Shown in pieces: positions 1 to 64,000 of a stretch of DNA of 64,000 bases. The stretch covers positions 1 through 64,000 of the forward strand of contig DATGHU010000028.1 in assembly GCA_035307765.1 (NCBI GenBank). Direction: 5' to 3'. Under the pieces are notes generated by a model that worked only from the letters and a program-made list of their open reading frames with translations, searched no databases and was not told the origin of the DNA. Each line of letters opens with the position of its first letter. The first letter of the stretch is position 1. This DNA comes from a bacterium (GTDB taxonomy: Bacteria; Sysuimicrobiota; Sysuimicrobiia; Sysuimicrobiales; Segetimicrobiaceae). Made by a program: the position numbers and the translations under genes.

Positions 1-51
1 ATTCTGACCTACAATCTGGATCGAATGGTGACGATCGGTGCGACGCGGTAG
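1..51 (+). pseudogene. C-terminal tail of an upstream gene, possibly a transposase
   Basis: The first 17 codons of frame 1 are open and end in TAG. They encode ILTYNLDRMVTIGATR, which resembles the ending of DDE transposases of the IS1182/IS5 type, where a YNL-R pattern lies close to the stop codon. The fragment is too short to be sure, and the rest of the gene lies outside the window. The stop is followed by a hairpin at 92-110, consistent with the end of a transcription unit. It may equally be the end of any other gene. Confidence 0.3.
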
Positions 52-91
52 TTTCGGGCGAAAGGACCCGCTCATCCCTTCAGCCCGCTAC

Positions 92-110
92 CGGATCTGT
101 ACCAGATCCG
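92..110 (+). terminator. Short hairpin terminator after the partial first gene
   Basis: An 8-bp perfect stem (CGGATCTG / CAGATCCG) with a TAC loop is followed by TTGTT and, a little later, a run of five T. It sits inside the longest open frame of the next gene. This argues that the next gene starts downstream, at 131, rather than at the GTG at 38. Confidence 0.45.
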
Positions 111-130
111 TTGTTCGAGCTGCATTTTTC

Positions 131-1492
131 ATGGCGAACTATCTAGTGATCCTGTCCGCGGCGTCCCGCTTGAATATCCGCCAGGCCGTTGCCGCGTCGT
201 TTGCCACGGCGGGGATCATCGTGCTTCTCTGGATCCGGACGACGGGACGAGTCACCCTGATCACCCCGGGGTTCGAGGTCGGGACGTTCATCTCGGGCGG
301 CTTCCTCTTGGCGCTGATCCTTGGGGTGCTCACCCAGGAGAAGCGGTGGATCGCCGTCCTCTACCAGACCCAAGCGCGGCGCACCGCGGAACTCGAAACC
401 CTGCATCGCCTGGGCGAGCACCTGCGGGCCGCCAGGAGCACCGACGACATGTTCTCGGTCGTCACCGCGGAAGCGATGCGGGTGACGGGCTCGGACCACG
501 CGGCCCTCCTCCTCCCCGACCCCGACCGCAGGATCTTCACCCGCGTCAGCGTCTCGGGACTGCTCCCCGACCTGGAGGGGGGGACGCTCCCCTATCCCAA
601 CTCGATCGCCGCCCGGGTCATGGATTCGCAAACCCCGATCCGCGCCGAGGAGGGAACCACCGAGGCCGCCCCGTCCGAGGGCGGCGATCGCCGCGACCCG
701 GAACGCGTCCTCGGCCCCACCGTCTACGCCCCCGTGGGCACGGCCGAGGGCCAGGTCGGCGTGCTGGTCACCGCCCGCAGGCGCAGCCCCGGGGGGCGCC
801 CGTTCGGCGATGAGGAGGTCCGCCTGCTGGGGGGGATCGCGGAGATTGCCGCAAGTTCCATCCAGCGCGCCCGCCTGCACCAGGATCTCGAAGAGGCCTA
901 CATCCAGATGGTGCTGTCGCTCGCCGCCGCGGTCGACGCCAGGGACACGTACGCCGCGGACCACGGCGAACGGCTCTCCCGATTGGCCGAGGCGGTCGCG
1001 CGGGCGATGGGCTGTCCGGAGCGTGAGATCCAGGATATCCGCAGGGCGGGGCAGCTGCACGATATCGGCAAGATCGGCATCCCGGACAGCATCCTGCACA
1101 AGGCGGAGTCGCTGTCGACCGACGAATGGTCCGTGATGCGTCAGCACCCGGCCATCGGCTCTGATATTCTGAAGCCGCTGGTCCGCATGCAGCCGGTGGC
1201 GGCGCTGATCCGCCACCACCAGGAATCGTGGGATGGGACAGGCTACCCGGACGGCCTGCAGGGCGAAGAGATCCCGCTGGGAGCCCGCATCCTCGCCGTC
1301 GTGGATGCGTACAGCGCGATGACCGATGATCGGCCGTTCAAACGGGCGCGTCTCCACGAAGACGCGATCCGCGAGATCCAGCGGCACGCCGGGAAGCAGT
1401 TCGACCCGCAGGTGGTGCACGCCTTCTGCCGGGTGATCCCGGAGCTTCGGCCGCGCACGCTCGGATCCCACCGCGATGTCCGTGAGACGTAG
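131..1492 (+). CDS. Membrane-anchored GAF - HD-GYP phosphodiesterase-type protein
   Basis: Probable cyclic-di-GMP phosphodiesterase or sensor. From the ATG at 131 it has 453 residues: two hydrophobic segments in the first 70 residues, a short coiled linker, a GAF domain (about residues 95-250) and a C-terminal HD-GYP domain. The HD pair is at residues 310-311 within LHDIGKIG, followed by HHQE and by GTGYPDG, with GYP at 371-373. These are the metal-binding and signature residues of active HD-GYP enzymes. An upstream in-frame GTG at 38 would add 31 residues, but a hairpin lies in that stretch and no ribosome site is evident for either start. The N-terminus looks like the last part of a larger membrane domain, so the gene may be truncated at its 5' side. 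It precedes a second HD-GYP gene on the same strand, 256 bases downstream. Confidence 0.8.
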   Translation: MANYLVILSAASRLNIRQAVAASFATAGIIVLLWIRTTGRVTLITPGFEVGTFISGGFLLALILGVLTQEKRWIAVLYQTQARRTAELETLHRLGEHLRAARSTDDMFSVVTAEAMRVTGSDHAALLLPDPDRRIFTRVSVSGLLPDLEGGTLPYPNSIAARVMDSQTPIRAEEGTTEAAPSEGGDRRDPERVLGPTVYAPVGTAEGQVGVLVTARRRSPGGRPFGDEEVRLLGGIAEIAASSIQRARLHQDLEEAYIQMVLSLAAAVDARDTYAADHGERLSRLAEAVARAMGCPEREIQDIRRAGQLHDIGKIGIPDSILHKAESLSTDEWSVMRQHPAIGSDILKPLVRMQPVAALIRHHQESWDGTGYPDGLQGEEIPLGARILAVVDAYSAMTDDRPFKRARLHEDAIREIQRHAGKQFDPQVVHAFCRVIPELRPRTLGSHRDVRET

Positions 1493-1748
1493 GGGGCCGC
1501 CGAGGCACCGCCCGCCCGATCCACCGGCCGACGCCAGTTTCCCTCAACATTACCCGCGGGTCGGTCTGAGGATGAGAGGAGTTGGGCATAAGATCTTGAG
1601 TACAAGGCCCTGAAGATAGCGAAGCACGGACCGCTCGAGCGTAGCGGTGATCGGAGGCCATGCCGACGACTAACGGACCAGGCCGCGTGCGCGAGCGGTC
1701 GTTGGGCTCTTCCCGTGTCTCGCTCGACCGCCGGCCGGCCCCAGCGCC

Positions 1749-3683
1749 ATGAGCGCCGAGCGCACCTCGGCTCTGGCGAGGACGGCTGATCTGCGCGGCA
1801 GCGGACCCCCTCGGCCCACCTCCGCACCCCTGCGCGTGCTGATCGTCGAGGATCAACCCGACCACGCGGAGCTGATGGCACTCGGCCTCCGCCACGCGGG
1901 GTTCGCCCCGCAGTGGCAGCGCGTGGAAACCGAGGAAGAGTACCTCGCCCACCTCACGCCCGTCCCCGATCTCATCCTCTCGGACTGCGCCCTGCCGGAG
2001 TTCGGGGCGGCGCGGGCGCTAGAATTGCTCAAGGATCGCGGGCTCGATATCCCCTTCATCGTGGTCTCGGCCACGATTGGGGAAGAAACCGCGGTGGCGC
2101 TCATGAAATCCGGAGCCACCGACTATCTGCTGAAGGATCGGTTGACACGGCTCGGCCATGCCGTCGGCCGAGCGCTCGAACAGCAACAACTTCGAAGGGA
2201 AAAGCACCTCGCCGAAAATGAGCTCCGGACCAGCGCAGAACGCTACCGCAGCCTGTTCGAAGGGGTCCCGGTCGGCCTCTACCGGAGCACCGCGGCTGGC
2301 GAATTCCTGGACGCCAATCCCGCCTTCCTGCGGATGCTGGGCTACCCCGATCTCGAAACGCTGAAGTCGGAGGGCGCCGTCGGACTCTACGTGGATCCCG
2401 ACTCGCGGCGCCGCTGGGTCGCGCAGCTCGAGCGCACGGACGCGGCCGCGGAAGTTGAGAGCCGGCTCCGCCGCCATGACGGAACGCTGATCTGGGTGCG
2501 GGCGAGCGCCCGACTGGTCCGCGATGCGACCGGCCAGCCCCTGTACGTCGAAGGGGCGACTGTGGACATTACGGAGCGCAAGCGGGGGGAAGAAGAGCTC
2601 CACCAGCGGGCGGCCGAACTCGAGGTCTTCTACGAGGTGGGCCGGAAGCTACGAGAAGCGCAGAAGGCCGAAGACATGTACCCGATTCTGGTCGAGCATT
2701 CGATGCGCATCCTCCGGGCAGAATACGGCATGTTGGCGCTGCTTGATGCCGACCACCAAACGTTTACCCGCCTCTGCACGCTGGGCCTGGTCGACGAAGG
2801 CCCGGGATCGACCTTCCCGGTGGCCGGGAGCCCGACCGGCCAAGTCGTGGAGACGGGAACGCCCTACGTCGTCGCCGAGCTCGGCAAGGAACAGCGTCCG
2901 CTGTGGTTGCAGGTGCCCCGCTATCAGATGCTGGGACCCCTGGTGATCGTGCCCGTCCGATCCGAACAAGAGATCGTCGGCACGCTCGGCATCTCTCGGG
3001 CGAAGGGGCCGACCGGCGTGCCATTCACCGACGCGGAAGTGCGGCTGCTCGAGGGGATTGCCGAAATTGGCGGCACCGCGATTCGCGGCGCCCGATTGCA
3101 CGAGACCCTGGAGCAAGCGTACATCCAGATGGTCCTCTCGCTGGCACGGACGGTGGACGCCCGCGACTCGTACACCGGGTCGCACAGCGAACAGTTGGCC
3201 ATCTGGGCCGAGGCCGTCGCCAGGCGGTTGCGCTGCAGGGAGGGCGAGATTCAGAACATTCGCTGGGCCGCCCTGCTCCACGACATCGGAAAGATCGGGG
3301 TGTCCGACGAGATCCTCAAAAAGCCGGGAGCCCTCACCGACGAGGAGTGGATCATCATGCGGGAGCATCCCACTGTCGGCGAGGAGATCCTCCTTCCGGT
3401 GGACCGAATGAAGGCGGTGGCGAAACTGGTCCGCCACCACCAGGAGCATTGGGACGGCACGGGGTATCCCGACGGATTGAGAGGCGAGCAGATCCCCCTG
3501 GGAGCCCGCATCCTGGCCGTGGTCGACACGTATGGCGCGATGGTTGACGACCGGACGTACCGACGGGGACGCCCTCACCAGGAGGTCATCGCGGAGCTCC
3601 GGCGCTGCGCCGGCAGTCAGTTTGACCCCCGGGTGATCGAGACGTTCTTTCAGGTGTTGGAATCGCACACCCACCCCAACTAA
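1749..3683 (+). CDS. Response regulator with REC - PAS - GAF - HD-GYP domains
   Basis: Cytoplasmic two-component output protein, likely a phosphorylation-controlled c-di-GMP phosphodiesterase. The 644 residues hold a receiver domain (about 28-145, phospho-acceptor Asp79 in ILSDCALP, Lys129 in YLLKD), a PAS domain (about 162-280, ending in DITERKR), a GAF domain (about 285-450) and HD-GYP (about 455-640). HD is at 511-512, HHQEHWDG follows, and GYP is at 572-574. All signature residues are present. No histidine kinase lies next to it. The GAF/HD-GYP linker and catalytic half closely match the preceding gene, so the two are paralogues. The 256 bases between them show no clear promoter and no match I can see to a c-di-GMP riboswitch. 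Confidence 0.85.
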   Translation: MSAERTSALARTADLRGSGPPRPTSAPLRVLIVEDQPDHAELMALGLRHAGFAPQWQRVETEEEYLAHLTPVPDLILSDCALPEFGAARALELLKDRGLDIPFIVVSATIGEETAVALMKSGATDYLLKDRLTRLGHAVGRALEQQQLRREKHLAENELRTSAERYRSLFEGVPVGLYRSTAAGEFLDANPAFLRMLGYPDLETLKSEGAVGLYVDPDSRRRWVAQLERTDAAAEVESRLRRHDGTLIWVRASARLVRDATGQPLYVEGATVDITERKRGEEELHQRAAELEVFYEVGRKLREAQKAEDMYPILVEHSMRILRAEYGMLALLDADHQTFTRLCTLGLVDEGPGSTFPVAGSPTGQVVETGTPYVVAELGKEQRPLWLQVPRYQMLGPLVIVPVRSEQEIVGTLGISRAKGPTGVPFTDAEVRLLEGIAEIGGTAIRGARLHETLEQAYIQMVLSLARTVDARDSYTGSHSEQLAIWAEAVARRLRCREGEIQNIRWAALLHDIGKIGVSDEILKKPGALTDEEWIIMREHPTVGEEILLPVDRMKAVAKLVRHHQEHWDGTGYPDGLRGEQIPLGARILAVVDTYGAMVDDRTYRRGRPHQEVIAELRRCAGSQFDPRVIETFFQVLESHTHPN

Positions 3684-3885
3684 AGATCGCAATGAGGGGC
3701 CGTATCGCGGCCCGCTCGACGGCCCACGATACGCGTCCCAGGAAACCCGAACCACTCCCGCAGCCGGCATCGCCGCACGGCCTGCTGAGGATTTGACCTC
3801 CAGAGTCCGCTCGGGTGGTGCGGGAGGCGGTGCTGCAAGACGTAGAGAGAGGATGACCCGGGGATCTGCGGTCACACCAAGTCCG

Positions 3886-4836
3886 TCAAATGGAGCCGGG
3901 ACGCCCGGCGACGGAGATCCGGCGAATGGCCGGGAGCAGTTCGGCGGCCCAAAGATCGAGCACCGCGGGATCGTAGATGTTGAAGGTATCATCGACGAGC
4001 ACCAGGGTATCGAAGCCCAGGTCGGCCAGGGTCCGACAGTAGGCGATGGCCTGCGGGATCGACATCGAGCCGCGCCGCCCGTCGCGGGTCACGTGCAGCT
4101 TGCCGTACAAGGTCTTCTCGATGGCCTCATAGGGGCGGCCCGACCGTTCGCAGTGACCGCGCAGGATCGCCAGCTTATGGGCGAGTTGGTCGGGGGATAG
4201 GCGGCCGTCGAGGTTGCACGCATCGGCATACTGGGCGACCAGACGCAGCGTCTTTCGTTCTCCGCCTCCACCGATCAGAATCGGTGGGTGTGGGCGCTGG
4301 AGGGTCTGGGGGACATTCAGTGTGCGCTCCAGCTGATAGTACCTGCCGAGAAATGGCTTGGCCTCCCCATACTTCCCGGCGTCGGCCCACATTTGCCGCG
4401 CGATCTGAACGGTTTCTTCAAGGCGCTCGAAGCGCTCCTTCGTGTTCGGAAAGTGAATGCCGAGCGCGCGGTGCTCCTCCTCAAACCAACCGGCCCCAAT
4501 TCCGAAGATGGCCCGGCCGCCCGAAAGCAGATCGAGGGTGGTGACCTGTTTCACCAGCACGCCGGGATGACGATACGTGGCCGAGGTGACCATGGTGCCG
4601 AGTCTGATTTTACTGGTCACGCCGGCAATGAAGCTCAGCGTCGTGTAGGCTTCGAGCATCGCGCGGTCGGTGATCCCCGGTCCCACCGGCGACTGGTCCC
4701 AAAAGAAATGATCCCAAACCCAGAAGCTCTCGAACCCGATGGCTTCCGCACGGCGTGCCACCTGAGTCAGTTCCGCGCCAAGGCTGGCCGGCCCGCCGGG
4801 GTTGACAAAGTTGGCCACGTTCAGACCAACACGCAT
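3886..4836 (-). CDS. Luciferase-like (LLM) F420/FMN-dependent oxidoreductase
   Basis: TIM-barrel oxidoreductase of the bacterial luciferase superfamily, 316 residues, likely using F420 or FMN; the substrate is unknown. Family traits seen are the N-terminal beta strand MRVGLNVANF, the ESFWVWDHF segment, DLLSGGRAIFGIGAGW (the common SGGR-GVGAGW cofactor-loop pattern) and HPPILIGGGGERK near residue 190. The start is the ATG at 4836, because a GAGAGGAG ribosome site lies about 10 bases upstream; a longer frame upstream has no domain support. It stands alone on the minus strand, convergent with the HD-GYP regulator. A second LLM protein, at 20982-21944, is only distantly similar. Confidence 0.8.
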   Translation of the reverse strand: MRVGLNVANFVNPGGPASLGAELTQVARRAEAIGFESFWVWDHFFWDQSPVGPGITDRAMLEAYTTLSFIAGVTSKIRLGTMVTSATYRHPGVLVKQVTTLDLLSGGRAIFGIGAGWFEEEHRALGIHFPNTKERFERLEETVQIARQMWADAGKYGEAKPFLGRYYQLERTLNVPQTLQRPHPPILIGGGGERKTLRLVAQYADACNLDGRLSPDQLAHKLAILRGHCERSGRPYEAIEKTLYGKLHVTRDGRRGSMSIPQAIAYCRTLADLGFDTLVLVDDTFNIYDPAVLDLWAAELLPAIRRISVAGRPGSI

Positions 4837-5408
4837 AAAGGGTGCGCTCCTCTCGCCTCGCGTGGTGCGCGGAAGATTGTCGGGAGCTGAGGCGCCATGC
4901 CACCCTCGCACGCCGCACTTCGCCCGGCCAGAACGGGAAACGCCCGAGGCCGAGGGCATCAACAACTGCCCCCACATCCGGCCGCAGCGCCTCCTGAGGT
5001 CGCAGGGTTCCCCGGTCTGAGTCGCAAGCTGTGGCCATTAGGTGCGAGGGCGACCCGAGCGTTTCCTTCCTATGGCCGCGGAATGGTGGTGTGAGTGTCA
5101 ATGATGGAGTGAACTCCTGCAAATCAGGCGGTCAAGGCTTGGCTGGCTTCTTCCCGCTCCGCCGACCCCCTGATGCGGGACGGTTTGGTTGGTATCGGGC
5201 GCACGAGCGATTTCTCGGCGAGCGCTCGCGCCGTAGAGTAACGGGGCATCGCGTCCCACATTGCGCTTGCGCGAACCCCGCTGGATCGTTAACATTCGAG
5301 AGAAAGCGGGTAAGCATGCGGCGCCCGACGAACATTGGCCGCAAACTCGCGGCTTGTCGCGCCGCAGATGTCACGGTCGGTCAGAACGCTCCAAGGGAGG
5401 GGCGCTCC
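4837..5408. other. Intergenic region between divergent genes, no gene seen
   Basis: This 572-base stretch separates the divergently transcribed luciferase-like gene and the molybdopterin oxidoreductase gene. The open frame of the latter continues upstream but its translation there has no family resemblance. I see no convincing -35/-10 pair, tRNA, riboswitch or repeat. Confidence 0.5.
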
Positions 5409-7487
5409 ATGGGCTCTACGCACCGCACGATCCGGACGATGTGCCCCATGAACTGTCACCCCACGCTTTGCGGGATGCTGGTTGAGGTGGACGACGGGCG
5501 ACTCGTCGGCGTGAAGGGCGATCCCGAGAACCCGGACAGCCACGGCTTCCTCTGCATCCGAGGGCAGGCCTCTCGCGAGATCATCGGGAATCCGAAGCGG
5601 TTACTTTTCCCCCTGATCCGCGACCGGAGAACGGAGGACGCCTGGCGGCGGGCAAGCTGGGACGAGGCGCTTGAGCTGATTATGGCGCGGATACAGTCGG
5701 CGGGGCGCGAGGCGGTGGGGTTCTGGCAGGGCCATGGTCATTTCGCCAACAACTACGGGGTGCGCGTGGCCTCTCAGCTCCTGCGACGATTTGCCAACTT
5801 CTACGGCTGCCAGTGGTGGAGTCCGACGATGATCTGCTGGGGCCTGGGGGGCTTCGGCATCGGGCTTACTGGCCCCCTGGAGACGAACACAAAAGAGGAC
5901 ATGGGTGCGCACGCCAACCTCATCCTCCTCTGGGGGGCGAACCTGGCAAGTCAGCCGAACACCGCCCGTTTGCTCGCTACGGCGAAACGGCGCGGAGCCG
6001 GGGTCGTCACCATCGACGTGCGTCACACCGAGGCGGCGGCGCAGTCGGACGAGGTCTTCGTGATCCGGCCCGGAACCGACGCCGCGCTCGCTCTCGCGCT
6101 GATGCACGTGATCGTCGGCGAGGGGCTCTACGACCGCGAGTTCGTGGAAACGCACACGGTCGGATTCCGCCAGCTGACCGAGCACGTCAAGAACTATTCT
6201 CCCGAGTGGGCGTCGCGCGAAACGGGGCTCGCGGCCGATCGGATCGTGGCGCTCGCTCGCCGGTACGCCTCGGTACGGCCGGCGATGATCCTCCTCGGGG
6301 GAAGCTCGATGCACAAGGGCGCGAACGGCTGGCAGGGGGCCCGGGCCGTGGCGTGTCTCCCCGCGCTCACGGGGAACCTCGGCGTCCCTGGCGGGGGCCT
6401 CGGCCCGCGCCACGGAGGCGCGAGCCACGGACAGGCCCTCGGGAACATCACGGCGGTGGGGCGCCGGCCACCGGGGCGCTACATTCCCAACCAGATGCCC
6501 CGGATCACCGAGGCGCTGCTCGATGGCAGCATCCGCGCCCTTTTCCTCCTCGGGACCGACATGCTTTCCTCGTTTGCCGACGCCGAGCGCGTCGCCGCGG
6601 GACTGGCCCGGACCGATCTGGTCGTCATGCACGACCTCTTCATGAACGAAACGGCCCGGCGCTTCGCCGACGTGGTCCTCCCCGCGACGGCGTGGCTTGA
6701 GGAAACGGGCTGCAAAAGCACAAACACCCACCTCTACCTGATGCCGAAGATCCTTGAGCCGGCGGGCGAGACGCGGTCGATTACCTGGATACTCCGGGAA
6801 CTGGGACGTCGCTTGGAGCTTGCGGACTTTTTCCCGTGGGAAACGGACGAGGGACCGATCGACGCACTCCTCGATCATCCAGCCACAGGCCGCGCGACCG
6901 TGGCCGCGCTGCGTGCCGAGGGCGGGATCCGGGCTCTCCGCATCTCCCACGTCGCCCACCCCGACCTCGCCTTCCCTACCCCTTCGGGTAAGGTCGAGTT
7001 CTATTCGGAGCGCGCGAAGTCTCTTGGGTTTCCAGCCCTGCCGGTTTACGTGCCGCTGCCCGCGTCCGACCGCTACCCGTTGAGCTTCCGCCAGGGGCGG
7101 ACGCTGACTCAGTTTCACGGCTTCTACGACCACGGCCGGGCGCTCCCCACACTCGCGCGGCTCGACCCGGAGCCGGTGCTGTGGGTCTCGCCGGCGGATG
7201 CAGCGACCCGGGGCCTGGACGAAGGCGCACCGATCCGCATCTTCAACGACCGGGGGGAGTTCCGGGCGCGCGCGCGTGTCACCGTCAGGATCCCGCCCGG
7301 GACTGTGTGGATGCGCGACGGCTGGCCAGGGCTGAACCGCCTCACATCCGGGACTCCCTCGATCCCCGACGAAGCCGTGGACACCTTTGACTTCTCCGCA
7401 GGCCAAGCTGCCTTCGACGCGATGGTGGAGGTAGCGCGGGAGGAACTGGGGGATCGCGCGGAAGAGTCGCGGCGAAACTCTCCGTAA
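5409..7487 (+). CDS. Molybdopterin-dependent oxidoreductase (DMSO reductase superfamily)
   Basis: Catalytic subunit of the DMSO-reductase superfamily, 692 residues, binding bis-MGD and one Fe-S cluster; the substrate cannot be told. The N-terminal cluster-binding cysteines are 12, 16, 21 and 49 (CPMNC then C with x4 spacing, then FLCIRG). The molybdopterin-binding body runs to about residue 540 and a C-terminal dinucleotide-binding barrel follows (SFRQGRTLTQFHG to WPGLNRLTSG). Cys143 in MICWGLGG is a candidate molybdenum ligand. No Tat signal is visible, so it is probably cytoplasmic. The start at 5409 is supported by a GGGAGGGG ribosome site and by family length; an in-frame ATG at 5316 gives a non-homologous leader. 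No electron-transfer or membrane-anchor subunit is adjacent, so it may be a stand-alone enzyme. Confidence 0.8.
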   Translation: MGSTHRTIRTMCPMNCHPTLCGMLVEVDDGRLVGVKGDPENPDSHGFLCIRGQASREIIGNPKRLLFPLIRDRRTEDAWRRASWDEALELIMARIQSAGREAVGFWQGHGHFANNYGVRVASQLLRRFANFYGCQWWSPTMICWGLGGFGIGLTGPLETNTKEDMGAHANLILLWGANLASQPNTARLLATAKRRGAGVVTIDVRHTEAAAQSDEVFVIRPGTDAALALALMHVIVGEGLYDREFVETHTVGFRQLTEHVKNYSPEWASRETGLAADRIVALARRYASVRPAMILLGGSSMHKGANGWQGARAVACLPALTGNLGVPGGGLGPRHGGASHGQALGNITAVGRRPPGRYIPNQMPRITEALLDGSIRALFLLGTDMLSSFADAERVAAGLARTDLVVMHDLFMNETARRFADVVLPATAWLEETGCKSTNTHLYLMPKILEPAGETRSITWILRELGRRLELADFFPWETDEGPIDALLDHPATGRATVAALRAEGGIRALRISHVAHPDLAFPTPSGKVEFYSERAKSLGFPALPVYVPLPASDRYPLSFRQGRTLTQFHGFYDHGRALPTLARLDPEPVLWVSPADAATRGLDEGAPIRIFNDRGEFRARARVTVRIPPGTVWMRDGWPGLNRLTSGTPSIPDEAVDTFDFSAGQAAFDAMVEVAREELGDRAEESRRNSP

Positions 7488-7551
7488 CCGTGGTGGGGCC
7501 CGAGGACTGGGATGACATCGGGGCGCGATCGTCTGTCGTGCAGAGGTAAGT

Positions 7552-8079
7552 TTAGGGACGTACAATAACGACGTAGGTCACGATGTCCCAGGCGTTGCGA
7601 ATACCAATAAAGATCAATAACACGACCGCACCCGCGAGGATGAACAGCGCTTGCACCGGGACAGCAGCAAGGGCTATCGCGCCTACCGAGATCGCCCCAT
7701 ACCCTACAAAGGGCAGGATCGTGTACCACGTCCAGTCCTCGAAATCCGCCTTGTACACGGTCAGTCGTCTGGTTCGGTACATCACGCGCAGAACGGACAC
7801 GACGCCGCAAAGACCGATGAGCGCGGCCGCCACCGCGGCGTGCACCAGGGAGCGCCACGGCGCGAGGAGAACGGCCGAGACGAGCAATGCCGCGGCGAAG
7901 TACATGACCGTCGGGGTGGTGAACGCCGCGATCGCGTCATGGGTACCTTCCGCACGTTCCTTCCCAGTCACCAAGGTGATCACGACGAACATCAATCCGG
8001 TCAACGCCGCAGCCGACGAGCCGGTCATGACGTAGAAGCTCGACCACGCGGTGAGGAACGACGATGCGGTTTCGCCCAT
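7552..8079 (-). CDS. Small integral membrane protein of unknown function
   Basis: I do not recognise a family. The 175-residue protein has about five hydrophobic segments: around residues 15-38, 52-72, 80-102, 120-140 and 143-172. It has an Asp-Trp-Thr-Trp-Tyr stretch before the fourth segment. Its ATG at 8079 lies one base after the TGA of the monoamine-oxidase-like gene, so the two are almost certainly cotranscribed and translationally coupled. That suggests a role with the flavoenzyme, such as transport of its substrate, but this is only inference from position. Confidence 0.65.
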   Translation of the reverse strand: MGETASSFLTAWSSFYVMTGSSAAALTGLMFVVITLVTGKERAEGTHDAIAAFTTPTVMYFAAALLVSAVLLAPWRSLVHAAVAAALIGLCGVVSVLRVMYRTRRLTVYKADFEDWTWYTILPFVGYGAISVGAIALAAVPVQALFILAGAVVLLIFIGIRNAWDIVTYVVIVRP

Positions 8080-8080
8080 C

Positions 8081-9406
8081 TCACGCTTCCCGAGCCTTGG
8101 CGCGGAGCGATGTCGCAGCCTCGGCAGCAGCGCGCTCGCCGGTTTCGAGCGCCCCATTCACCGTGCCGCCTTGGCCGTCAATCGACGTTGCTTCGCCTGC
8201 GAAGAAGAGCGTGTCATCGACCGGCGCCGCAAGCGCCGCACGCGCATCCCCGCCCCCAACAGCGACATAACTGTACGCACCGCGTGCGAACGGGTCGCGG
8301 CTCCAATTGTGCATGAGGCCGCCCTCGAACTCCTCACGCACGAGCTCGTGCGCGTTGAACAATGACCCTAAACCGTTCAGCGCGCGCCCGATGAGGTCAG
8401 CCTCCGCAACGCCGCTCATCGCGACCGCTTTCGGGCCGCCAACCCATGCGATGACGACCCGGCTGCGTACCGGCAACTGGGTCCAATACGTCGGGAACGG
8501 CTGCCCTTCGCAGCGAAAGAACGCGGCGTCACGGTAGCGCCCGTTTTGAACCCGCTCCCAGAACGCCGTCCGGAACCACAACGCAACCTTGACCGCGTGA
8601 CCCATTTCGATGCTTCGAAGCGCCTCGCGCTTCGCGCGCGGCAAGTCAGGGTCGAACGCAACCGCGGTTTCGTCACCGTTATGCCGTAAGACGCCTACCG
8701 GAAGCGTCAGGATCACGGCTCTCGCACGAATCGTCTGCGACCTCCCGCAACGGTTCGCATCGATGGCGACGAACCCATGGCGCCACGAAATTCGACACAC
8801 GATTGTCGACAGGCAGACCTGAACGCCCGCGGCGAGACAGGCATCGCGGAGCTGGTCGAACATCCGCCGGTAACCACCGAGCGGTCGCGCGATCGCAGAA
8901 TCGACTCCCGATCGCCACTCGTCTGCCATCGCACCTGCACTCGCGATCGCTGGATCGGCGGCATCGAATCCCTCGACGAATGCACGCGCTGCCCTCGCCG
9001 TTTCGCGCGTCGCCTCGTCCGCCTCGAAACGCCGTAGGAAGCGGTCGACGCTCTCATCGTTGGCGAGCGTGCGGGCCGCCTCAAAGATGCCGGCAGCCGA
9101 CGATGAGCCACTGGTCTCGCGTCGCAGTTCGCCGTCCTCGGAGCACGTCCACAGCTCGCCGGCCGCGTCGATGGCCCTTATCCCCGCTTCGCGAAACAAT
9201 AACATCGTCAGCTCGCCCCGGCCGTGGATGAACTCTGCGCCGAGTTCCGCCGGCGCGGCAGTCCGCGCTACGGGACGCGACCACACGCGACCGCCGATGC
9301 GGTCCCGCGCGTCAAGCAAAACGACCCGCACCGAACGGCCGGCGAGGCTTCGCGCCGCCGCCAGGCCCGCTGCGCCGGCGCCGATCACGATGGCGTCCGC
9401 GTCCAC
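8081..9406 (-). CDS. FAD-dependent monoamine oxidase-like amine oxidase
   Basis: Flavin amine oxidase family, about 441 residues. The N-terminal Rossmann motif is AIVIGAGAAGLAAA with the acidic residue in LLDARDRIGGRVWS, followed by LGAEFIHG, typical of monoamine and polyamine oxidases. The C-terminal FAD site is seen in LFFAGEATSIDGQGGTVNGA. It should oxidise a primary or secondary amine to aldehyde or imine with H2O2 release; the substrate is unknown. A TATACT box at 9414-9419 (minus strand) lies so close to the gene that the mRNA would begin at about 9407. I therefore prefer the GTG at 9406 and a leaderless message over the GTG at 9412. Its stop codon is one base from the start of a five-helix membrane protein. 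Confidence 0.8.
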   Translation of the reverse strand: MDADAIVIGAGAAGLAAARSLAGRSVRVVLLDARDRIGGRVWSRPVARTAAPAELGAEFIHGRGELTMLLFREAGIRAIDAAGELWTCSEDGELRRETSGSSSAAGIFEAARTLANDESVDRFLRRFEADEATRETARAARAFVEGFDAADPAIASAGAMADEWRSGVDSAIARPLGGYRRMFDQLRDACLAAGVQVCLSTIVCRISWRHGFVAIDANRCGRSQTIRARAVILTLPVGVLRHNGDETAVAFDPDLPRAKREALRSIEMGHAVKVALWFRTAFWERVQNGRYRDAAFFRCEGQPFPTYWTQLPVRSRVVIAWVGGPKAVAMSGVAEADLIGRALNGLGSLFNAHELVREEFEGGLMHNWSRDPFARGAYSYVAVGGGDARAALAAPVDDTLFFAGEATSIDGQGGTVNGALETGERAAAEAATSLRAKAREA

Positions 9407-9574
9407 GCACACAAGTATATCAGCCCTCGTGCCTGATTATTAAGGAATTTCCATTCCGCTCCTGCCCCGATCGCCCGACGGCCAACATGACACCTCCGAG
9501 GGAAACTGAGGACCGTATAAGTCAAAGCACATGATCGCATTTCTGCGAAAATCATCCCACCCGAATTGACATCG

Positions 9575-10041
9575 CAGGCCGAGCTGGCGGCAGAGGAAGC
9601 CAAAGGCGCCACCGACCACATGCCCGCCCATACCGATCTCCGGATATTCGCCGAGCGGTAGCACTACTCCCCATGTGTCGAACAGTGCCCGGAATGTCTC
9701 GCCCACTGTAGCGCCGGCCGCGACGGCCACGGCGCCCCTCTCGGCGTCGTAGTACACGCGCTTCATGGGCGAGACATCGATGATCACCCGCACCTCGGGA
9801 TCCGACACGAATCCCTCGAGGCGGTGCCCGCCACTGGTCGCGATGAGACGCCGTCCTTCTCTCCCGCCTCCTCTACCGCCGATACCACCTGCTCGGTCGA
9901 GCTGGCCAGCCGGACGTAGTCCGGGCGCGCGCTGAACCGCTTATTGAAACGCTTCTCGACAACTGCGAGGTACTGCGGGTCCTCGGGGCTGATTCTGACG
10001 GATTCGACCCGCGCGTCGTCGGCCGGTTGTCGTGTCGACAT
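9575..10041 (-). pseudogene. Broken FAD-linked oxidase (PCMH / berberine-bridge type), N-terminal part only
   Basis: The start is intact: ATG at 10041 after an AGGAGACG ribosome site, then a segment ending ARPDYVRLASSTEQVVSAVEEA that matches FAD-binding PCMH domains. Near 9865 the reading frame shifts. The shifted frame reads RRLIATSGGHRLEGF, containing the GGH motif whose His carries covalent FAD in this family. It continues as VIIDVSPMKRVYY and ends in GGAFGFLCRQLGL. Homology stops at about 9575 and the substrate and C-terminal domains are missing. The gene is therefore both frameshifted and truncated, with the deletion ending just before the amine oxidase promoter. Confidence 0.75.
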
Positions 10042-10261
10042 CGTCTCCTAAACCAGCACTGTTTGACTTCGGCTGACGCCTGAACAGGCGGGCCACAATA
10101 ATTCGGGTGCGTACCCACTTGCTTCGCAATCTCGATCGACGGGTGAATGAGGCTCCCAACTTGAGATTAGGTCGCAACAATCACTGTACCTGCGTAGGAA
10201 ATAACTGGCGGTCGGCGCTCCGGAGGAGGTATCCGAGTGCAGTCCAGTGCACCGGGTGTCA

Positions 10262-10337
10262 TGGTGGGCGCGCGAGGACTTGAACCTCGGACCTCTTCCG
10301 TGTCAAGGAAGCGCTCTGACCCCTGAGCTACGCGCCC
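10262..10337 (-). tRNA. tRNA-Val (anticodon GAC)
   Basis: Full cloverleaf on the minus strand: acceptor stem GGGCGCG/CGCGCCC, anticodon arm CTTCC-TTGACAC-GGAAG, T arm CGAGG-TTCAAGT-CCTCG, discriminator A and an encoded CCA. The anticodon GAC reads GUC/GUU valine codons. Confidence 0.95.
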
Positions 10338-10353
10338 GAACGATGCCTGCGAA

Positions 10354-10362
10354 ATTATAGCA
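10354..10362 (-). promoter_or_regulatory. Extended -10 promoter of tRNA-Val
   Basis: TGCTATAAT on the minus strand, ending 16 bases before the mature 5' end of the tRNA. It matches the extended -10 consensus TGnTATAAT; no good -35 box is seen. Confidence 0.6.
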
Positions 10363-10526
10363 AATCGCTTCGGCCTTTGCCTGCCGTGCGCAGTAAGGAA
10401 ACGGTTCCTGTTGTGCGCCCGACCGCCGCGGTAATGAAATGCAAGGGACACGCGCAGCAAGATATGTCCCGGCTTTCGTCGAAGTGGGTATGTAATTGGG
10501 CAAAACCGGATGAACGGGTTGGGGGG

Positions 10527-11789
10527 ATGAGGAGACCAGTTCGCGCGTTCGCGGCATCGCTCGCTATTGTGCTTCTCGCGGCCGCGTCAGCCTTTTCCCA
10601 AAACACGGCCCCTCGACAGATCGAGCCTTCCCCCCCGGAGGTCGTCAAAAGCGGGCTTGAGGTCCTCCTCCACAATCCCCCGTCCATGTTGCTCGGGAAG
10701 CGCATCGGCCTGATCACCAATCCTACCGGAGTCGACCCCGCCCTCCACAGCACGGTAGACCTCCTCGCCGCCCGCACCGATATGCATCTGGTCGCCCTCT
10801 TCGGACCCGAGCACGGGGTCCGCGGGGATGCGGACACCCCCCTCCGAGATGCCGTCGACCCCAAGACCCATCTCCCGGTCTACAGCCTGTTCGGGAAGAC
10901 CATGAGCCCGACCCCCCAAATGCTTAAAGGGGTTGATGTGCTGGTCTTCGATATCCAGGACGTGGGGGCCCGCTTCTACACGTACATCTCGACGATGGCG
11001 CTCGCGATGAAAGCGGCCGCGGCGAAGGGGATCCCCTTCGTCCTGCTGGACCGCCCGGACCCGGTCGGCGGAGAGATGGTGGCCGGGCCGGTCCTCGACC
11101 CCCGGTGGGCGTCGTTCATGGGAATGTACCCGCTCCCGATCGTCCCCGGCATGACGATCGGAGAGCTCGCCCGTCTGTTCAACCGGGAGTACGGCATCGG
11201 CGCGAACCTGACGGTGATCCCGATGGAGGGTTGGCGGCGGTCGATGTGGTTCGACGAAACCGGGCTCCCCTGGGTTATGACCTCACCGGGGATCCCCCAC
11301 GTCGGGACGGCCGTGCTGTACCCGGCGATGGGCGCGATCGGGGATACCAACCTCTCCGTCGGCGTCCTGACGACCAAGCCGTTCGAGTTCGTCGGCCAGA
11401 CGTTCATCCGGCCCTGGCAGCTGCGGGCCGCCCTCGAGGCCCGCCATGTGGGAGGGGTGGCGTTCCGGGAAGCCTACTGGCGCGGGGAGCCCTGGACGGC
11501 ATCGGGGGGCCCCCAGTACGCCGGGGTCGAGATCCGGGTCACCGACCGCTCAGCTTACCGACCTCTCGATCTCATGCTGCAGATCCTCGACGTCGTGCGG
11601 CGAAACTACTCGGGGTTCCGGTGGGGACGGTCGTACGGGAGCAGCTACGTCTTCGACTGGGACATGGGCACCGACCAGGTGCGCCGGATGCTCACCGCTG
11701 GCAAATCGCCCGAAGAGATCGAGAAGGCCTGGGAACCCGCCCTGGAGCGGTTTCGCCAGATCCGGGCGAAGTATCTCCTCTACCAGTAA
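10527..11789 (+). CDS. Exported DUF1343 / NamZ-like exo-beta-N-acetylmuramidase
   Basis: Family of NamZ (DUF1343, GH171), which removes N-acetylmuramic acid from the non-reducing ends of peptidoglycan fragments. From the ATG at 10527 the protein has 420 residues, beginning with a clear signal peptide (MRRPVRAF then a hydrophobic stretch ending in ASAFSQ). Family motifs are GKRIGLITNPTGVD, LFGPEHGVRG with the conserved Glu95, VFDIQDVGARFYTYIS, LLDRPDPVGG and TSPGIPH. An in-frame ATG at 10464 would spoil the signal peptide. The ribosome site is unclear because a G run directly abuts the ATG. It likely acts outside the membrane in cell-wall recycling. It converges on the metallo-beta-lactamase-fold gene with 28 bases between. 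Confidence 0.85.
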   Translation: MRRPVRAFAASLAIVLLAAASAFSQNTAPRQIEPSPPEVVKSGLEVLLHNPPSMLLGKRIGLITNPTGVDPALHSTVDLLAARTDMHLVALFGPEHGVRGDADTPLRDAVDPKTHLPVYSLFGKTMSPTPQMLKGVDVLVFDIQDVGARFYTYISTMALAMKAAAAKGIPFVLLDRPDPVGGEMVAGPVLDPRWASFMGMYPLPIVPGMTIGELARLFNREYGIGANLTVIPMEGWRRSMWFDETGLPWVMTSPGIPHVGTAVLYPAMGAIGDTNLSVGVLTTKPFEFVGQTFIRPWQLRAALEARHVGGVAFREAYWRGEPWTASGGPQYAGVEIRVTDRSAYRPLDLMLQILDVVRRNYSGFRWGRSYGSSYVFDWDMGTDQVRRMLTAGKSPEEIEKAWEPALERFRQIRAKYLLYQ

Positions 11790-11817
11790 GTCGATCGTTT
11801 CCAGAGGCCCGGGGGAC

Positions 11818-12756
11818 CTACTTCGCCCTGGTTCCGGTCGTGGTCACCAAAAAGACCTGCCCCGGCCTCGGATTGAAAGCCCTGACTTTTCCCCGCAACG
11901 CCGGGCGCGCCGCCACCTCTTTCACGAACAGGCTGGCCTGGTTGGTCGGCGGCGAGGACGAGGCGTAGTGCTGCGGGAACACCGAGTGCAGATTGGGGTT
12001 GTCCGTCCGCAGGAACTCGGCGGCGATCGCCGTTTCGTCTGGAAACATCCCGGAAGCGATCGGCAGCAGGGCCACGTGCGGCTTGTAGAGCCGTCCGTAC
12101 AACTGCAGGTCCTGGGTCAGCGCGGTGCTCCCGGCGTGGTAGATCCGGACCCCGTTCTCCAGCGTCACGACGAACCCCATGGCGGGACCGCCGTACACCG
12201 CCACCGCCTGACCCGGCAGGGGGGGCGCGCCCGACCCGTGCACGGAGTTGACCAGCTGGATGCGGATCCCATCCACCTCGAACCGGGTACCGGGCTCGCC
12301 CCGGAGGATCTGGTCCGATTTGACCCCCCGCGCCACCATCCATTCGGCGAGCTCAAAGGTCGTGATGACCTTCGCGCCGGTCTTCTTGGCGATCTCGACC
12401 GTCATGCCCTGATCGTCCGCATGCCCGTCGGCGGTCAGGATCAGATCCGCGGCGGTGATGTCGTCGAGGGTCATAGGAGATTCCCGGTTCAGAAACACCC
12501 CCCGCGGGTCGTTCAGCGCTGGGTTGAACAGCAGGATCTTCCCCCGGGGCGAGGTCACCCGGAAAAACTGCCACCCCAGCCACTCCAGCTGCGCCGGCGT
12601 CTCGGGCGTCTGGGCCTGGGCGGGAACTGCGCTGAACGCGCGGGACGCGGAGCGCAGGGCGACCTGGGCGGTCTCCGGCCATCCCACCGAGAGCCCGAGG
12701 GCGGCCGTGGCGCACACCGCCCAGATGAGCGTCCACGATCTCCAAAGGTTCTTCAT
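11818..12756 (-). CDS. Exported metallo-beta-lactamase-fold protein with altered metal motif
   Basis: A 312-residue protein with an N-terminal hydrophobic signal (about residues 8-30) and an UlaG/UPF0173-like metallo-hydrolase domain. The fold is recognised from LEWLGWQFFRVTS, the motif-1 region LILTADGHADDQG, the NSVHGSG segment and IYHAGSTAL. In active members motif 1 is HxHxDH and the later motif is HxGD/HAGDT. Here motif 1 reads D-G-H-A-D-D and the later Asp is Ser, so two or three expected ligands are missing. It may bind metal differently or be a non-catalytic relative. It is the last gene of the folD-folC-lysS operon, 31 bases after the EF-G-like gene. Confidence 0.7.
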   Translation of the reverse strand: MKNLWRSWTLIWAVCATAALGLSVGWPETAQVALRSASRAFSAVPAQAQTPETPAQLEWLGWQFFRVTSPRGKILLFNPALNDPRGVFLNRESPMTLDDITAADLILTADGHADDQGMTVEIAKKTGAKVITTFELAEWMVARGVKSDQILRGEPGTRFEVDGIRIQLVNSVHGSGAPPLPGQAVAVYGGPAMGFVVTLENGVRIYHAGSTALTQDLQLYGRLYKPHVALLPIASGMFPDETAIAAEFLRTDNPNLHSVFPQHYASSSPPTNQASLFVKEVAARPALRGKVRAFNPRPGQVFLVTTTGTRAK

Positions 12757-12787
12757 CCAGTTCCCCTTATCTGCGTGCGATCTCCGG

Positions 12788-14872
12788 TCAGTGGGCCTCG
12801 ACGGCTTCCTTCTGCTTCTTGGCCTCCGCGATCACACGCTCGGCGATGTGGGCGGGAACCTCGTCGTAGTGGGAAAATTCGATCTCAAACGTCCCCCGGC
12901 CCCCGGTGATCGACCGGAGGTCCGAAGCGTACCGGAGCATCTCGGCCATCGGCACCTGCGCGCGAACGATCGAGGTACCATCCGGCCCCGGCTCCATCCC
13001 CTGGATCCGGGCGCGCTTGCTGTTCAGGTCGCCGATGATGTCGCCCATCTGGTCTTCGGGGACCTGGACGGCGGCATGCACGATCGGCTCGAGCAGCGCC
13101 GGCTTCGCCTCCTGCATCGCTTTCTTGAACGCCATCGACCCCGCGATCTTGAATGCCATGTCGGAGGAATCGACGTCGTGGTAGGAGCCGTCGACGAGGG
13201 TCACCTTGACGTCAACCACCTGGTAGCCGGCGATGATCCCCTCTTCCATCGTCTCCTTGATCCCCTTTTCAACCGAGGGGATGAAGTTTCGGGGGATGGC
13301 CCCGCCGAAGATCTTGTCCACAAACTCGTACCCCTCGCCGTGGGGCTTCGGATCCAGTTCGATCCAGCAGTCGCCGTACTGACCGCGCCCGCCCGTCTGC
13401 CGCTTGTACTTGCCCTGCACGCGGGCGTGGCCGCGCACGGTCTCCCGATACGGCACACGGGGGATCGAGAGCACCACCTCCACGCCGAACTTCCGCTTCA
13501 GCCGGTCGGTGACGATCTCCAGGTGGGACTCGCCCATCCCCGACAGGATGGTCTGCTTCATCTCGGAACCGCGCTGGACTCGGAGGGTGTGGTCCTCCTC
13601 CACCAACCGGGCCAGCGCCGCCCCCATCTTGTCCTCGTCCGCCTTGCTCTTGGGCTCGATCGCCATCGAGATCGCCGGTTTGGGGAACTCGATCGCGGCG
13701 AGGGTGACCGCCCGATCCTTGTCCGTCAGCGTGTCGCCGGTGCCCGTCTCGCTGAGCTTGGCCACCGCGCCGATGTCCCCGACGCCGATCTCGGGGACCG
13801 GCTCCTGGTGCTTCCCCCGGAGGAGGAAGAGCTGGCCGATGCGCTCGAGCTTCCCCTTGTTGGCGTCCCACACCTGGGAATCGGATTTGAGGGCCCCGCT
13901 GAACACCCGAAGATAGGACAGCTTACCGACGTACGGATCGGCCATCGTCTTGAACACCTGCGCGGCCAGCACCCCGTCGGCGGCGGCCTCAAGCGTCGTC
14001 TCGCCCCCCTTGGCACTTCGCGCCGCGATCCCTCCCCGCTCGACGGGCGACGGCAGAAGGGTGCTGAGCGCGTCGAGCAGCGGCCCGAGGCCGACCCCGT
14101 GCGTGGCCGCCGTACAGAGCACCGGCACCAGCGCGCCGACCCTCACCCCCGCATGCAGGCCGGCGATGATGGCCGCCGGTTCCAGCTCGCCCTGTTCCAG
14201 GTACGTCTCGGTCAGCTTATCGTCGGTCTCGGCGATCGCCTCCACCAGGCGATCCCGGGCCGCCCGCGCCGCGGCCTGGACGTCCGGCGGCAGGCTCTCG
14301 ACCTGGATGGCGCCCGAGGTCCCGTGGGCCGTCATCGTCATGAGGTCGACGACGCCGTCAAACGACCCCGCCGCCCCGATCGGCCACTGCAGCGCGACCA
14401 CCTGCCGGCCGAACCGCTCGGCCAGATCGTCAACCGTGCGGGAGAACGCCGCGTTCTCCCGGTCCATCCGGGTGACCACCACGATCCGGCTCAGCCCGGC
14501 TTCGACGGCGAGCTTCCAGACCTTTTCCGTCTGCACCTCCGCGCCCGAGGTGGCGTCGACGGCGACGAGTACGCTCTCCACCGCCCGCAGCGCCCCGACC
14601 ACCTCGCCGATGAAATCCGGGTAGCCGGGCGTGTCGATCAGGTTCAGCTTGGTGTCCTTCCACTCCAGCGGGGCGGTCGCCGCGTTCACCGTGATCTTGC
14701 GGCGGACCTCCTCGGGATCGAAGTCGGTGGTGGTGGTCCCGTCCTCCACCCGCCCCAGCCGCTCCAATGCCTTCGCCGCAAAGAGCAGCGCCTCGACCAG
14801 CGACGTCTTTCCGGTCCCGCCGTGCCCCGCCACCGCGATATTCCGAATCCTGTCCGCTGGGTATCGTTTCAC
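12788..14872 (-). CDS. EF-G-like translational GTPase (FusA2 type)
   Basis: A 694-residue relative of elongation factor G with all five domains: a GTPase with P-loop AGHGGTGKT (15-23) and IDTPGYPDF, domain II, a third and fourth domain (GGRGQYGDC, then GGAIPRNFIPSVEKG), and an alpha-beta C-terminal domain ending at the conserved SDLRSITGGRG. It belongs to the second EF-G class found beside a canonical fusA in many bacteria, whose exact role is unclear. The GTP-specificity motif NKxD is replaced by TRMD in VVVTRMDREN, and RGIT of switch I is RKIT. The start is the GTG at 14872 with GGAGGAA 7 bases upstream. It lies 23 bases after the 2-hydroxyacid dehydrogenase gene in the same operon. Confidence 0.85.
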   Translation of the reverse strand: MKRYPADRIRNIAVAGHGGTGKTSLVEALLFAAKALERLGRVEDGTTTTDFDPEEVRRKITVNAATAPLEWKDTKLNLIDTPGYPDFIGEVVGALRAVESVLVAVDATSGAEVQTEKVWKLAVEAGLSRIVVVTRMDRENAAFSRTVDDLAERFGRQVVALQWPIGAAGSFDGVVDLMTMTAHGTSGAIQVESLPPDVQAAARAARDRLVEAIAETDDKLTETYLEQGELEPAAIIAGLHAGVRVGALVPVLCTAATHGVGLGPLLDALSTLLPSPVERGGIAARSAKGGETTLEAAADGVLAAQVFKTMADPYVGKLSYLRVFSGALKSDSQVWDANKGKLERIGQLFLLRGKHQEPVPEIGVGDIGAVAKLSETGTGDTLTDKDRAVTLAAIEFPKPAISMAIEPKSKADEDKMGAALARLVEEDHTLRVQRGSEMKQTILSGMGESHLEIVTDRLKRKFGVEVVLSIPRVPYRETVRGHARVQGKYKRQTGGRGQYGDCWIELDPKPHGEGYEFVDKIFGGAIPRNFIPSVEKGIKETMEEGIIAGYQVVDVKVTLVDGSYHDVDSSDMAFKIAGSMAFKKAMQEAKPALLEPIVHAAVQVPEDQMGDIIGDLNSKRARIQGMEPGPDGTSIVRAQVPMAEMLRYASDLRSITGGRGTFEIEFSHYDEVPAHIAERVIAEAKKQKEAVEAH

Positions 14873-14895
14873 CGTCGTTCCTCCCCCGGCAGACC

Positions 14896-15867
14896 CTAGT
14901 AGCCCAGGGCCTGATCGACCACGTTTAGGAGCGGCTGCCCCGCAAGGTATCGTTCTAGGTTCTCGCAGAAGATCGGCACCATCCGGTCCAGGTACCCGGG
15001 GAAGTCGCCCGAGACGTGTGGGGTGATGATCAGCCTCGGGGCGTCCCATAGGGGGCTGTCCGTGGGCAGCGGCTCCTGCTCGAAAACGTCGAACCCGGCC
15101 CCGCCCAGCCGGCCGCTCCGAAGCGCGGCGAGCAGCGCGTCCTCATCCACCAGCCCGCCCCGGCCGATGTTGACGACGAAGGCCCCCTCGGGCAGCAGCG
15201 CCAGCTCGCGCGCCCCCACGATCCGGCGTGTGGCCGGCGTCAGCGGGAGGGAGATCACCAGTACGGCCGACTGGCGGAGCACGCCATCGGTGTCCTCGGG
15301 CGGACGCACCTCGGCCACCCCCGGGATCGGCTCCGGCCGCCGCTTGGTGCCCACGACCCGCATCCCGAACGCCGCTGCCCGCCGGGCCACCCCCCGGCCG
15401 ATCGTCCCAAGGCCGAGGACGCCCATCGTCTGCCCGGCCAGGATCGTCCCCACCAGCTCGGTGTGCACCCAGTGCCGGGCAGTCTGGGACTCGTGCGCGT
15501 CCCGCATCCGCCGCGTGTGGGTGAGGAGGAAGGCAAAGACGTGATCGGCGATCGCGTCCGCGTGGATGTGGTTATTGGTGACGAGGATCTCCGTGCCGGC
15601 GACGTCCTGACACAGATTCTCCACGCCGGCCCCGAGGGCGTGGACCCACCGCAGGTGTTGGGATTCGCGGGCGGCGTCCCGGAGCGGCCGGAACCCCAGG
15701 ATCACCTCCGCCTCCGGCGCCTCCCGAAGCCACGTCTTCCGGTCGGCGACGCGGACGACCCGCACCCGGGGATCCACCGCCTCGATCTGGGCCACGTGGC
15801 GGTCCGCCGTGTTCTTGGGCACCGCCACGACGCACGGCCGGCGGCCCGCCCCCCCCTCACGCCGCAT
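14896..15867 (-). CDS. D-2-hydroxyacid dehydrogenase family protein
   Basis: NAD(P)-dependent dehydrogenase of the D-isomer-specific 2-hydroxyacid family, 323 residues. The NAD site is VLGLGTIGRGVA. Catalytic residues sit in VVNIGRGGLVDE (Arg), in the FDVFEQEPLP region (Glu) and in IITPHVSG (His). The substrate is not predictable; close families act on glyoxylate, hydroxypyruvate or branched 2-keto acids. The ATG at 15867 overlaps the end of lysS by 11 bases, so the two are translationally coupled. The next gene, EF-G-like, follows after 28 bases including its leader. Confidence 0.85.
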   Translation of the reverse strand: MRREGGAGRRPCVVAVPKNTADRHVAQIEAVDPRVRVVRVADRKTWLREAPEAEVILGFRPLRDAARESQHLRWVHALGAGVENLCQDVAGTEILVTNNHIHADAIADHVFAFLLTHTRRMRDAHESQTARHWVHTELVGTILAGQTMGVLGLGTIGRGVARRAAAFGMRVVGTKRRPEPIPGVAEVRPPEDTDGVLRQSAVLVISLPLTPATRRIVGARELALLPEGAFVVNIGRGGLVDEDALLAALRSGRLGGAGFDVFEQEPLPTDSPLWDAPRLIITPHVSGDFPGYLDRMVPIFCENLERYLAGQPLLNVVDQALGY

Positions 15868-17419
15868 CCTGCGCCGCCTCCCGAAGCCGGGTCAGCACGA
15901 ACTGCTGGTCAAGCGACGACAGAAACCATCCCGCCTGGGGGCCGGAGTCCTTCCCCAAAAACGCCTGGTAGATCGCCCCAAACGCCTCCCGGGGGCCCAG
16001 GGCCATCTCCGCCTTGAGCGCGTGCAGGTGAGCGTGCAGCTCCTCCCCGGTCCAGCTGCGCGAGGCGAGGGCCTCGGCCACGCGCGCCAGGTACTGGCGC
16101 TGCGCCCGGGTCAGCGCGGCCACGCTCGTCGGCAGCGACGGACGGATCTCAAACTTGTAGTGCTCGGGGGCGTACGCGGCGAGCCATCGGCGCGCGTCGG
16201 CGGTGCGGGCATCGAGCTCCGCCCGATCCGCCTCCGTGAGGGGCGCCCCCTTCTCGCGCGCCACCGCGCGCGGCAGGTCGATCGTCGGCATCTGCAGGAG
16301 ATAGGCGATTTTCGCGAACCGCGGCCGGTAGCACCGGGGCGGCTCGCCGCCGATCCGGGCGAAGTAGAAGGTGCGGGCCAGGTCGGGACTCTCCGCCCCC
16401 TGAAAGTACGCCGCCGCGGCGCGGTCGTACTCGTCGTACAGCGTGGGGATCGTTTCCCCCCGCGGATCGAAATCCAGCTGCCGGCGCGGCAGCGGGCGGA
16501 CGATCAGAAACCGCGCCAGCTCCGGCCGGAGCACCTCGAGGATCTCCACCGCGGTCACGCCCACCGCGCCGGACGTGCTCATCTTCTTCCCGCCGAAGAG
16601 CAGGAACTCGTAGGGGAACGCGTACGGGGCCGGCCGATTGAAGATCCTGGTGCTGATCGCCCGGGCGACATCGTGGGTCCCCCCGCGGGTCATGTGATCC
16701 TTCCCCGCCCCCTCGACGGTCACGCCCAGGATCGACCACTTCGCCGGCCACTCCACCCGGTAGAGCAGCTTGGCCCCGCCCCCGAACGGCGACCGCCGGC
16801 CGCGGTGCCCGCATCCCTGCGCCCAGGCGACCTTGTCGGGAGCGCAGTGGTACTCCACCTCACCGCCCGACCACGCCAGCACGATGGTGGTCCCGATCCG
16901 CCCGCACCGCTCGCACAGGACCTGGATCGGCCACCAGCGTTCGTCGATCCTGGCGCTGTGGGTCACCTCCCGGTAGATCTCGCGGATCACCTCGACCTGG
17001 TCGAGGGCGAGCCGGATCGCCTCATCGAACTGTCCCGCCCGGTACATCTCCGAGGTGCGGTAGAGGTGGGGGTGGGCACCCAGCCGCTCGAACACCCCCG
17101 CAAACTCCGCGGCGAAATAGTGCCCGTAGCTCGGCGCCCGGCCGTCCGGCGACGGGATGGTCGAAAACGGCATCCCCATGTAGCGCGCGTACTCGGGCAG
17201 GTCGGGGGGCAGGCCGTCCATGGGGTCGTAGTCGTCGAAGCCGTAGAGGTAGTCGGTCGACGACCCGCTATCGCGGAGCGCGCGCGCCACGCAGTCGTGC
17301 ATGATCACGCCGCGGAGGCTGCCCACCGGCACGTGCCCGGAGGGGGTCTTCGCGTCGTTGACGATCTGCGGGCCGGCGCGCTGCGCCAGCAGGTCCTCAA
17401 CGAGGAGGTCGGTCCACAT
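15857..17419 (-). CDS. lysS: Lysyl-tRNA synthetase, class I
   Basis: Charges tRNA-Lys, using the class I (archaeal-type, LysK) fold rather than the class II enzyme of most bacteria. The 520 residues begin with a HIGH-type motif in KTPSGHVPVGSLRG, followed by YGFDDYDPMDG. The KMSKS-type motif is KKMSTSGAVG in FLLFGGKKMST. A zinc-finger-like cluster appears at VLCERCGR ... CAPDK ... GCGHRG. The C-terminal alpha-helical anticodon domain is complete and the length fits the family. It sits 7 bases after folC and overlaps the 2-hydroxyacid dehydrogenase start. No class II lysS is in the window. Class I LysRS occurs patchily in bacteria, which makes this gene useful for placing the organism. Confidence 0.92.
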   Translation of the reverse strand: MWTDLLVEDLLAQRAGPQIVNDAKTPSGHVPVGSLRGVIMHDCVARALRDSGSSTDYLYGFDDYDPMDGLPPDLPEYARYMGMPFSTIPSPDGRAPSYGHYFAAEFAGVFERLGAHPHLYRTSEMYRAGQFDEAIRLALDQVEVIREIYREVTHSARIDERWWPIQVLCERCGRIGTTIVLAWSGGEVEYHCAPDKVAWAQGCGHRGRRSPFGGGAKLLYRVEWPAKWSILGVTVEGAGKDHMTRGGTHDVARAISTRIFNRPAPYAFPYEFLLFGGKKMSTSGAVGVTAVEILEVLRPELARFLIVRPLPRRQLDFDPRGETIPTLYDEYDRAAAAYFQGAESPDLARTFYFARIGGEPPRCYRPRFAKIAYLLQMPTIDLPRAVAREKGAPLTEADRAELDARTADARRWLAAYAPEHYKFEIRPSLPTSVAALTRAQRQYLARVAEALASRSWTGEELHAHLHALKAEMALGPREAFGAIYQAFLGKDSGPQAGWFLSSLDQQFVLTRLREAAQDAA

Positions 17420-17426
17420 GGTCGGG

Positions 17427-18758
17427 TTACCTTCTCGCCGGCACGGGGGCCTTCCTCCGGCACAGCCATTCCCGGGCCTCGCCGACGAGGTAGAACGATC
17501 CGGTGATCACCAAGACGTCGTCCGGCCCGGCACGCGCACGCGCGCGCGCGATGGCCTCGCGCCGGTCAGGCACGGCGACGACGGCGGAGGTGTGGCGCCT
17601 GACCTCGCGGGCGAGGGCCGCCGCCGGCAGCGCGTGGGGGTTGTCCGGGGTGGTCGTGACCACGACATCCGCCAGCGGAGCGATCAACGCGGTCACCGAT
17701 CGGTAGTCCTTCGTCGCGAGCATGCCGAAGACCACGACGAGGCGCCGGCCGGCCAACAGCTCCCGCAGGGTGTCGCACAGCGCCGCCATCGAGGCGGGGT
17801 TGTGGCCGACATCGATGATCGTCGTGGGTCGCGACCCGATCACCTCAATGCGGGCGGGCCACCGCACCGCCGCCAACCCCTCGCGCACGGCGCGCGGCCC
17901 GACGAAGATGCCGTGGTCGGCCAGAACCTCCGCGACCGCGATCGCGGTCGCCGCGTTCGTCGCCTGGTGCCGACCCACAAGCGGGACCTGGATCGGATAG
18001 GTGGCGCGCTGCCCCCGCACCGTCGCCCGGATCCCGCCGAGGGACAAACTGTCGAGCCGCACCGTGACGTCGCGGCCCACAAGGATGAGCCGGGCCCGCC
18101 GCGCGCGGCAGACGTCGTGGATGACGACCGCCGCCTCCGCGGGCTGGGGGGCCGACACCACTCTCCCGTGCGGGCGGATGATCCCGGCCTTCTCCGTGGC
18201 GATCTCGGTAAGGGTCTCGCCGAGGATCTCGGTGTGATCGTAGCTGATCGGCGTCACGACCGAGACCAGGGGATCGAGCACGTTCGTCGCGTCGAGACGG
18301 CCGCCAATCCCGACCTCCACGACGGCGAGATCGACCCGGCGGCGGGTGAACTGCAGCAGCGCCATCGCCACCGTGACCTCCACGTAAGTGGGGACCCCCC
18401 AAGGGTCGTCCCCGGCGGCCTCCACGGCGGGGCGGACGGTCTCCACGAGCGCGGCGACGTCGGCCCGCGTGATCATCGCGCCGTCGATTTGGATGCGCTC
18501 CCGGTAGTCGATGAGGTGCGGCTTCACCGTAAGGCCCACCCGGAGGCCCTGGGCGTGGAGCATGCCGGCGATCATCGCCGCGGTCGACCCCTTCCCCTTG
18601 GTCCCGGCGACCAGCACGCTCCGGAGCCGGCGGTGGGGATCGCCCAGGCGCTCGAGGAGGCGCCCCATCCGGGCGAGTTTCACCTCGTGGTACGGGCGCC
18701 GGGGGCGGCCCGCGGTGATGAGGCCGTCGAGGAAGGCGAGCGCCGCGGCGTAGGTCAC
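17427..18758 (-). CDS. folC: Folylpolyglutamate synthase / dihydrofolate synthase
   Basis: ATP-dependent ligase of the Mur-ligase-like family that adds glutamate to dihydropteroate or folate; 443 residues. The P-loop is VLVAGTKGKGSTAA. Further family motifs are GGRLDATNVLDP, SYDHTEILG, EKAGIIRPHG and the C-terminal IIDVGHNPASMAAL. The GTG start at 18758 overlaps the TGA of folD (GTGA), with GGAGGG just upstream, so folD and folC are coupled. This pairs interconversion of one-carbon folates with polyglutamylation. Whether it also has dihydrofolate synthase activity cannot be told from sequence. The longer open frame upstream is the antiparallel-looking tail of folD in another phase and is not part of the gene. 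Confidence 0.92.
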   Translation of the reverse strand: MTYAAALAFLDGLITAGRPRRPYHEVKLARMGRLLERLGDPHRRLRSVLVAGTKGKGSTAAMIAGMLHAQGLRVGLTVKPHLIDYRERIQIDGAMITRADVAALVETVRPAVEAAGDDPWGVPTYVEVTVAMALLQFTRRRVDLAVVEVGIGGRLDATNVLDPLVSVVTPISYDHTEILGETLTEIATEKAGIIRPHGRVVSAPQPAEAAVVIHDVCRARRARLILVGRDVTVRLDSLSLGGIRATVRGQRATYPIQVPLVGRHQATNAATAIAVAEVLADHGIFVGPRAVREGLAAVRWPARIEVIGSRPTTIIDVGHNPASMAALCDTLRELLAGRRLVVVFGMLATKDYRSVTALIAPLADVVVTTTPDNPHALPAAALAREVRRHTSAVVAVPDRREAIARARARAGPDDVLVITGSFYLVGEAREWLCRRKAPVPARR

Positions 18759-19615
18759 GGGGGGCCCTCCAGCTGCATCCGGGCGGCGGTCAAGGTATTT
18801 TCCAGGAGCATGGCGATCGTCATCGGCCCCACGCCTCCCGGCACGGGGGTGATGGCGCCCGCCACCAGCCGCACGGATTCGAAATCGACGTCCCCGACGA
18901 GCTTCCCGTCGATGTGCCCGTTGCCGACGTCGATCACGATCGCCCCGGGACGGACCAGCTCCTTCCCGATCAGCCGGGGATGCCCGACCGCGCTGACCAA
19001 CACCTCCGCCCGCCGGGTGTGGGCTCCCAGGTCGGGGGTCTTGGAATGGCAGATGGTCACCGTCGCGTGCCTGGCCAGGATCAACAGCGCCGTCGGCTTG
19101 CCGACGATGTTGCTGCGGCCCACGATCACACACTCCGCTCCGGCGAGGCGGGCGCCCGCGTGGTCGATCAGCGCGAGGATCCCGAGCGGCGTGCAGGGTG
19201 CCAGCCGGGGGTGTCCCAGGACCAGCCGCCCCGCGTTGGCCGGGGTCAGCCCGTCGACGTCCTTGTCCGGGTGGATCCGCTCGAAGACGGCGTGGGGGTC
19301 AATCTGCGGGGGGAGCGGCAGCTGCGGGAGGATGCCGTGGACATCCCCGCGCCGATTGAGCTCGTCGATCAGCGAGAGGTACTCCTCGGGCGACGCGGCG
19401 CCGGGGAGGTGAAACGTCTCCGAGCGGATCCCAACCCGCCCGGCGGCCCGGGCCTTGCTCTCCACGTACATCCGGGAGGCGGGATCGGCCCCCACCAGAA
19501 CCGCGGCCAGGCACGGCGCGACCCTGTGGCGTGCCGTAAACGCTGCGACCCGTTCGGCGAGCGCGGCCCGCCGCGTCTCCGCCAGCGCCCTGCCGTCGAG
19601 AATCGTCGCCGCCAT
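18755..19615 (-). CDS. folD: Bifunctional methylene-THF dehydrogenase / methenyl-THF cyclohydrolase
   Basis: FolD interconverts 5,10-methylene-, methenyl- and 10-formyl-tetrahydrofolate with NADP. It has 286 residues from the ATG at 19615, which has GGAG about 7 bases upstream; an ATG 15 bases earlier is possible. Signatures are the substrate motif YVESKARAAGRVGI with its catalytic Lys, ILPQLPLPPQID, PDKDVDGL, the cofactor motif VIVGRSNIVGKPTALLIL and the ending AITPVPGGVGPMTIAMLLENT. It is the first gene of the minus-strand operon running to 11818. The promoter is not obvious; tRNA-Gly is the next minus-strand feature upstream. Confidence 0.95.
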   Translation of the reverse strand: MAATILDGRALAETRRAALAERVAAFTARHRVAPCLAAVLVGADPASRMYVESKARAAGRVGIRSETFHLPGAASPEEYLSLIDELNRRGDVHGILPQLPLPPQIDPHAVFERIHPDKDVDGLTPANAGRLVLGHPRLAPCTPLGILALIDHAGARLAGAECVIVGRSNIVGKPTALLILARHATVTICHSKTPDLGAHTRRAEVLVSAVGHPRLIGKELVRPGAIVIDVGNGHIDGKLVGDVDFESVRLVAGAITPVPGGVGPMTIAMLLENTLTAARMQLEGPP

Positions 19616-19832
19616 CACCGCTCCACTCATAAATGAGCGGGCCGTTGGGGCTGGCCCGCCGCAGGCGTCCCGTGCTATCCTACCACGATCGCATCATCCT
19701 TCCCGGGCGTTGGCCGTGGAGACCTTTCGTTCGAGATTGCCGTCATCGCGCCTGCCCGGGGGGCGGCATGGGTGATCTCGTTACTCGCGCCGCAGGGGCC
19801 GTCGACGTCAACGGTCCGCACGATGATCCACA

Positions 19833-19906
19833 TGGAGCGGGAGACGGGAATCGAACCCGCATCGCCAGCTTGGAAGGCTGGCACTCTACCATTGAGCTAC
19901 TCCCGC
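19833..19906 (-). tRNA. tRNA-Gly (anticodon TCC)
   Basis: Complete minus-strand cloverleaf: acceptor GCGGGAG/CTCCCGC, anticodon arm CCAGC-CTTCCAA-GCTGG, T loop TTCGATT, discriminator T and encoded CCA. The anticodon TCC reads GGA and GGG glycine codons. Confidence 0.95.
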
Positions 19907-19928
19907 CCGGCGAATGGTGCCAGTGCCT

Positions 19929-19937
19929 ACTATACCA
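19929..19937 (-). promoter_or_regulatory. Extended -10 promoter of tRNA-Gly
   Basis: TGGTATAGT on the minus strand, 22 bases before the tRNA 5' end. It matches the extended -10 pattern with one deviation; no clear -35 box. Confidence 0.5.
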
Positions 19938-20090
19938 GACAGGCCCGCCGTTTCCCACACAAAGCGGCCGCCGCGACGGGGGCACGCCGCCCGGAAGCAG
20001 ACCGCCCCTCGCGGCGCGGGGCCGGCGAGGGTGCGGAGGTGACTCGGCGGATAGATGGCTGGGGGTTAGATGGGGACTCGCGGTCGCGCG

Positions 20091-20597
20091 CTACGCGTCC
20101 TGCCGGAGCCGTCGTTCTTGGTTCTTGAAAATCCGGCTGACGGTCACGATCGCCCCGGCGCTGTGAAGGTAGGCGACAAGCGATCGCCGGATCTCAGGAT
20201 CCGCGGGCAGCTGGCGGAGATGGACCCGACGCACGCGCCCGGCGGCAACGTCGCGGACCAGGAACGCCCACCCGGCCAGGCCGCGGCCGGCCAGCGCGGC
20301 GATCAGATCTTCGGCGGTACAGGCCGGCGCCGTCGCGTCCACGGCAGGAACGCCCCCGGCGTCGTCCGGACTGGCACTGCCGTTCGAGGGTTCGAGCAGC
20401 AAAGTCCACCGAACGCGTTCGAAAGTGGCAAATTCCAGGTAGTCGTCGGGGCAGACGAACAGTCGGGGGGGACCCGGCAACCTCCGGGATTCTTGCAGGT
20501 CGACGAAGTACCATCCCGGGTCACCCTGGCGGCGTTCCTTGGGGCACCTGAAGCATCGCGCGGGGCTGTGCTGAACCTGTACAGTGGCGACGACCAC
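20091..20597 (-). CDS. Hypothetical protein between two tRNA genes
   Basis: I do not recognise a family. From the GTG at 20597 the protein has 168 residues. It contains CFRCP near the N-terminus and FVCPDDYLEF at about residue 50, a possible partial zinc-ribbon-like arrangement. A middle stretch, about residues 70-93, is rich in small residues. It ends with a helical, Arg-rich segment (YLHSAGAIVTVSRIF then KNQERRLRQDA). The start is uncertain because no strong ribosome site is present; the frame is open farther upstream but without protein-like content. The gene follows tRNA-Tyr on the same strand and may be read from its promoter. Confidence 0.45.
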   Translation of the reverse strand: MVVATVQVQHSPARCFRCPKERRQGDPGWYFVDLQESRRLPGPPRLFVCPDDYLEFATFERVRWTLLLEPSNGSASPDDAGGVPAVDATAPACTAEDLIAALAGRGLAGWAFLVRDVAAGRVRRVHLRQLPADPEIRRSLVAYLHSAGAIVTVSRIFKNQERRLRQDA

Positions 20598-20765
20598 CGA
20601 GAGCCCCCACCCCGTGCCCCGCCTGATGCCGCGGGCACACGACCAAGTAGACGGAGTGCCGATGGAGCGCGGACTCCGTCCTGCTCTGGGTGATGCCCCA
20701 AACACGCGCGCGATAGACGGGGCGGGAAGCACACCGACGATGGCCAGGGACGGCGGGGGGATCGG

Positions 20766-20852
20766 TGGTGGGGAGGGAAGGATTCGAACCTCCGAAGGCA
20801 TTCCGCCAGCTGATCTACAGTCAGCCCCCTTTGGCCGCTTGGGTACCTCCCC
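20766..20852 (-). tRNA. tRNA-Tyr (anticodon GTA)
   Basis: Minus-strand class II tRNA with a long variable arm: acceptor GGGGAGG/CCTCCCC, anticodon arm GCTGA-CTGTAGA-TCAGC, T loop TTCGAAT, discriminator A and encoded CCA; 87 bases. The anticodon GTA plus the long variable arm identify bacterial tRNA-Tyr. Confidence 0.95.
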
Positions 20853-20863
20853 GGTCCTCTCCG

Positions 20864-20892
20864 AGTGTAGGCACTCAGCCGTGCGCTGTCAA
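20864..20892 (-). promoter_or_regulatory. Sigma-A type promoter of tRNA-Tyr
   Basis: Minus strand TTGACA at 20887-20892, a 17-base spacer, then TACACT at 20864-20869. The -10 ends 11 bases before the tRNA 5' end, the spacing expected for a tRNA promoter. Confidence 0.8.
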
Positions 20893-20981
20893 CGATCCCG
20901 CTGGGCACGCGGGCTTCGCGCGAGAGCCGCGCAGCCAAGCGAAGGAACGTCCCCCGGTCGCGGCGACCGGCCGGCGTCTGC

Positions 20982-21944
20982 CTACGCCAGGCGCGGCAAG
21001 ACCTCCTGTGCCACCAGATGAAGCGCGTCGAGGTCGTCCTGATCGAAGACCTGCAGCATCAACCGCTCCATGCCTTCGGCTTCGAGCTCCCGCATCTGCC
21101 CGACGATCTCCGCCGGCGAACCGACGAGCCAGCCCTCTTTTCTGAGCAGGCCCGGCAATTGGGAGGCAGGGGTGGCCCGGCGCGCAGGCAGGTACTCCTG
21201 GATCGTCCGGGCCCGCCGTTCAATCGCGGCGCCGGTCTCGCCGATGAGGATCGCGCCCATCCACGAGCGCCGGATCGTGTTGGGATCCCGCCCGGCCTTC
21301 CGACATGCCGCCACCAGGGTTTCCGTGATGGCCCGGACCTCCGCGGGAGGCCGGGCGCCCGCGCAGTTCCATTCGTCGGCGTGTTTCGCCACGACCTCAA
21401 GGACGCGAGGCTTCCTTCCGCCGATGATCAAGGGAAGGTGGGGTCGCTGGACGGGCTTCGGCCACCCCACCGCACCGTCCAACTGATAGTATCGTCCGGC
21501 GAACTTCGCGGGACCCTCTCCCCAGAGGGCGCGCATCACGTGAACGCTCTCCTCCAACCTCCGAATCCGCTCGCCGACCCGGGGATAGGGAATCCCGAAC
21601 GCCTGATGCTCGCGGTCGTGCCAGCCCGCGCCGACCCCCATGACCAACCGCCCGCCGGAGAGTTCGTCCACCGCCGCGGCGTGGCGGGCGAGCATGGACG
21701 GATGGTAGAAGGTGATCGGGCAGACCAGCGGGCCGAAGCGGATCCGCTGGGTCATCGTCGCCAGCGCGGCCAAAGACGTCCAGACGTCCAGCCCGGGGCG
21801 GGTCGGCACGTCGAACAGGGAGAAGAGGTGGTCGGACCGCCAAAGCGACTCGAACCCCAAGGCCTCCACCGTCTCCGCGATGCGCCGCCACCGGGCCCAG
21901 GTCAGACCCTCCTGCCCCTCGATCATTACCCCGAGCCGAATCAT
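20982..21944 (-). CDS. Luciferase-like (LLM) F420-dependent oxidoreductase
   Basis: A 320-residue TIM-barrel flavin or F420 oxidoreductase of unknown substrate. Motifs: MIRLGVMIEGQEG at the N-terminus, GFESLWRSDHLFS, DELSGGRLVMGVGAGW and RPHLPLIIGGRKPRV. A late stretch LVGSPAEIVGQMREL is typical of the F420-dependent branch. The start at 21944 has a strong GGAGGCG ribosome site 4 bases upstream. It is a single-gene unit, separated by 300 bases from the plus-strand DUF2628-like gene. Similarity to the LLM at 3886-4836 is at the family level only. Confidence 0.82.
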   Translation of the reverse strand: MIRLGVMIEGQEGLTWARWRRIAETVEALGFESLWRSDHLFSLFDVPTRPGLDVWTSLAALATMTQRIRFGPLVCPITFYHPSMLARHAAAVDELSGGRLVMGVGAGWHDREHQAFGIPYPRVGERIRRLEESVHVMRALWGEGPAKFAGRYYQLDGAVGWPKPVQRPHLPLIIGGRKPRVLEVVAKHADEWNCAGARPPAEVRAITETLVAACRKAGRDPNTIRRSWMGAILIGETGAAIERRARTIQEYLPARRATPASQLPGLLRKEGWLVGSPAEIVGQMRELEAEGMERLMLQVFDQDDLDALHLVAQEVLPRLA

Positions 21945-22245
21945 GGACGCCTCCGATCAGGACGTGCGGATCTTTGTTAGGAACCGAAGGTTCAACCGCG
22001 AGGGCGGCACGCGTCCTCCCCTGCCGGCACGCCCCCATCCCACGCGGCTGCGAAGTCGATTCGGGCCTCGTGCCGAGATCGCTTGAGAACGGCATTCGCC
22101 GGGGGCGCCTCCCTCGCGGTGCGAGCATCGGCTATGGATTCTGCCCGGGGCCGGGGCCCCCTGCCCCGACCGTCGGTGAGGAAAATCGCCGGCCGGCGGC
22201 GAACCACTCCAGAGGAAAGACGACCTGACCGAGGTGAACACGAGC
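21945..22245. other. Intergenic region, nothing recognised
   Basis: Divergent spacer between the LLM gene (minus) and the small membrane protein gene (plus). Apart from a GC-rich self-complementary patch near 22145-22165 I see no promoter, RNA or repeat that I can support. Confidence 0.4.
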
Positions 22246-22608
22246 ATGGGCGTTACGGAACGCATTGTGCTGATCCTGATCGCCGCAGGAGTTTTGACCC
22301 TGGTGATCTGGCTGGTGCGGGCGCTGTCCTCGTACCCTCAGGATGAGGCCGCGCAGTCCCCCGGGGGCCGGGTGGCGCGCGACCTGACCGGCGCCACCAC
22401 CCCGCCGAAGCTCAGCTGGAACTGGGGGGCGTTCTTCCTGGGGCCGATCTGGTACCTGCTGGAAGGGCTCTGGGTCCACGCGATCATCATGACCACGCTG
22501 CTGTTGCTCTCCGGCGCCATCCTGCTGCCGTTCGTGATGCTCTACTCCGGACTGAAGGCCAACGAGACGCTCGCGGACAAGCGTCTCGCACAGCACAGTT
22601 TCTATTAA
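22246..22608 (+). CDS. Small DUF2628-like membrane protein
   Basis: A 120-residue protein with three hydrophobic segments: about residues 5-25, then two in the second half after LSWNWGAFFLGPIWYLL. The motif W/FNWGAFFLGPxWxL followed by G(L/W) and a C-terminal YSGLKANE resembles DUF2628 family members, small inner-membrane proteins of unknown role. ATG 22246 is chosen because GAGGTG lies 9 bases upstream; a GTG 12 bases earlier overlaps that site. It converges on the dpp-like transporter genes. Confidence 0.65.
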   Translation: MGVTERIVLILIAAGVLTLVIWLVRALSSYPQDEAAQSPGGRVARDLTGATTPPKLSWNWGAFFLGPIWYLLEGLWVHAIIMTTLLLLSGAILLPFVMLYSGLKANETLADKRLAQHSFY

Positions 22609-22659
22609 CCGCGAACCGCCGGTCCGCGGGATCGCCCGGCCGTCGCCGCACGCGGGAGG

Positions 22660-23460
22660 CTAGGCCAGCTTTCGCAGGCGGGGGTCGAGCAGGTCCCGCA
22701 CCCCGTCCCCCAAGAGGTTGAACCCCAGCACCAGGAAGAGGATCGCCAGCGCGGGAAAGGTCGAGATCCACCACTGATCCATCAGGAATCGGCGGCCCTC
22801 GGACACCATCAGCCCCCACTCCGGCGTCGGCGGTTGCGCGCCGAACCCGATGAACGACAGCCCGGCGGTGGTGAGGATGATGTTGCCGACGTCGAGCGAG
22901 GACTGCACCAGGATCGGCGCGACGGCGTTGGGGATGAGATGGCGCAAGAGGATCACCGCGTCCGTCGCCCCCTGCGCGCGCGCGGCTTCGATGTAGGTGC
23001 GGGCGCGCAGCGCCAGGACCTGGGCCCGCGCGATCCGCGCGTAGGCCGGCCACGAGGTCACGGCGATCGCCAGCAGCGCATTGGTGAGGTTGGGGCGGAG
23101 GATCGCCGAGATGGCCATCGCCAGGACCAAGCTCGGAAAGGCCAGAAACATGTCGGTGATCCGCATCAGCGCCTCGTCCCACCAGCCGCCGGACCACCCG
23201 GCGAGCATGCCGGCCGCCACGCCGAAAATCGTGGCGACGGTCACGACCGCGGCACCCGAGACGACCGAGATCCGGGTGCCGTTGATCACCCGCGAGAACA
23301 CATCCCGCCCCAGGGAGTCCAGGCCGAAGGGGTGTTCCCGGCTCGGCCCGGTGAGGCGGTGCCCCAGGTCTTGAGCGATGGGGTCCTGCGTCACGAGGAT
23401 CGGGCCGAGCAGCGCGATGGCGAGAAAGCACAGGACGATGATCCCGCCGGCCAGCGTCAA
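22660..23460 (-). CDS. Dipeptide/oligopeptide ABC transporter permease, DppC type
   Basis: Inner-membrane permease of the peptide/nickel ABC family, about 266 residues from a TTG at 23460. Family motifs are the N-terminal TM, PFGLDSLGRDVFSR, the EAA loop YIEAARAQGATDAVIL with LIPNAVAPILVQ, and ALAILFLVLGFNLLGDGVRDLLDPR at the end. The TTG is the only start-like codon in frame after the dppB stop. Yet the 19 codons before it encode WQASRRSPL, which looks like the normal DppC N-terminus. The gene is in the same frame as dppB, separated from it by one TAA. Either translation starts at a non-standard codon, the TAA is read through, or the sequence carries a mutation. No dppD/dppF ATPase gene follows. 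Confidence 0.75.
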   Translation of the reverse strand: MTLAGGIIVLCFLAIALLGPILVTQDPIAQDLGHRLTGPSREHPFGLDSLGRDVFSRVINGTRISVVSGAAVVTVATIFGVAAGMLAGWSGGWWDEALMRITDMFLAFPSLVLAMAISAILRPNLTNALLAIAVTSWPAYARIARAQVLALRARTYIEAARAQGATDAVILLRHLIPNAVAPILVQSSLDVGNIILTTAGLSFIGFGAQPPTPEWGLMVSEGRRFLMDQWWISTFPALAILFLVLGFNLLGDGVRDLLDPRLRKLA

Positions 23461-23517
23461 CGGGCTTCTACGCGATGCCTGCCAGACGAGCTCCGTGGGC
23501 CACCCCTCGACCGGACG

Positions 23518-24531
23518 TTACGTGTAGCGGATCTGCGGATCCAGGTAGGCGTACAGGATATCGACGAAGAGGTTCGCGCCCGAGTAGATGATCGCGATCA
23601 CCAGCGTCGCGCCGAGCACCGCCGGGATGTCGACGTTGGTGACGGAGTTCGTGGCGTAGCGCCCCAACCCCGGCCACGAGAAGATCGTCTCGGTCAACAC
23701 CGCCCCCGACAGCAGGCTGCCGTAGGTCAGCCCGATCACGGTCACGGTCGGGAGCAGCGCGTTCCGCAGGGCATGGCGCAGCACCACCCGCTGCTCTCCC
23801 ACCCCCTTGGCGCGGGCGGTCCGCACGTAGTCCTGGCGCAGGACCTCGAGCAGGCTGCCCCGCGTCATCCGCGTGATCAGCCCGGCCGAGTAGTAGCCGA
23901 GCACGAACGCCGGCAGGACCAGGTGGCGCAGGGCGTCGCGGAGGGCGTCCCAATCGCCGGAGAGCAGCGCGTCGACCGCGACCATGCCCGTGATGTGCGG
24001 GGGCGTCTGGGTGTAGATCCCCAGCTGCCCCGGCCCCGGCAGCACCCCCCAGCGCGAGTACAGGAGGCCGAGGAGCAGCAGCGCGACGTAGAACACCGGC
24101 AGCGACGTCCCGCCGAGCGCGAAGACCCGGGCGATCTGATCGGGCCACCGGTCCTTGTGCAGCGCGGAGATGGTGCCGGTGGGAATCCCGATCACGATCG
24201 CCACCAAGATCGCCGCGGTCGACAGCTCGATCGTGGCGGGGAGATACTGGCGGAGGTCCTGATTGACCGGGCGGTTGTCCATGATCGAGATCCCGAGGTT
24301 CCCGTGGAACAGATCCCTCAGATAGTAGGCGTACTGCACCGGGAGCGGGCGGTCCAAGCCGATCTGGTGCCGCACCTTTTCCACCAAGGCGGGAGGCGCA
24401 TGCTCACCCAGGTAGGCGACGACGGGATCAGCCGGGACGACGTGCGAGATGACGAAGGTGATCAGGGTGACGCCGAAGAGGACAAACACGGTCAGCGCGG
24501 CGCGGCGCGCCACGTACCGCAGGAGGTTCAT
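23518..24531 (-). CDS. Dipeptide/oligopeptide ABC transporter permease, DppB type
   Basis: Permease subunit, 337 residues from the ATG at 24531. It begins MNLLRYVARRAALTVFVLFG, followed by the DppB-type VPADPVVAYLG and LGLDRPLPVQYAYYL-like region. The EAA loop is at YVRTARAKGVGEQRVVLRHALRNALLPTVTV, and the ending SGANLFVDILYAYLDPQIRY is diagnostic. About six transmembrane helices. A TTG 15 bases farther upstream is a weaker start. It lies between the binding protein (52 bases upstream) and the DppC-type gene, in the usual A-B-C order. Confidence 0.9.
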   Translation of the reverse strand: MNLLRYVARRAALTVFVLFGVTLITFVISHVVPADPVVAYLGEHAPPALVEKVRHQIGLDRPLPVQYAYYLRDLFHGNLGISIMDNRPVNQDLRQYLPATIELSTAAILVAIVIGIPTGTISALHKDRWPDQIARVFALGGTSLPVFYVALLLLGLLYSRWGVLPGPGQLGIYTQTPPHITGMVAVDALLSGDWDALRDALRHLVLPAFVLGYYSAGLITRMTRGSLLEVLRQDYVRTARAKGVGEQRVVLRHALRNALLPTVTVIGLTYGSLLSGAVLTETIFSWPGLGRYATNSVTNVDIPAVLGATLVIAIIYSGANLFVDILYAYLDPQIRYT

Positions 24532-24583
24532 CGGACGGGCGTTCAAGGGGGGCGGGTGCCGCCACCCGCCCCCCGGTGCCTCC

Positions 24584-26185
24584 CTACTGCTTCGTCATCG
24601 AGAGGAAGTCGAAGTAGTTGACCGGGTCGAACACCAGATTCTGGATCCGCTTCGAAACTCCGAACGAGATCATCGGCTGATAGAGGACGGCGAAGGGGCC
24701 GTCCTGCGCTTCGATGTCGTTCACCTTCTTATAGATTGAGGCCCGCTCGGGGGTGTTCTGCATCCCCGCCGCCTGATCGACGAGCTTGGCCAGCGGGTCG
24801 TTCGCGTAATTGAGCCGCCAGGCCAGCGACTTCTGGGTGTAGTCGCCGAACGGCTTGGCGAAGTCGTCGGGGTCGGGATAGTCGACGTACCAGCCCAGCA
24901 GGACCATCTGCGCCTGCTGCGCCCGGTAGGTCTTGAGCATCTCGCTCGATGCGATCTGGCGGACGTTCACCTTGATGCCGACCGCCCCCAGGTCGTTCTT
25001 GATTTTGGCGGCCAGGTCGCCCAGGGAGACCCCACCCGCCGCCGTCCCGGTCCCGGTGAGGAGTTCGACGGTGAAGCCGCTCGGGAACCCCGCTTCCGAC
25101 AGAAGGCTCTTAGCCTTGGCCGGATCGTGCTTGAACGGGAGCGCGGCGTCGTAGCCGAACAATCCCTTCGGAATCACCCCCTGCAGGGGCAATCCGTTTC
25201 CGTTCAGCAGGTCGTGGATGATCCCATCGTAGTCGATCGCGTACTTCACGGCCTGCCGGGCGGCCGGCTTCCCAAACGCCGGCACGTTCTTGACGTCCAT
25301 CCCCAGGTACTGCATGGAGAGGTCCGGCGTCTGGGCGACGTAGAACTTCGCCTCGTGCTTGAGCGCGTCCAACTGCGACGCCGAGAGGTCCCAGGCGATG
25401 TCGACGTCCCCCCGCCCCAACATCTCCCGCTGCACCGTGTTCTCGATGATGTTGGAGAAGATGATGCGCTTGATCGAAGGCGCGGGCCCGAGGTTGTAGT
25501 GCGGGTTGGCTTCAATTTCAATCGTGACCTGCCGCTCCCACTTGACGAGCTCGTACGGGCCGCTGCCGGCGGAGTGGTCGTTGAGCCAGTTGCTGCCCCA
25601 GTCGTTGTTCTGCACGTGCGCCTTCACCGTCTTGCTGTCCACGATCCCGGTCACCGGGTTCGCCATGATCGAGAGGAAGGCCCCCGGGCTGAACGGCTTG
25701 GGGAGCGCGACGACCAGGGTGTAGGGGTCCGTCGCCTTAACGGCGCTCAGCACGCTCTTGTCGTCGACCCCCATTTGGGTGATCAGCCACGACGCGGGAT
25801 CCTTGGGCAGGTTCACCACCCGCTGGAAGGTGTAGATCACATCGTCCGCCGTCAGCGGGTTTCCACTGCTGAACACGACCCCGTGCTTCAGGTGGAAGGT
25901 GTAGGTCCGAGAATCCGGGCTGACGTCCCAGGACTGGGCAACCTGCGGCCGCGGCTGGGTGAGGTTCCCGCGCACGAACGTCACCAGGTTCGAGTACAGC
26001 TGGTGGTCCGTCACCGTGCCCGAGAGCTCATAGGCGAGGTTCGGATCCAGGGTGACCGCGTCGGTGATGTCATGCGCGATGACCACCGTCTGCTGAGGCC
26101 CATAGTTCGCCGCGAATCCGCCGGGGACCCCGGCCCACGCACCGAACAACACACACACCAACGTTCCGACCAAGAAGCGCCTCAT
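24584..26185 (-). CDS. Peptide ABC transporter substrate-binding protein (family 5)
   Basis: Extracellular solute-binding protein of family 5 (DppA/OppA type), 533 residues. It starts with a signal peptide MRRFLVGTLVCVLFGAWAG and a likely cleavage after GGFA; no lipobox Cys is present after it. Family motifs include PHYNLGPAPSIKRIIF, RQAVKYAIDYDGI and DPAKAKSLLSEAGFPSGF. Mature protein would be released or loosely held outside the membrane. ATG 26185 has a strong GGAGGTGG site. The ligand may be a peptide, opine or other small molecule; the family is broad. A strong hairpin separates it from the small secreted-peptide genes upstream. Confidence 0.9.
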   Translation of the reverse strand: MRRFLVGTLVCVLFGAWAGVPGGFAANYGPQQTVVIAHDITDAVTLDPNLAYELSGTVTDHQLYSNLVTFVRGNLTQPRPQVAQSWDVSPDSRTYTFHLKHGVVFSSGNPLTADDVIYTFQRVVNLPKDPASWLITQMGVDDKSVLSAVKATDPYTLVVALPKPFSPGAFLSIMANPVTGIVDSKTVKAHVQNNDWGSNWLNDHSAGSGPYELVKWERQVTIEIEANPHYNLGPAPSIKRIIFSNIIENTVQREMLGRGDVDIAWDLSASQLDALKHEAKFYVAQTPDLSMQYLGMDVKNVPAFGKPAARQAVKYAIDYDGIIHDLLNGNGLPLQGVIPKGLFGYDAALPFKHDPAKAKSLLSEAGFPSGFTVELLTGTGTAAGGVSLGDLAAKIKNDLGAVGIKVNVRQIASSEMLKTYRAQQAQMVLLGWYVDYPDPDDFAKPFGDYTQKSLAWRLNYANDPLAKLVDQAAGMQNTPERASIYKKVNDIEAQDGPFAVLYQPMISFGVSKRIQNLVFDPVNYFDFLSMTKQ

Positions 26186-26279
26186 TCTCCACCTCCCCCT
26201 GGGCGCATCTGCTACCGGGCGTGTTCGGCGCATCTCTGTACGCCACCTGCCTCGCCCCTCCCACCCCCGGCAGGAGCAG

Positions 26280-26314
26280 CGCAGGCCCTCAGGGGATCTC
26301 CCTGAGGGCCTGCG
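26280..26314 (-). terminator. Perfect 15-bp hairpin, probable terminator of the secreted-peptide genes
   Basis: CGCAGGCCCTCAGGG, loop GATCT, then the exact reverse complement. It lies 70 bases downstream of the small peptide gene ending at 26385 and upstream of the binding-protein start at 26185. No T run follows on either strand, so termination may need Rho, or the element may insulate or stabilise mRNA ends. Confidence 0.55.
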
Positions 26315-26384
26315 GACGCATCGACGCCGGGCCGGGTCGCGGCCCCGCGTGATCTAGCGGAACCTTTCGGCGAAACGTCGAGCC

Positions 26385-26579
26385 CTAATGGCCCTCCGAA
26401 TCGTTGCAGGCCGAGGATTCCACGATGGCCGGCTGCACCTGACAGGCACTGTACGTCTGGAGCACCGGCACCACGATCTCACCGCCGCCGCCCCCGTGCG
26501 CTTGAGCGGTTCCGACGAATCCCAATCCCAGTCCCATACCGGCGATCATCGCCGCGAGTGCCAACGGCACAATCCGCAT
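26385..26579 (-). CDS. Small secreted peptide with a cysteine pair (peptide A)
   Basis: A 64-residue product: signal peptide MRIVPLALAAMIAGMGLGLG ending in TAQA, then a mature part of about 37 residues. The mature part starts AHGGGGGEIVVPVL and holds two cysteines (SAC-x11-C) before an acidic tail. The start is ATG 26579, 9 bases after GGAGG; an in-frame GTG at 26588 lies inside that ribosome site. Translation context and size closely match the neighbour at 26737-26949. No family is recognised. The two cysteines could form a disulfide outside the cell or bind metal. It could be a toxin, signal or envelope peptide; nothing in the sequence decides. Confidence 0.55.
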   Translation of the reverse strand: MRIVPLALAAMIAGMGLGLGFVGTAQAHGGGGGEIVVPVLQTYSACQVQPAIVESSACNDSEGH

Positions 26580-26736
26580 CCACTCCACCTCCTGATTTTG
26601 CGAGGCCTGCAGTGATCACGTGCCTGGTTCGTCGCTTGTGCCTGACTCCGGGCGATCGGGGTTCTTGGAAACGTTGGTTGACACGAGACCTTCGAGAGCC
26701 GAGTGCCGACGATCTGCGGCGCCGCGCCCCTGGTCG

Positions 26737-26949
26737 TTACTCTCGGGTGAGGCCCTGCCCGCCGCCGTTCAGAGAGGCCGGACGACCGGGGCAGGCGCCC
26801 CCGGACAGGAAGACCGCCGTCATGGGGGTGAGGCACATGGTGCTTCCGACCGTTGGGGGAATCTCGTCTCCGGCAGCGCGGGCGCCGACAACGCCGACGG
26901 ACATCGTCCACAGCATCGTGCAGGCCGCGAGCACGCACATCGTCCGCAT
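26737..26949 (-). CDS. Small secreted peptide with a cysteine pair (peptide B)
   Basis: A 70-residue product: signal peptide MRTMCVLAACTMLWTMSVG ending near ARAA, then GDEIPPTVGS, a cysteine pair (STMC-x13-C in the mature part) and a Gly-rich tail. ATG 26949 follows AGGAGGTGAGCGTG, nearly the same leader as peptide A (AGGAGGTGGAGTGG). Both mature chains share an acidic-Ile-x-Pro/Val opening and a similar Cys spacing, so they look like a diverged tandem pair. The 157 bases between them are non-coding as far as I can see. Function unknown. Confidence 0.55.
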   Translation of the reverse strand: MRTMCVLAACTMLWTMSVGVVGARAAGDEIPPTVGSTMCLTPMTAVFLSGGACPGRPASLNGGGQGLTRE

Positions 26950-27069
26950 CACGCTCACCTCCTGAGCCCTCTCACTAGATTCACTGCCCCGGATGTGGCC
27001 GGATTAGACCACGAGGTGTCATGCAGAGGGGGGAACACCGACGGAAGTTAGCCGGAGGATCGCAGGAGA

Positions 27070-28506
27070 TCAGGGCCGGCTTGGCGCGGCCTCCCGCATC
27101 AGCAGGACGACCCGCCCGCGCCCGCTGCGAGCCTCAATGGGGAAGAGGCGGACGGCCGCGGCGGTGAACCGGGGGAAATATTGCCTGAAGGTGCCCCGCC
27201 ACAGGACCACCGCGGCGGTCCGCTCCTCCCGGAGCGCCGCGGCCAGCTGCCCCTCGGAGATCTGGCCGACCCAGATGCGCGTCAGGGACGTATCGATCAA
27301 CCGGGCCGCGAGCGCGCGGTGAGCCAAAAAGGCCACCATCGGGTCATCGCTCAGGACTTTCCCGTTCGTGGGGAGGGCTCCCGCCAGCCGTGTCACCGCC
27401 CGACCGAGCTCCGCGGAGGCGTGCATCGGCGGCATCGCTGCCAATGCAACCGCCAAGAACCCGATCCCCCCGACGGCGACGGCGGCATACCGCGCGGGGC
27501 GCCACGCCGGGCCCCCAGCGGTCGCCCAGGCCGCGACCCGACCGAGCACCAAGCCCGCCAGCAACGCGAGCGGGGAGAAGAGGATCGGGAGGTGATGATC
27601 CCACAACGGCGTCAAGACGATGAGGCCCCCGCAGTCGGCCGCGAGCCAGACGACCAGGGCGCGCTCCAGCCACCGGCCCTCCCTCACCGCCCACCACGTT
27701 CCCAGGAGTCCCAGGCCGCTCAGCGGCCACTCCGCCAGGAGGAACCGCCCGAGCACGGCGGCGTGGGCCGAAGCCGTCTGGTGGAGCGCGTGCGCCAGCA
27801 GGAGGTGGAAGCCGAAGACCTGATCCCGGAATCCCGGCAGGGCAACCACCGGAATGAGCATGAACGCGGCGGCGAGGATTCCCACCCCCACCGCGGCGCA
27901 CCGCCCCGGGAGCCCCTCCCTACGCTCCAGCGCCACGGCACCGGCGAGGGGGATCAGACAGGTCACCGCCGTCAATTTGGTCATGGAGGCGAGTGTGGCG
28001 GCGCCGCCGGCCGCGGCCCACCACCCCCATCCACGACGGCGGCCCATCACGGCCAGGGCGAGCGCCGTGCAGGCGAGTGCTTCCCCCGGGAGTTCCATCT
28101 CGACCGTGTGCGACATGGTCAGGAAGGTCGGGCGCCCCAGGAGGAGACACACGGCCAGGACCCCTCCCCCGGGGGATCCACGAGTCGAGAGCAGCGTCAG
28201 GATGGCCAGAAGGTAAACCGCCGAGGAGAGGACGACCGTGCCCCTCGCCGCGACTAAGGAAGGACCGAGGAGGCGAAACATCCCGCGCATCGCCACGATC
28301 AGCACCGGGGGTTGGCTGAGGAACACGTCCCGGTACAGGCGGTCGCCGCCCGCGACCGCATCGGCGGTGGCGGCGTACACTCCTTCATCGTAATCGTACC
28401 GCGCCGGGATGGGCGTCCGGACCACCTGGTCGAGCTGCCACGCCGTGTGGGCCGCGATGAGGCAGATCCCAACCGCCCACCACGCCGCCACGGCGCGAAA
28501 GCCCAT
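27070..28506 (-). CDS. GT39-like membrane glycosyltransferase (ArnT/PMT superfamily)
   Basis: A polytopic protein of 478 residues with about 10-12 transmembrane helices. The first external loop after helix 1 carries YDYDEGVYAATADAVAGGDRLYRD, the DExY-type acidic motif of GT-C/GT39 lipid-phosphosugar-dependent transferases. A later loop has DHHLPILFSPLALLAG, the His/Pro loop of this group. It should transfer a sugar from a polyprenyl-phosphate donor to an envelope acceptor, identity unknown. A second in-frame ATG 9 bases upstream is possible. It is not in an obvious cell-wall cluster. Confidence 0.72.
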   Translation of the reverse strand: MGFRAVAAWWAVGICLIAAHTAWQLDQVVRTPIPARYDYDEGVYAATADAVAGGDRLYRDVFLSQPPVLIVAMRGMFRLLGPSLVAARGTVVLSSAVYLLAILTLLSTRGSPGGGVLAVCLLLGRPTFLTMSHTVEMELPGEALACTALALAVMGRRRGWGWWAAAGGAATLASMTKLTAVTCLIPLAGAVALERREGLPGRCAAVGVGILAAAFMLIPVVALPGFRDQVFGFHLLLAHALHQTASAHAAVLGRFLLAEWPLSGLGLLGTWWAVREGRWLERALVVWLAADCGGLIVLTPLWDHHLPILFSPLALLAGLVLGRVAAWATAGGPAWRPARYAAVAVGGIGFLAVALAAMPPMHASAELGRAVTRLAGALPTNGKVLSDDPMVAFLAHRALAARLIDTSLTRIWVGQISEGQLAAALREERTAAVVLWRGTFRQYFPRFTAAAVRLFPIEARSGRGRVVLLMREAAPSRP

Positions 28507-28677
28507 GGCCGTCACGGGTCCGAGCCCGAGGGAGACGTGCGCGGCACCCGCGGATTTGAACCGATCCTGTCCGCATGGTTCATGGTGGACCGATCGCTCC
28601 GGCGCGGACAGGTAAGGGCGCGAGAGCCATCAAACCGCCCCACCCGTCTCAGGGGCGCGGGCGGGGCGCGAGAGGTC

Positions 28678-31600
28678 TCACGCCCGGGGGTCGACCGGGC
28701 GGGGCGCCTTTTGGGATCGGCGGGGGAACCGCTCTTCGAAGATGACGTAGAGGGTCGGGATCAAGAGCAGGGTCAGTCCGGTTGAGACGCTCAACCCGCC
28801 GATCACGGCGCGCGCCAGTGGCATGTTCGTCTCGCTGCCCTCGCCGAGCCCTACGGCCATCGGGATCATGGCGAGGATCGTCGCCGAGGCGGTCATCAGG
28901 ATCGGGCGCAGCCGGATTCGGCCCGCCTTGAGCACCGCGTCCGCGACCGCCAGCCCCCGATCCTGCAGTTTGTTCGCGTAATCGACGAGCAGGATGCCGT
29001 TGGACACCACGACCCCCACCATGGTGATCACGCCCATGAACGACATGATCGAGAGCGTGGTGTGGGTCAGCAGAAGCATCCAGATCACGCCGATGATCCC
29101 CATCGGCACCGTGAACATGATGACGAACGGGTCCAGCAGCGACTGGAACTGCGACGCCATGATCATGTAGACGAGCATCAAGGCCAGCGCCAGCGCCAAC
29201 CCCAGGCTGCCGAAAGCGCTCCCCTGCTGCTCGGTCTGTCCGGCGATGTGGTAGGAGAACCCGGCGGGGAACGGGAGGCTCCCCAGGCGGGCCACGATCT
29301 CCTGGGACACCGTCCCCAGCGGGCGGTCGATGACGTTCGCGGTGACGTCGATCACACGCTGTTCGTTCTTCCGGTCGATCTCCAGGGGCTCGCTGCCCAA
29401 ACTGATTCGGGCGACGTCGCGCAGCCGGATGGGCACCATGGGGCCGGGCGCCGGCGTGGACCCCGGCCCCGGATCCGCCAGCGCCGCCAGCGGGACGTTT
29501 CCGAGATCCTCGGTGTGCGTCCGGTACTGGTCCAGCAGCTTCACGACGATGTTGTATTCGTTGCCGCTGACCGGGTCGATGTACTGGCTGGCGGTACCGA
29601 CGTTCCCCGACATCGCCGTGTTGATCATGTTCGCGATCGCCGTGGGCGAGAGCCCGAGCTGCGCCGCCTTCTCCTGGTTCACCCCGACCGTAAAGTTCGG
29701 GTACGCTCCCCGGGGCGTGACCTGCACGTCGGCGGTCCCCGGGATCGCCGTCACGATGTTCGCCACCTCACGGGCGAACTGGGCGCCGACCTGCTGATCG
29801 TACCCGAGCAGCTGGATGTCGATCGGCGCCGCGGACCCGAAGTTGACGACACGGTTCTGCAGCCCCCCGGTGCGCAGGAACATCTGCACGCCGGGAAACT
29901 TACCCTGCAACCCCCGCCGTACGGCGTTCGTCAGCTGATCGGTCGACTGCCGCCGGAGCGTGGGCGGCACCAGCCGCACCTGGACGTTCGCGGTGTTCGA
30001 CCCGGCGTTCCCGCCAAATCCCCCGCCGGAGGAGGGAATGCCGGAGTTCGTATAGATGGTGATGAGATCTTGGGCGGGGATGATGTCCCGGATGATCCCG
30101 GAGACCTGCTCGGCGAGCACGGAGGTCACCGCCACGGCCGTCCCCTGGGGGGCCTCGAGGTTGATTTGGAACTGGCTCTCATCGGTCGCCGGGAAAAACT
30201 CCGTGCCGATCCCCCGGGCCGCCACGAGCGAGAGCACGAAGATCAGCGCGATCCCGGCGAGCACCGGCCCCCGGTGGCGCAGCGTCCACCCCAGGGCCGC
30301 CTGGTACCCCCCGTCGAGCCGCTCCATCAGCCCCTCGCTCCAGCGGTTGAAGCGCGCCAGGGGCCCGTTGGCCAGGGGCGCCGGTTCGGAGCCCGCCACG
30401 CGGAGCAGCCGGGTGCTCAGCACCGGGTCGATGGTCATCGACACCAGATAGGACGCGGCGAGGGCGAAGACGATGGTCAGCGCCATCGGCACAAACAGCC
30501 GCTCGGCGATGCCGCTCAGGAACACCACCGGGAAGAACACCGCGATCGTGGAAGCCGTGGAGGCCAGGACCGGCAGCCCCACCTCCTGGGTCGCCGTGAC
30601 CACCGCCTCGAGCACGGTCCGCCCGGGGATGGTCAGGTGGCGCGTGATGTTCTCGCGCACGACGATCGCGTCGTCGACCAACCGCCCCATGGCCAGCGTC
30701 AGCCCGCCGAGGGTGAAGACATTCAGCGTCTGGCCCGTGAAATAGAGCAGCAGCAGCGCGCTGGCCACGGAGAGCGGGATCCCCAGCCCGACGATGAACA
30801 GGCTCCAGAAGCTCCGCAGGAACACCAGCACGACGAGAAAGGTCAGGCCCGCGCCGATCAGCGCCTCGTGCCCGAGGGTGGTGATCGCCGCGCGGATGTA
30901 GCGCGACTGATCGAAGCTCACGGACAGAGTTACCCCGGGCGGCAGCCCGGTCAAGTGCGGGAGCGCCGCGCGGAGGGCGTTGACGGTTTGGATGGTGTTG
31001 GCGTCCGGCTGCCGGCTGACGAACATCACCACGCCGGGTTTGCCGTCGACGTGCACGATCTGGGTCTGGTCGGCCGCCGCGTCCGCGACCTGCGCCACAT
31101 CCCGGATGTGCACCGGCACCCCCTGCGGCGTCTTGATCACGACGTTCTGGATCGCGGGAACGTTCTGCAGTAGCGTGGGGACGTTCAGTTGGTAGTCGAT
31201 CCGGGTGTTCCGGAGGCTCCCGGACGGGATCAGCGCGTTGTACCGGGTGAGCGCATCCTGAACGTTCTGCAGCGTCAGCCCCGTGGCGACCAACTTGTGG
31301 GGGTCCACGCTGACGTTGAACTGGCGGACCAGGCCGCCGTTAACGAACGCCTGGGACACCCCGGGGAGGCGCTCCAGCTGCGGCTCGATGGTGTTGAAGG
31401 CAAGATCGTACAACTGCCGGGCGTCGAGCCCCCCGCCCCCCACGACCACTTGGACGACCGGGATGTTGGAGATATCGAACTTTGCGACATAGGGCTGGCT
31501 GACCCCGGTCGGCAGCGACCGCATCACCCGCTGGACGTTCTGGATGATCTCGACCTCAGCGGTGTTGAGATCGGTCCCCCAGTTGAACCACACATCGATG

Positions 31601-31869
31601 TCGCTGTTCCCCTGCCGGGTGGTGTCCAGGATCTGCTGGACCCCGGCCACCCGGGTGACGGCCTGCTCGATCGGATAGGTGACCGTGCGCTCGACCGCCT
31701 CCGGGCTCGCGCCGCTGTAGTTCGTCACCACGGTGATCACGGGAATGGTAATCTTCGGGAAGAGGTCGGTCGGTAGGCGGGAAAATGCGATCTGGCTGAG
31801 CACCACGACGGCGATGCTCGCCATCAGGACGAAGATCGGGTTGCGGGTTGCCCCCCGCGTGAGAAACAT
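28678..31869 (-). CDS. RND-family efflux transporter permease (AcrB/HAE1 type)
   Basis: A 1063-residue proton-driven RND exporter with the expected twofold repeat of six-helix bundles and two large loops. The N-terminus MFLTRGATRNPIFVLM, LPTDLFPKITIPVI and YPIEQAV are typical of HAE1 members. Helix 4 carries the proton-relay Asp pair in GRLVDDAIVVRENI. The second half contains SLLDPFVIMFTVPMGIIG and the conserved NGILLVDYANKL. GGATC sits before ATG 31869 after an AGGAGG. No membrane-fusion protein or outer-membrane factor gene is adjacent, so its partners, if any, lie elsewhere. Confidence 0.9.
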   Translation of the reverse strand: MFLTRGATRNPIFVLMASIAVVVLSQIAFSRLPTDLFPKITIPVITVVTNYSGASPEAVERTVTYPIEQAVTRVAGVQQILDTTRQGNSDIDVWFNWGTDLNTAEVEIIQNVQRVMRSLPTGVSQPYVAKFDISNIPVVQVVVGGGGLDARQLYDLAFNTIEPQLERLPGVSQAFVNGGLVRQFNVSVDPHKLVATGLTLQNVQDALTRYNALIPSGSLRNTRIDYQLNVPTLLQNVPAIQNVVIKTPQGVPVHIRDVAQVADAAADQTQIVHVDGKPGVVMFVSRQPDANTIQTVNALRAALPHLTGLPPGVTLSVSFDQSRYIRAAITTLGHEALIGAGLTFLVVLVFLRSFWSLFIVGLGIPLSVASALLLLYFTGQTLNVFTLGGLTLAMGRLVDDAIVVRENITRHLTIPGRTVLEAVVTATQEVGLPVLASTASTIAVFFPVVFLSGIAERLFVPMALTIVFALAASYLVSMTIDPVLSTRLLRVAGSEPAPLANGPLARFNRWSEGLMERLDGGYQAALGWTLRHRGPVLAGIALIFVLSLVAARGIGTEFFPATDESQFQINLEAPQGTAVAVTSVLAEQVSGIIRDIIPAQDLITIYTNSGIPSSGGGFGGNAGSNTANVQVRLVPPTLRRQSTDQLTNAVRRGLQGKFPGVQMFLRTGGLQNRVVNFGSAAPIDIQLLGYDQQVGAQFAREVANIVTAIPGTADVQVTPRGAYPNFTVGVNQEKAAQLGLSPTAIANMINTAMSGNVGTASQYIDPVSGNEYNIVVKLLDQYRTHTEDLGNVPLAALADPGPGSTPAPGPMVPIRLRDVARISLGSEPLEIDRKNEQRVIDVTANVIDRPLGTVSQEIVARLGSLPFPAGFSYHIAGQTEQQGSAFGSLGLALALALMLVYMIMASQFQSLLDPFVIMFTVPMGIIGVIWMLLLTHTTLSIMSFMGVITMVGVVVSNGILLVDYANKLQDRGLAVADAVLKAGRIRLRPILMTASATILAMIPMAVGLGEGSETNMPLARAVIGGLSVSTGLTLLLIPTLYVIFEERFPRRSQKAPRPVDPRA

Positions 31870-32221
31870 CAGATCCTCCTAGAGCCTTCCCCGGGGATCA
31901 CCTTCGCCCGCTTCCCGTCTCGCCTGAGCTCACCGACGGCCGACATCGGGGTCGGAGCGGCCGCCCGGCGCTTCCAGGTGATATACGCCCACGATGAGAC
32001 CCGATCCTCTCCTCCGCGCGGGCCGGCTCTCCGATCGCCATCTTCTGTCCGGTGTGACCGCGCCGTTATCGGCGCCGGGTTCCGCCCGGACGGTATGTAT
32101 TCACGACGCCGCGGCCCCACAATTGAGTCTCACAGGCCATGGCGATTTGGCTCTCGCCGGGTGCCAGACGCATGGCCCCAGCAGGCGCCGCTCCAGGTGC
32201 ACACGAATAGTCACCACCCAA
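31870..32221. other. Divergent intergenic region, no gene seen
   Basis: 352 bases between the RND gene (minus) and a short-chain dehydrogenase gene (plus). The frame of the latter is open across it but the translation is Arg/Ser-rich and unlike any protein. No clear promoter, operator repeat or RNA is recognised. Confidence 0.45.
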
Positions 32222-32998
32222 ATGCGACTGAGCGGTCAGACCGCCTTGGTGACCGGAGCTTCCCGCGGCCTGGGGCGGGCGATCGCGCGCTGCCTAGGAC
32301 GGGAGGGTGCCGCGGTTTGCGTCAACTATGTGGCCCGTGCCGAAGAGGCCGCTGCCGTGGTGGACGCGATCCGCACCGCGGGCAGTCGAGCGGTCGCGGT
32401 GCGGGCGGACGTCGGCGACGTCGAGCAGGTCCAACAGATGATCGACCGCGCCACGGATGAGCTGGGGCCGGTGTCCATCCTGGTCAATAACGCCGGTGTG
32501 TCCTACCGCGCCACGCTCGAAAGTTTCGACCCGGCCGCGATGGAGCGCATGCGCCGAACCAACGTCGACGGGCTGATCCACGTCACGCGCGCCGTGGCCT
32601 CGGGCATGCGGGAACGCCGATACGGACGCATCGTCAACCTCACCTCGATCGCCAGCCACGGCACGACCCTGCCCGGCAGCACGTTCTACGCGGCCACCAA
32701 AGCCGCGGTGTCGATGTTGACGCGGCGGTTCGCCATGGAACTCGGACCGTCCGGCATCACCGTCAACGCCGTGGCCCCGGGGTTCATCCTCACCGACATG
32801 GTGAAGCAGGGTCGCACCGAGCAAGAGTACCGGGACATCGTCACACGGATCAGCGAGCGGTCCATGGTCGGCCGGCCAGGAGAACCCGACGATATCGCCC
32901 GCGCGGTGGCGTTCCTGGCGGCGCCGCACTCCGGCTTTATTACCGCTCAGATCCTCACGGTGGACGGCGGCCGTATGGACTACATCGGCCACCCGTAA
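32222..32998 (+). CDS. Short-chain dehydrogenase/reductase (FabG-like)
   Basis: NAD(P)H-dependent SDR, 258 residues from ATG 32222. Cofactor motif VTGASRGLGRAIA, NNAG at about residue 86, catalytic Ser in LTSIASHG, and Tyr/Lys in FYAATKAAV. The end has the family GGRMDYIG. Arg after TGAS suggests NADPH preference as in FabG. The substrate is unknown and no fatty-acid genes flank it. There is no clear ribosome site before the ATG, so the message may be leaderless or the start slightly different, but upstream sequence is not protein-like. Confidence 0.85.
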   Translation: MRLSGQTALVTGASRGLGRAIARCLGREGAAVCVNYVARAEEAAAVVDAIRTAGSRAVAVRADVGDVEQVQQMIDRATDELGPVSILVNNAGVSYRATLESFDPAAMERMRRTNVDGLIHVTRAVASGMRERRYGRIVNLTSIASHGTTLPGSTFYAATKAAVSMLTRRFAMELGPSGITVNAVAPGFILTDMVKQGRTEQEYRDIVTRISERSMVGRPGEPDDIARAVAFLAAPHSGFITAQILTVDGGRMDYIGHP

Positions 32999-33195
32999 TC
33001 CGGCCGCGAGCGATCGTGTTGGGTCCCAACCCCAGGTGCACGCGGCGTGACCTCCTCCCCACCTCTACCCGAACGTGACACGGTTGACCGCGCACCCACG
33101 GCTTGGGCCCGGCGTCTTGCGAGGCGAGGAGACACGCGTCCTCGCGCGGATCCCAACAAGCCGGGTACGCGAACCTCGAGTTCAGCGGGTGGCCA

Positions 33196-34092
33196 ATGAA
33201 CGGGAGTGACATGGCCCTGGCCACCCTCACGTCAGTGATTTGGGGGTTCGGGTTTGTTGCGATTAAGTTCGGGCTGGAAGGCTTCACCGCCCCGCAACTC
33301 ACCGCGCTCCGGTTTCTCATCGCCTGCCTTCCCGTTTTCCTCGTGCCTCGACCCAAGATCTCATGGGGATCGATCGTGCTGATCGGGATGACCCTATTCA
33401 CGGGACAGTTCCTGCTGTTGTTCTTCGCCTATGGGCAGGGGATGCCTCCGGGACTCGCCTCGGTGACCCAGCAGACGCAGGCGTTCTTCACCGTCCTGCT
33501 CGCGGCGGTGTTCCTTCGGGATGTCCCCGGCGTTCGACAGTGCGCGGGCATGGCGATCGCCTGTGCGGGTTTGGTATTGATCGGACTGACGGTTGGATCT
33601 GACCTCAAGATCGCGGGGCTCGGCCTGGCGCTCGCCGGGGCGTTCAGTTGGGCCGTGGGAAACGTACTCGTGAAACGCACGCCTACCGTCCCCATGTTCT
33701 CATTGGTGGCCTGGTGTAGCCTTGTTCCCCCGCTGCCCGCGATCATCGTGTCGGGCCTGTCCGATCAGCACAAGACCCTGCTGGCGGCGGTTTCTAGCGC
33801 ATCATGGGTGAGCCTCGCGGCGGTCGTGTACCTCGGGGCCGCGGCCACCAGCCTAGCCTATGCCATCTGGGGCCGGTTGCTCCAGCGCTACTCGACCGCG
33901 GTGGTGGCACCGTTCGCTCTCCTTGCTCCCTGCGCAGGAGTGTTGTCGTCCGCGGTCATCTTAGGTGAGGTATTCAGCCCGATGCGCTATGCTGGCATGG
34001 CCCTAATACTCGCCGGTGTCGCCACGACCATCCTGCCGACCCGCCGACCGGGGGTGATGCCCTCCGCCCGAGAGGCGTCGCGGCAGGGTTAG
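33196..34092 (+). CDS. EamA/DMT-family transporter (10 TM)
   Basis: A 298-residue membrane protein with two EamA repeats, each with five predicted helices. Repeat 1 includes VIWGFGFVAIKFGLEG and LTALRFLIA. Repeat 2 includes AGAFSWAVGNVLVKR and the ending PMRYAGMALILAGV. Family members export amino acids, metabolites or drugs; nothing here fixes the substrate. ATG 33196 has GGTGG a few bases upstream. It is followed by tRNA-Thr on the other strand. Confidence 0.85.
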   Translation: MNGSDMALATLTSVIWGFGFVAIKFGLEGFTAPQLTALRFLIACLPVFLVPRPKISWGSIVLIGMTLFTGQFLLLFFAYGQGMPPGLASVTQQTQAFFTVLLAAVFLRDVPGVRQCAGMAIACAGLVLIGLTVGSDLKIAGLGLALAGAFSWAVGNVLVKRTPTVPMFSLVAWCSLVPPLPAIIVSGLSDQHKTLLAAVSSASWVSLAAVVYLGAAATSLAYAIWGRLLQRYSTAVVAPFALLAPCAGVLSSAVILGEVFSPMRYAGMALILAGVATTILPTRRPGVMPSAREASRQG

Positions 34093-34133
34093 GGCCACGG
34101 AACTCGCAACGCCGTGTCCGTCCTGGTTTCTGT

Positions 34134-34210
34134 TGGAGCCCTCGACCGGATTCGAACCGGTAACCCCCTCATTACAAGTGAGGTGCTCTACCGAGTTGAG
34201 CTACGAGGGC
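34134..34210 (-). tRNA. tRNA-Thr (anticodon TGT)
   Basis: Complete minus-strand cloverleaf: acceptor GCCCTCG/CGAGGGC, anticodon arm CCTCA-CTTGTAA-TGAGG, T loop TTCGAAT, discriminator T and encoded CCA; 77 bases. TGT reads ACA and related threonine codons. Confidence 0.95.
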
Positions 34211-34223
34211 GGCTCCAACCCGT

Positions 34224-34252
34224 AGTCTAACAGCGCCCGGGGGGACTGGCAA
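34224..34252 (-). promoter_or_regulatory. Promoter of tRNA-Thr
   Basis: Minus strand TTGCCA, a 17-base GC-rich spacer ending in TGT, then TAGACT at 34224-34229. The TG makes it a partly extended -10. It ends 13 bases before the tRNA 5' end. Confidence 0.6.
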
Positions 34253-34300
34253 GGACAGGCGATCGGCAGGCGAAACACCCATCGGCATCCGGCTCATCGC

Positions 34301-35056
34301 CTAGGCCATGAACAATCCGCCGTTCACGTCGATCGTGGTGCCGGTGATAAACGCCGACTCGGGGCCCGCGAGAAACACCACCACGCGCGCCACGTCCTCC
34401 GGGGTGCCCAGACGGCGGAGCGGGGTGCGGGTGACGAAGTCCTGGCGCACCTCCTCCGGCCACGGCCGGGTCATCTCGGTCGCGATCACGCCGGGCGCCA
34501 CGGCATTGACCCGGATCCCCTTCGGCCCATACTGCCGGGCCAACGTGCGGGTCAGCCCGATTACCCCGGCCTTGCTCGCCGCGTAATCGATCCCCGCGGC
34601 GATCCCGCCGACCCGGGCGGCGAGCGATGAGATGCTGACGATCGAGCCGCCGCCCTGCTCGACCATTAGCGGCAGCACCGCCTGGGTCACAAAGAAAACG
34701 GCTTTGAGGTTGATCGACATCAGGCGGTCCCACCGATCCTCGGAGAGCGCCTCGGTCGCCGTTTGGTTGAGAATGCCGGCGTTGTTCACCAGAACGTCGA
34801 TCCGGCCGAACGCGCGGTGGGCCTCTCGTACGACCCGGGGGATCTCGGCCGTCCGCGCGAGGTCCGCGGTCAGAAACGCCGCCTTTCCCCCGTGCGCCCG
34901 GAGCGCCTGGGCCGCCTCCTCCCCCTCCCGGTCAAGCCGGTCGGCAATCACCACGGCCGCGCCGGCCCGGCTGAGCCCCGACGCGCAGGCCAGACCGATC
35001 CCGCGCGCTCCTCCCGTCACCAGCGCCACCCGATCCACAAGCCCCTGCGACGTCAT
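34301..35056 (-). CDS. Short-chain dehydrogenase/reductase
   Basis: A 251-residue SDR. Motifs: VTGGARGIGLACA, IADR with an acidic Asp at the end of beta-2 (suggesting NAD), NNAGILNQ, ISSLAARVGG, YAASKAGVIGL and the ending FITGTTIDVNGGLFMA. It follows the methyltransferase gene by 3 bases and is the last of a MaoC - methyltransferase - SDR operon. The trio would fit a beta-oxidation-like or small ketide or acyl modification route, but the order alone does not name one. Confidence 0.85.
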   Translation of the reverse strand: MTSQGLVDRVALVTGGARGIGLACASGLSRAGAAVVIADRLDREGEEAAQALRAHGGKAAFLTADLARTAEIPRVVREAHRAFGRIDVLVNNAGILNQTATEALSEDRWDRLMSINLKAVFFVTQAVLPLMVEQGGGSIVSISSLAARVGGIAAGIDYAASKAGVIGLTRTLARQYGPKGIRVNAVAPGVIATEMTRPWPEEVRQDFVTRTPLRRLGTPEDVARVVVFLAGPESAFITGTTIDVNGGLFMA

Positions 35057-35059
35057 CCC

Positions 35060-35689
35060 TCAGCCCTCCTGCGGTAGAATCCCCGGCGCCGCCTCGATCA
35101 ACGTGAACACGCCGAACCACGCGCGCTCCAGGCCGCGAATCTCGAGACCGGCTCGAGCGGGGAGCGCCGACACCTCCAGGGTCAGATGGCAGGCGCAGCG
35201 GGCGAGATGGACGGGCGCGAAGCGGCGGAGCACCCAGTTGAGCGCCGGGACCGTCCCGAGCCCGTGCTCCAGCAGCAGGACGCGCCCGGTGGGGCGGCAG
35301 ACCCGGGCCAGCTCGCGGAGCAGCCGCACCGGGTCAGGGGTCGTGCAGACCGTCAGCGTCGAGACGACCGTGTCAAACGTCCGATCCGGAAACGCCAGCG
35401 CCTCCGCGTCCATCACCTCCACGGCGAGCGGGCGCCCCAGCCGGACCGCCCGGGCCAGCGCGCGTTCCAGCATCGGCCGGCTGAGATCTACCCCCACGAT
35501 CGGACATGTCGCGGCGTAGTACGGGAGGTTGACGCCCGTCCCCACCCCCACATCGAGGACTCGGCCGCGTGCCCTGGACAGCAGCCGCCGCCGCAGCCGG
35601 CCGAGCAGCAGGCGCTCGGCGACCCACTGCTCCCGGTCGTACCGGGGCGCCAACCGCGCGTACACCGCGCGGATCTCCTCAACGCCCAA
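35060..35689 (-). CDS. Class I SAM-dependent methyltransferase
   Basis: A 209-residue methyltransferase of the UbiE/PmtA-like group. SAM motif I is VLDVGVGTGVNLPYY, then GVDLSRPML (motif post-I), VMDAEALAFPDRTFD and LARVCRPTGRVLLLEHG. Candidate substrates in this group include phospholipids and quinones. The start shown is a TTG that overlaps the end of the MaoC gene by 11 bases; a GTG eight codons later (before YARLAPRYD) is as likely. The overlap implies coupled translation. Confidence 0.8.
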   Translation of the reverse strand: MGVEEIRAVYARLAPRYDREQWVAERLLLGRLRRRLLSRARGRVLDVGVGTGVNLPYYAATCPIVGVDLSRPMLERALARAVRLGRPLAVEVMDAEALAFPDRTFDTVVSTLTVCTTPDPVRLLRELARVCRPTGRVLLLEHGLGTVPALNWVLRRFAPVHLARCACHLTLEVSALPARAGLEIRGLERAWFGVFTLIEAAPGILPQEG

Positions 35690-36101
35690 CGAGCAGCACC
35701 GCCTCGCCCTCCAGCACGACCTCCCCCGATTGATTGGCGCACCCGGTGCGGAGGGTGACGATCCCCTTGTCCGCCCTGATCGCCGTGATTTCCACGGTCG
35801 CGGTGACCGTATCTCCCGGGTAGACCGGCCTGAGGAACTTGAGGGTCTGGCTGAGATAGATCGCCCCCGGGCCGGGAAGGACCGTGCCGAGGGTGGCGGA
35901 GATCACCCCCGCCGGAAGCATCCCGTGCGCGACCGGCCGGCCGAACCGGCCCGTGCGCGCAAACGCTTCGTCGAGGTGCAGGGGGTTGCGGTCGCCGGAA
36001 AGCGCCGCGAACTGCTCGATGTCCGCCTGGGTGATCGTCTTGGACAGGCTGGCCCGCTGGCCGACCCGAAGATCCCGCACGCGCACGCCCGGGGGAGTCA
36101 C
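35679..36101 (-). CDS. MaoC-like (R)-hydratase domain protein
   Basis: A 140-residue single hot-dog-fold hydratase. The catalytic pair is in SGDRNPLHLDEAFA, the (R)-specific enoyl-CoA hydratase signature with Asp and His, followed by FGRPVAHGML. It probably hydrates a trans-2-enoyl-thioester. The start is taken at the GTG at 36101, which gives the usual family N-terminus; an ATG at 36140 adds 13 residues. First gene of a three-gene operon, divergent from moaA with about 70 bases between, so the two units may share a control region. Confidence 0.8.
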   Translation of the reverse strand: MTPPGVRVRDLRVGQRASLSKTITQADIEQFAALSGDRNPLHLDEAFARTGRFGRPVAHGMLPAGVISATLGTVLPGPGAIYLSQTLKFLRPVYPGDTVTATVEITAIRADKGIVTLRTGCANQSGEVVLEGEAVLLVGR

Positions 36102-36165
36102 GGCCCCCACTTCGCGCCGCGCGCAACGGGTCCTTCCCATCGAGCGCCTGCGGCGGAGCGCAAAC

Positions 36166-36174
36166 TGCTATAAT
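36166..36174 (+). promoter_or_regulatory. Extended -10 promoter of moaA
   Basis: TGCTATAAT, a perfect TGnTATAAT extended -10, with no good -35. The TATAAT overlaps the first in-frame ATG of moaA (36173). Transcription should begin at about 36181, so the usable start is the ATG at 36185 and the message is leaderless or nearly so. Confidence 0.7.
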
Positions 36175-36184
36175 GACTACCGAG

Positions 36185-37216
36185 ATGGCCACGATCGTTT
36201 CCCGACATCCGCACCAGCCGGCCGCAGCCCCGGGCGAAGGCATGCGCGACCAGTACGGCCGCAAGATCCGCGACCTGCGGGTCTCCCTGACCGACCGCTG
36301 CAACCTCCGCTGCGTGTACTGCATGCCGGAGGCGGTGGAGTTCAAGCCGCGCGACGAGATCCTCACCGACGACGAGATCCTGGTGCTCGTCCGCGTCGCG
36401 GCCGAGTTGGGCGTCACGAAGATCCGGCTCACCGGCGGGGAGCCGACCGTTCGGTCCAACATCGTCGGCCTCACCGCCAGGATCGCGCAGGTGTCGGGCA
36501 TCGAGGATCTGGCGATGACCACGAACGGGGTCCGTCTCCGCGAGCTCGCGCAGCCGCTCGCCGCCGCCGGGCTGCGGCGCATCAACGTCAGCCTCGACAC
36601 CCTCGACCGCGAGCAGTTCCGGGCCATCACCCGCTGGGGAAACCTGGACGACGTCCTGGACGGGCTCGCCGCCGCCGAGGCCGCGGGGCTGCAGCCGGTC
36701 AAGGTCAACGCCGTCGTCGTCCGCGGCTTCAACGAGGACGCCGTCGCGGACCTCGCCCGGCTCACCCTGACCCGCCCCTGGGCCGTGCGGTTCATCGAGA
36801 TGATGCCGTTCGGCAGCGTGGCGGGGTTCCAGACAAACGCGTACGTCCCGAGCCGGGAGACAATGGGACGGATCGAAGCCGCCCTCGGCCCGCTCACCCC
36901 GATCGACGTCACCGGCTACGACCCGGCGCGGACCTACCGCCTGGCGGGCGCCCCGGGGACGCTCGGGTTCATCAGCTCGGTGAGCCAGCCGTTCTGCGCC
37001 CAGTGCGGGCGGGTGCGTCTCACCGCCGAGGGCCGCCTGCGGCTCTGCCTCCTGCGGGACGACGAGGCGGACCTGCGCACGCCGCTGCGCGCCGGGGCGA
37101 GCTACGAGGAGATCCGGGAGCGGTTCCGCGCCGCCGCCTACCGCAAGCCGTGGGGACACGGGCTGGCGCGCGGCGTCATCCCACAGCGGCGGATCATGTC
37201 GCAGATCGGCGGGTAA
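36185..37216 (+). CDS. moaA: GTP 3',8-cyclase MoaA
   Basis: Radical SAM enzyme that starts molybdenum cofactor synthesis by converting GTP to 3',8-cyclo-GTP. It has 343 residues. The N-terminal cluster cysteines are 39, 43 and 46 in TDRCNLRCVYC. The substrate-side [4Fe-4S] cysteines are in FCAQCGRVRLTAEG and RLCLL. The protein ends in the activity-critical Gly-Gly (SQIGG). The start at 36185 is chosen because the promoter's -10 box covers the ATG at 36173. No other moa/mob gene is adjacent. The cofactor is presumably used by the molybdopterin oxidoreductase at 5.4 kb and others. Confidence 0.93.
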   Translation: MATIVSRHPHQPAAAPGEGMRDQYGRKIRDLRVSLTDRCNLRCVYCMPEAVEFKPRDEILTDDEILVLVRVAAELGVTKIRLTGGEPTVRSNIVGLTARIAQVSGIEDLAMTTNGVRLRELAQPLAAAGLRRINVSLDTLDREQFRAITRWGNLDDVLDGLAAAEAAGLQPVKVNAVVVRGFNEDAVADLARLTLTRPWAVRFIEMMPFGSVAGFQTNAYVPSRETMGRIEAALGPLTPIDVTGYDPARTYRLAGAPGTLGFISSVSQPFCAQCGRVRLTAEGRLRLCLLRDDEADLRTPLRAGASYEEIRERFRAAAYRKPWGHGLARGVIPQRRIMSQIGG

Positions 37217-37220
37217 CGCA

Positions 37221-37254
37221 CACGCGGCCCCCCCCCGGTTGGGGGGGCCGCGTG
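37221..37254. terminator. Bidirectional 14-bp hairpin terminator between moaA and sigH
   Basis: CACGCGGCCCCCCC, loop CCGGTT, then the exact reverse complement. It lies between two convergent genes, 4 bases after the moaA stop and 16 before the sigH stop. There is no T tract. Confidence 0.7.
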
Positions 37255-37270
37255 ACCGACGCGCCGCTAC

Positions 37271-37912
37271 CTATTCTTCTTCGCCTTCGAGGTTGCGCTC
37301 CAGCTTCCGCTTCACCCGCTGCAGGGCGTTGTCGATGGACTTGACGTGGCGGTGCAGCTCGGTCGCCATCTCCTGGTAGGACTTGCCCTCGAGGTACGCC
37401 GTCAGCACCCGGCACTCCAGGTCGCTCAGGTTCTTCCGGATGCGCTCGCGCATCATCAGCGATGCTTCTTGGTTGATCACCAACTCTTCCGGGTCGGAGA
37501 CCTTGATGCTGCTGATGACATCGAGCAGGGTGCGGTCGGAGTCCTCGTCGTAGATCGGCTTGTTGAGGGAGATGTACGAGTTGAGCGGGATGTGCTTTTG
37601 CCGGGTGGCGGTCTTGATCGCCGTGATGATCTGCCGGGTGATGCACAGCTCGGCGAACGCCCGGAACGACGAGAGCTTGTCGCGCCGGAAGTCCCGGATC
37701 GCCTTGTAGAGGCCGATCATCCCTTCCTGGATGATGTCCTCGCGATCGGCCCCGATCAGGAAATACGCCTTGGCTTTGACCCGGACGAAGTTGCGGTATT
37801 TATTGATGAGAAACTCGGCGGCGAATTCGTCTCCGCTCTTTGCGCAATCGACAAGCTGTTCATCTACCATTTCCTGGTAGATGGGTACGACTGGCTTGCG
37901 GGCAACTACCAT
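37271..37912 (-). CDS. sigH: RNA polymerase sigma factor SigH (Spo0H-type)
   Basis: Sigma-70-family factor of the stationary-phase/sporulation SigH group, 213 residues. Region 2 carries NKYRNFVRVKAKAYFLIGAD and REDIIQEGMIGLYKAIRDF. The central part has ITAIKTATRQKHIPLNSYIS and IYDEDSDRTLLDVIS. Region 4 ends in HRHVKSIDNALQRVKRKLE. These segments are nearly those of Bacillus SigH. ATG 37912 has GGAGG upstream. It sits at the end of the ispDF-cysS-rlmB run, as in Bacillus, but has its own promoter inside the end of rlmB. No sporulation gene is in the window, so whether the host sporulates is open; SigH also serves stress and competence. Confidence 0.93.
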   Translation of the reverse strand: MVVARKPVVPIYQEMVDEQLVDCAKSGDEFAAEFLINKYRNFVRVKAKAYFLIGADREDIIQEGMIGLYKAIRDFRRDKLSSFRAFAELCITRQIITAIKTATRQKHIPLNSYISLNKPIYDEDSDRTLLDVISSIKVSDPEELVINQEASLMMRERIRKNLSDLECRVLTAYLEGKSYQEMATELHRHVKSIDNALQRVKRKLERNLEGEEE

Positions 37913-38076
37913 TCTCGCCTCCGCCCCGAGTGTTCCGCTGTTACAAACGATCCCTACCGTAGCACGGACCGTGGCATCGAATCGTGTTCGCCGGGGCGCT
38001 GGATTGCTCGATCGTGTCGAGCAGTCACGGCGGCCCCGCTGGGCGCTGCTTGTGGCCGCTGCCGCAAGTTACTCAT

Positions 38077-38105
38077 ATTATACGAACGCGGCTAAGTCAA
38101 GTCAA
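38077..38105 (-). promoter_or_regulatory. Sigma-A promoter of sigH
   Basis: Minus strand TTGACT at 38100-38105, 17-base spacer, TATAAT at 38077-38082. The -35 box overlaps the last codons of rlmB. The predicted leader is about 160 bases. Confidence 0.8.
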
Positions 38106-38904
38106 CACGATCGTTCGCGCGGGCCCCCTCCCCGGAGGCACGATGGCGACGCGCCACCTCGAACAGCAGCAGCGCCGCGGCGACGGACACGTTGAGCGAG
38201 GCCACCCGGCCGCGCAGCGGGATGCGCACGACGCGATCACAGCGCTCGCGGACCAGGCGGTGCAGCCCCCGCCCTTCCCCGCCCAGGACGAGCACCAAGG
38301 GGGGATCGAGCGGGGCGGCATCGTAGCGCTCGGATCCGGCGGCATCCCCCCCCACCACCCAGACCCCCTCGCCCTTCAGGCGCTCGAGCGCGGCGACGAG
38401 GTTGCCGACCTGGGCCACCGGGCAGTGCGCCAGCGCCCCCGCCGACGCCCGGGCCACCACCGGGGTCAACCCGGCGGCGCGGCGTCGGGGGATGATCACG
38501 CCGTGGGCCCCCGCGGCCTCGGCGGTCCGGATCACGGCCCCAAGGTTGTGGGGGTCTTCGACCCCGTCGAGCGCGATCAGGAACGGCGGCTCGCCGCGGG
38601 CGCGCGACCGCGCGAGGAGGTCGTCGACGCTGACCGTCGGCGCCGCGGCGATCATCGCGGCCACTCCCTGGTGGACGATCCCGTGCGCGAGGGCATCGAG
38701 GCGGCGCCGGTCAACGATCTGGACCACCACGCGGCGGGCCCGGGCCTCGCGCACGATCTCCCGCAGCGGTCCCCGCACGTCCGCGCTGCGGGCGACCAGC
38801 ACGCGCGAGACCGGCCGCCCGGCGCGGAGCGCCTCGAGCACCGCCCGCCGCCCGAGAAGCGAGGCGTCGGCGTCGGCGGGTGGAGGGGTCAGCGCACCCG
38901 CCAC
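38092..38904 (-). CDS. rlmB: 23S rRNA 2'-O-methyltransferase RlmB (SpoU/TrmH family)
   Basis: SPOUT-class methyltransferase that modifies the 2'-OH of a guanosine in 23S rRNA (Gm2251 in E. coli); 270 residues. Motif 1 is ALDGVEDPHNLGAVIRTAEA, motif 2 LVLGGEGRGL, motif 3 IPLRGRVASLNVSVAAALLLF, the trefoil-knot SAM site. The N-terminal substrate-binding domain begins LGRRAVLEALRAG. The GTG start at 38904 overlaps cysS by 16 bases; a later GTG in RRAVLEA is possible. The cysS-rlmB order is shared with Firmicutes. Confidence 0.9.
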   Translation of the reverse strand: MAGALTPPPADADASLLGRRAVLEALRAGRPVSRVLVARSADVRGPLREIVREARARRVVVQIVDRRRLDALAHGIVHQGVAAMIAAAPTVSVDDLLARSRARGEPPFLIALDGVEDPHNLGAVIRTAEAAGAHGVIIPRRRAAGLTPVVARASAGALAHCPVAQVGNLVAALERLKGEGVWVVGGDAAGSERYDAAPLDPPLVLVLGGEGRGLHRLVRERCDRVVRIPLRGRVASLNVSVAAALLLFEVARRHRASGEGARANDRVDLT

Positions 38905-40478
38905 GTCACCCCGGTCGGGGAGTCCTCGAGGAGGATGCCGAGGGCCTGGAGGCGAGCGCGGATCGCATCGCTCGTCGCCCAATCCCGCTGGCGGCGCGCC
39001 TGCGTCCGGCCGCCGGCCACGAACTCGATCAGCTCGTCGGCGGAGGCGCCGTCCCCCGCCCGAAGCGCGGCGAGCAGCGGATGGTCGGCGGGGAAAAGCT
39101 GGGGCCACTTCGCGACCAGTTCCCGGGCCAGCCCGTGGAGCGCACGGCGCTGCTCCGGGGTCACCGCGACGGTAAGGCGCAGCCCGAGCACGCCGGCGAG
39201 GCTCGAGAGCAAGGCACTTCCCCCGGCCAGCGCGCCGAGCATCGACGGGGGCGCCGGCGCGGCGGCCTTGGCCAGAACATCCGCCCCCCGGTTGAGGGCC
39301 GTGGCGAGATCGAAGATCGCGGCGAGCGCCCGCGGCGTGTTGAAGTCGTCGTCCATCGCCTGCTCGAACGCCTCGCGCGCCGCCGCGGCCGCGCGCGTTA
39401 CCTCTGCGGAACCGCCCGCGGCCGCCGCATCGCCCGCGCGGGCCGGGACCGCTCCCCCGCCCCGCCACCCGGCCCGGCGCAGCGTGGTGTCCACGTGCTC
39501 GGCGGCGGTGCGCAGCCGCTCCGCGCCGTGCGTCGCCGCTGCCAGTGACTCCTCGCTCCACAGCGTCGGGCTGCGGTAGTGGGAAGAGAACACAAACACG
39601 CGGATGGCGTCGGGGTGGTACCGCCTGAGCGCCTCTTCGATCGTCACGATGTTCCCGAGATGGCGGGTCATCTTCTCCTGCCCCTCGGAGAGGCGGAGGA
39701 GGCCGTTGTGCACCCAGAACCGGACGAACGGGGCCTTGCCCGTGTACGCCTCCGACTGGGCGATCTCGTTCTCGTGGTGCGGGAAGACCACGTCCTGCCC
39801 TCCGCCGTGGAGGTCGAGCTGATCGCCGAGCAGGGAGATCGACATCGCCGAGCACTCGATGTGCCATCCCGGCCGGCCCGGCCCCCAGGGGCTGTCCCAC
39901 GAGGGCTCCCCGGGTTTGGCCGCCTTCCACAGAACGAAGTCCATGGGGTGCGCCTTCCGGGGGTCCACGTCGATCCTGGCGCCGGCCTGCATCTCGTCGA
40001 GCGATCGGCCGGAGAGCCGTCCGTAGGCCGGAAACGCCGTCACCCGAAAAAAGACGTCCCCCTCCACGGCGTAGGCGACCCCCCGATCGACGAGGCCGCG
40101 AATCATCTCCAGCATCTTGGGGATGACCTCTGTGGCCCGGGGATAATGGTCGGCCCGACGGACGCCCAGCTGGTCCATCTCGCGCAGGAATCGCGCGGCG
40201 TACTGCTCGGCCAGGGCCGCCACCGTCGTCCCCTGTTCTTGCGCGGTCTGGATGATGCGGTCCTCGATGTCGGTGAAGTTCTGGACGTGCTTCACCCGGT
40301 AGCCCCGGTATTCCAGATAGCGGTGGATCACATCGAAAACCAGGAAGGAGAGCGCGTGCCCGACGTGGGACGGTCCGTAGAGGTTCGGGCCGCAGACGTA
40401 CATGCGGACTTCGCCCGCGTGCAGGGGCGTGAACTCTTCGACCCGCCGGGTGAGGGTGTTGTAGATTCGCAGCGCCAT
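38889..40478 (-). CDS. cysS: Cysteinyl-tRNA synthetase
   Basis: Class I synthetase that charges tRNA-Cys, 529 residues. The HIGH-type motif is GPSHVGH (His38 and His41). Zinc ligands are Cys29, Cys209 (WHIECSAM), His234 and Glu238 (FPHHENE). The KMSKS loop is changed to KMTRH (269-273) in QEKMTRHLGN, an unusual form in which the second Lys is Arg. A low-complexity Ala/Gly-rich insertion lies at about residues 335-365. The DALR and C-terminal domains are complete. It is 12 bases after the DUF gene and overlaps rlmB, so it belongs to the yacL-ispDF-cysS-rlmB operon. Confidence 0.93.
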   Translation of the reverse strand: MALRIYNTLTRRVEEFTPLHAGEVRMYVCGPNLYGPSHVGHALSFLVFDVIHRYLEYRGYRVKHVQNFTDIEDRIIQTAQEQGTTVAALAEQYAARFLREMDQLGVRRADHYPRATEVIPKMLEMIRGLVDRGVAYAVEGDVFFRVTAFPAYGRLSGRSLDEMQAGARIDVDPRKAHPMDFVLWKAAKPGEPSWDSPWGPGRPGWHIECSAMSISLLGDQLDLHGGGQDVVFPHHENEIAQSEAYTGKAPFVRFWVHNGLLRLSEGQEKMTRHLGNIVTIEEALRRYHPDAIRVFVFSSHYRSPTLWSEESLAAATHGAERLRTAAEHVDTTLRRAGWRGGGAVPARAGDAAAAGGSAEVTRAAAAAREAFEQAMDDDFNTPRALAAIFDLATALNRGADVLAKAAAPAPPSMLGALAGGSALLSSLAGVLGLRLTVAVTPEQRRALHGLARELVAKWPQLFPADHPLLAALRAGDGASADELIEFVAGGRTQARRQRDWATSDAIRARLQALGILLEDSPTGVTWRVR

Positions 40479-40490
40479 CGGCCGTCCCGG

Positions 40491-40838
40491 TTAGAACAGC
40501 GACCGGTGCACGGGCACCGCCGCAAGCTCCGCGATCAGTTCCCATCGGCCCTGCGTCCGCCAGGTCCAGGGATCCATGTCGGAGACGCGGTGCAGGTCGA
40601 AGCACCCCCGGTCCGCGAGCACCCGCAGGTACGATTCGCCGCGCTCCCACCGCCGCTCGAGGACGCGGACGATGCGGTAGAAGACGGAGCCCCTCCAGAA
40701 CCCGGTGGGCCGGGACCTCAGCCCCTCCGGGTCGGTCTCGACCACGATGGGCTCGCAGAGCGCCCGGCGCTCGATCAGGACGAGGTGGGTGTGCGCGGAC
40801 CGATGCGCCGCCCCCTCCGACCGCGTCCGAATCGTCAT
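40491..40838 (-). CDS. Conserved small hypothetical protein (DUF6504-like)
   Basis: A 115-residue soluble protein. The C-terminal half has RPTGFWRGSVFYRIVRVL, LRVLADRGCFDLHRV and WTWRTQGRWELIAELA, a pattern of basic-aromatic strands that resembles DUF6504-type proteins; I am not certain of the assignment. Its ATG overlaps the ispDF stop (ATGA), so the two are coupled, and cysS follows 12 bases later. The position inside a housekeeping operon suggests a translation- or nucleotide-related role, but this is inference. Confidence 0.55.
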   Translation of the reverse strand: MTIRTRSEGAAHRSAHTHLVLIERRALCEPIVVETDPEGLRSRPTGFWRGSVFYRIVRVLERRWERGESYLRVLADRGCFDLHRVSDMDPWTWRTQGRWELIAELAAVPVHRSLF

Positions 40839-42043
40839 CGGAACCCGCCCCTCTCCGAAGACGGCAGCGCCTCCACGCTGGCCACCGCCTGCGCCGCGAT
40901 CCCCTCTTCCCGGCCGATCGCCCCCAACCCCTCCATCGTCGTGGCCTTGACGTTCACGCTGCCCGCGGGCAGGTCGACCGCCGCGCCGATCGCCGCGCGC
41001 ATCGCCGCCACGTACGGGGCCAGCCGGGGGGCCTCGGCGAGCACGACGACATCCACGTGCACCGGCCGCCACCCGCCTTCGCTGAGCAGCGCGCGGACCT
41101 TCGCCAGGAGCGCCAGGCTGTCCGCGTCCCTGTAGGTGGGGTCGGTCGGCGGGAAGTGGTACCCGATATCCCCGCAGCCCGCCGCGCCCAGCAGCGCGTC
41201 CATCACCGCGTGCACGATCACGTCCGCGTCGGAGTGCCCGAGCAGCCCGCGGGGGTGCGGAATCTCCACCCCGCCGAGCACCAGGCGGCGTCCGTCCCCA
41301 AACCGGTGCGCGTCGAAGCCGACGCCGACGCGGGGCGCGCGCGCCGCGTCCCCGCTCCCCCCCAACAGCGCCTCGGCCAACCGCAGATCCTCCGGCACGG
41401 TCACCTTCAGGTTGGTGGGGTCGCCGGGGACGAGCCTCACCCGGCTCCCCATCCGTTCGACCAGCCCCGCATCATCCGTGCCGCGGAACCCCTGCCGCGC
41501 CGCGGCCTCGTGCGCCCGCTCCAGGAGCGAGCGGCGAAAGGCCTGCGGGGTCTGCACCCGGTAGAGCGAGGCCCGGTCGAGGGTCTCCCGGACCCACTCC
41601 CCCTCCCCCCGCTTCACGGTCTCGCCGATCGGCAGCGCGGCCGTCGCCGATCCGTCGCGGGCCGCCGCGACGAGCACCTCCGCGGCCAGCGCGCGGGAGA
41701 GGAACGGCCGAGCGCCGTCGTGGACGAGGACGAGATCCGGACCCGGCGGGAGCGCCCGCAGGCCGCATTCCACCGACGCCTGCCGGTCGGCTCCGCCCGG
41801 CACCACCGCGGTGACCTTGGTCAACCCCGCGCGCCGGGTCATCTCCGAGACGGTGCCCACCGCCTCGGCGGGGACCACCACGGCGATCGCCTCGATCTCG
41901 GACACATCCTGCAGGGTGGCCAGCGCATACTGCACGAGGGGCCGTCCGCGCAACACCACGAGCGATTTCGGAACCGCCCCGCCGAACCGCTCGCCGCGCC
42001 CGGCCGCCGGGACCACGGCCGCCGCCCGCACCCCGCCGCTCAC
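40835..42043 (-). CDS. ispDF: Bifunctional IspD-IspF of the MEP isoprenoid pathway
   Basis: A 402-residue fusion of 4-diphosphocytidyl-2-C-methylerythritol synthase (IspD, about 1-225) and 2-C-methylerythritol 2,4-cyclodiphosphate synthase (IspF, about 240-400). IspD: VVPAAGRGERFGG for CTP, VLVHDGARPF, TPQAFRR and the ending NLKVTVPEDL. IspF: VGVGFDAHRF with metal ligands Asp and His, GLLGHSDADV, DIGYHFPPTDP and VNVKATTMEGLGAIGREEGI. The GTG start overlaps the stop of yacL (GTGA). In Bacillus ispD and ispF are separate adjacent genes in the same place; here they are joined. Confidence 0.95.
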   Translation of the reverse strand: MSGGVRAAAVVPAAGRGERFGGAVPKSLVVLRGRPLVQYALATLQDVSEIEAIAVVVPAEAVGTVSEMTRRAGLTKVTAVVPGGADRQASVECGLRALPPGPDLVLVHDGARPFLSRALAAEVLVAAARDGSATAALPIGETVKRGEGEWVRETLDRASLYRVQTPQAFRRSLLERAHEAAARQGFRGTDDAGLVERMGSRVRLVPGDPTNLKVTVPEDLRLAEALLGGSGDAARAPRVGVGFDAHRFGDGRRLVLGGVEIPHPRGLLGHSDADVIVHAVMDALLGAAGCGDIGYHFPPTDPTYRDADSLALLAKVRALLSEGGWRPVHVDVVVLAEAPRLAPYVAAMRAAIGAAVDLPAGSVNVKATTMEGLGAIGREEGIAAQAVASVEALPSSERGGFR

Positions 42044-43137
42044 CGACCGGCGCCGTCCTTCTCGAGCACCTTGGGGCGCGCGAAGATCATTCGCCCCGCG
42101 ACGGTCTGCAGGACGCTCGTCACAATCGTGTCCAAGGTCTCGCCGATGTGCCGCTTGCCGCCCTCGACCACGATCATCGTCCCATCGTCCAGGTATCCCA
42201 CGCCCTGGCCGGCTTCCTTGCCGTCCTTGATGACGTGGACGGACAACTCCTCGCCCGGGATCATCACCGGCTTGATCGCGTTCGCCAGCTCGTTGACGTT
42301 GAGCACGCGGACCCCCTGGAGCTCGGCGATCTTGTTCAGGTTGTAGTCGTTGGTGACGATCCAGGCCCCGGTCGCCCGGGCCACCCGGACGAGCTGCGCG
42401 TCCACCGGCCCGCTGGCGAACTCATCGCCCTCGTCGTAGATCTGGACCCCCTGCTTGTCCCGCTGCATCCGGTTGAGGATGTCGAGCCCCCGCCGCCCCC
42501 GGTTCCGCCGGATCTGGTCGCTGGCATCGGCGATCCGCTGCAGTTCCGCCAGCACCGACCGGGGGACGAGCAGCGGTCCCTCCAAGAACCCCGTCTGCGC
42601 GATGTCGGCGATCCGCCCGTCGATGATCACGCTCGTGTCGAGCAGCTTGGGGATGCTGCTCAACCGAAGCCGCCGGTCGCGCGACCCCAGCCGCTCGGCG
42701 AGCCGGGGGAACGCGGCGAGGAAGTCCTCGCGCCGCTGGATGCCGAGATGGAGGCCCAAATATCCGAAGACGAACACGGCGGTGAGCGGGATGATGTACG
42801 GCCCGATGATCGGCACGCGCAGGAGCGGAATGCTGACGAGAAATGCGATCACCAGCCCCAGGATCAGCCCGCCCGCGCCCGCAAAGACATCCCGCAGCGG
42901 GACCCCGCCGAGGTGGTGCAGGATCCACGTCATCGTGGACACAAACCAACCCCGCAGCGGGGGCGCGAACAGCCAGCCGAGCAGCGCGCCGAGCAGCGTC
43001 CCGCCCGCGTGCGCCCCCGCCTGCCCGCCCGCCAGATGCACTCCGCCGCGCACCATCTCGCGGTACACGAAGTCGGCGATCTGATAGCCAATGACGGAGC
43101 CGAAGATCAGGCCGATTGATCGAACAAATCGAATCAT
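42040..43137 (-). CDS. yacL: PIN/TRAM-domain membrane protein (YacL family)
   Basis: A 365-residue protein with an N-terminal membrane part of about four helices (1-135), a PIN nuclease-like domain (about 165-290) and a C-terminal TRAM domain. PIN acidic residues are seen in LLDTSVIIDGRIADI, in DEFASGPVDAQLV and in IVTNDYNLNKIAEL. TRAM: ELSVHVIKDGKEAGQGVGYLDDGTM. YacL proteins occupy the slot before ispD in Firmicutes; their cellular role is unclear, probably RNA-related. First gene of the operon, with an extended -10 promoter about 55 bases upstream. Confidence 0.92.
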   Translation of the reverse strand: MIRFVRSIGLIFGSVIGYQIADFVYREMVRGGVHLAGGQAGAHAGGTLLGALLGWLFAPPLRGWFVSTMTWILHHLGGVPLRDVFAGAGGLILGLVIAFLVSIPLLRVPIIGPYIIPLTAVFVFGYLGLHLGIQRREDFLAAFPRLAERLGSRDRRLRLSSIPKLLDTSVIIDGRIADIAQTGFLEGPLLVPRSVLAELQRIADASDQIRRNRGRRGLDILNRMQRDKQGVQIYDEGDEFASGPVDAQLVRVARATGAWIVTNDYNLNKIAELQGVRVLNVNELANAIKPVMIPGEELSVHVIKDGKEAGQGVGYLDDGTMIVVEGGKRHIGETLDTIVTSVLQTVAGRMIFARPKVLEKDGAGR

Positions 43138-43193
43138 CGCCGTCCACCGGTGTCAACGCTCGTACGGCTTTCGCGGGTCGCGCAGGACGTTTC

Positions 43194-43202
43194 ATTATAC
43201 CA
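43194..43202 (-). promoter_or_regulatory. Extended -10 promoter of the yacL-ispDF-cysS operon
   Basis: TGGTATAAT on the minus strand; a weak TTGCGC lies 15 bases upstream. It is 57 bases before the yacL start and lies back to back with the promoter at 43268. Confidence 0.65.
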
Positions 43203-43267
43203 CGCCCATTCGCCGCGCAAGCGCCGCACCGACGATCGACGGTGCGGTGCCGCCGCGGTGGTTTTCC

Positions 43268-43297
43268 TTGACACCCGCGCAACCACGTTCATATAAT
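43268..43297 (+). promoter_or_regulatory. Consensus sigma-A promoter of the 43341 gene
   Basis: TTGACA at 43268-43273, an 18-base spacer and TATAAT at 43292-43297. Both boxes are perfect. The start would be at about 43304, with a GGAAGGGGG ribosome site before the ATG at 43341. Confidence 0.85.
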
Positions 43298-43340
43298 TGG
43301 GCCGTTCGTCGTACGGGGATCCGGAAGGGGGCGGGCATCG

Positions 43341-43733
43341 ATGAAAGAGACGAAGCCGTCTTTCCAGGACCAGGTCGATGCGTATCTGATCCGCCACCGC
43401 AGCATTCTCGACGTTCTGAGCAAGCTGCAAGAATCCACCGCCCGCGTGAACCGCGCCGTCGTCAAGGCCGTGACCACGTGCGGCTGCATTTCGATCGACG
43501 CGAGCAAGCAGCAGTTCCCCGCCGAAGTCAGCCTCGCCGAGATCCGCGGCTACCTGGAGACCCATCTCACCGGCGCGCTGTGCGACCGGTGCCGAGAGGC
43601 GCTCGAAACCGAGATCGGCAGCTCGCTCTTTTACACCGCCGGATTGTGCAGCCTGCTCGACCTCCAGCTGGACCAGATCCAGGAGAAGCAGCACAGCCGG
43701 ATCAAGACGCTCGGCATCTTCAACCTCACCTAA
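43341..43733 (+). CDS. Small cysteine-containing conserved protein of the Firmicutes type
   Basis: A 130-residue soluble, helical protein. It matches from memory a small clostridial family with RHRSILDVLSKLQES, a TTCGCI stretch, LCDRCREALETEIG and an ending in LGIFNLT; this is often labelled only as a DUF. Four cysteines in two pairs (TTCGC and LCDRC) could bind zinc or iron. The function is unknown. It has one of the strongest promoters in the window and its own transcription unit, facing radA and divergent from the yacL operon. High constitutive expression is therefore likely. Confidence 0.75.
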   Translation: MKETKPSFQDQVDAYLIRHRSILDVLSKLQESTARVNRAVVKAVTTCGCISIDASKQQFPAEVSLAEIRGYLETHLTGALCDRCREALETEIGSSLFYTAGLCSLLDLQLDQIQEKQHSRIKTLGIFNLT

Positions 43734-43764
43734 GCGTGCGCGCCCGCCTCATCCGGGCGCGGGA

Positions 43765-45156
43765 TCATCCCAACAGCAGGTCGAGGGCTTCCCGGATCTG
43801 GGCCACGCCGACGAGCTCGACCCCCCCGGCGTCGTCGACCCCGGCGAGGTTGGCCCTCGGAAGGATCACCCGCCGGAACCCCAGCTTCGCCGCCTCGGCG
43901 ATCCGGCTGCCGATCCGGCTCACCGCCCGCACCTCGCCGCCGAGTCCCACCTCGCCCACCACGACCGTCCCGGGATCCGTCGGACGCTCGCGGTGCGAGC
44001 TGGCGACCGCCGCCGCCACCCCCAAATCCGCTGCCGGTTCCTCCACGCGCACGCCCCCGGCGACGCTGACGTAGACGTCGTAGGTGGCCAGGTGCAGCCC
44101 CGCGCGCTTCTCCAGGACGGCCAGGAGCAGCAGCATCCGGTTGGTGTCGACCCCGGCGGCCGTCCGGCGGGGGAAGCCGAACGGGGTCCGGGTGACGAGC
44201 GCCTGCATCTCCAGCAGCAGCGGCCGCGACCCCTCCACCGCGCAGACCACCACCGACCCCGGCGCGTCGAGCGGCCGCTCGGACAGGAACAGCGCCGACG
44301 GATCCGACACCTCCGCCAGCCCGCGGCCGCTCATGGCGAAGATGCCGATCTCGTTGGTCGATCCGAAGCGGTTCTTCGTCACCCGCAGCAGCCGATAGGC
44401 ATGGTGGCGCTCCCCCTCAAAGTAGAGCACGGTGTCCACCATGTGCTCGAGCACCCGCGGGCCGGCGATCGCGCCCTCCTTGGTGACGTGCCCGACGATG
44501 AGCACGGCGGGCCCCCCCTCCGCCTTGGCCACCCGCAGCAGATCGCCGGTGCACTCCCGGATCTGGCCCACGCTGCCCGGCGCGGCCGGCAGGTCGGGGC
44601 GGTACACGGTCTGGATGGAATCGATCACCAAGAGGCTGGGCGCGACCTGGGCCACCTGCATTTCGATCTCCTGGAGATTGGTCTCGGCGAGGACCAGCAG
44701 GCGTGGAGCGTCCACGCCCAGCCGCGCCGCCCGCATCTTCGTCTGCCGGACCGACTCCTCCCCCGAGACATAGAGCACCGTGCGGGCCGCGGCGAGACGC
44801 TGCGCCACCTGCAGCGCCAGCGTCGACTTGCCGATCCCCGGATCGCCGCCGAGCAGCACCAGCGACCCCGGCACCAGCCCTCCGCCCAGGACGCGGTCGA
44901 CCTCGCCGATCCCCACCTCGAGCCGCGACTCCTGGTCGAGCGCCACCTCCGCGATCGGCGTGGGGGCTCCGGCGGGGCCGGGGCGCGGGCGCGCCGCGCC
45001 GCCGTGAGACGGGGCGGTCGGCTCCTCGACGAGCGTGTTCCACGCCTCGCAGGCCGGGCAGCGGCCGAGCCATTTGGTGGACTCGTACCCGCACTCCTGG
45101 CAGACGTACGCGACGCGTCCCCCACCCCCGCTGCCGCCGTCCCTGCGCCGCCTCAC
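43765..45156 (-). CDS. radA: DNA repair protein RadA (Sms)
   Basis: RecA-related helicase for branch migration in recombination repair, 463 residues from a GTG at 45156. N-terminal C4 zinc finger Cys19, 22, 33, 36. Walker A GGDPGIGKST with Lys110, RadA-specific KNRFG motif from Lys261 (VTKNRFGSTNEIG), and a C-terminal Lon-like domain with PAADLGVAAAVASSH and VVVGEVGLGGEVR. It follows clpC, as in Bacillus, but a hairpin at 45185-45212 separates them. A later GTG at VAYVCQE is an alternative start. Confidence 0.95.
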   Translation of the reverse strand: MRRRRDGGSGGGGRVAYVCQECGYESTKWLGRCPACEAWNTLVEEPTAPSHGGAARPRPGPAGAPTPIAEVALDQESRLEVGIGEVDRVLGGGLVPGSLVLLGGDPGIGKSTLALQVAQRLAAARTVLYVSGEESVRQTKMRAARLGVDAPRLLVLAETNLQEIEMQVAQVAPSLLVIDSIQTVYRPDLPAAPGSVGQIRECTGDLLRVAKAEGGPAVLIVGHVTKEGAIAGPRVLEHMVDTVLYFEGERHHAYRLLRVTKNRFGSTNEIGIFAMSGRGLAEVSDPSALFLSERPLDAPGSVVVCAVEGSRPLLLEMQALVTRTPFGFPRRTAAGVDTNRMLLLLAVLEKRAGLHLATYDVYVSVAGGVRVEEPAADLGVAAAVASSHRERPTDPGTVVVGEVGLGGEVRAVSRIGSRIAEAAKLGFRRVILPRANLAGVDDAGGVELVGVAQIREALDLLLG

Positions 45157-45184
45157 CGCCGCCCCCGCCCGCCTCTGATATAGA

Positions 45185-45212
45185 GCGGCCCGGGCGCCAC
45201 CGCCCGGGCCGC
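45185..45212 (-). terminator. 12-bp hairpin between clpC and radA
   Basis: GCGGCCCGGGCG, loop CCAC, then the exact reverse complement, 26 bases after the clpC stop. No T tract, so it may act as partial terminator or mRNA 3' end. Confidence 0.5.
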
Positions 45213-45237
45213 CGTCGGTTCGTGCTCCACGTGCGCC

Positions 45238-47697
<2,460 letters not shown>

Positions 47698-48149
47698 CTC
47701 GCGGCTGACCTCCTCCCTGCCAGGCTGTGTGCGACGCGATCCGGTGGTCCCGACGACCTCCTGCTTCTACGAATCCAGCCATCCGACTGTTCTCTTCCCC
47801 GGAGGCCGCGACCGCAGGAACCCCCGGGGCCCGGCAGAGCGTGAAGGACTGTCCCCTTCTACGGAACCGACGTTACCGGCTCATAAAGAAGTACGCTGGC
47901 CCCTCCCCCGACCATTCCCCGCTGCCGGTTCGCAAGCTGCGGCGGCCCGTGCTCTTCTTTTCTTCGTGTCCGGTCTGACTCCTGCAGGAAGCGGCCGCCC
48001 GACGCCACGCGGCCCCCGCATTCTTTATGATTCCCCTCGGCCGAAGAGCCCGGACACCGATAGATCCTATCTTCCGATAGCGAAAGTCAACCCTTTGATA
48101 CGGGACGGTGGCGGCGGAGGGACGGAACGTCGGGAGGGTGGAACGTCGG
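47698..48149. other. clpC upstream region with a repeated CCGATAG element
   Basis: 452 bases without a gene between greA and clpC. CCGATAG occurs at 48057-48063 and again at 48074-48080, a 17-base period; the second copy is also half of CTATC-TTCC-GATAG. A minus-strand TTGACT at 48085-48090 with a weak TAGGAT (15-base spacer) overlaps these repeats, so this may be the clpC promoter with an operator, giving a leader of about 360 bases. I find no CtsR heptad repeat and no CIRCE element. Confidence 0.4.
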
Positions 48150-48623
48150 TCAGCGCTTGATCGCTTTGATCGTGTAGCGAATCGTCCCGGCCGGGGCTTT
48201 GACCGTGACCTTCTCCCCCCGACGGCGGCCGAGGAGCGCCCGCCCGACCGGGGATTCGTTGCTGATCCGATCGTGCAGGGGATCGGCTTCGGGGGACCCC
48301 ACGATCGTGTAGGTGAGCTCCTCTCCCCCCTCGTCGGTCACCTGGACGGTGCTCCCGACCGTGACCAAGTCGGAGCGGACCTCGTGATTGTGGATCACTT
48401 TGGCGTTCCGCAGCATGCCTTCGAGGGTGAGAATGCGGCCTTCGATGAAGGCCTGCTCGTTCTTGGCGTCCTCGTACTCGGAGTTTTCCATCAGATCGCC
48501 GAACTCTTTCGACTGCTTGATCCGCTCGGCGACTTCCTTGCGCTTGACCGTCTTGAGGACTTCAAGCTCCTCTTCCAGCTTGCGAAGCCCTTCCGGGGTT
48601 AGGATGGTTTCCTTCTCGCCCAT
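48150..48623 (-). CDS. greA: Transcription elongation factor GreA
   Basis: Rescues backtracked RNA polymerase by stimulating transcript cleavage; 157 residues, normal length. N-terminal coiled coil with [17 protein letters not shown] and the tip [13 protein letters not shown], which keeps the acidic Asp and Glu that enter the secondary channel. C-terminal FKBP-like domain with [25 protein letters not shown] and [14 protein letters not shown]. The start at 48623 is preceded by AGGTGGA within a 14-base palindrome. It is expressed from its own promoter at 48720-48748 through a structured leader. Confidence 0.95.
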
Positions 48624-48632
48624 ACCGGTCGG

Positions 48633-48698
48633 TCCACCTAGGTGGAAATCGTGCCCCTCTGAAGAGGGGACGAGACTGAGGGAATCCCCTCAGTCTCG
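48633..48698 (-). promoter_or_regulatory. Structured greA leader with three inverted repeats
   Basis: Between the greA promoter and start lie, in transcript order: a 12-bp perfect hairpin (48671-48698, loop of 4), a 6-bp hairpin CCCCTC-TTCA-GAGGGG (48654-48669 on the minus strand), and the palindrome TCCACCTAGGTGGA (48633-48646), which contains the ribosome site. The first may alternatively end the upstream transcript. The arrangement suggests attenuation or start-site masking. Confidence 0.5.
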
Positions 48699-48719
48699 GC
48701 ATCGTCTGTGACGCCAGGT

Positions 48720-48748
48720 AGTATAGCGGAAGCGGATAGGGTTGTCAA
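48720..48748 (-). promoter_or_regulatory. Sigma-A promoter of greA
   Basis: Minus strand TTGACA at 48743-48748, 17-base spacer, TATACT at 48720-48725. The -35 box overlaps the stop codon of the upstream reductase-like gene. Transcription would start at about 48713, giving a leader of about 90 bases. Confidence 0.8.
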
Positions 48749-49857
48749 AGTCCGAGCGAGACCGTCCCCGGGGCGGGCGCCGCCCGCGCGGCCTGGCGGA
48801 TCGCGTCGACTTCATCGTCGGAAATCTTTCGCTCAAACCGCCGGAACCCCGAGAGCCGGAACCCGTGCCGACGCATCAGCGCGTGGATCTCGTCGACCTT
48901 GTCCAGCCCCACATCCGCGCCGAGCGTGTAGTCCTCGTAACGCCGCTCGAGCGCGAGGAGGATCGTCTCCGCCATGCACGCCTCGCACGAGCGCGGCGGG
49001 AACCCGAAGTCGAGGCCGAACTCCACGGGCCCCGGGACTTCGATCACCCCCCCGTCGATAACCAGGATGTCGCTCCGACGGTCGTAGACGAGCCGGGAGA
49101 CGTTTCGCGGACGCGCCACGTCGCAGACCACCGCCCCCGGACGGAGGTCCTCCGGCTCGATGAGGACGTCGGTGGCGGTGCTCACCGTGATCACCAGGTC
49201 GGCCACCCCCACCGCCCGCCGCACGTCGGTGGTCACCCGGACCCGGGCGCGCCCCGCCCCGCGGAGGCGCTCGGCCAGCGCGTCCAGCCGGGGACGCGTG
49301 CGCGCGGCGAGGACGAGCCCGCCCACCTGCCGGGCGAGGATCCGACAGCAGGCGGTGCCGATCGATCCGGTCGCGCCGATCACGGCCACCTCCGCCGCGG
49401 GGACGTCGATCCCCATCCGCTGCGCGCCGAGCAGCGCCCCCTCGATCGCGGTGGCGACGGTGAGGCTGTTGCCGGTGGTGACGCCGATCTCGAGGGCGTT
49501 CGCGACCGTGATCCCCCGGTCGCCGACCACCTTCGTGAAGGCGCCCAGGCCGACGATGCCGGCCCCCAGGCGTTCGGCGATGCGCCCGGCCTGAATCAGG
49601 CGGCGGTAGACCAATGGAGGTGGAGCGGCCAGGAGCACCCGCGGCGTCCAGGGGAGAGCGATGAACCACCCCTCGGCCGCCGCCCCCGTGCTCGACTGGA
49701 TCCCGGTGATGTGCGAGGCCTCGAACGGGGGGACGGCGCGGAAGGCGGCTTCCACCAGGCGGGCGGGCAGGAACCGGGTGATCGGAAATTTTTGCGCATA
49801 CTGGGAGACGTAGAGCGGATGCAGGATGAAGGCAAACCGTCCGAGGGAAGCCGTCAT
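48745..49857 (-). CDS. Acyl-ACP reductase-like NAD(P)-binding protein
   Basis: A 370-residue Rossmann protein that I relate to cyanobacterial long-chain acyl-ACP reductase (AAR). Shared features: N-terminal FAFILHPLYVSQYAQKFP, the GLGAFTKVVGDRG and VTTGNSLTVATAIEG segments, NADPH site AVIGATGSIGTACCR (160-172), and SCEACMAETILLALE near residue 290. Cys294 in that last segment aligns with the catalytic Cys of cyanobacterial AAR. It might reduce an acyl-thioester to an aldehyde, but databases often label this branch shikimate/quinate dehydrogenase-like and the substrate is unknown. It is the third gene after coaX and the 303-residue partner, 49 bases downstream of the latter. Confidence 0.65.
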   Translation of the reverse strand: MTASLGRFAFILHPLYVSQYAQKFPITRFLPARLVEAAFRAVPPFEASHITGIQSSTGAAAEGWFIALPWTPRVLLAAPPPLVYRRLIQAGRIAERLGAGIVGLGAFTKVVGDRGITVANALEIGVTTGNSLTVATAIEGALLGAQRMGIDVPAAEVAVIGATGSIGTACCRILARQVGGLVLAARTRPRLDALAERLRGAGRARVRVTTDVRRAVGVADLVITVSTATDVLIEPEDLRPGAVVCDVARPRNVSRLVYDRRSDILVIDGGVIEVPGPVEFGLDFGFPPRSCEACMAETILLALERRYEDYTLGADVGLDKVDEIHALMRRHGFRLSGFRRFERKISDDEVDAIRQAARAAPAPGTVSLGL

Positions 49858-49906
49858 GCGCCGCGCGCCGCCCGCCTGCCGCTCATCGCCTCTTTCCCTC
49901 CCGCGC

Positions 49907-50818
49907 CTACGCCGGCTGCAGCGATTCGATCCGCGGCCGGAACCCGGCGCGCAGGAGACACTGCACGTAGTCCTCCGGCCGGAGCTCTTCGCGCCGCCCG
50001 TCGGACAGCGCCAGCACGATCCCCTCCAGCACGTTCGTGGCGAACGAGCGCCCCTCCATCTCCGGGGACACCGTGATCAGCGTCCGGACCCGGCGCCGGC
50101 GCAACTCCTCGGTGTCCTCGCGCGTCACCGTCTGGGTCAGGACCGTCTTGCCCGCCAGGTCGGCGGGCATGTATCGCCGGATGAAGTGAAAGTCGCCGGC
50201 GAGCACCTCGGCCCACTGAAAAAGCCGCGGGTAGCGGGGCGTGTTCTGCTCCTGCTTCCCCCCGGTGGGGTAAAGCAGCTGAAACGGCAGCTTGGTGAGG
50301 ATCGGCAGCAGGCACGCGGCCAGCAGCCGCACCGTCCCCAACGTGCGCATCGGGATGGGAAGGCCGAGGGCGAAGTAGAAATCCCCGAAGAGCGTCACCG
50401 CCCCGGCCTCGACGAACGCCTCGGCCATCCCGTACCGGTCGACGCTGCTCACCAGCAGCACCCGGCGACCGGCGAACGAGATCCCGGCTTCGCGGGGCAG
50501 GTAGTCGAGGATCAGGTACTTCTCCCACGAGTTCTTGATCCCGCCGCCGTCCACCACCGGCGTCCGGGTCACCCCCCGGATCAACCGGGCGGCGTCGCGG
50601 ATCTGATACCGCGACCCGCCCGCGCGGAGGAAGAGGTCGATGCCCCCCATGCCGATCGCGTCCACCTGCCCGTCCAGCTCGCGCACCAGCGTCCGGAAGC
50701 GGGCGGTGTCCCCGTCGGTCCCGATCCGCTCGATGATGAAGCGCTCGCCGAGGATGTCCGTTTCGACCCGCTTGTCCCGAGTGCTGCTGCCCAAACTGAC
50801 ACTGACCACGCGCTTCAT
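49907..50818 (-). CDS. Conserved protein of the so-called quinate 5-dehydrogenase family
   Basis: A 303-residue protein found beside the AAR-like gene. It begins MKRVVSVSLGSSTRDKRVE, then RIGTDGD, DAIGMGGIDLFLRAGG, VVDGGGIKN and LLVSSVDRYGMAEAF. It ends with PEMEGRSFATNVLEG and RPEDYVQCLLRAGFRPR. From memory such proteins are annotated quinate 5-dehydrogenase in Firmicutes genomes, but I see no clear dinucleotide-binding GxGxxG motif, so that name is doubtful. It starts 11 bases after coaX. The constant pairing with a thioester-reductase-like protein hints at a shared pathway. Confidence 0.55.
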   Translation of the reverse strand: MKRVVSVSLGSSTRDKRVETDILGERFIIERIGTDGDTARFRTLVRELDGQVDAIGMGGIDLFLRAGGSRYQIRDAARLIRGVTRTPVVDGGGIKNSWEKYLILDYLPREAGISFAGRRVLLVSSVDRYGMAEAFVEAGAVTLFGDFYFALGLPIPMRTLGTVRLLAACLLPILTKLPFQLLYPTGGKQEQNTPRYPRLFQWAEVLAGDFHFIRRYMPADLAGKTVLTQTVTREDTEELRRRRVRTLITVSPEMEGRSFATNVLEGIVLALSDGRREELRPEDYVQCLLRAGFRPRIESLQPA

Positions 50819-50829
50819 CCCGTCGACTG

Positions 50830-51630
50830 TTAGACCCTCCCTCCGGCCTCTCCTGCCCCCTCCGGGCTGGCGTTGCGCTCGGAGAGGATGCGCAGGCCGT
50901 CGAGGGCCAGCAGCGGATCGACGTGCGCGATCGAGGGCGTCTCCGAGGCGATCAGCGCGGCGTAGCCGCCCGTCGCGACGACCGTGGCCCGTCCGCCCAG
51001 CTCCTGGCGCATCCGGCCGACCATCCCATCGACCTGACCGGCGAAGCCGTACAGGACCCCGGATTGAATCGCCGCGATGGTGTTCCGGGCGATGATCGAC
51101 GGCGGCCGAATGATCTCAACCTTGCGCAGCTGCGCGGCGTGCTGGACGAGGGCGTCGAGCGAAATCCCGATCCCGGGACAGATCGCCCCGCCCAGGAAGT
51201 CGCCGTCCGGGGAGACCGCCGTGAAGGTCGTGGCGGTGCCGAAGTCAACGATGATCGTGGGACCGCCGTACGCCGCGTACGCGGCGATGGCGTTGGCGAT
51301 GCGGTCCGCGCCGACCTCGGGCGGGTTGTCGTAGAGGATCCGCATCCCGGTGCGGATGCCCGGGCCGACCTCCAGCGGCGTGCACCCGAGATAGGTCTGG
51401 CAGAGCTGCCGGAACGTCGCCGCGAGCGGCGGGACCACGCTCGCGATCGCCACCGCGCGGATGTCCGGGAAGTCGACGCTGGCGTGCCGGCAGAGCTGCT
51501 GCCAGAGCATGGCGTACTCGTCGGCGGTGCGATCCCGATCGGTGGCGATCGTCCAGTTTGCCACGCGGCCGCGGCCGCGGTAGAGCGCGAGCTTAATCTG
51601 GGTGTTCCCGACGTTCACGGCGAGCAGCAT
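50830..51630 (-). CDS. coaX: Type III pantothenate kinase
   Basis: Phosphorylates pantothenate, the first step of coenzyme A synthesis; 266 residues, typical for CoaX. ATG 51630 has GGAGG nearby. Motifs: MLLAVNVGNTQIKLALY (phosphate-1), PPEVGADRIANAIAAY, IIVDFGTATTFTAV (phosphate-2) and SGVLYGFAGQVDGMV. The phosphate-1 motif is usually DVGNT, and its Asp binds the metal; here residue 6 is Asn. The enzyme may still work, as other acidic residues are intact. Its place between folate/biotin genes and ftsH-side genes follows the Bacillus order. Confidence 0.9.
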   Translation of the reverse strand: MLLAVNVGNTQIKLALYRGRGRVANWTIATDRDRTADEYAMLWQQLCRHASVDFPDIRAVAIASVVPPLAATFRQLCQTYLGCTPLEVGPGIRTGMRILYDNPPEVGADRIANAIAAYAAYGGPTIIVDFGTATTFTAVSPDGDFLGGAICPGIGISLDALVQHAAQLRKVEIIRPPSIIARNTIAAIQSGVLYGFAGQVDGMVGRMRQELGGRATVVATGGYAALIASETPSIAHVDPLLALDGLRILSERNASPEGAGEAGGRV

Positions 51631-51800
51631 GCGGGGGATCCTCCGTTCCAGTCTGCAGGGCAGTACCGGACAGAGCCTGCGGCAGACTCGGGGGTCCGGC
51701 TCCCCGGGGGGATGCCGGCCATCCGTAGCGTAGCCGATCGGCGCGCCCCCGTCAAAGCGCGGCGCCCTCCCCGACTCCGGCCGAAGGTCGCGGGGCGGTG

Positions 51801-52757
51801 CTACCCGGCGAGGCCGGGGACGCCGCCGAGCGTCCGCGCCGTCATCACCGAGCGCATCACCGCCTCGGCGACGACCTCGGGGACCGCGGCCTGCACGGCG
51901 AGCCAGTCGGATGCGACCTCCCCGTTGCTCAGGACGAAGAACGTGTCGCCGTCGAGCGAGGTGTGGGATGGCGAGACGGCGCGGGCAAGGCCGGTGTGGG
52001 CGAGCAGCGCGAGCCGCGTGGCCTGGGACTTCGTCAGCGCGGCGTCCGTCGCCACCACCCCCAACGTGGTGTGGAAGCCGGAGCCGCGCCCGAGGCCGTG
52101 GGCCATCAGATACGCGGTCGTGCCGGCGAACCGCCCGCGGTCGGGATCCCGCGCGCCGGCCAGGATCCGCCCGCTGCGGACGTCCACGACATCGCCGAAC
52201 GCATTGGTCACCACGATCGCCGCGACGACCGCCCCGCCGGCGACCCGGGTGCCCCAGGTCCCGACGCCGGACTTCATCGCCCCCCGGACCCCGAAGAGCT
52301 TCCCCACCATCGCCCCTGTGCCGACCCCAACACACCCCTCTTCGACGGGTCCCGCCCGCGCCGCCCGGCAGGCGGCCGCCCCCATCGCCGCATCGGGGCG
52401 GGTGTCCGCGCTGCCGATGTCCAGATCGTAGATCACCGCGGCGGGCACGATCGGGACCCGCGCCCGGGACGTCGGGTACCCGATCCCGCGGGCCCCGAGA
52501 TACTCGACCGCCCCGTCCGCGGCGGCGAGGCCGAAGGCGCTCCCCCCGCAGAGCAGCACGGCGTGAACCCGTTCCACGAGGTTCTCGGGTCGCAGCAGAT
52601 CGGTCTCGCGCGTCCCGGGAGCACCGCCCAGCACCGCCCCGCCGGCGACGGCCCCCTCCCCGCACAGCACCGCGGTGCACCCGGTGAGGTGCTCCAGATC
52701 GGTGGCGTGGCCGACGGTGATCCCCGGCACGTCGGTGATCGCGGCGCCGGCGGTCAC
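51801..52757 (-). CDS. P1 family (DmpA-like) Ntn-hydrolase peptidase
   Basis: A 318-residue member of the P1/DmpA-BapA family, enzymes that self-cleave to free an N-terminal nucleophile and act as aminopeptidases, beta-aminopeptidases or amidases. Family traits: ITDVPGITVGHATD at the start, GGAPGTRETDLLRP, LLCGGSAFGLAAADG, VGTGAMVGKLFG and GVVATDAALTKSQATRLA. I cannot fix the cleavage site with confidence. The GTG start overlaps the birA stop (GTGA), so it is coupled to biotin ligase as the last gene of the folate operon. Its substrate is unknown. Confidence 0.85.
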   Translation of the reverse strand: MTAGAAITDVPGITVGHATDLEHLTGCTAVLCGEGAVAGGAVLGGAPGTRETDLLRPENLVERVHAVLLCGGSAFGLAAADGAVEYLGARGIGYPTSRARVPIVPAAVIYDLDIGSADTRPDAAMGAAACRAARAGPVEEGCVGVGTGAMVGKLFGVRGAMKSGVGTWGTRVAGGAVVAAIVVTNAFGDVVDVRSGRILAGARDPDRGRFAGTTAYLMAHGLGRGSGFHTTLGVVATDAALTKSQATRLALLAHTGLARAVSPSHTSLDGDTFFVLSNGEVASDWLAVQAAVPEVVAEAVMRSVMTARTLGGVPGLAG

Positions 52758-53527
52758 CGGCCCGGCTCCCGCAGCCGCAGGTCGCCGGCGACGACTCGCC
52801 GGATCTCGCCGCCGTCGAGCCGCACGAGCAGCGCTCCCGCCTCGTCGAGATCGAGCGCGGTCCCCTCGATCGCGCCGTCGGGCATCTCCACGCGGACTGA
52901 CCGGCCGAGGGTGTCGGTCGTCTCGCGCCACCGCCGCAGCGTCGGCCCGGTCCCGCCGGACTTCAGCTCCGCGTACGCGCGGTCCAGTTCGCGCAGCACG
53001 GCGCGGATCAGCCCTTCCCGATCCACGGGGTGGCCGAGCAGGGCCTGGAGCGAGGTGGCGGGGTACCCCTCGATCACCGGGAGCGCCGCGAGGGCGATGT
53101 TCGCGTTGATCCCGACGCCCACCACCACCCACTCGGCGCCGGCGGTCGCCTCGGCCAGGATGCCGGCGATCTTGCCGCCGTCGACGAGGACATCGTTCGG
53201 CCACTTCACGCGGGCCGGGAGCCCGGTGAGCTCGCGGATCGCCCGGGCGGTCGCGACCCCCGCCCCAAGGCCCAGGAGCGGGACGCGCTCCAGGGGGAGC
53301 TCCGGGCGGAGGATCACGGACAGCCAGATGCCGCCGCGGGGGGACGTCCACGATCGCCCGCGGCGGCCGCGGCCGGCGGTCTGCTCGTCCGCCAGGATGA
53401 CGGTGCCCTCGGGAGCTGAGACCTCGGTCAGCTGCACCGCCAGGTCGTTCGTCGACGGGAGGGACTCGTGCCAGCGGACGTAGCGGCCGATCAGGCGAGT
53501 GCCGAGGTCGGCGAACCGGTCGATCAT
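52754..53527 (-). CDS. birA: Biotin--[acetyl-CoA-carboxylase] ligase
   Basis: Attaches biotin to the biotin carboxyl carrier protein; 257 residues. Motifs: SLPSTNDLAVQ, the biotinoyl-AMP loop GRGRRGRSWTSPRGG, KWPNDVLVDGGKIAGIL and VGVGINAN. The C-terminal cap domain is present (DTLGRSVRVEM). There is no N-terminal DNA-binding domain, so it is a ligase only, not a repressor. ATG 53527 overlaps the folK stop (ATGA) and its own stop overlaps the P1 peptidase start. Confidence 0.93.
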   Translation of the reverse strand: MIDRFADLGTRLIGRYVRWHESLPSTNDLAVQLTEVSAPEGTVILADEQTAGRGRRGRSWTSPRGGIWLSVILRPELPLERVPLLGLGAGVATARAIRELTGLPARVKWPNDVLVDGGKIAGILAEATAGAEWVVVGVGINANIALAALPVIEGYPATSLQALLGHPVDREGLIRAVLRELDRAYAELKSGGTGPTLRRWRETTDTLGRSVRVEMPDGAIEGTALDLDEAGALLVRLDGGEIRRVVAGDLRLREPGR

Positions 53528-54672
53528 CGATCGCCCCCCGCCGCGGTCGGGCTCGGGCGGTAGACGCGCACGGCCTCGCGATCCGGGAGCGCCTCGAGCA
53601 GGGCTTCCACCGACGCGCCGTCGGGCAGCCGCAACCCGGGGACCAGCTCGGCGAGGGGGACGAGCGCGAACGCTCGGCGGCGGAGTTCGGCGTGCGGGAT
53701 CACCAGGTCCGGCGTCGCCAGCTCGAGCGCATCGTAGACGAGGATGTCGATGTCGATCGTCCGCGGTCCCCAGCGGACGGTCCGCACCCGGCCCAGCTTC
53801 GCTTCGACCTCGAGGCAGCGCGCGAGCAGCGCCGCGGAGGGGAGGGCCGTCCGGACCTGCACCACTTGGTTGAGGAAGCAGGGCTGATCGGTCTTTCCCC
53901 AGGGAGGCGATTCGTAGAGATGCGAGGCGGCGACGACGCGCAGGTCGGGAGTGTCCAGGAGGGCCCTGGCCTGCGCCAGCATCTGCGCACGGTCGCCCTG
54001 GTTGGAGCCGAGGCCCAGGAACACGGAGGCGGGTTCGTCCCCTTCCCGCGCGCGCCCCAGCGCTTCCCATCCTTCGCGCAGCACCAGCGCCCCGAGCAGG
54101 AGGGCCGCCCCCGGGTCGGCCCACCCGAGCCCCACCCGCTGCGCCGCGAGGCCGACGAGCACCACCCCGGCCATCAAGCCGCAGGCCAGGTTCCCCATCG
54201 CGTCCTCGCGCAGCGCCTCGCTCCCCAGCACGCGCGCGACCCGCCGCTTCGCCGAGGAGAGCCACGGCATGCCGAGCAGCGCCGCCAGCGAGACCGCGAA
54301 CCCCCACGCTCCGGGTGCGACCCCAACCGGCCTCCGGAGACGCTCGGCGGCCCCGATCAGGATGTAGACGGCAAGCGCGAGCAGGCATCCCGCGACCACA
54401 CGGGCCGAGAGGCGCTCGGCCGCGGCGACGCGCCGGGCGTCCTGATCGGAAGCGGACCGGGCCTCGACCAGCAGCCGCCACAGCACCGCCGCGCCGGATA
54501 TCAGCTCGATCAAGCTGTCCAGCCCGAACACCTCGAGGGACAGGCTCCGGGCGGCCACGCCGGCGGCGACCGCCACGCCGCCTTCCGCGAGCATCCAGGC
54601 CATGGAGACCCACTCCAGGAGGATCGCGCGCCGGAGGGGGGCGCGGGACCCGGCGGCCGGGGCCGCGATCAT
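53524..54672 (-). CDS. folK: Fusion of a CDF-type membrane protein with FolK pyrophosphokinase
   Basis: One uninterrupted 382-residue frame. Residues 10-210 are a complete CDF-like cation transporter module of about five or six helices: FGLDSLIELISGAAVLWRL, MPWLSSAKRRVARVLGS, then WADPGAALLLGALVLREGWEAL, its usual ending. Residues 215-375 are 6-hydroxymethyl-7,8-dihydropterin pyrophosphokinase: VFLGLGSNQGDR, YESPPWGKTDQPCFLNQVV, GPRTIDIDILVYD and IPHAELRRRAFALVPL, with catalytic Asp residues present. A GTG at 54024 could start FolK alone, with AAGGGG about 14 bases upstream. ATG 54672 overlaps the folB stop and the end overlaps birA, all coupled. Membrane tethering of a folate enzyme would be unusual. 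Confidence 0.85.
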   Translation of the reverse strand: MIAAPAAGSRAPLRRAILLEWVSMAWMLAEGGVAVAAGVAARSLSLEVFGLDSLIELISGAAVLWRLLVEARSASDQDARRVAAAERLSARVVAGCLLALAVYILIGAAERLRRPVGVAPGAWGFAVSLAALLGMPWLSSAKRRVARVLGSEALREDAMGNLACGLMAGVVLVGLAAQRVGLGWADPGAALLLGALVLREGWEALGRAREGDEPASVFLGLGSNQGDRAQMLAQARALLDTPDLRVVAASHLYESPPWGKTDQPCFLNQVVQVRTALPSAALLARCLEVEAKLGRVRTVRWGPRTIDIDILVYDALELATPDLVIPHAELRRRAFALVPLAELVPGLRLPDGASVEALLEALPDREAVRVYRPSPTAAGGDR

Positions 54673-55034
54673 GCCCGCCGCCGCCGCGTGACCTCGACCG
54701 CGGCGTAGGCGAGCGGTCCACCCAGCTGCACGTGGGGCTTCCGGACGCGCACCGTCACCGCCTCCACCCGCGCGACCTCCAGCAGGCGGTGCGCGACCGC
54801 CTCGGCCACCGCCTCGAGCAGCCGGCAGCGCTCCCCCACCAGCACGTCGCGCACCCGCCCGTACACGTCCCGGTAGTCGAGGGTGTCGGAGAGCTCGTCG
54901 CTGTGCCCGGCGCGGTGCAGCGAGGTCTCCACCGTCACGTCGACGAGGAAGACCTGTCCCTTCTCCTGTTCCTCCGGGCTCACCCCGTGGTAGGCGTAGA
55001 ACGCCATCTCGCGCAGCACGATCCGATCGGGCAC
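54669..55034 (-). CDS. folB: Dihydroneopterin aldolase
   Basis: Converts 7,8-dihydroneopterin to hydroxymethyl-dihydropterin; 121 residues, normal for the family. MPDRIVLREMAFYAYHGVSPEEQEKGQ contains the conserved YHGV and Glu; DTLDYRDVY and LLEAVAEAVAHRLL follow, and a late Lys lies in VRVRKPHVQLGG. GTG start 3 bases after the folP stop. It hands its product to the FolK module encoded next. Confidence 0.93.
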   Translation of the reverse strand: MPDRIVLREMAFYAYHGVSPEEQEKGQVFLVDVTVETSLHRAGHSDELSDTLDYRDVYGRVRDVLVGERCRLLEAVAEAVAHRLLEVARVEAVTVRVRKPHVQLGGPLAYAAVEVTRRRRA

Positions 55035-55037
55035 CGC

Positions 55038-55880
55038 CTACGCGCCTCCCGCGGCCGGGGGCGTCCCCCGCACGACGGCGTCGGTCATCCGCGCCACCCG
55101 GACGATGGTCCGGACGTCGTGCGCGCGCACGATGTCCGCCCCGTTCATGATCGCGACCGCCACCGTCGCGGCCGTCCCCTCGACGCGCTCATGCACCGGA
55201 AGGTTCAACACTTTCCCGATGCTCCCTTTGCGCGAGGTCCCGATCAGGATGGGACGGCCCAGCACGGTCAGGTCCCGGAGTCGTCGCAGGATCTCCATGT
55301 TCTGCGACACCGTGAGCCCGAACCCATACCCCGGGTCCACCAGGGTCTGCGCCTCCGCGATCCCCGCGTCTGCGGCGGCCGCAATCCGCGCGCGGAGAAA
55401 CGCCACGGTCTCGCCGACCGCGTCGGCGCTTTCCGCCCGCTGGTCCCAATCCATCAGGACGACCGGCGCCCCCGCGCGCGCCACGAGGCGCGCCATCCCC
55501 GGGTCGCCGCGCAGGGCCGACACATCGTTCACCAGCACCGCCCCCGCCTCCAGCGCCGCCCCGGCGACCCGCGCGGAGAACGTGTCGACGCTCACGGGCA
55601 CGCCGATCCCGACCAGCCGCCGAATCGCCGGGATCGTCAGGCGGATCTCCTCGGCCACCTCGACCGGCGGCGCCCCCGGCCGCGTCGAACGGCCGCCGAC
55701 GTCGAGCAGGTCGACCCCCGCTTCCCGCATCGCCTGCCCGCGCGCCTCCGCGGCCCCCGCATCGCCGGCGAGGCCGTCCCCGGCAAACGAATCCGGCGCC
55801 ATGTTGATGATCCCCATGACGAACGTCCGGCGGCCGAACTCCAGCCCCAGCGGTCCGACCCGCGCCGCCTGGGAGGTCAT
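55038..55880 (-). CDS. folP: Dihydropteroate synthase
   Basis: Condenses hydroxymethyl-dihydropterin pyrophosphate with p-aminobenzoate; the sulfonamide target. 280 residues, TIM barrel. Motifs: MGIINMAPDSFAGDG (pyrophosphate loop), LLDVGGRSTRPGA, VSVDTFSARVA, VNDVSALRGDP, LVDPGYGFGLTVSQN, IGTSRKGSIGKV and VRAHDVRTIVRVARM. ATG 55880 overlaps the ftcD stop (ATGA). It stands before folB and folK, as in other bacteria. Confidence 0.95.
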   Translation of the reverse strand: MTSQAARVGPLGLEFGRRTFVMGIINMAPDSFAGDGLAGDAGAAEARGQAMREAGVDLLDVGGRSTRPGAPPVEVAEEIRLTIPAIRRLVGIGVPVSVDTFSARVAGAALEAGAVLVNDVSALRGDPGMARLVARAGAPVVLMDWDQRAESADAVGETVAFLRARIAAAADAGIAEAQTLVDPGYGFGLTVSQNMEILRRLRDLTVLGRPILIGTSRKGSIGKVLNLPVHERVEGTAATVAVAIMNGADIVRAHDVRTIVRVARMTDAVVRGTPPAAGGA

Positions 55881-56797
55881 CGCCCGTGCGCGCCGGCGCC
55901 GGGGGATCCGTCCAGCCCCTGCGCCATCCGCAGCGGGTCGAAGATCTGTCCCGGGCGCAGGCCGCGCAGGCGCAGCGCGGCCAAGGGCTCGGGGGGCAGC
56001 GCCTCCCGCGGCGCGCACCCCACGAGCTCGCCCGCCTCGACGGTGAGGCCGCGGCGCGCCGCTTCGGCCTCGACCCGCTGAAACGCGGCGAGCGGAGGAG
56101 TCCGCCGGTAGTCGAGCAGATTCATCGACACCTGCGCCACCCCACGGGTCCGGAGGAACACCCCCATCGCTTGGACGGCGGGGAGCCCGCCCGAGGACTC
56201 GCGCACGGCGCGGGCGATCTCCCGCGCCGCGGCGACGTCGGGACTGTGAAGGTCGACGTTGAAAGCGATCAGGATGTCCCTCGCCCCCACCGCCACCGCG
56301 CCGGCGGTGGGGTGCACCCGCGCCGGCCCCAGATCGGGCGCCCGCTCCGGCTCGGCGATCGCCCCCTGCAGGCGCTCGAATCCCCCGCGCCGCACCTGGG
56401 CCAGGGTGCGCGGGCCCGCCTGGCCGTAGAGGAACACGGGCAGCGCCAGGCGCTCCGCCAACACCCCGCCCAATCGATGGGCCAGCGCGACGCACTCGGG
56501 CATCCCCCCCCCGACCAGCGGCACGATGGGAATCACGTCGACGGCCCCGATGCGTGGGTGCACGCCGCGGTGCGTACGGAGATCGATCCGCTCCACCGCC
56601 ACCGCCGCGCTGCGCAGCGCGGCGTCCAGCACGGCCGCGCTCGCGCCGACGAAGGTGAACACCGACCGGTTGTGATCGGGGTCGGCCGACACATCGAGGA
56701 GGCGGATACCCGCAACCGCCCGGATGCTCGCCGCCAGCGCGTCGAGGACCACCCTCCGGCGCCCCTCGCTGAAGTTTGGCACGCACTCCACCATCAT
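55877..56797 (-). CDS. ftcD: Glutamate formiminotransferase
   Basis: Transfers the formimino group of N-formiminoglutamate to tetrahydrofolate; 306 residues, the transferase half only (no cyclodeaminase domain). Motifs: ECVPNFSEGRR at the start, DPDHNRSVFTFVG, IDLRTHRGVHPRIGAVDVIP with the conserved His, LPVFLYGQA, and INLLDY-like VSMNLLDYRRTP. It is the first gene of the coupled ftcD-folP-folB-folK-birA run, so a one-carbon donor enzyme is co-made with folate synthesis. Two ATG codons begin the frame; no ribosome site is visible. Confidence 0.9.
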   Translation of the reverse strand: MMVECVPNFSEGRRRVVLDALAASIRAVAGIRLLDVSADPDHNRSVFTFVGASAAVLDAALRSAAVAVERIDLRTHRGVHPRIGAVDVIPIVPLVGGGMPECVALAHRLGGVLAERLALPVFLYGQAGPRTLAQVRRGGFERLQGAIAEPERAPDLGPARVHPTAGAVAVGARDILIAFNVDLHSPDVAAAREIARAVRESSGGLPAVQAMGVFLRTRGVAQVSMNLLDYRRTPPLAAFQRVEAEAARRGLTVEAGELVGCAPREALPPEPLAALRLRGLRPGQIFDPLRMAQGLDGSPGAGAHGR

Positions 56798-56871
56798 CGG
56801 GTTTGGGCCCGGGGTGCCGGACGGGCCAAGCGGGAGGGGATCCCGAACGTCGCCTGGGGCGATCGTCGGCC

Positions 56872-57231
56872 TTACTCGTCCTTGGGCTCGGTAACCCGCG
56901 AGAAGTGGATCACGGTCACCGTATCGTCCATGCCGACCGGGCGCCCGTAGATCTTGGAGAGAAACTCCATCAGGCCGGCGTGCTCCCTCGACGCGGGGTT
57001 CTCCCGTTCGATCTCCCTCGGAGTCACCTCCCGCAGCGCCTTGATCTCCACCCGATCGATCATCCCGGTGAAGATCCGCTGCTTCGTCCCAAACCGGCTC
57101 CCCACCGTGACCCAGACCAGCTGCCCGTCCTGGTATTTGTCGCGCTTGTCACCCAGGCGGATCGTCAGCGTCTTCCGGCCGTCGCGAAGCGCCTGGGTAA
57201 AGACGCTCGAGTAAAAATTGAGCGCGAACAT
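56872..57231 (-). CDS. ASCH-domain protein
   Basis: A 119-residue single ASCH domain, a PUA-like fold thought to bind RNA. MFALNFYSSVFTQALRDGRKTLTIRLGDK carries the ASCH pattern of a buried Phe/Tyr strand plus K-T-x-R; GQLVWVTVGSRFG and FTGMIDRVEIKALRE follow. ATG 57231 is preceded by GGAGG; an ATG at 57243 is inside that site. It is the next gene upstream of ftcD, 74 bases apart, and may be in the same transcript. Role unknown, possibly RNA modification or translation. Confidence 0.8.
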   Translation of the reverse strand: MFALNFYSSVFTQALRDGRKTLTIRLGDKRDKYQDGQLVWVTVGSRFGTKQRIFTGMIDRVEIKALREVTPREIERENPASREHAGLMEFLSKIYGRPVGMDDTVTVIHFSRVTEPKDE

Positions 57232-57472
57232 GCCTGCCTCCATGGACCAGACCTACCGGTCTCGTCGGCCGCGGTCGGGCGGGGCTCCGCGGCGGGCCGC
57301 CCGGAATGCTCCCCCCGATGCGGGCGTGGGGACCGGAATCGGCGTGCCGTTGCTTCGTGTCATCCGCCGCGCTTCCCTCCAGCACCCGTGCCGGCCTCTC
57401 TCGGTCGGTCTTGCGGAACATGTGGTCCGAGCCCCCCGTATGAGGGGGAGCCCCATTCTCCGGAGGTGTTCT

Positions 57473-58198
57473 ATGAACACGACAGGGATGCGCCTGGCGG
57501 CGCTGGCGGTCGCGGTCCTTCTCACGGGGACCTCAGCCGTGGTGCCGCCGGCAAGGGCCCAGGGACCCGCGCCGGCCGGTCGCGGGATGGCGTCCCCCGG
57601 CCAAGCGATCGCCGTGGTCGGACAGGGCTCGGTCGAGGCCGTCCCCGACCGCGCGACGATCGACGTCGGCAACCAGGTGACGCGCCCCACCGCCCAAGAC
57701 GCCCAGCAGCGCGCCAGTGCCACCATGACCCAGATCATCGAGCGGATTCTAGCGCTCGGGATCCCGCGCGACCGCATCCATACGGTGGAGATCAACCTCT
57801 TCCCGCAGCGACGGGGCCCGTCCGAGGAGATCTCCGGCTACCAGGCCGTGCAGCGGGCGACCGTCACCGTCGACGACCTCACCATGGTGGGGCGCGTCGT
57901 CGACGCCGGCGCGGCCGCGGGGGCGAACCTGGTCGGCAACGTCACGTTCACGCTGCGCGATCCCGTGGCCCTGCGCACCCGCGCGCTCGCCGCCGCGGTG
58001 CAGGATGCCCGGGCCACCGCGAACACCATCGCCGCCGCGGCCGGGGTGACGATTCTTCGAGTCGTCCGGATCGATGAGGTCGGCGCGGCCGTGCCGGTCC
58101 CCCGGGTGGGGCTGCAGGCGGCGCCGGAGGTGTCCACGCCCGTGCTGCCCGGAACCCTGACCGTCACGATGCAGGTGCGGGCGATCTTCGCGTTCTGA
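57473..58198 (+). CDS. Exported SIMPL (DUF541) domain protein
   Basis: A 241-residue secreted protein. Signal peptide MNTTGMRLAALAVAVLLTG ending near ARAQG. The SIMPL domain is recognised from AIAVVGQGSVEAVPDRATID, IIERILALGI, ISGYQAVQRATVTV and the helix RTRALAAAVQDARATANTIAAAAG. SIMPL proteins form ring-like oligomers outside the membrane; their role is unclear. ATG 57473 follows GGAGGTG, and the palindrome CTCCGGAG covers that ribosome site. It is divergent from the ASCH gene. Confidence 0.85.
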   Translation: MNTTGMRLAALAVAVLLTGTSAVVPPARAQGPAPAGRGMASPGQAIAVVGQGSVEAVPDRATIDVGNQVTRPTAQDAQQRASATMTQIIERILALGIPRDRIHTVEINLFPQRRGPSEEISGYQAVQRATVTVDDLTMVGRVVDAGAAAGANLVGNVTFTLRDPVALRTRALAAAVQDARATANTIAAAAGVTILRVVRIDEVGAAVPVPRVGLQAAPEVSTPVLPGTLTVTMQVRAIFAF

Positions 58199-58242
58199 CG
58201 GCTCGAGTCCGCCGGTCCTCGGGGGTTGGTGTGGAGGGGACG

Positions 58243-58698
58243 CTACTTCAGCGCGGGGGAGAAGTCGGTGGTGGGAGCCTTCCCGGGTTCAGCCCTCACC
58301 GTCGCTTCCACCGCATTGTCCTTCTCCAGCTCCAGGATGATGTGCTTGAAGCTGATCAGCCCGAGGATGCCCTGCGCCGCCTGGGTCCCCTCCCCCGAGA
58401 GCAGCACGCGCTTCTGCGCGGGGGTCTTCGCCTGACCGCTCACCACGTCTTTGACCCTCATCGTCAGGGTATCGGTCTTCACATCGAGGGTGGAACTCTG
58501 GACCGTTCCCGGCCCGACGACATTCTCCACAAGACGCCTGGCGATCACGTCGGGCCGCAGCGACGCCGCCGTCCCTTCCTGGCGCGCCTCGTAGGCGTGC
58601 TCCCACGCGCCGAGTGCCGCGGCGATTACCGCGACGATGGCCAGGTAGATCGCTGCGGGCCGCCAGGGGAAGATCTGCTGGGTTTTGGGCTTCGGCAC
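58243..58698 (-). CDS. Hypothetical single-pass membrane protein
   Basis: A 151-residue protein I do not recognise. GTG 58698 has GGAGGGGG upstream; a longer start at 58737 is less likely. Residues about 13-32 form one transmembrane helix (AAIYLAIVAVIAAALGAW) preceded by basic residues, so the C-terminal 115 residues should be outside. That part is a mixed alpha/beta domain with LDVKTDTLTMRVKDVV and FKHIILELEKDNAVEATVR. It lies between the SIMPL gene (convergent) and the isochorismatase gene. Confidence 0.6.
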   Translation of the reverse strand: MPKPKTQQIFPWRPAAIYLAIVAVIAAALGAWEHAYEARQEGTAASLRPDVIARRLVENVVGPGTVQSSTLDVKTDTLTMRVKDVVSGQAKTPAQKRVLLSGEGTQAAQGILGLISFKHIILELEKDNAVEATVRAEPGKAPTTDFSPALK

Positions 58699-58787
58699 CG
58701 ACCCCCTCCGCTCGCCCCGGCCGGACTCGATCCTCACCCGCCGGGGCAGCCTTCATGATAGCACACCACCCCGACCAGGGGGTCGCT

Positions 58788-59381
58788 TCACCCGGACACG
58801 GAGAGGCCGTCGCTTTGCGTCAGGGTGCCCCGGTACAGGAAGGCGATCTGGCGAAACGCCGCGTGCCGGTCGAACTCGGTCAGCGCGGAGGTGGCATCGA
58901 CGGGAACGACGATCCGAAACCAGCGCAGCGCGGCGCTCCCGGCCGTGTGCAGGACACAGATGTTGCTCACGGTCCCGGTGATCACCAGCGTCTCGATCCG
59001 GCGACGCCGGAGCTCGTCCTCAAGTTCGGTACGGTAGAAGGCATCATAGCGGAGTTTGCGGATCACGAGATCCCCGGGGTCGGGGGCCAGATCGGGAACG
59101 ATCTCCGCCCCCCACGTCCCGGCGACGGCGTGCGGCCCCCACAGCGCGAACTCGGGGTCGTCGGCGCGGTGCCAGTCCTGTGTGTACACGATGGGGAGAC
59201 CGTGGGCGCGGGCGAGAGCCCGTAGCCGCCGAATCGCCGGCACGGTCGCCGCAGCGCCCGCGACGTAGAGGCTGCCCTTGGCATCGACGAAGTCGTTCTG
59301 CATGTCGACGACGATCAACGCGGTGTCCCGGGGCCCGACCTCAACGCGGCGGGCCACGGTGTACGGGGGGACCTCGAGCAT
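58788..59381 (-). CDS. Isochorismatase-family cysteine hydrolase
   Basis: A 197-residue hydrolase of the isochorismatase/nicotinamidase superfamily. The catalytic triad is Asp in LIVVDMQNDFVD, Lys in LVIRKLRYDAFY and Cys in ITGTVSNICVLHTA. A cis-peptide-type motif precedes the Cys. Likely activities include nicotinamidase or an amide hydrolase; sequence does not decide. ATG 59381 follows GGAGGAA. It stands 100 bases after ftsH on the same strand. Confidence 0.85.
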   Translation of the reverse strand: MLEVPPYTVARRVEVGPRDTALIVVDMQNDFVDAKGSLYVAGAAATVPAIRRLRALARAHGLPIVYTQDWHRADDPEFALWGPHAVAGTWGAEIVPDLAPDPGDLVIRKLRYDAFYRTELEDELRRRRIETLVITGTVSNICVLHTAGSAALRWFRIVVPVDATSALTEFDRHAAFRQIAFLYRGTLTQSDGLSVSG

Positions 59382-59482
59382 GCGGGGCGCTTCCTCCGAC
59401 ACGGCGGGTGTCGTCGCCTCAAAACCGAGCGGGGAAGCAGCCCGCCGGCTCCTTCCCCGCGATCGTCACGTCCCGGCCGCGC

Positions 59483-61393
59483 CTACCCGGTCGCCTCTGG
59501 CTTCAGCTTCGGTGGGATCGCCTCGGGCCGAGGGAACGACTTCACCTCCTGGGTCGCCGGCGGGGCGGCCACGACCTCCGGGACCTCGGGCGGCAGCGGT
59601 CGGCCGGCAATCAACGCGTCGAGCTCATCGCTCTCCAGGGACTCCCGCTCCAACAGCGCGTGCGCGATCCGGTCGAGGACGCCCTGGTGCTCGGTGAGCA
59701 TCGCCCGTGCCCGCCCGTAGCACTCGTCGATGATCCGACGCACTTCCTTGTCGATCTCGTACGCGATCTCGTCGGAGTAATTCCGGCTCTCCACCAGATC
59801 CCGACCGAGGAACACCGGCCCGTGCTTCGTGCCCAGCGTGAGCGGCCCCAGCTTGTCGGACATCCCGAACTCGGTGACCATCTTCCGCGCCAGCTCGGTC
59901 GCCTTTTCGAAATCGTTGGCGGCGCCGGTCGTGATCTCCGCAAAGACGATCTCCTCCGCCACCCGACCCCCCAGGATCGCCGTGATGTTCGCCAGGATCT
60001 CGCTGCGCGTCACGGTGTACTTCTCCTCCTGCGGCAGCGGGATCGTGTACCCGAGTGCCATCCCCCGCGGCAGGATCGTCACCTTGTGCGGCGGGTTGGC
60101 CTGGGGCACCAGCTTCCCGAGGAGCGCGTGCCCACCCTCGTGATAGGCGGTGAGCTCCCGCTCCTTGGGCGAGAGGATGCGGCTCTTCCGCTGCGGCCCG
60201 GCGATCACCCGCTCGATCGCTTCGTCGAACTCGGGCATCCCGATCCGCTTCTTCCCCCGCCGCGCCGTGAGCAGGGCCGCCTCGTTGACCATGTTCGCTA
60301 GATCCGCCCCGCTGAACCCCGGGGTGCGCCGGGCCAGCACATCGAGCTTGACGTCCTCCCCGATCGGCTTCCCCCGGGCGTGGACGTCGAGGATCGCCCG
60401 CCGCCCCTTCGCGTCCGGGTTGTCGACCACGATGCGCCGGTCGAACCGCCCCGGCCGCAGCAGCGCCGGATCGAGTATGTCCGGGCGGTTGGTCGCGGCG
60501 ATGACGATGATCCCCGAATTCGGATCGAACCCGTCCATCTCCACCAGGAGCTGGTTCAACGTTTGTTCCCGCTCGTCGTGGCCGCCGCCTAACCCCGCGC
60601 CGCGCTGCCGTCCCACCGCGTCGATCTCATCGATGAACACCAGACAGGGGGCTGACTTCTTGGCCTGATCGAAGAGATCGCGGACTCGGCTAGCCCCCAC
60701 GCCGACGAACATCTCCACAAACTCGCTGCCCGAGATGGAGAAGAACGGCACCCCGGCTTCCCCCGCGATCGCCTTCGCCAGCAGCGTCTTCCCGCTGCCG
60801 GGCGGGCCCACCAGGAGCACGCCGCGGGGGATCTTGGCCCCCAGCGCCTGGAACTTCTTTGGATGGCGGAGGAACTCGATGATCTCCTCCAACTCTTCCT
60901 TGGCCTCGTCGACCCCGGCCACGTCGTCGAAGGTCACGCGGGTCTTCGCCTCGGTGTGCAGCCGGGCACGGCTCTTTCCGAAGGACATCGCCTGGTTGGA
61001 GCCCGATTGGGCCTGCCGGAGCATCAACATCCAGAGGCCGACCAGGACGAGGAAGGGCAGCATCGTCGTCAGCAGATTGGGCCACAACGACGACTTGGAC
61101 GAGGGTTCCACCGTGATCTTCACGCCGTGGTCGCGCAGGGTCTCCAGATACGAGCTATCGCCCTTTGGCACGTAGGTCCGAAACTGCTTCCCGCTCTTGT
61201 ACTGCCCGGAGACGGCATCATCGCCGATCGATACCTGGTCGATGTGCCCCTGCGTCGCTTCCGTCACGAACACGCTGTACGGGATGACCTCGCTCGAGGT
61301 GCCCCGGCTGTTGTACAGCGGCAGCACCAGATACAGGACCACCACGAGGATCAGGGCCCACACCAGCAGGTTCCGAACGTACTTGCTAAACAC
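59483..61393 (-). CDS. ftsH: ATP-dependent zinc metalloprotease FtsH
   Basis: Membrane-bound AAA+ protease for membrane-protein quality control, 636 residues. Two TM helices (about 8-26 and 104-124) flank an extracytoplasmic domain. AAA+ domain: Walker A GPPGSGKT (Lys202), pore motif FVEMFVGVG, second region of homology [20 protein letters not shown]. The zinc site is HEGGH at 418-422. A GTG start at 61393 has AGAGGGGG upstream and its own extended -10 promoter. It follows tilS as in Bacillus (there with hprT between). Confidence 0.95.
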
Positions 61394-61463
61394 TCACGCA
61401 TCCCCCTCTGGGACAGTCCCCGCAGCGCCCGGCCGTCCGACCCGGTGCCGAACCCTCAAAAAA

Positions 61464-61472
61464 ATTATAACA
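61464..61472 (-). promoter_or_regulatory. Extended -10 promoter of ftsH
   Basis: TGTTATAAT on the minus strand, followed by a run of T. It lies just after the tilS stop and about 70 bases before the ftsH start. No clear -35 box. Confidence 0.65.
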
Positions 61473-61480
61473 CAAACATT

Positions 61481-62959
61481 TCATGCCAGGAGCGGACGGG
61501 CCGCGACGCGCACCGCGCGCGTCGTCGCCTCGGTGACCTGCGCGCGCTCCGACGCCCGCATGCCGATGATCCACAGGATTTCTCCTCCCTCAGTCGTCAG
61601 CACCGGGACGAACGCGCGACGGTGTCGCGGGACCTTCGCCTCGCCCAAGTAGTCGGCGATCGTCTTCGTCCGCCCGTGCATCCCCGCCGGGGCGAATCGG
61701 TCCCCGGGGCGAGGCCCGCGCAGGATCAGCTCCGACCCAATCGCGGCGCCGTCGAGGACGATCTCGTCCGATTGCGGCCGGCCCATCCGCACCTCCACCA
61801 ACCCGTCGCCCGCCACCTCGGTCGCCCTCAGGTGGAGGCCGAACTCGATCGCCACCACCCGGCCCGGCACCGGCACCCGATACTCCGCCGGGTTCGCCAC
61901 GGGATCGTCCATCGCCACCTCGGCACCGCCCGGGAGCCGGGCGACGCGAACGCCCCCGGGCAGGACCACCCTCGATCCCGCGCGTCCCTCCAGCACCAGT
62001 CGACGCGCTCCCTCCAGGTGAACGAATCCAACGGCGTGCAAGTTCCCGCGCACCCGGCGGACCGCCTCGCGGATCGCCCGGCGCTGCAGCGCAACCGGTA
62101 GGCGGCGAAACGGTTCGCGCGCCACGATCACGGCGCCCCGCCGGCCGGACAGAGCCCTTGCGATCTCTGGGGCGGCGAGCGACTCCAGCGCCCCGACCTC
62201 GTCCCGCAACAGGCCGGCCAGCCTGACCAGCGCCTGCCGCACATCAGGATTATACCCTTCCAGCACCGGGATGAGGACGCGCCGGATCCGATTTCTGAGG
62301 ATGGTAGGGTCCTGGTTCGTGGAGTCCTCGCGCCAGCCGATCCCGCGCGATCGCAGATAGCCCTCGACGTCGTGCCGCGGCGTGTCGATCAGCGGCCGGA
62401 TGATCCGCACCCCCCCTGCCGTCCGGACCGGTGGAATCCCCCCCAACCCCTCGGGCCCGGTCCCGCGGAGCATCCGCATCAGCACGGTCTCGGCCTGATC
62501 GTCTGAGGTATGCCCGGTGGCCAGCGCCGCGGCGCCGGTTTCGCGGGCCACCCGGGCGAAAAACTCGTAGCGGAGTCGCCGTCCGGCATCCTCGAGGGAC
62601 AGGCCTTCCCGATCGGCGAGCGCCCGCGGATCGGCCGACGCGGCATGGCACCCCAACCGCAATGCCCGGCTCATCGCCGCGACGAACGCGGCATCCTCAA
62701 CCGCGTCCGGGCGGAGGCCGTGGTTGAGATGCGCCAGATGGATCGTCAGGAGAAGATCGTCGCGCAGCTCCGCCAGGAGGTACACCAGAGCGGTCGAATC
62801 GGGCCCCCCCGAGGCGGCGACGATCACGGTCTCGCCGCCGTTCAGCATCCGGTAGCGGCGGAGCGTCTCGCGCACGCGTTCCACGATCGTCCGGGCGGCC
62901 TCGTCGCCCCCCGGCGTCCGTGAGGAAGTGTTCACCGCGGCAGTAGAATGTCGATCCAT
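61481..62959 (-). CDS. tilS: tRNA(Ile)-lysidine synthase
   Basis: Makes lysidine at position 34 of tRNA-Ile(CAU), changing its identity from Met to Ile; an essential step. 492 residues. N-terminal ATP-pyrophosphatase P-loop AASGGPDSTALV (50-55 SGGPDS), HLAHLNHGLR, RRLRYEFFARVA, ATGHTSDDQAETVLMRMLRG and the RNRIRR motif in NQDPTILRNRIRRVLIP. The TilS C-terminal domain (PGDRFAPAGMHGRTKTIADYL) is present. ATG 62959 has no strong ribosome site. A tRNA-Met(CAT) gene lies 115 bases upstream on the same strand. Confidence 0.93.
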   Translation of the reverse strand: MDRHSTAAVNTSSRTPGGDEAARTIVERVRETLRRYRMLNGGETVIVAASGGPDSTALVYLLAELRDDLLLTIHLAHLNHGLRPDAVEDAAFVAAMSRALRLGCHAASADPRALADREGLSLEDAGRRLRYEFFARVARETGAAALATGHTSDDQAETVLMRMLRGTGPEGLGGIPPVRTAGGVRIIRPLIDTPRHDVEGYLRSRGIGWREDSTNQDPTILRNRIRRVLIPVLEGYNPDVRQALVRLAGLLRDEVGALESLAAPEIARALSGRRGAVIVAREPFRRLPVALQRRAIREAVRRVRGNLHAVGFVHLEGARRLVLEGRAGSRVVLPGGVRVARLPGGAEVAMDDPVANPAEYRVPVPGRVVAIEFGLHLRATEVAGDGLVEVRMGRPQSDEIVLDGAAIGSELILRGPRPGDRFAPAGMHGRTKTIADYLGEAKVPRHRRAFVPVLTTEGGEILWIIGMRASERAQVTEATTRAVRVAARPLLA

Positions 62960-63074
62960 GGGACCGCGCCACACGCGGAGGGAGGCACGACGGCGAGGGG
63001 CCCGTCTCTCACGCCGGCCTGATTCGCCGGGGAGTCGAGGCGTTCCTGGACACAGAAGGCATATGCGGACACGA

Positions 63075-63151
63075 TGGTGGCGGCGGAGGGCTTCGAACCC
63101 CCGACTCCGCGGGTATGAACCGCGTGCTCTGGCCACCTGAGCTACGCCGCC
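63075..63151 (-). tRNA. tRNA-Met, elongator (anticodon CAT)
   Basis: Complete minus-strand cloverleaf with encoded CCA: acceptor GGCGGCG/CGCCGCC, anticodon arm CGCGG-TTCATAC-CCGCG, T loop TTCGAAG. G1-C72 pairing and the lack of three G-C pairs in the anticodon stem exclude the initiator. The arm resembles elongator tRNA-Met of Bacillus more than tRNA-Ile2. Confidence 0.9.
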
Positions 63152-63163
63152 AAGCGTGCTTTC

Positions 63164-63193
63164 ATTATAACAGGGAGGAGCCCGAGGTGTCAG
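63164..63193 (-). promoter_or_regulatory. Promoter of tRNA-Met
   Basis: Minus strand CTGACA at 63188-63193, 18-base spacer ending TGT, TATAAT at 63164-63169: a strong extended -10. It ends 12 bases before the tRNA 5' end and overlaps the start of the divergent M20 peptidase gene. Confidence 0.75.
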
Positions 63194-64000
63194 CGAGAAC
63201 CCTCCCGCATACCCCGACCGCGTCGATGACGACACCCTGTGAGTTCGCCCGCGCCTGCGGGCCCCGGTTCGAGCTGGAATTGTGCGAGTGGCTTCGCATC
63301 CCCAGCATCAGTACGCTTCCGGCTCACCAGCCGGATATGGACCGGGCCGCCGCGTGGCTGACCGGGCACCTCGGGGCGATCGGGTTCGAGGCCCGGGTCA
63401 TTTCGGGGGACGGGCACCCGCTGGTGTACGCGGAATGGCTGAGGGCACCGGGGCGTCCCACGCTCCTCGGCTACGGGCACTACGACGTGCAACCGGCGGA
63501 CCCGCTCGAGGCGTGGACGACTCCGCCGTTCGAGCCGTCGGTGCGGGGGGGAAATCTCCACGCCCGCGGGGCGGCCGACAACAAAGGGCAGATCTTCACG
63601 CTGATCAAGGCCGCGGAGGCTTACCTCGCCACCGGAGCCGCCCTGCCCGTCAACGTCAAGCTGCTCGTGGAAGGCGAAGAAGAGTGCGGCGGGAGTGTCC
63701 TCGAATCGTACATTCGCGCCCACCCCGACCGTCTCGGCGCGGATGCGGCAATCGTCCTCGACTCCGGCATGATGGCGCCGGGGATTCCCGCCATCACCCT
63801 CGGGCTCCGCGGTATCGCCAGCGCGGAAGTGGAGGCGCGCGGTCCGGTGCGCGATCTTCACTCCGGCCTGTACGGCGGGGCGGCGCCGAACCCGTTCCTC
63901 GCCCTGGCGCAGATCCTCGCCGGCCTCAAGGATGCCGGGGGGCGGATCTTGATCCCACACTTTTATGACCGCGTCATCCCCCCCGATCCCGAAGAGCGGG
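63187..64000 (+). CDS. M20-family metallopeptidase (dipeptidase), 3' end outside window
   Basis: The open frame runs to the end of the window without a stop; 271 codons are visible. It is an M20 zinc peptidase: LLGYGHYDVQPADP (metal His and catalytic Asp), GAADNKGQIFTLIKA (metal-bridging Asp) and LLVEGEEECGGS (catalytic Glu and metal Glu). GPVRDLHSGLYGGAAPNPF belongs to the dimerisation (lid) domain of the CPG2/PepV-like dipeptidase branch. The GTG at 63187 has GGAGGAG 8 bases upstream and is preferred over the ATG at 63226, which gives a more usual N-terminus. The rest of the gene lies beyond 64000. Confidence 0.9.
   Translation, partial: MSARTLPHTPTASMTTPCEFARACGPRFELELCEWLRIPSISTLPAHQPDMDRAAAWLTGHLGAIGFEARVISGDGHPLVYAEWLRAPGRPTLLGYGHYDVQPADPLEAWTTPPFEPSVRGGNLHARGAADNKGQIFTLIKAAEAYLATGAALPVNVKLLVEGEEECGGSVLESYIRAHPDRLGADAAIVLDSGMMAPGIPAITLGLRGIASAEVEARGPVRDLHSGLYGGAAPNPFLALAQILAGLKDAGGRILIPHFYDRVIPPDPEER

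Follow-up and report, generated by a model that had tools for sequence, protein, structure and literature searches.

A CDF-like membrane module joined in frame to FolK in a folate gene cassette and its fate in related genomes

Does the joining of two proteins in one reading frame mean that they work together? The window analysed here, a 64,000-nt stretch of DNA from a draft bacterial genome (G000), contains a gene in which a transporter-like membrane protein of the CDF type runs directly into the folate enzyme FolK, and it offers a clean case for asking whether fusion at the sequence level means functional coupling.

The fusion ORF (54672-53524, minus strand) extends from an ATG to a TGA and encodes 382 aa with zero internal stops, its two parts lying in the same frame throughout. 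The ATG overlaps the folB stop codon as ATGA, and the stop codon of the fusion (53524..53526) overlaps the birA start, also as ATGA. Residues 1-210 (54043..54672) form a six-helix CDF-like module, recognized from PF01545, from AlphaFold2 and from conservation with nine further short CDFs in the family. A linker of about four residues (211-214, 54031..54042) leads from the end of the last membrane helix to the first FolK strand, and the FolK (HPPK) domain occupies residues 215-382 (53527..54030). In Pfam, Cation_efflux matched residues 23-204 (E 2.1e-15) and HPPK residues 218-345 (E 1.4e-37), both above the cut-off. In an AlphaFold2 model of the fusion, built from a 14-row alignment (mean pLDDT 84, pTM 0.65), the first of six long helices covers residues 7-41 and the last 185-210, and FolK opens with a strand at 215-223; a Foldseek search with this model retrieved solved HPPKs (TM 0.91 for the HPPK part), YiiP giving a weaker match. 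Pfam, the model and the open frame therefore agree with the first-pass annotation, which had ended the module at residue 210 and started FolK at about 216 with no stop between. Because the DNA is so GC-rich, an open linker alone is weak evidence; what speaks strongly for the fusion is that no stop codon closes the transporter ORF itself, and a second genus shows the same. Long antisense ORFs, such as one of 338 aa opposite the fusion (53692-54708, plus strand), are expected in GC-rich DNA and give no evidence of a gene.

The fusion lies in a cassette of tightly overlapping minus-strand genes in the order ftcD-folP-folB-CDF::folK-birA. Upstream are ftcD (glutamate formimidoyltransferase, 55877..56797, TIGR02024), which overlaps the start of folP (dihydropteroate synthase, 55038..55880, TIGR01496), and folB (dihydroneopterin aldolase, 54669..55034, TIGR00525); directly downstream is birA (52754..53527, TIGR00121). 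All neighbours had been taken for folate genes, which is true of FtcD, FolP and FolB but not of BirA, a biotin ligase. Two further minus-strand ORFs in the window had no NCBIfam match at 1e-5, one of 123 aa upstream of ftcD (56875-57243) and one of 303 aa (49910-50818) that starts with MKRVVSVSLGSSTRDKRVET and adjoins a type III pantothenate kinase.

FolK is a Mg-requiring kinase that must act in the cytosol. The FolK domain of the fusion scored 131.5 bits against the TIGR01498 folK equivalog (cut-off 54.1) and 129 against PF01288 (25.7). It contains RWGPRTIDID at 300-309, including WGPR (301-304) and the Mg-binding pair D307/D309, as well as the conserved H327, and these motif residues line up with those of solved HPPKs. 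The gene is the only folK in the window's genome, which is 96% complete, and folK is likewise single copy in every genome where it was found. With a whole domain, the motif residues, the HPPK fold and a folate gene neighbourhood, this FolK is predicted to work as the usual pyrophosphokinase, differing from other HPPKs in bearing a six-helix membrane module at its N terminus.

FolK fusions described so far are FolB-FolK, FolK-FolP and FolB-FolK-FolP (PMC4224340, PMC1971073; PDB 2cg8, 3mcm and 2bmb). The present gene resembles these in that FolK is joined to a folate-synthesis protein or an operon neighbour, but there FolK is paired with soluble enzymes of its own pathway, and here with a membrane protein resembling a transporter. 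Neither transporter-FolK fusions nor CDFs fused to other proteins were found in a limited body of open-access literature, and CDF-FolK is apparently an undescribed domain pairing, relevant because FolK is a drug-target enzyme of folate synthesis.

The membrane module passed Pfam Cation_efflux with 57.5 bits (gathering score 26.6), and both the AlphaFold2 model and hydropathy gave it six transmembrane helices. It missed the NCBIfam TIGR01297 CDF cut-off (52.1 vs 82.35 bits). In FieF, D45, D49, H153 and D157 make up what we take to be metal site A; this four-ligand site is not reproduced in the module, which has D52, E56, G160 and C164 at these positions, only Asp52 being identical. Nor was the cytosolic C-terminal domain of CDFs found by Pfam or AlphaFold2, FolK coming straight after helix 6. 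The module is thus like the FieF/YiiP family in its six helices, in PF01545 and in D52, which equals FieF D45, with E56 replacing D49, but unlike it in having no C-terminal domain of its own and in the loss of H153 and the change of D157 to Cys. It also deviates at four positions from the helix-2 CDF signature (Montanini et al., PMC1868760), which the canonical CDF of G007, used as a control, passes. Short CDFs also occur in the same family as stand-alone proteins (e.g. the copies in G003, G005 and G010); these share 42-56% identity with the module but are free-standing and lie outside the folate cassette. E20, E30, D52, E56, E86, K142, D157 and C164 (module numbering) are invariant in an alignment of ten short CDFs. 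Helix 5 of several stand-alone copies retains a pair of cysteines; at these positions, members of the fused clade carry Gly/Ser and Cys. Judged from its sequence, the module is a divergent CDF relative without the C-terminal domain and a putative transporter. Where intact, it is under constraint about equal to that on FolK, pN/pS being 0.204/0.481 for the CDF and 0.197/0.455 for FolK between G000 and G001, and 0.267/0.513 and 0.322/0.633, respectively, between G000 and G005.

The analysis covered 12 genomes from the family and samples of 43 from the phylum and 386 from bacteria at large. A look for the same fusion in related genomes had been proposed, and it is indeed present in a second genus of the family: G005 carries it at full length, with 57% identity over residues 7-377 and zero stops. 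Further full-length matches were found neither in the 43 phylum genomes nor in the 386 bacterial ones, both being samples only. A search of two other phyla gave one FolK-only match and no fusion, and genome contigs scanned with the single protein gave FolK relatives only, a scan that is insensitive to distant copies. The recurrence in G005 bears on whether an indel in the draft assembly erased a stop codon and so joined two overlapping genes arranged as in G001. The G000 genome is in 51 contigs and the G001 arrangement differs from that of G000 by a frame, both in favour of such an error; however, G005 has the join in frame as well and the remnants in G008 and G010 are also in frame, which brings the arrangement to four separate assemblies, and we rejected an assembly error as extremely improbable.

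The remnants in G008 and G010, both of G005's genus, arose where most of the CDF was deleted in frame, with about 165 codons gone and about 47 left open into FolK. These ORFs (G008, L010:1468-2124, plus strand; G010, L007:2115-1459, minus strand) begin at the same folB-overlapping ATG (MIDA...), keep about 21 residues and then pass straight into the last helix, followed by linker and FolK; at the DNA level, the two ends of the G005 gene are each matched in G010 (E 6e-9 and 8e-14) and in G008 (E 4e-11 and 2e-8). The stub has a hydrophobic core and is modelled by AlphaFold2 as a single long helix in front of FolK. In G008/G010, changes at the first, second and third codon positions number 8, 15 and 14 in the stub and 15, 8 and 42 in FolK. 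The third-position excess seen in FolK is absent from the stub, indicating that the stub drifts and looks neutral, and the chance that its frame stayed open is 0.85 even without selection. A pair of frame-restoring indels in G008, considered as a sign of selection on the frame, was dropped because an ungapped DNA alignment fits. In G002, folK (L005) has an N-terminal extension of about 20 residues, MSEAERGKHSGDAAPSSAAR, which could be another CDF vestige.

Neutral drift of the stub would suit a scheme in which ribosomes also, or mainly, start inside the fused frame, free FolK being the working enzyme and the fusion a by-product. Such a start is also suggested in G005, G008 and G010 by a GTG before RAFLG, at the position of the FolK start in relatives (M-x-R-A-F-L-G or M-R-A-F-L-G), and in G000, where the first-pass annotation had named the GTG of codon 217 (54022..54024), by an AAGGGG 14 nt upstream, whose anti-SD duplex has -8.5 kcal/mol (random median -3.4, strongest 10% at -7.6). 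However, this 14-nt spacing is long, the GTG lies some two codons downstream of the usual start, within strand 1, which would be trimmed by starting there, and the valine of codon 217, preceding FLGLGSN, is also found in the congeners G001, G002 and G004. GTG 54024 thus appears to be a poor but not impossible FolK start. The GTG of G005 is better placed but comes without a Shine-Dalgarno sequence (0.1 kcal/mol). Moreover, any ribosome translating the CDF to its end would have to run on into FolK, so the fusion protein would be made whenever the CDF is. Overall, we consider it rather doubtful that internally started FolK is the working form.

Fusion is not obligatory, because in G001, a congener of G000, the CDF is adjacent to folK but in a separate frame, the CDF TGA and the folK GTG overlapping in GTGAGTGA (L004:1525-1540). 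Removal of one GTGA from this site would join the two frames, and G004, the sister of G001, which has no CDF, has a single GGTGAC at the junction (L009:1501-1537), making it plausible that a 4-nt duplication split a fusion in G001, or the reverse. The folB-folK interval is without a CDF in G002, G004, G006, G007, G009 and G011, and none was seen in the other phylum loci examined. In a folP-folB-folK-birA tree, G000 groups with G001 and G004, and G005 with G008 and G010. The CDF tree unites the cassette copies of G000, G001 and G005 with a stand-alone copy of G003 in one clade (support 100/100) and separates them from the family's other short CDFs. One old insertion followed by several losses, or two insertions, are possible histories for the CDF, and one fusion with one fission, or two fusions, for the join. 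The G000-G005 identities, alike for CDF and FolK (58% each), speak against the CDF having been transferred recently.

These relatives also bear on the proposal that the fusion links the provision of divalent metal to a kinase that depends on Mg. More generally, the CDF may move a divalent ion or a small solute and supply metal to, or regulate, the FolK that occupies the position of its C-terminal domain. The conservation of the fusion in two genera, the purifying selection on the CDF, the Mg requirement of FolK, the very short linker in the AlphaFold2 model and the acidic E20, E30, D52, E56 and D157, invariant in the short CDFs, speak for such coupling. Against it, FieF site A is altered (D49 to Glu56, H153 to Gly160, D157 to Cys164), the normal direction of CDFs is export, the CDF is unfused in G001, and the module is deleted in G008 and G010 and absent in G004, yet FolK is kept there as the only copy. 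Characterised CDFs mostly export Zn, Fe or Mn. Direct metal feeding is unlikely given the normal export direction of CDFs, the altered site and the survival of relatives that have one folK and no working module. Metal-supply coupling was rejected as the main explanation, there being no canonical metal site here and no module in these relatives. Functional or metal coupling as a whole seems to us quite unlikely. A reading in which FolK takes the part of the CDF regulatory domain and is controlled by a module that senses or transports an ion or a pterin-related solute is very unlikely; if true, folate synthesis would be entered through a regulated, membrane-bound step.

The reading that we favour, and consider probable, is that a transporter-like CDF gene was inserted in the folate cassette, lost its stop codon and so tethered FolK, the join being tolerated with no metabolic coupling required. 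A short CDF gene would have landed between the overlapping folB and folK in one bacterial family, and loss of its stop codon in G000 and in a second genus would have given a single CDF-FolK polypeptide. The six helices would span the membrane, the two termini of this part facing the cytosol, and FolK would hang off the last helix, in the place of the regulatory C-terminal domain usual in CDFs. Since most CDFs have both their N and C termini in the cytosol (PMC1868760), FolK would face the cytosol. There it would be membrane-bound, co-produced with the CDF and presumably working as usual. Of the original interpretation, the join is real and we, too, found no description of one; metal supply is not supported, and anchoring holds provided that the whole fusion is translated.

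The locus in this family shows several stages at once, with no insert, with the insert unfused, with it fused and with it deleted to a stub. The relatives suggest that the membrane partner is dispensable for FolK, and we argue from the absence and decay of the module in them that fusion mostly does not mean functional coupling here.
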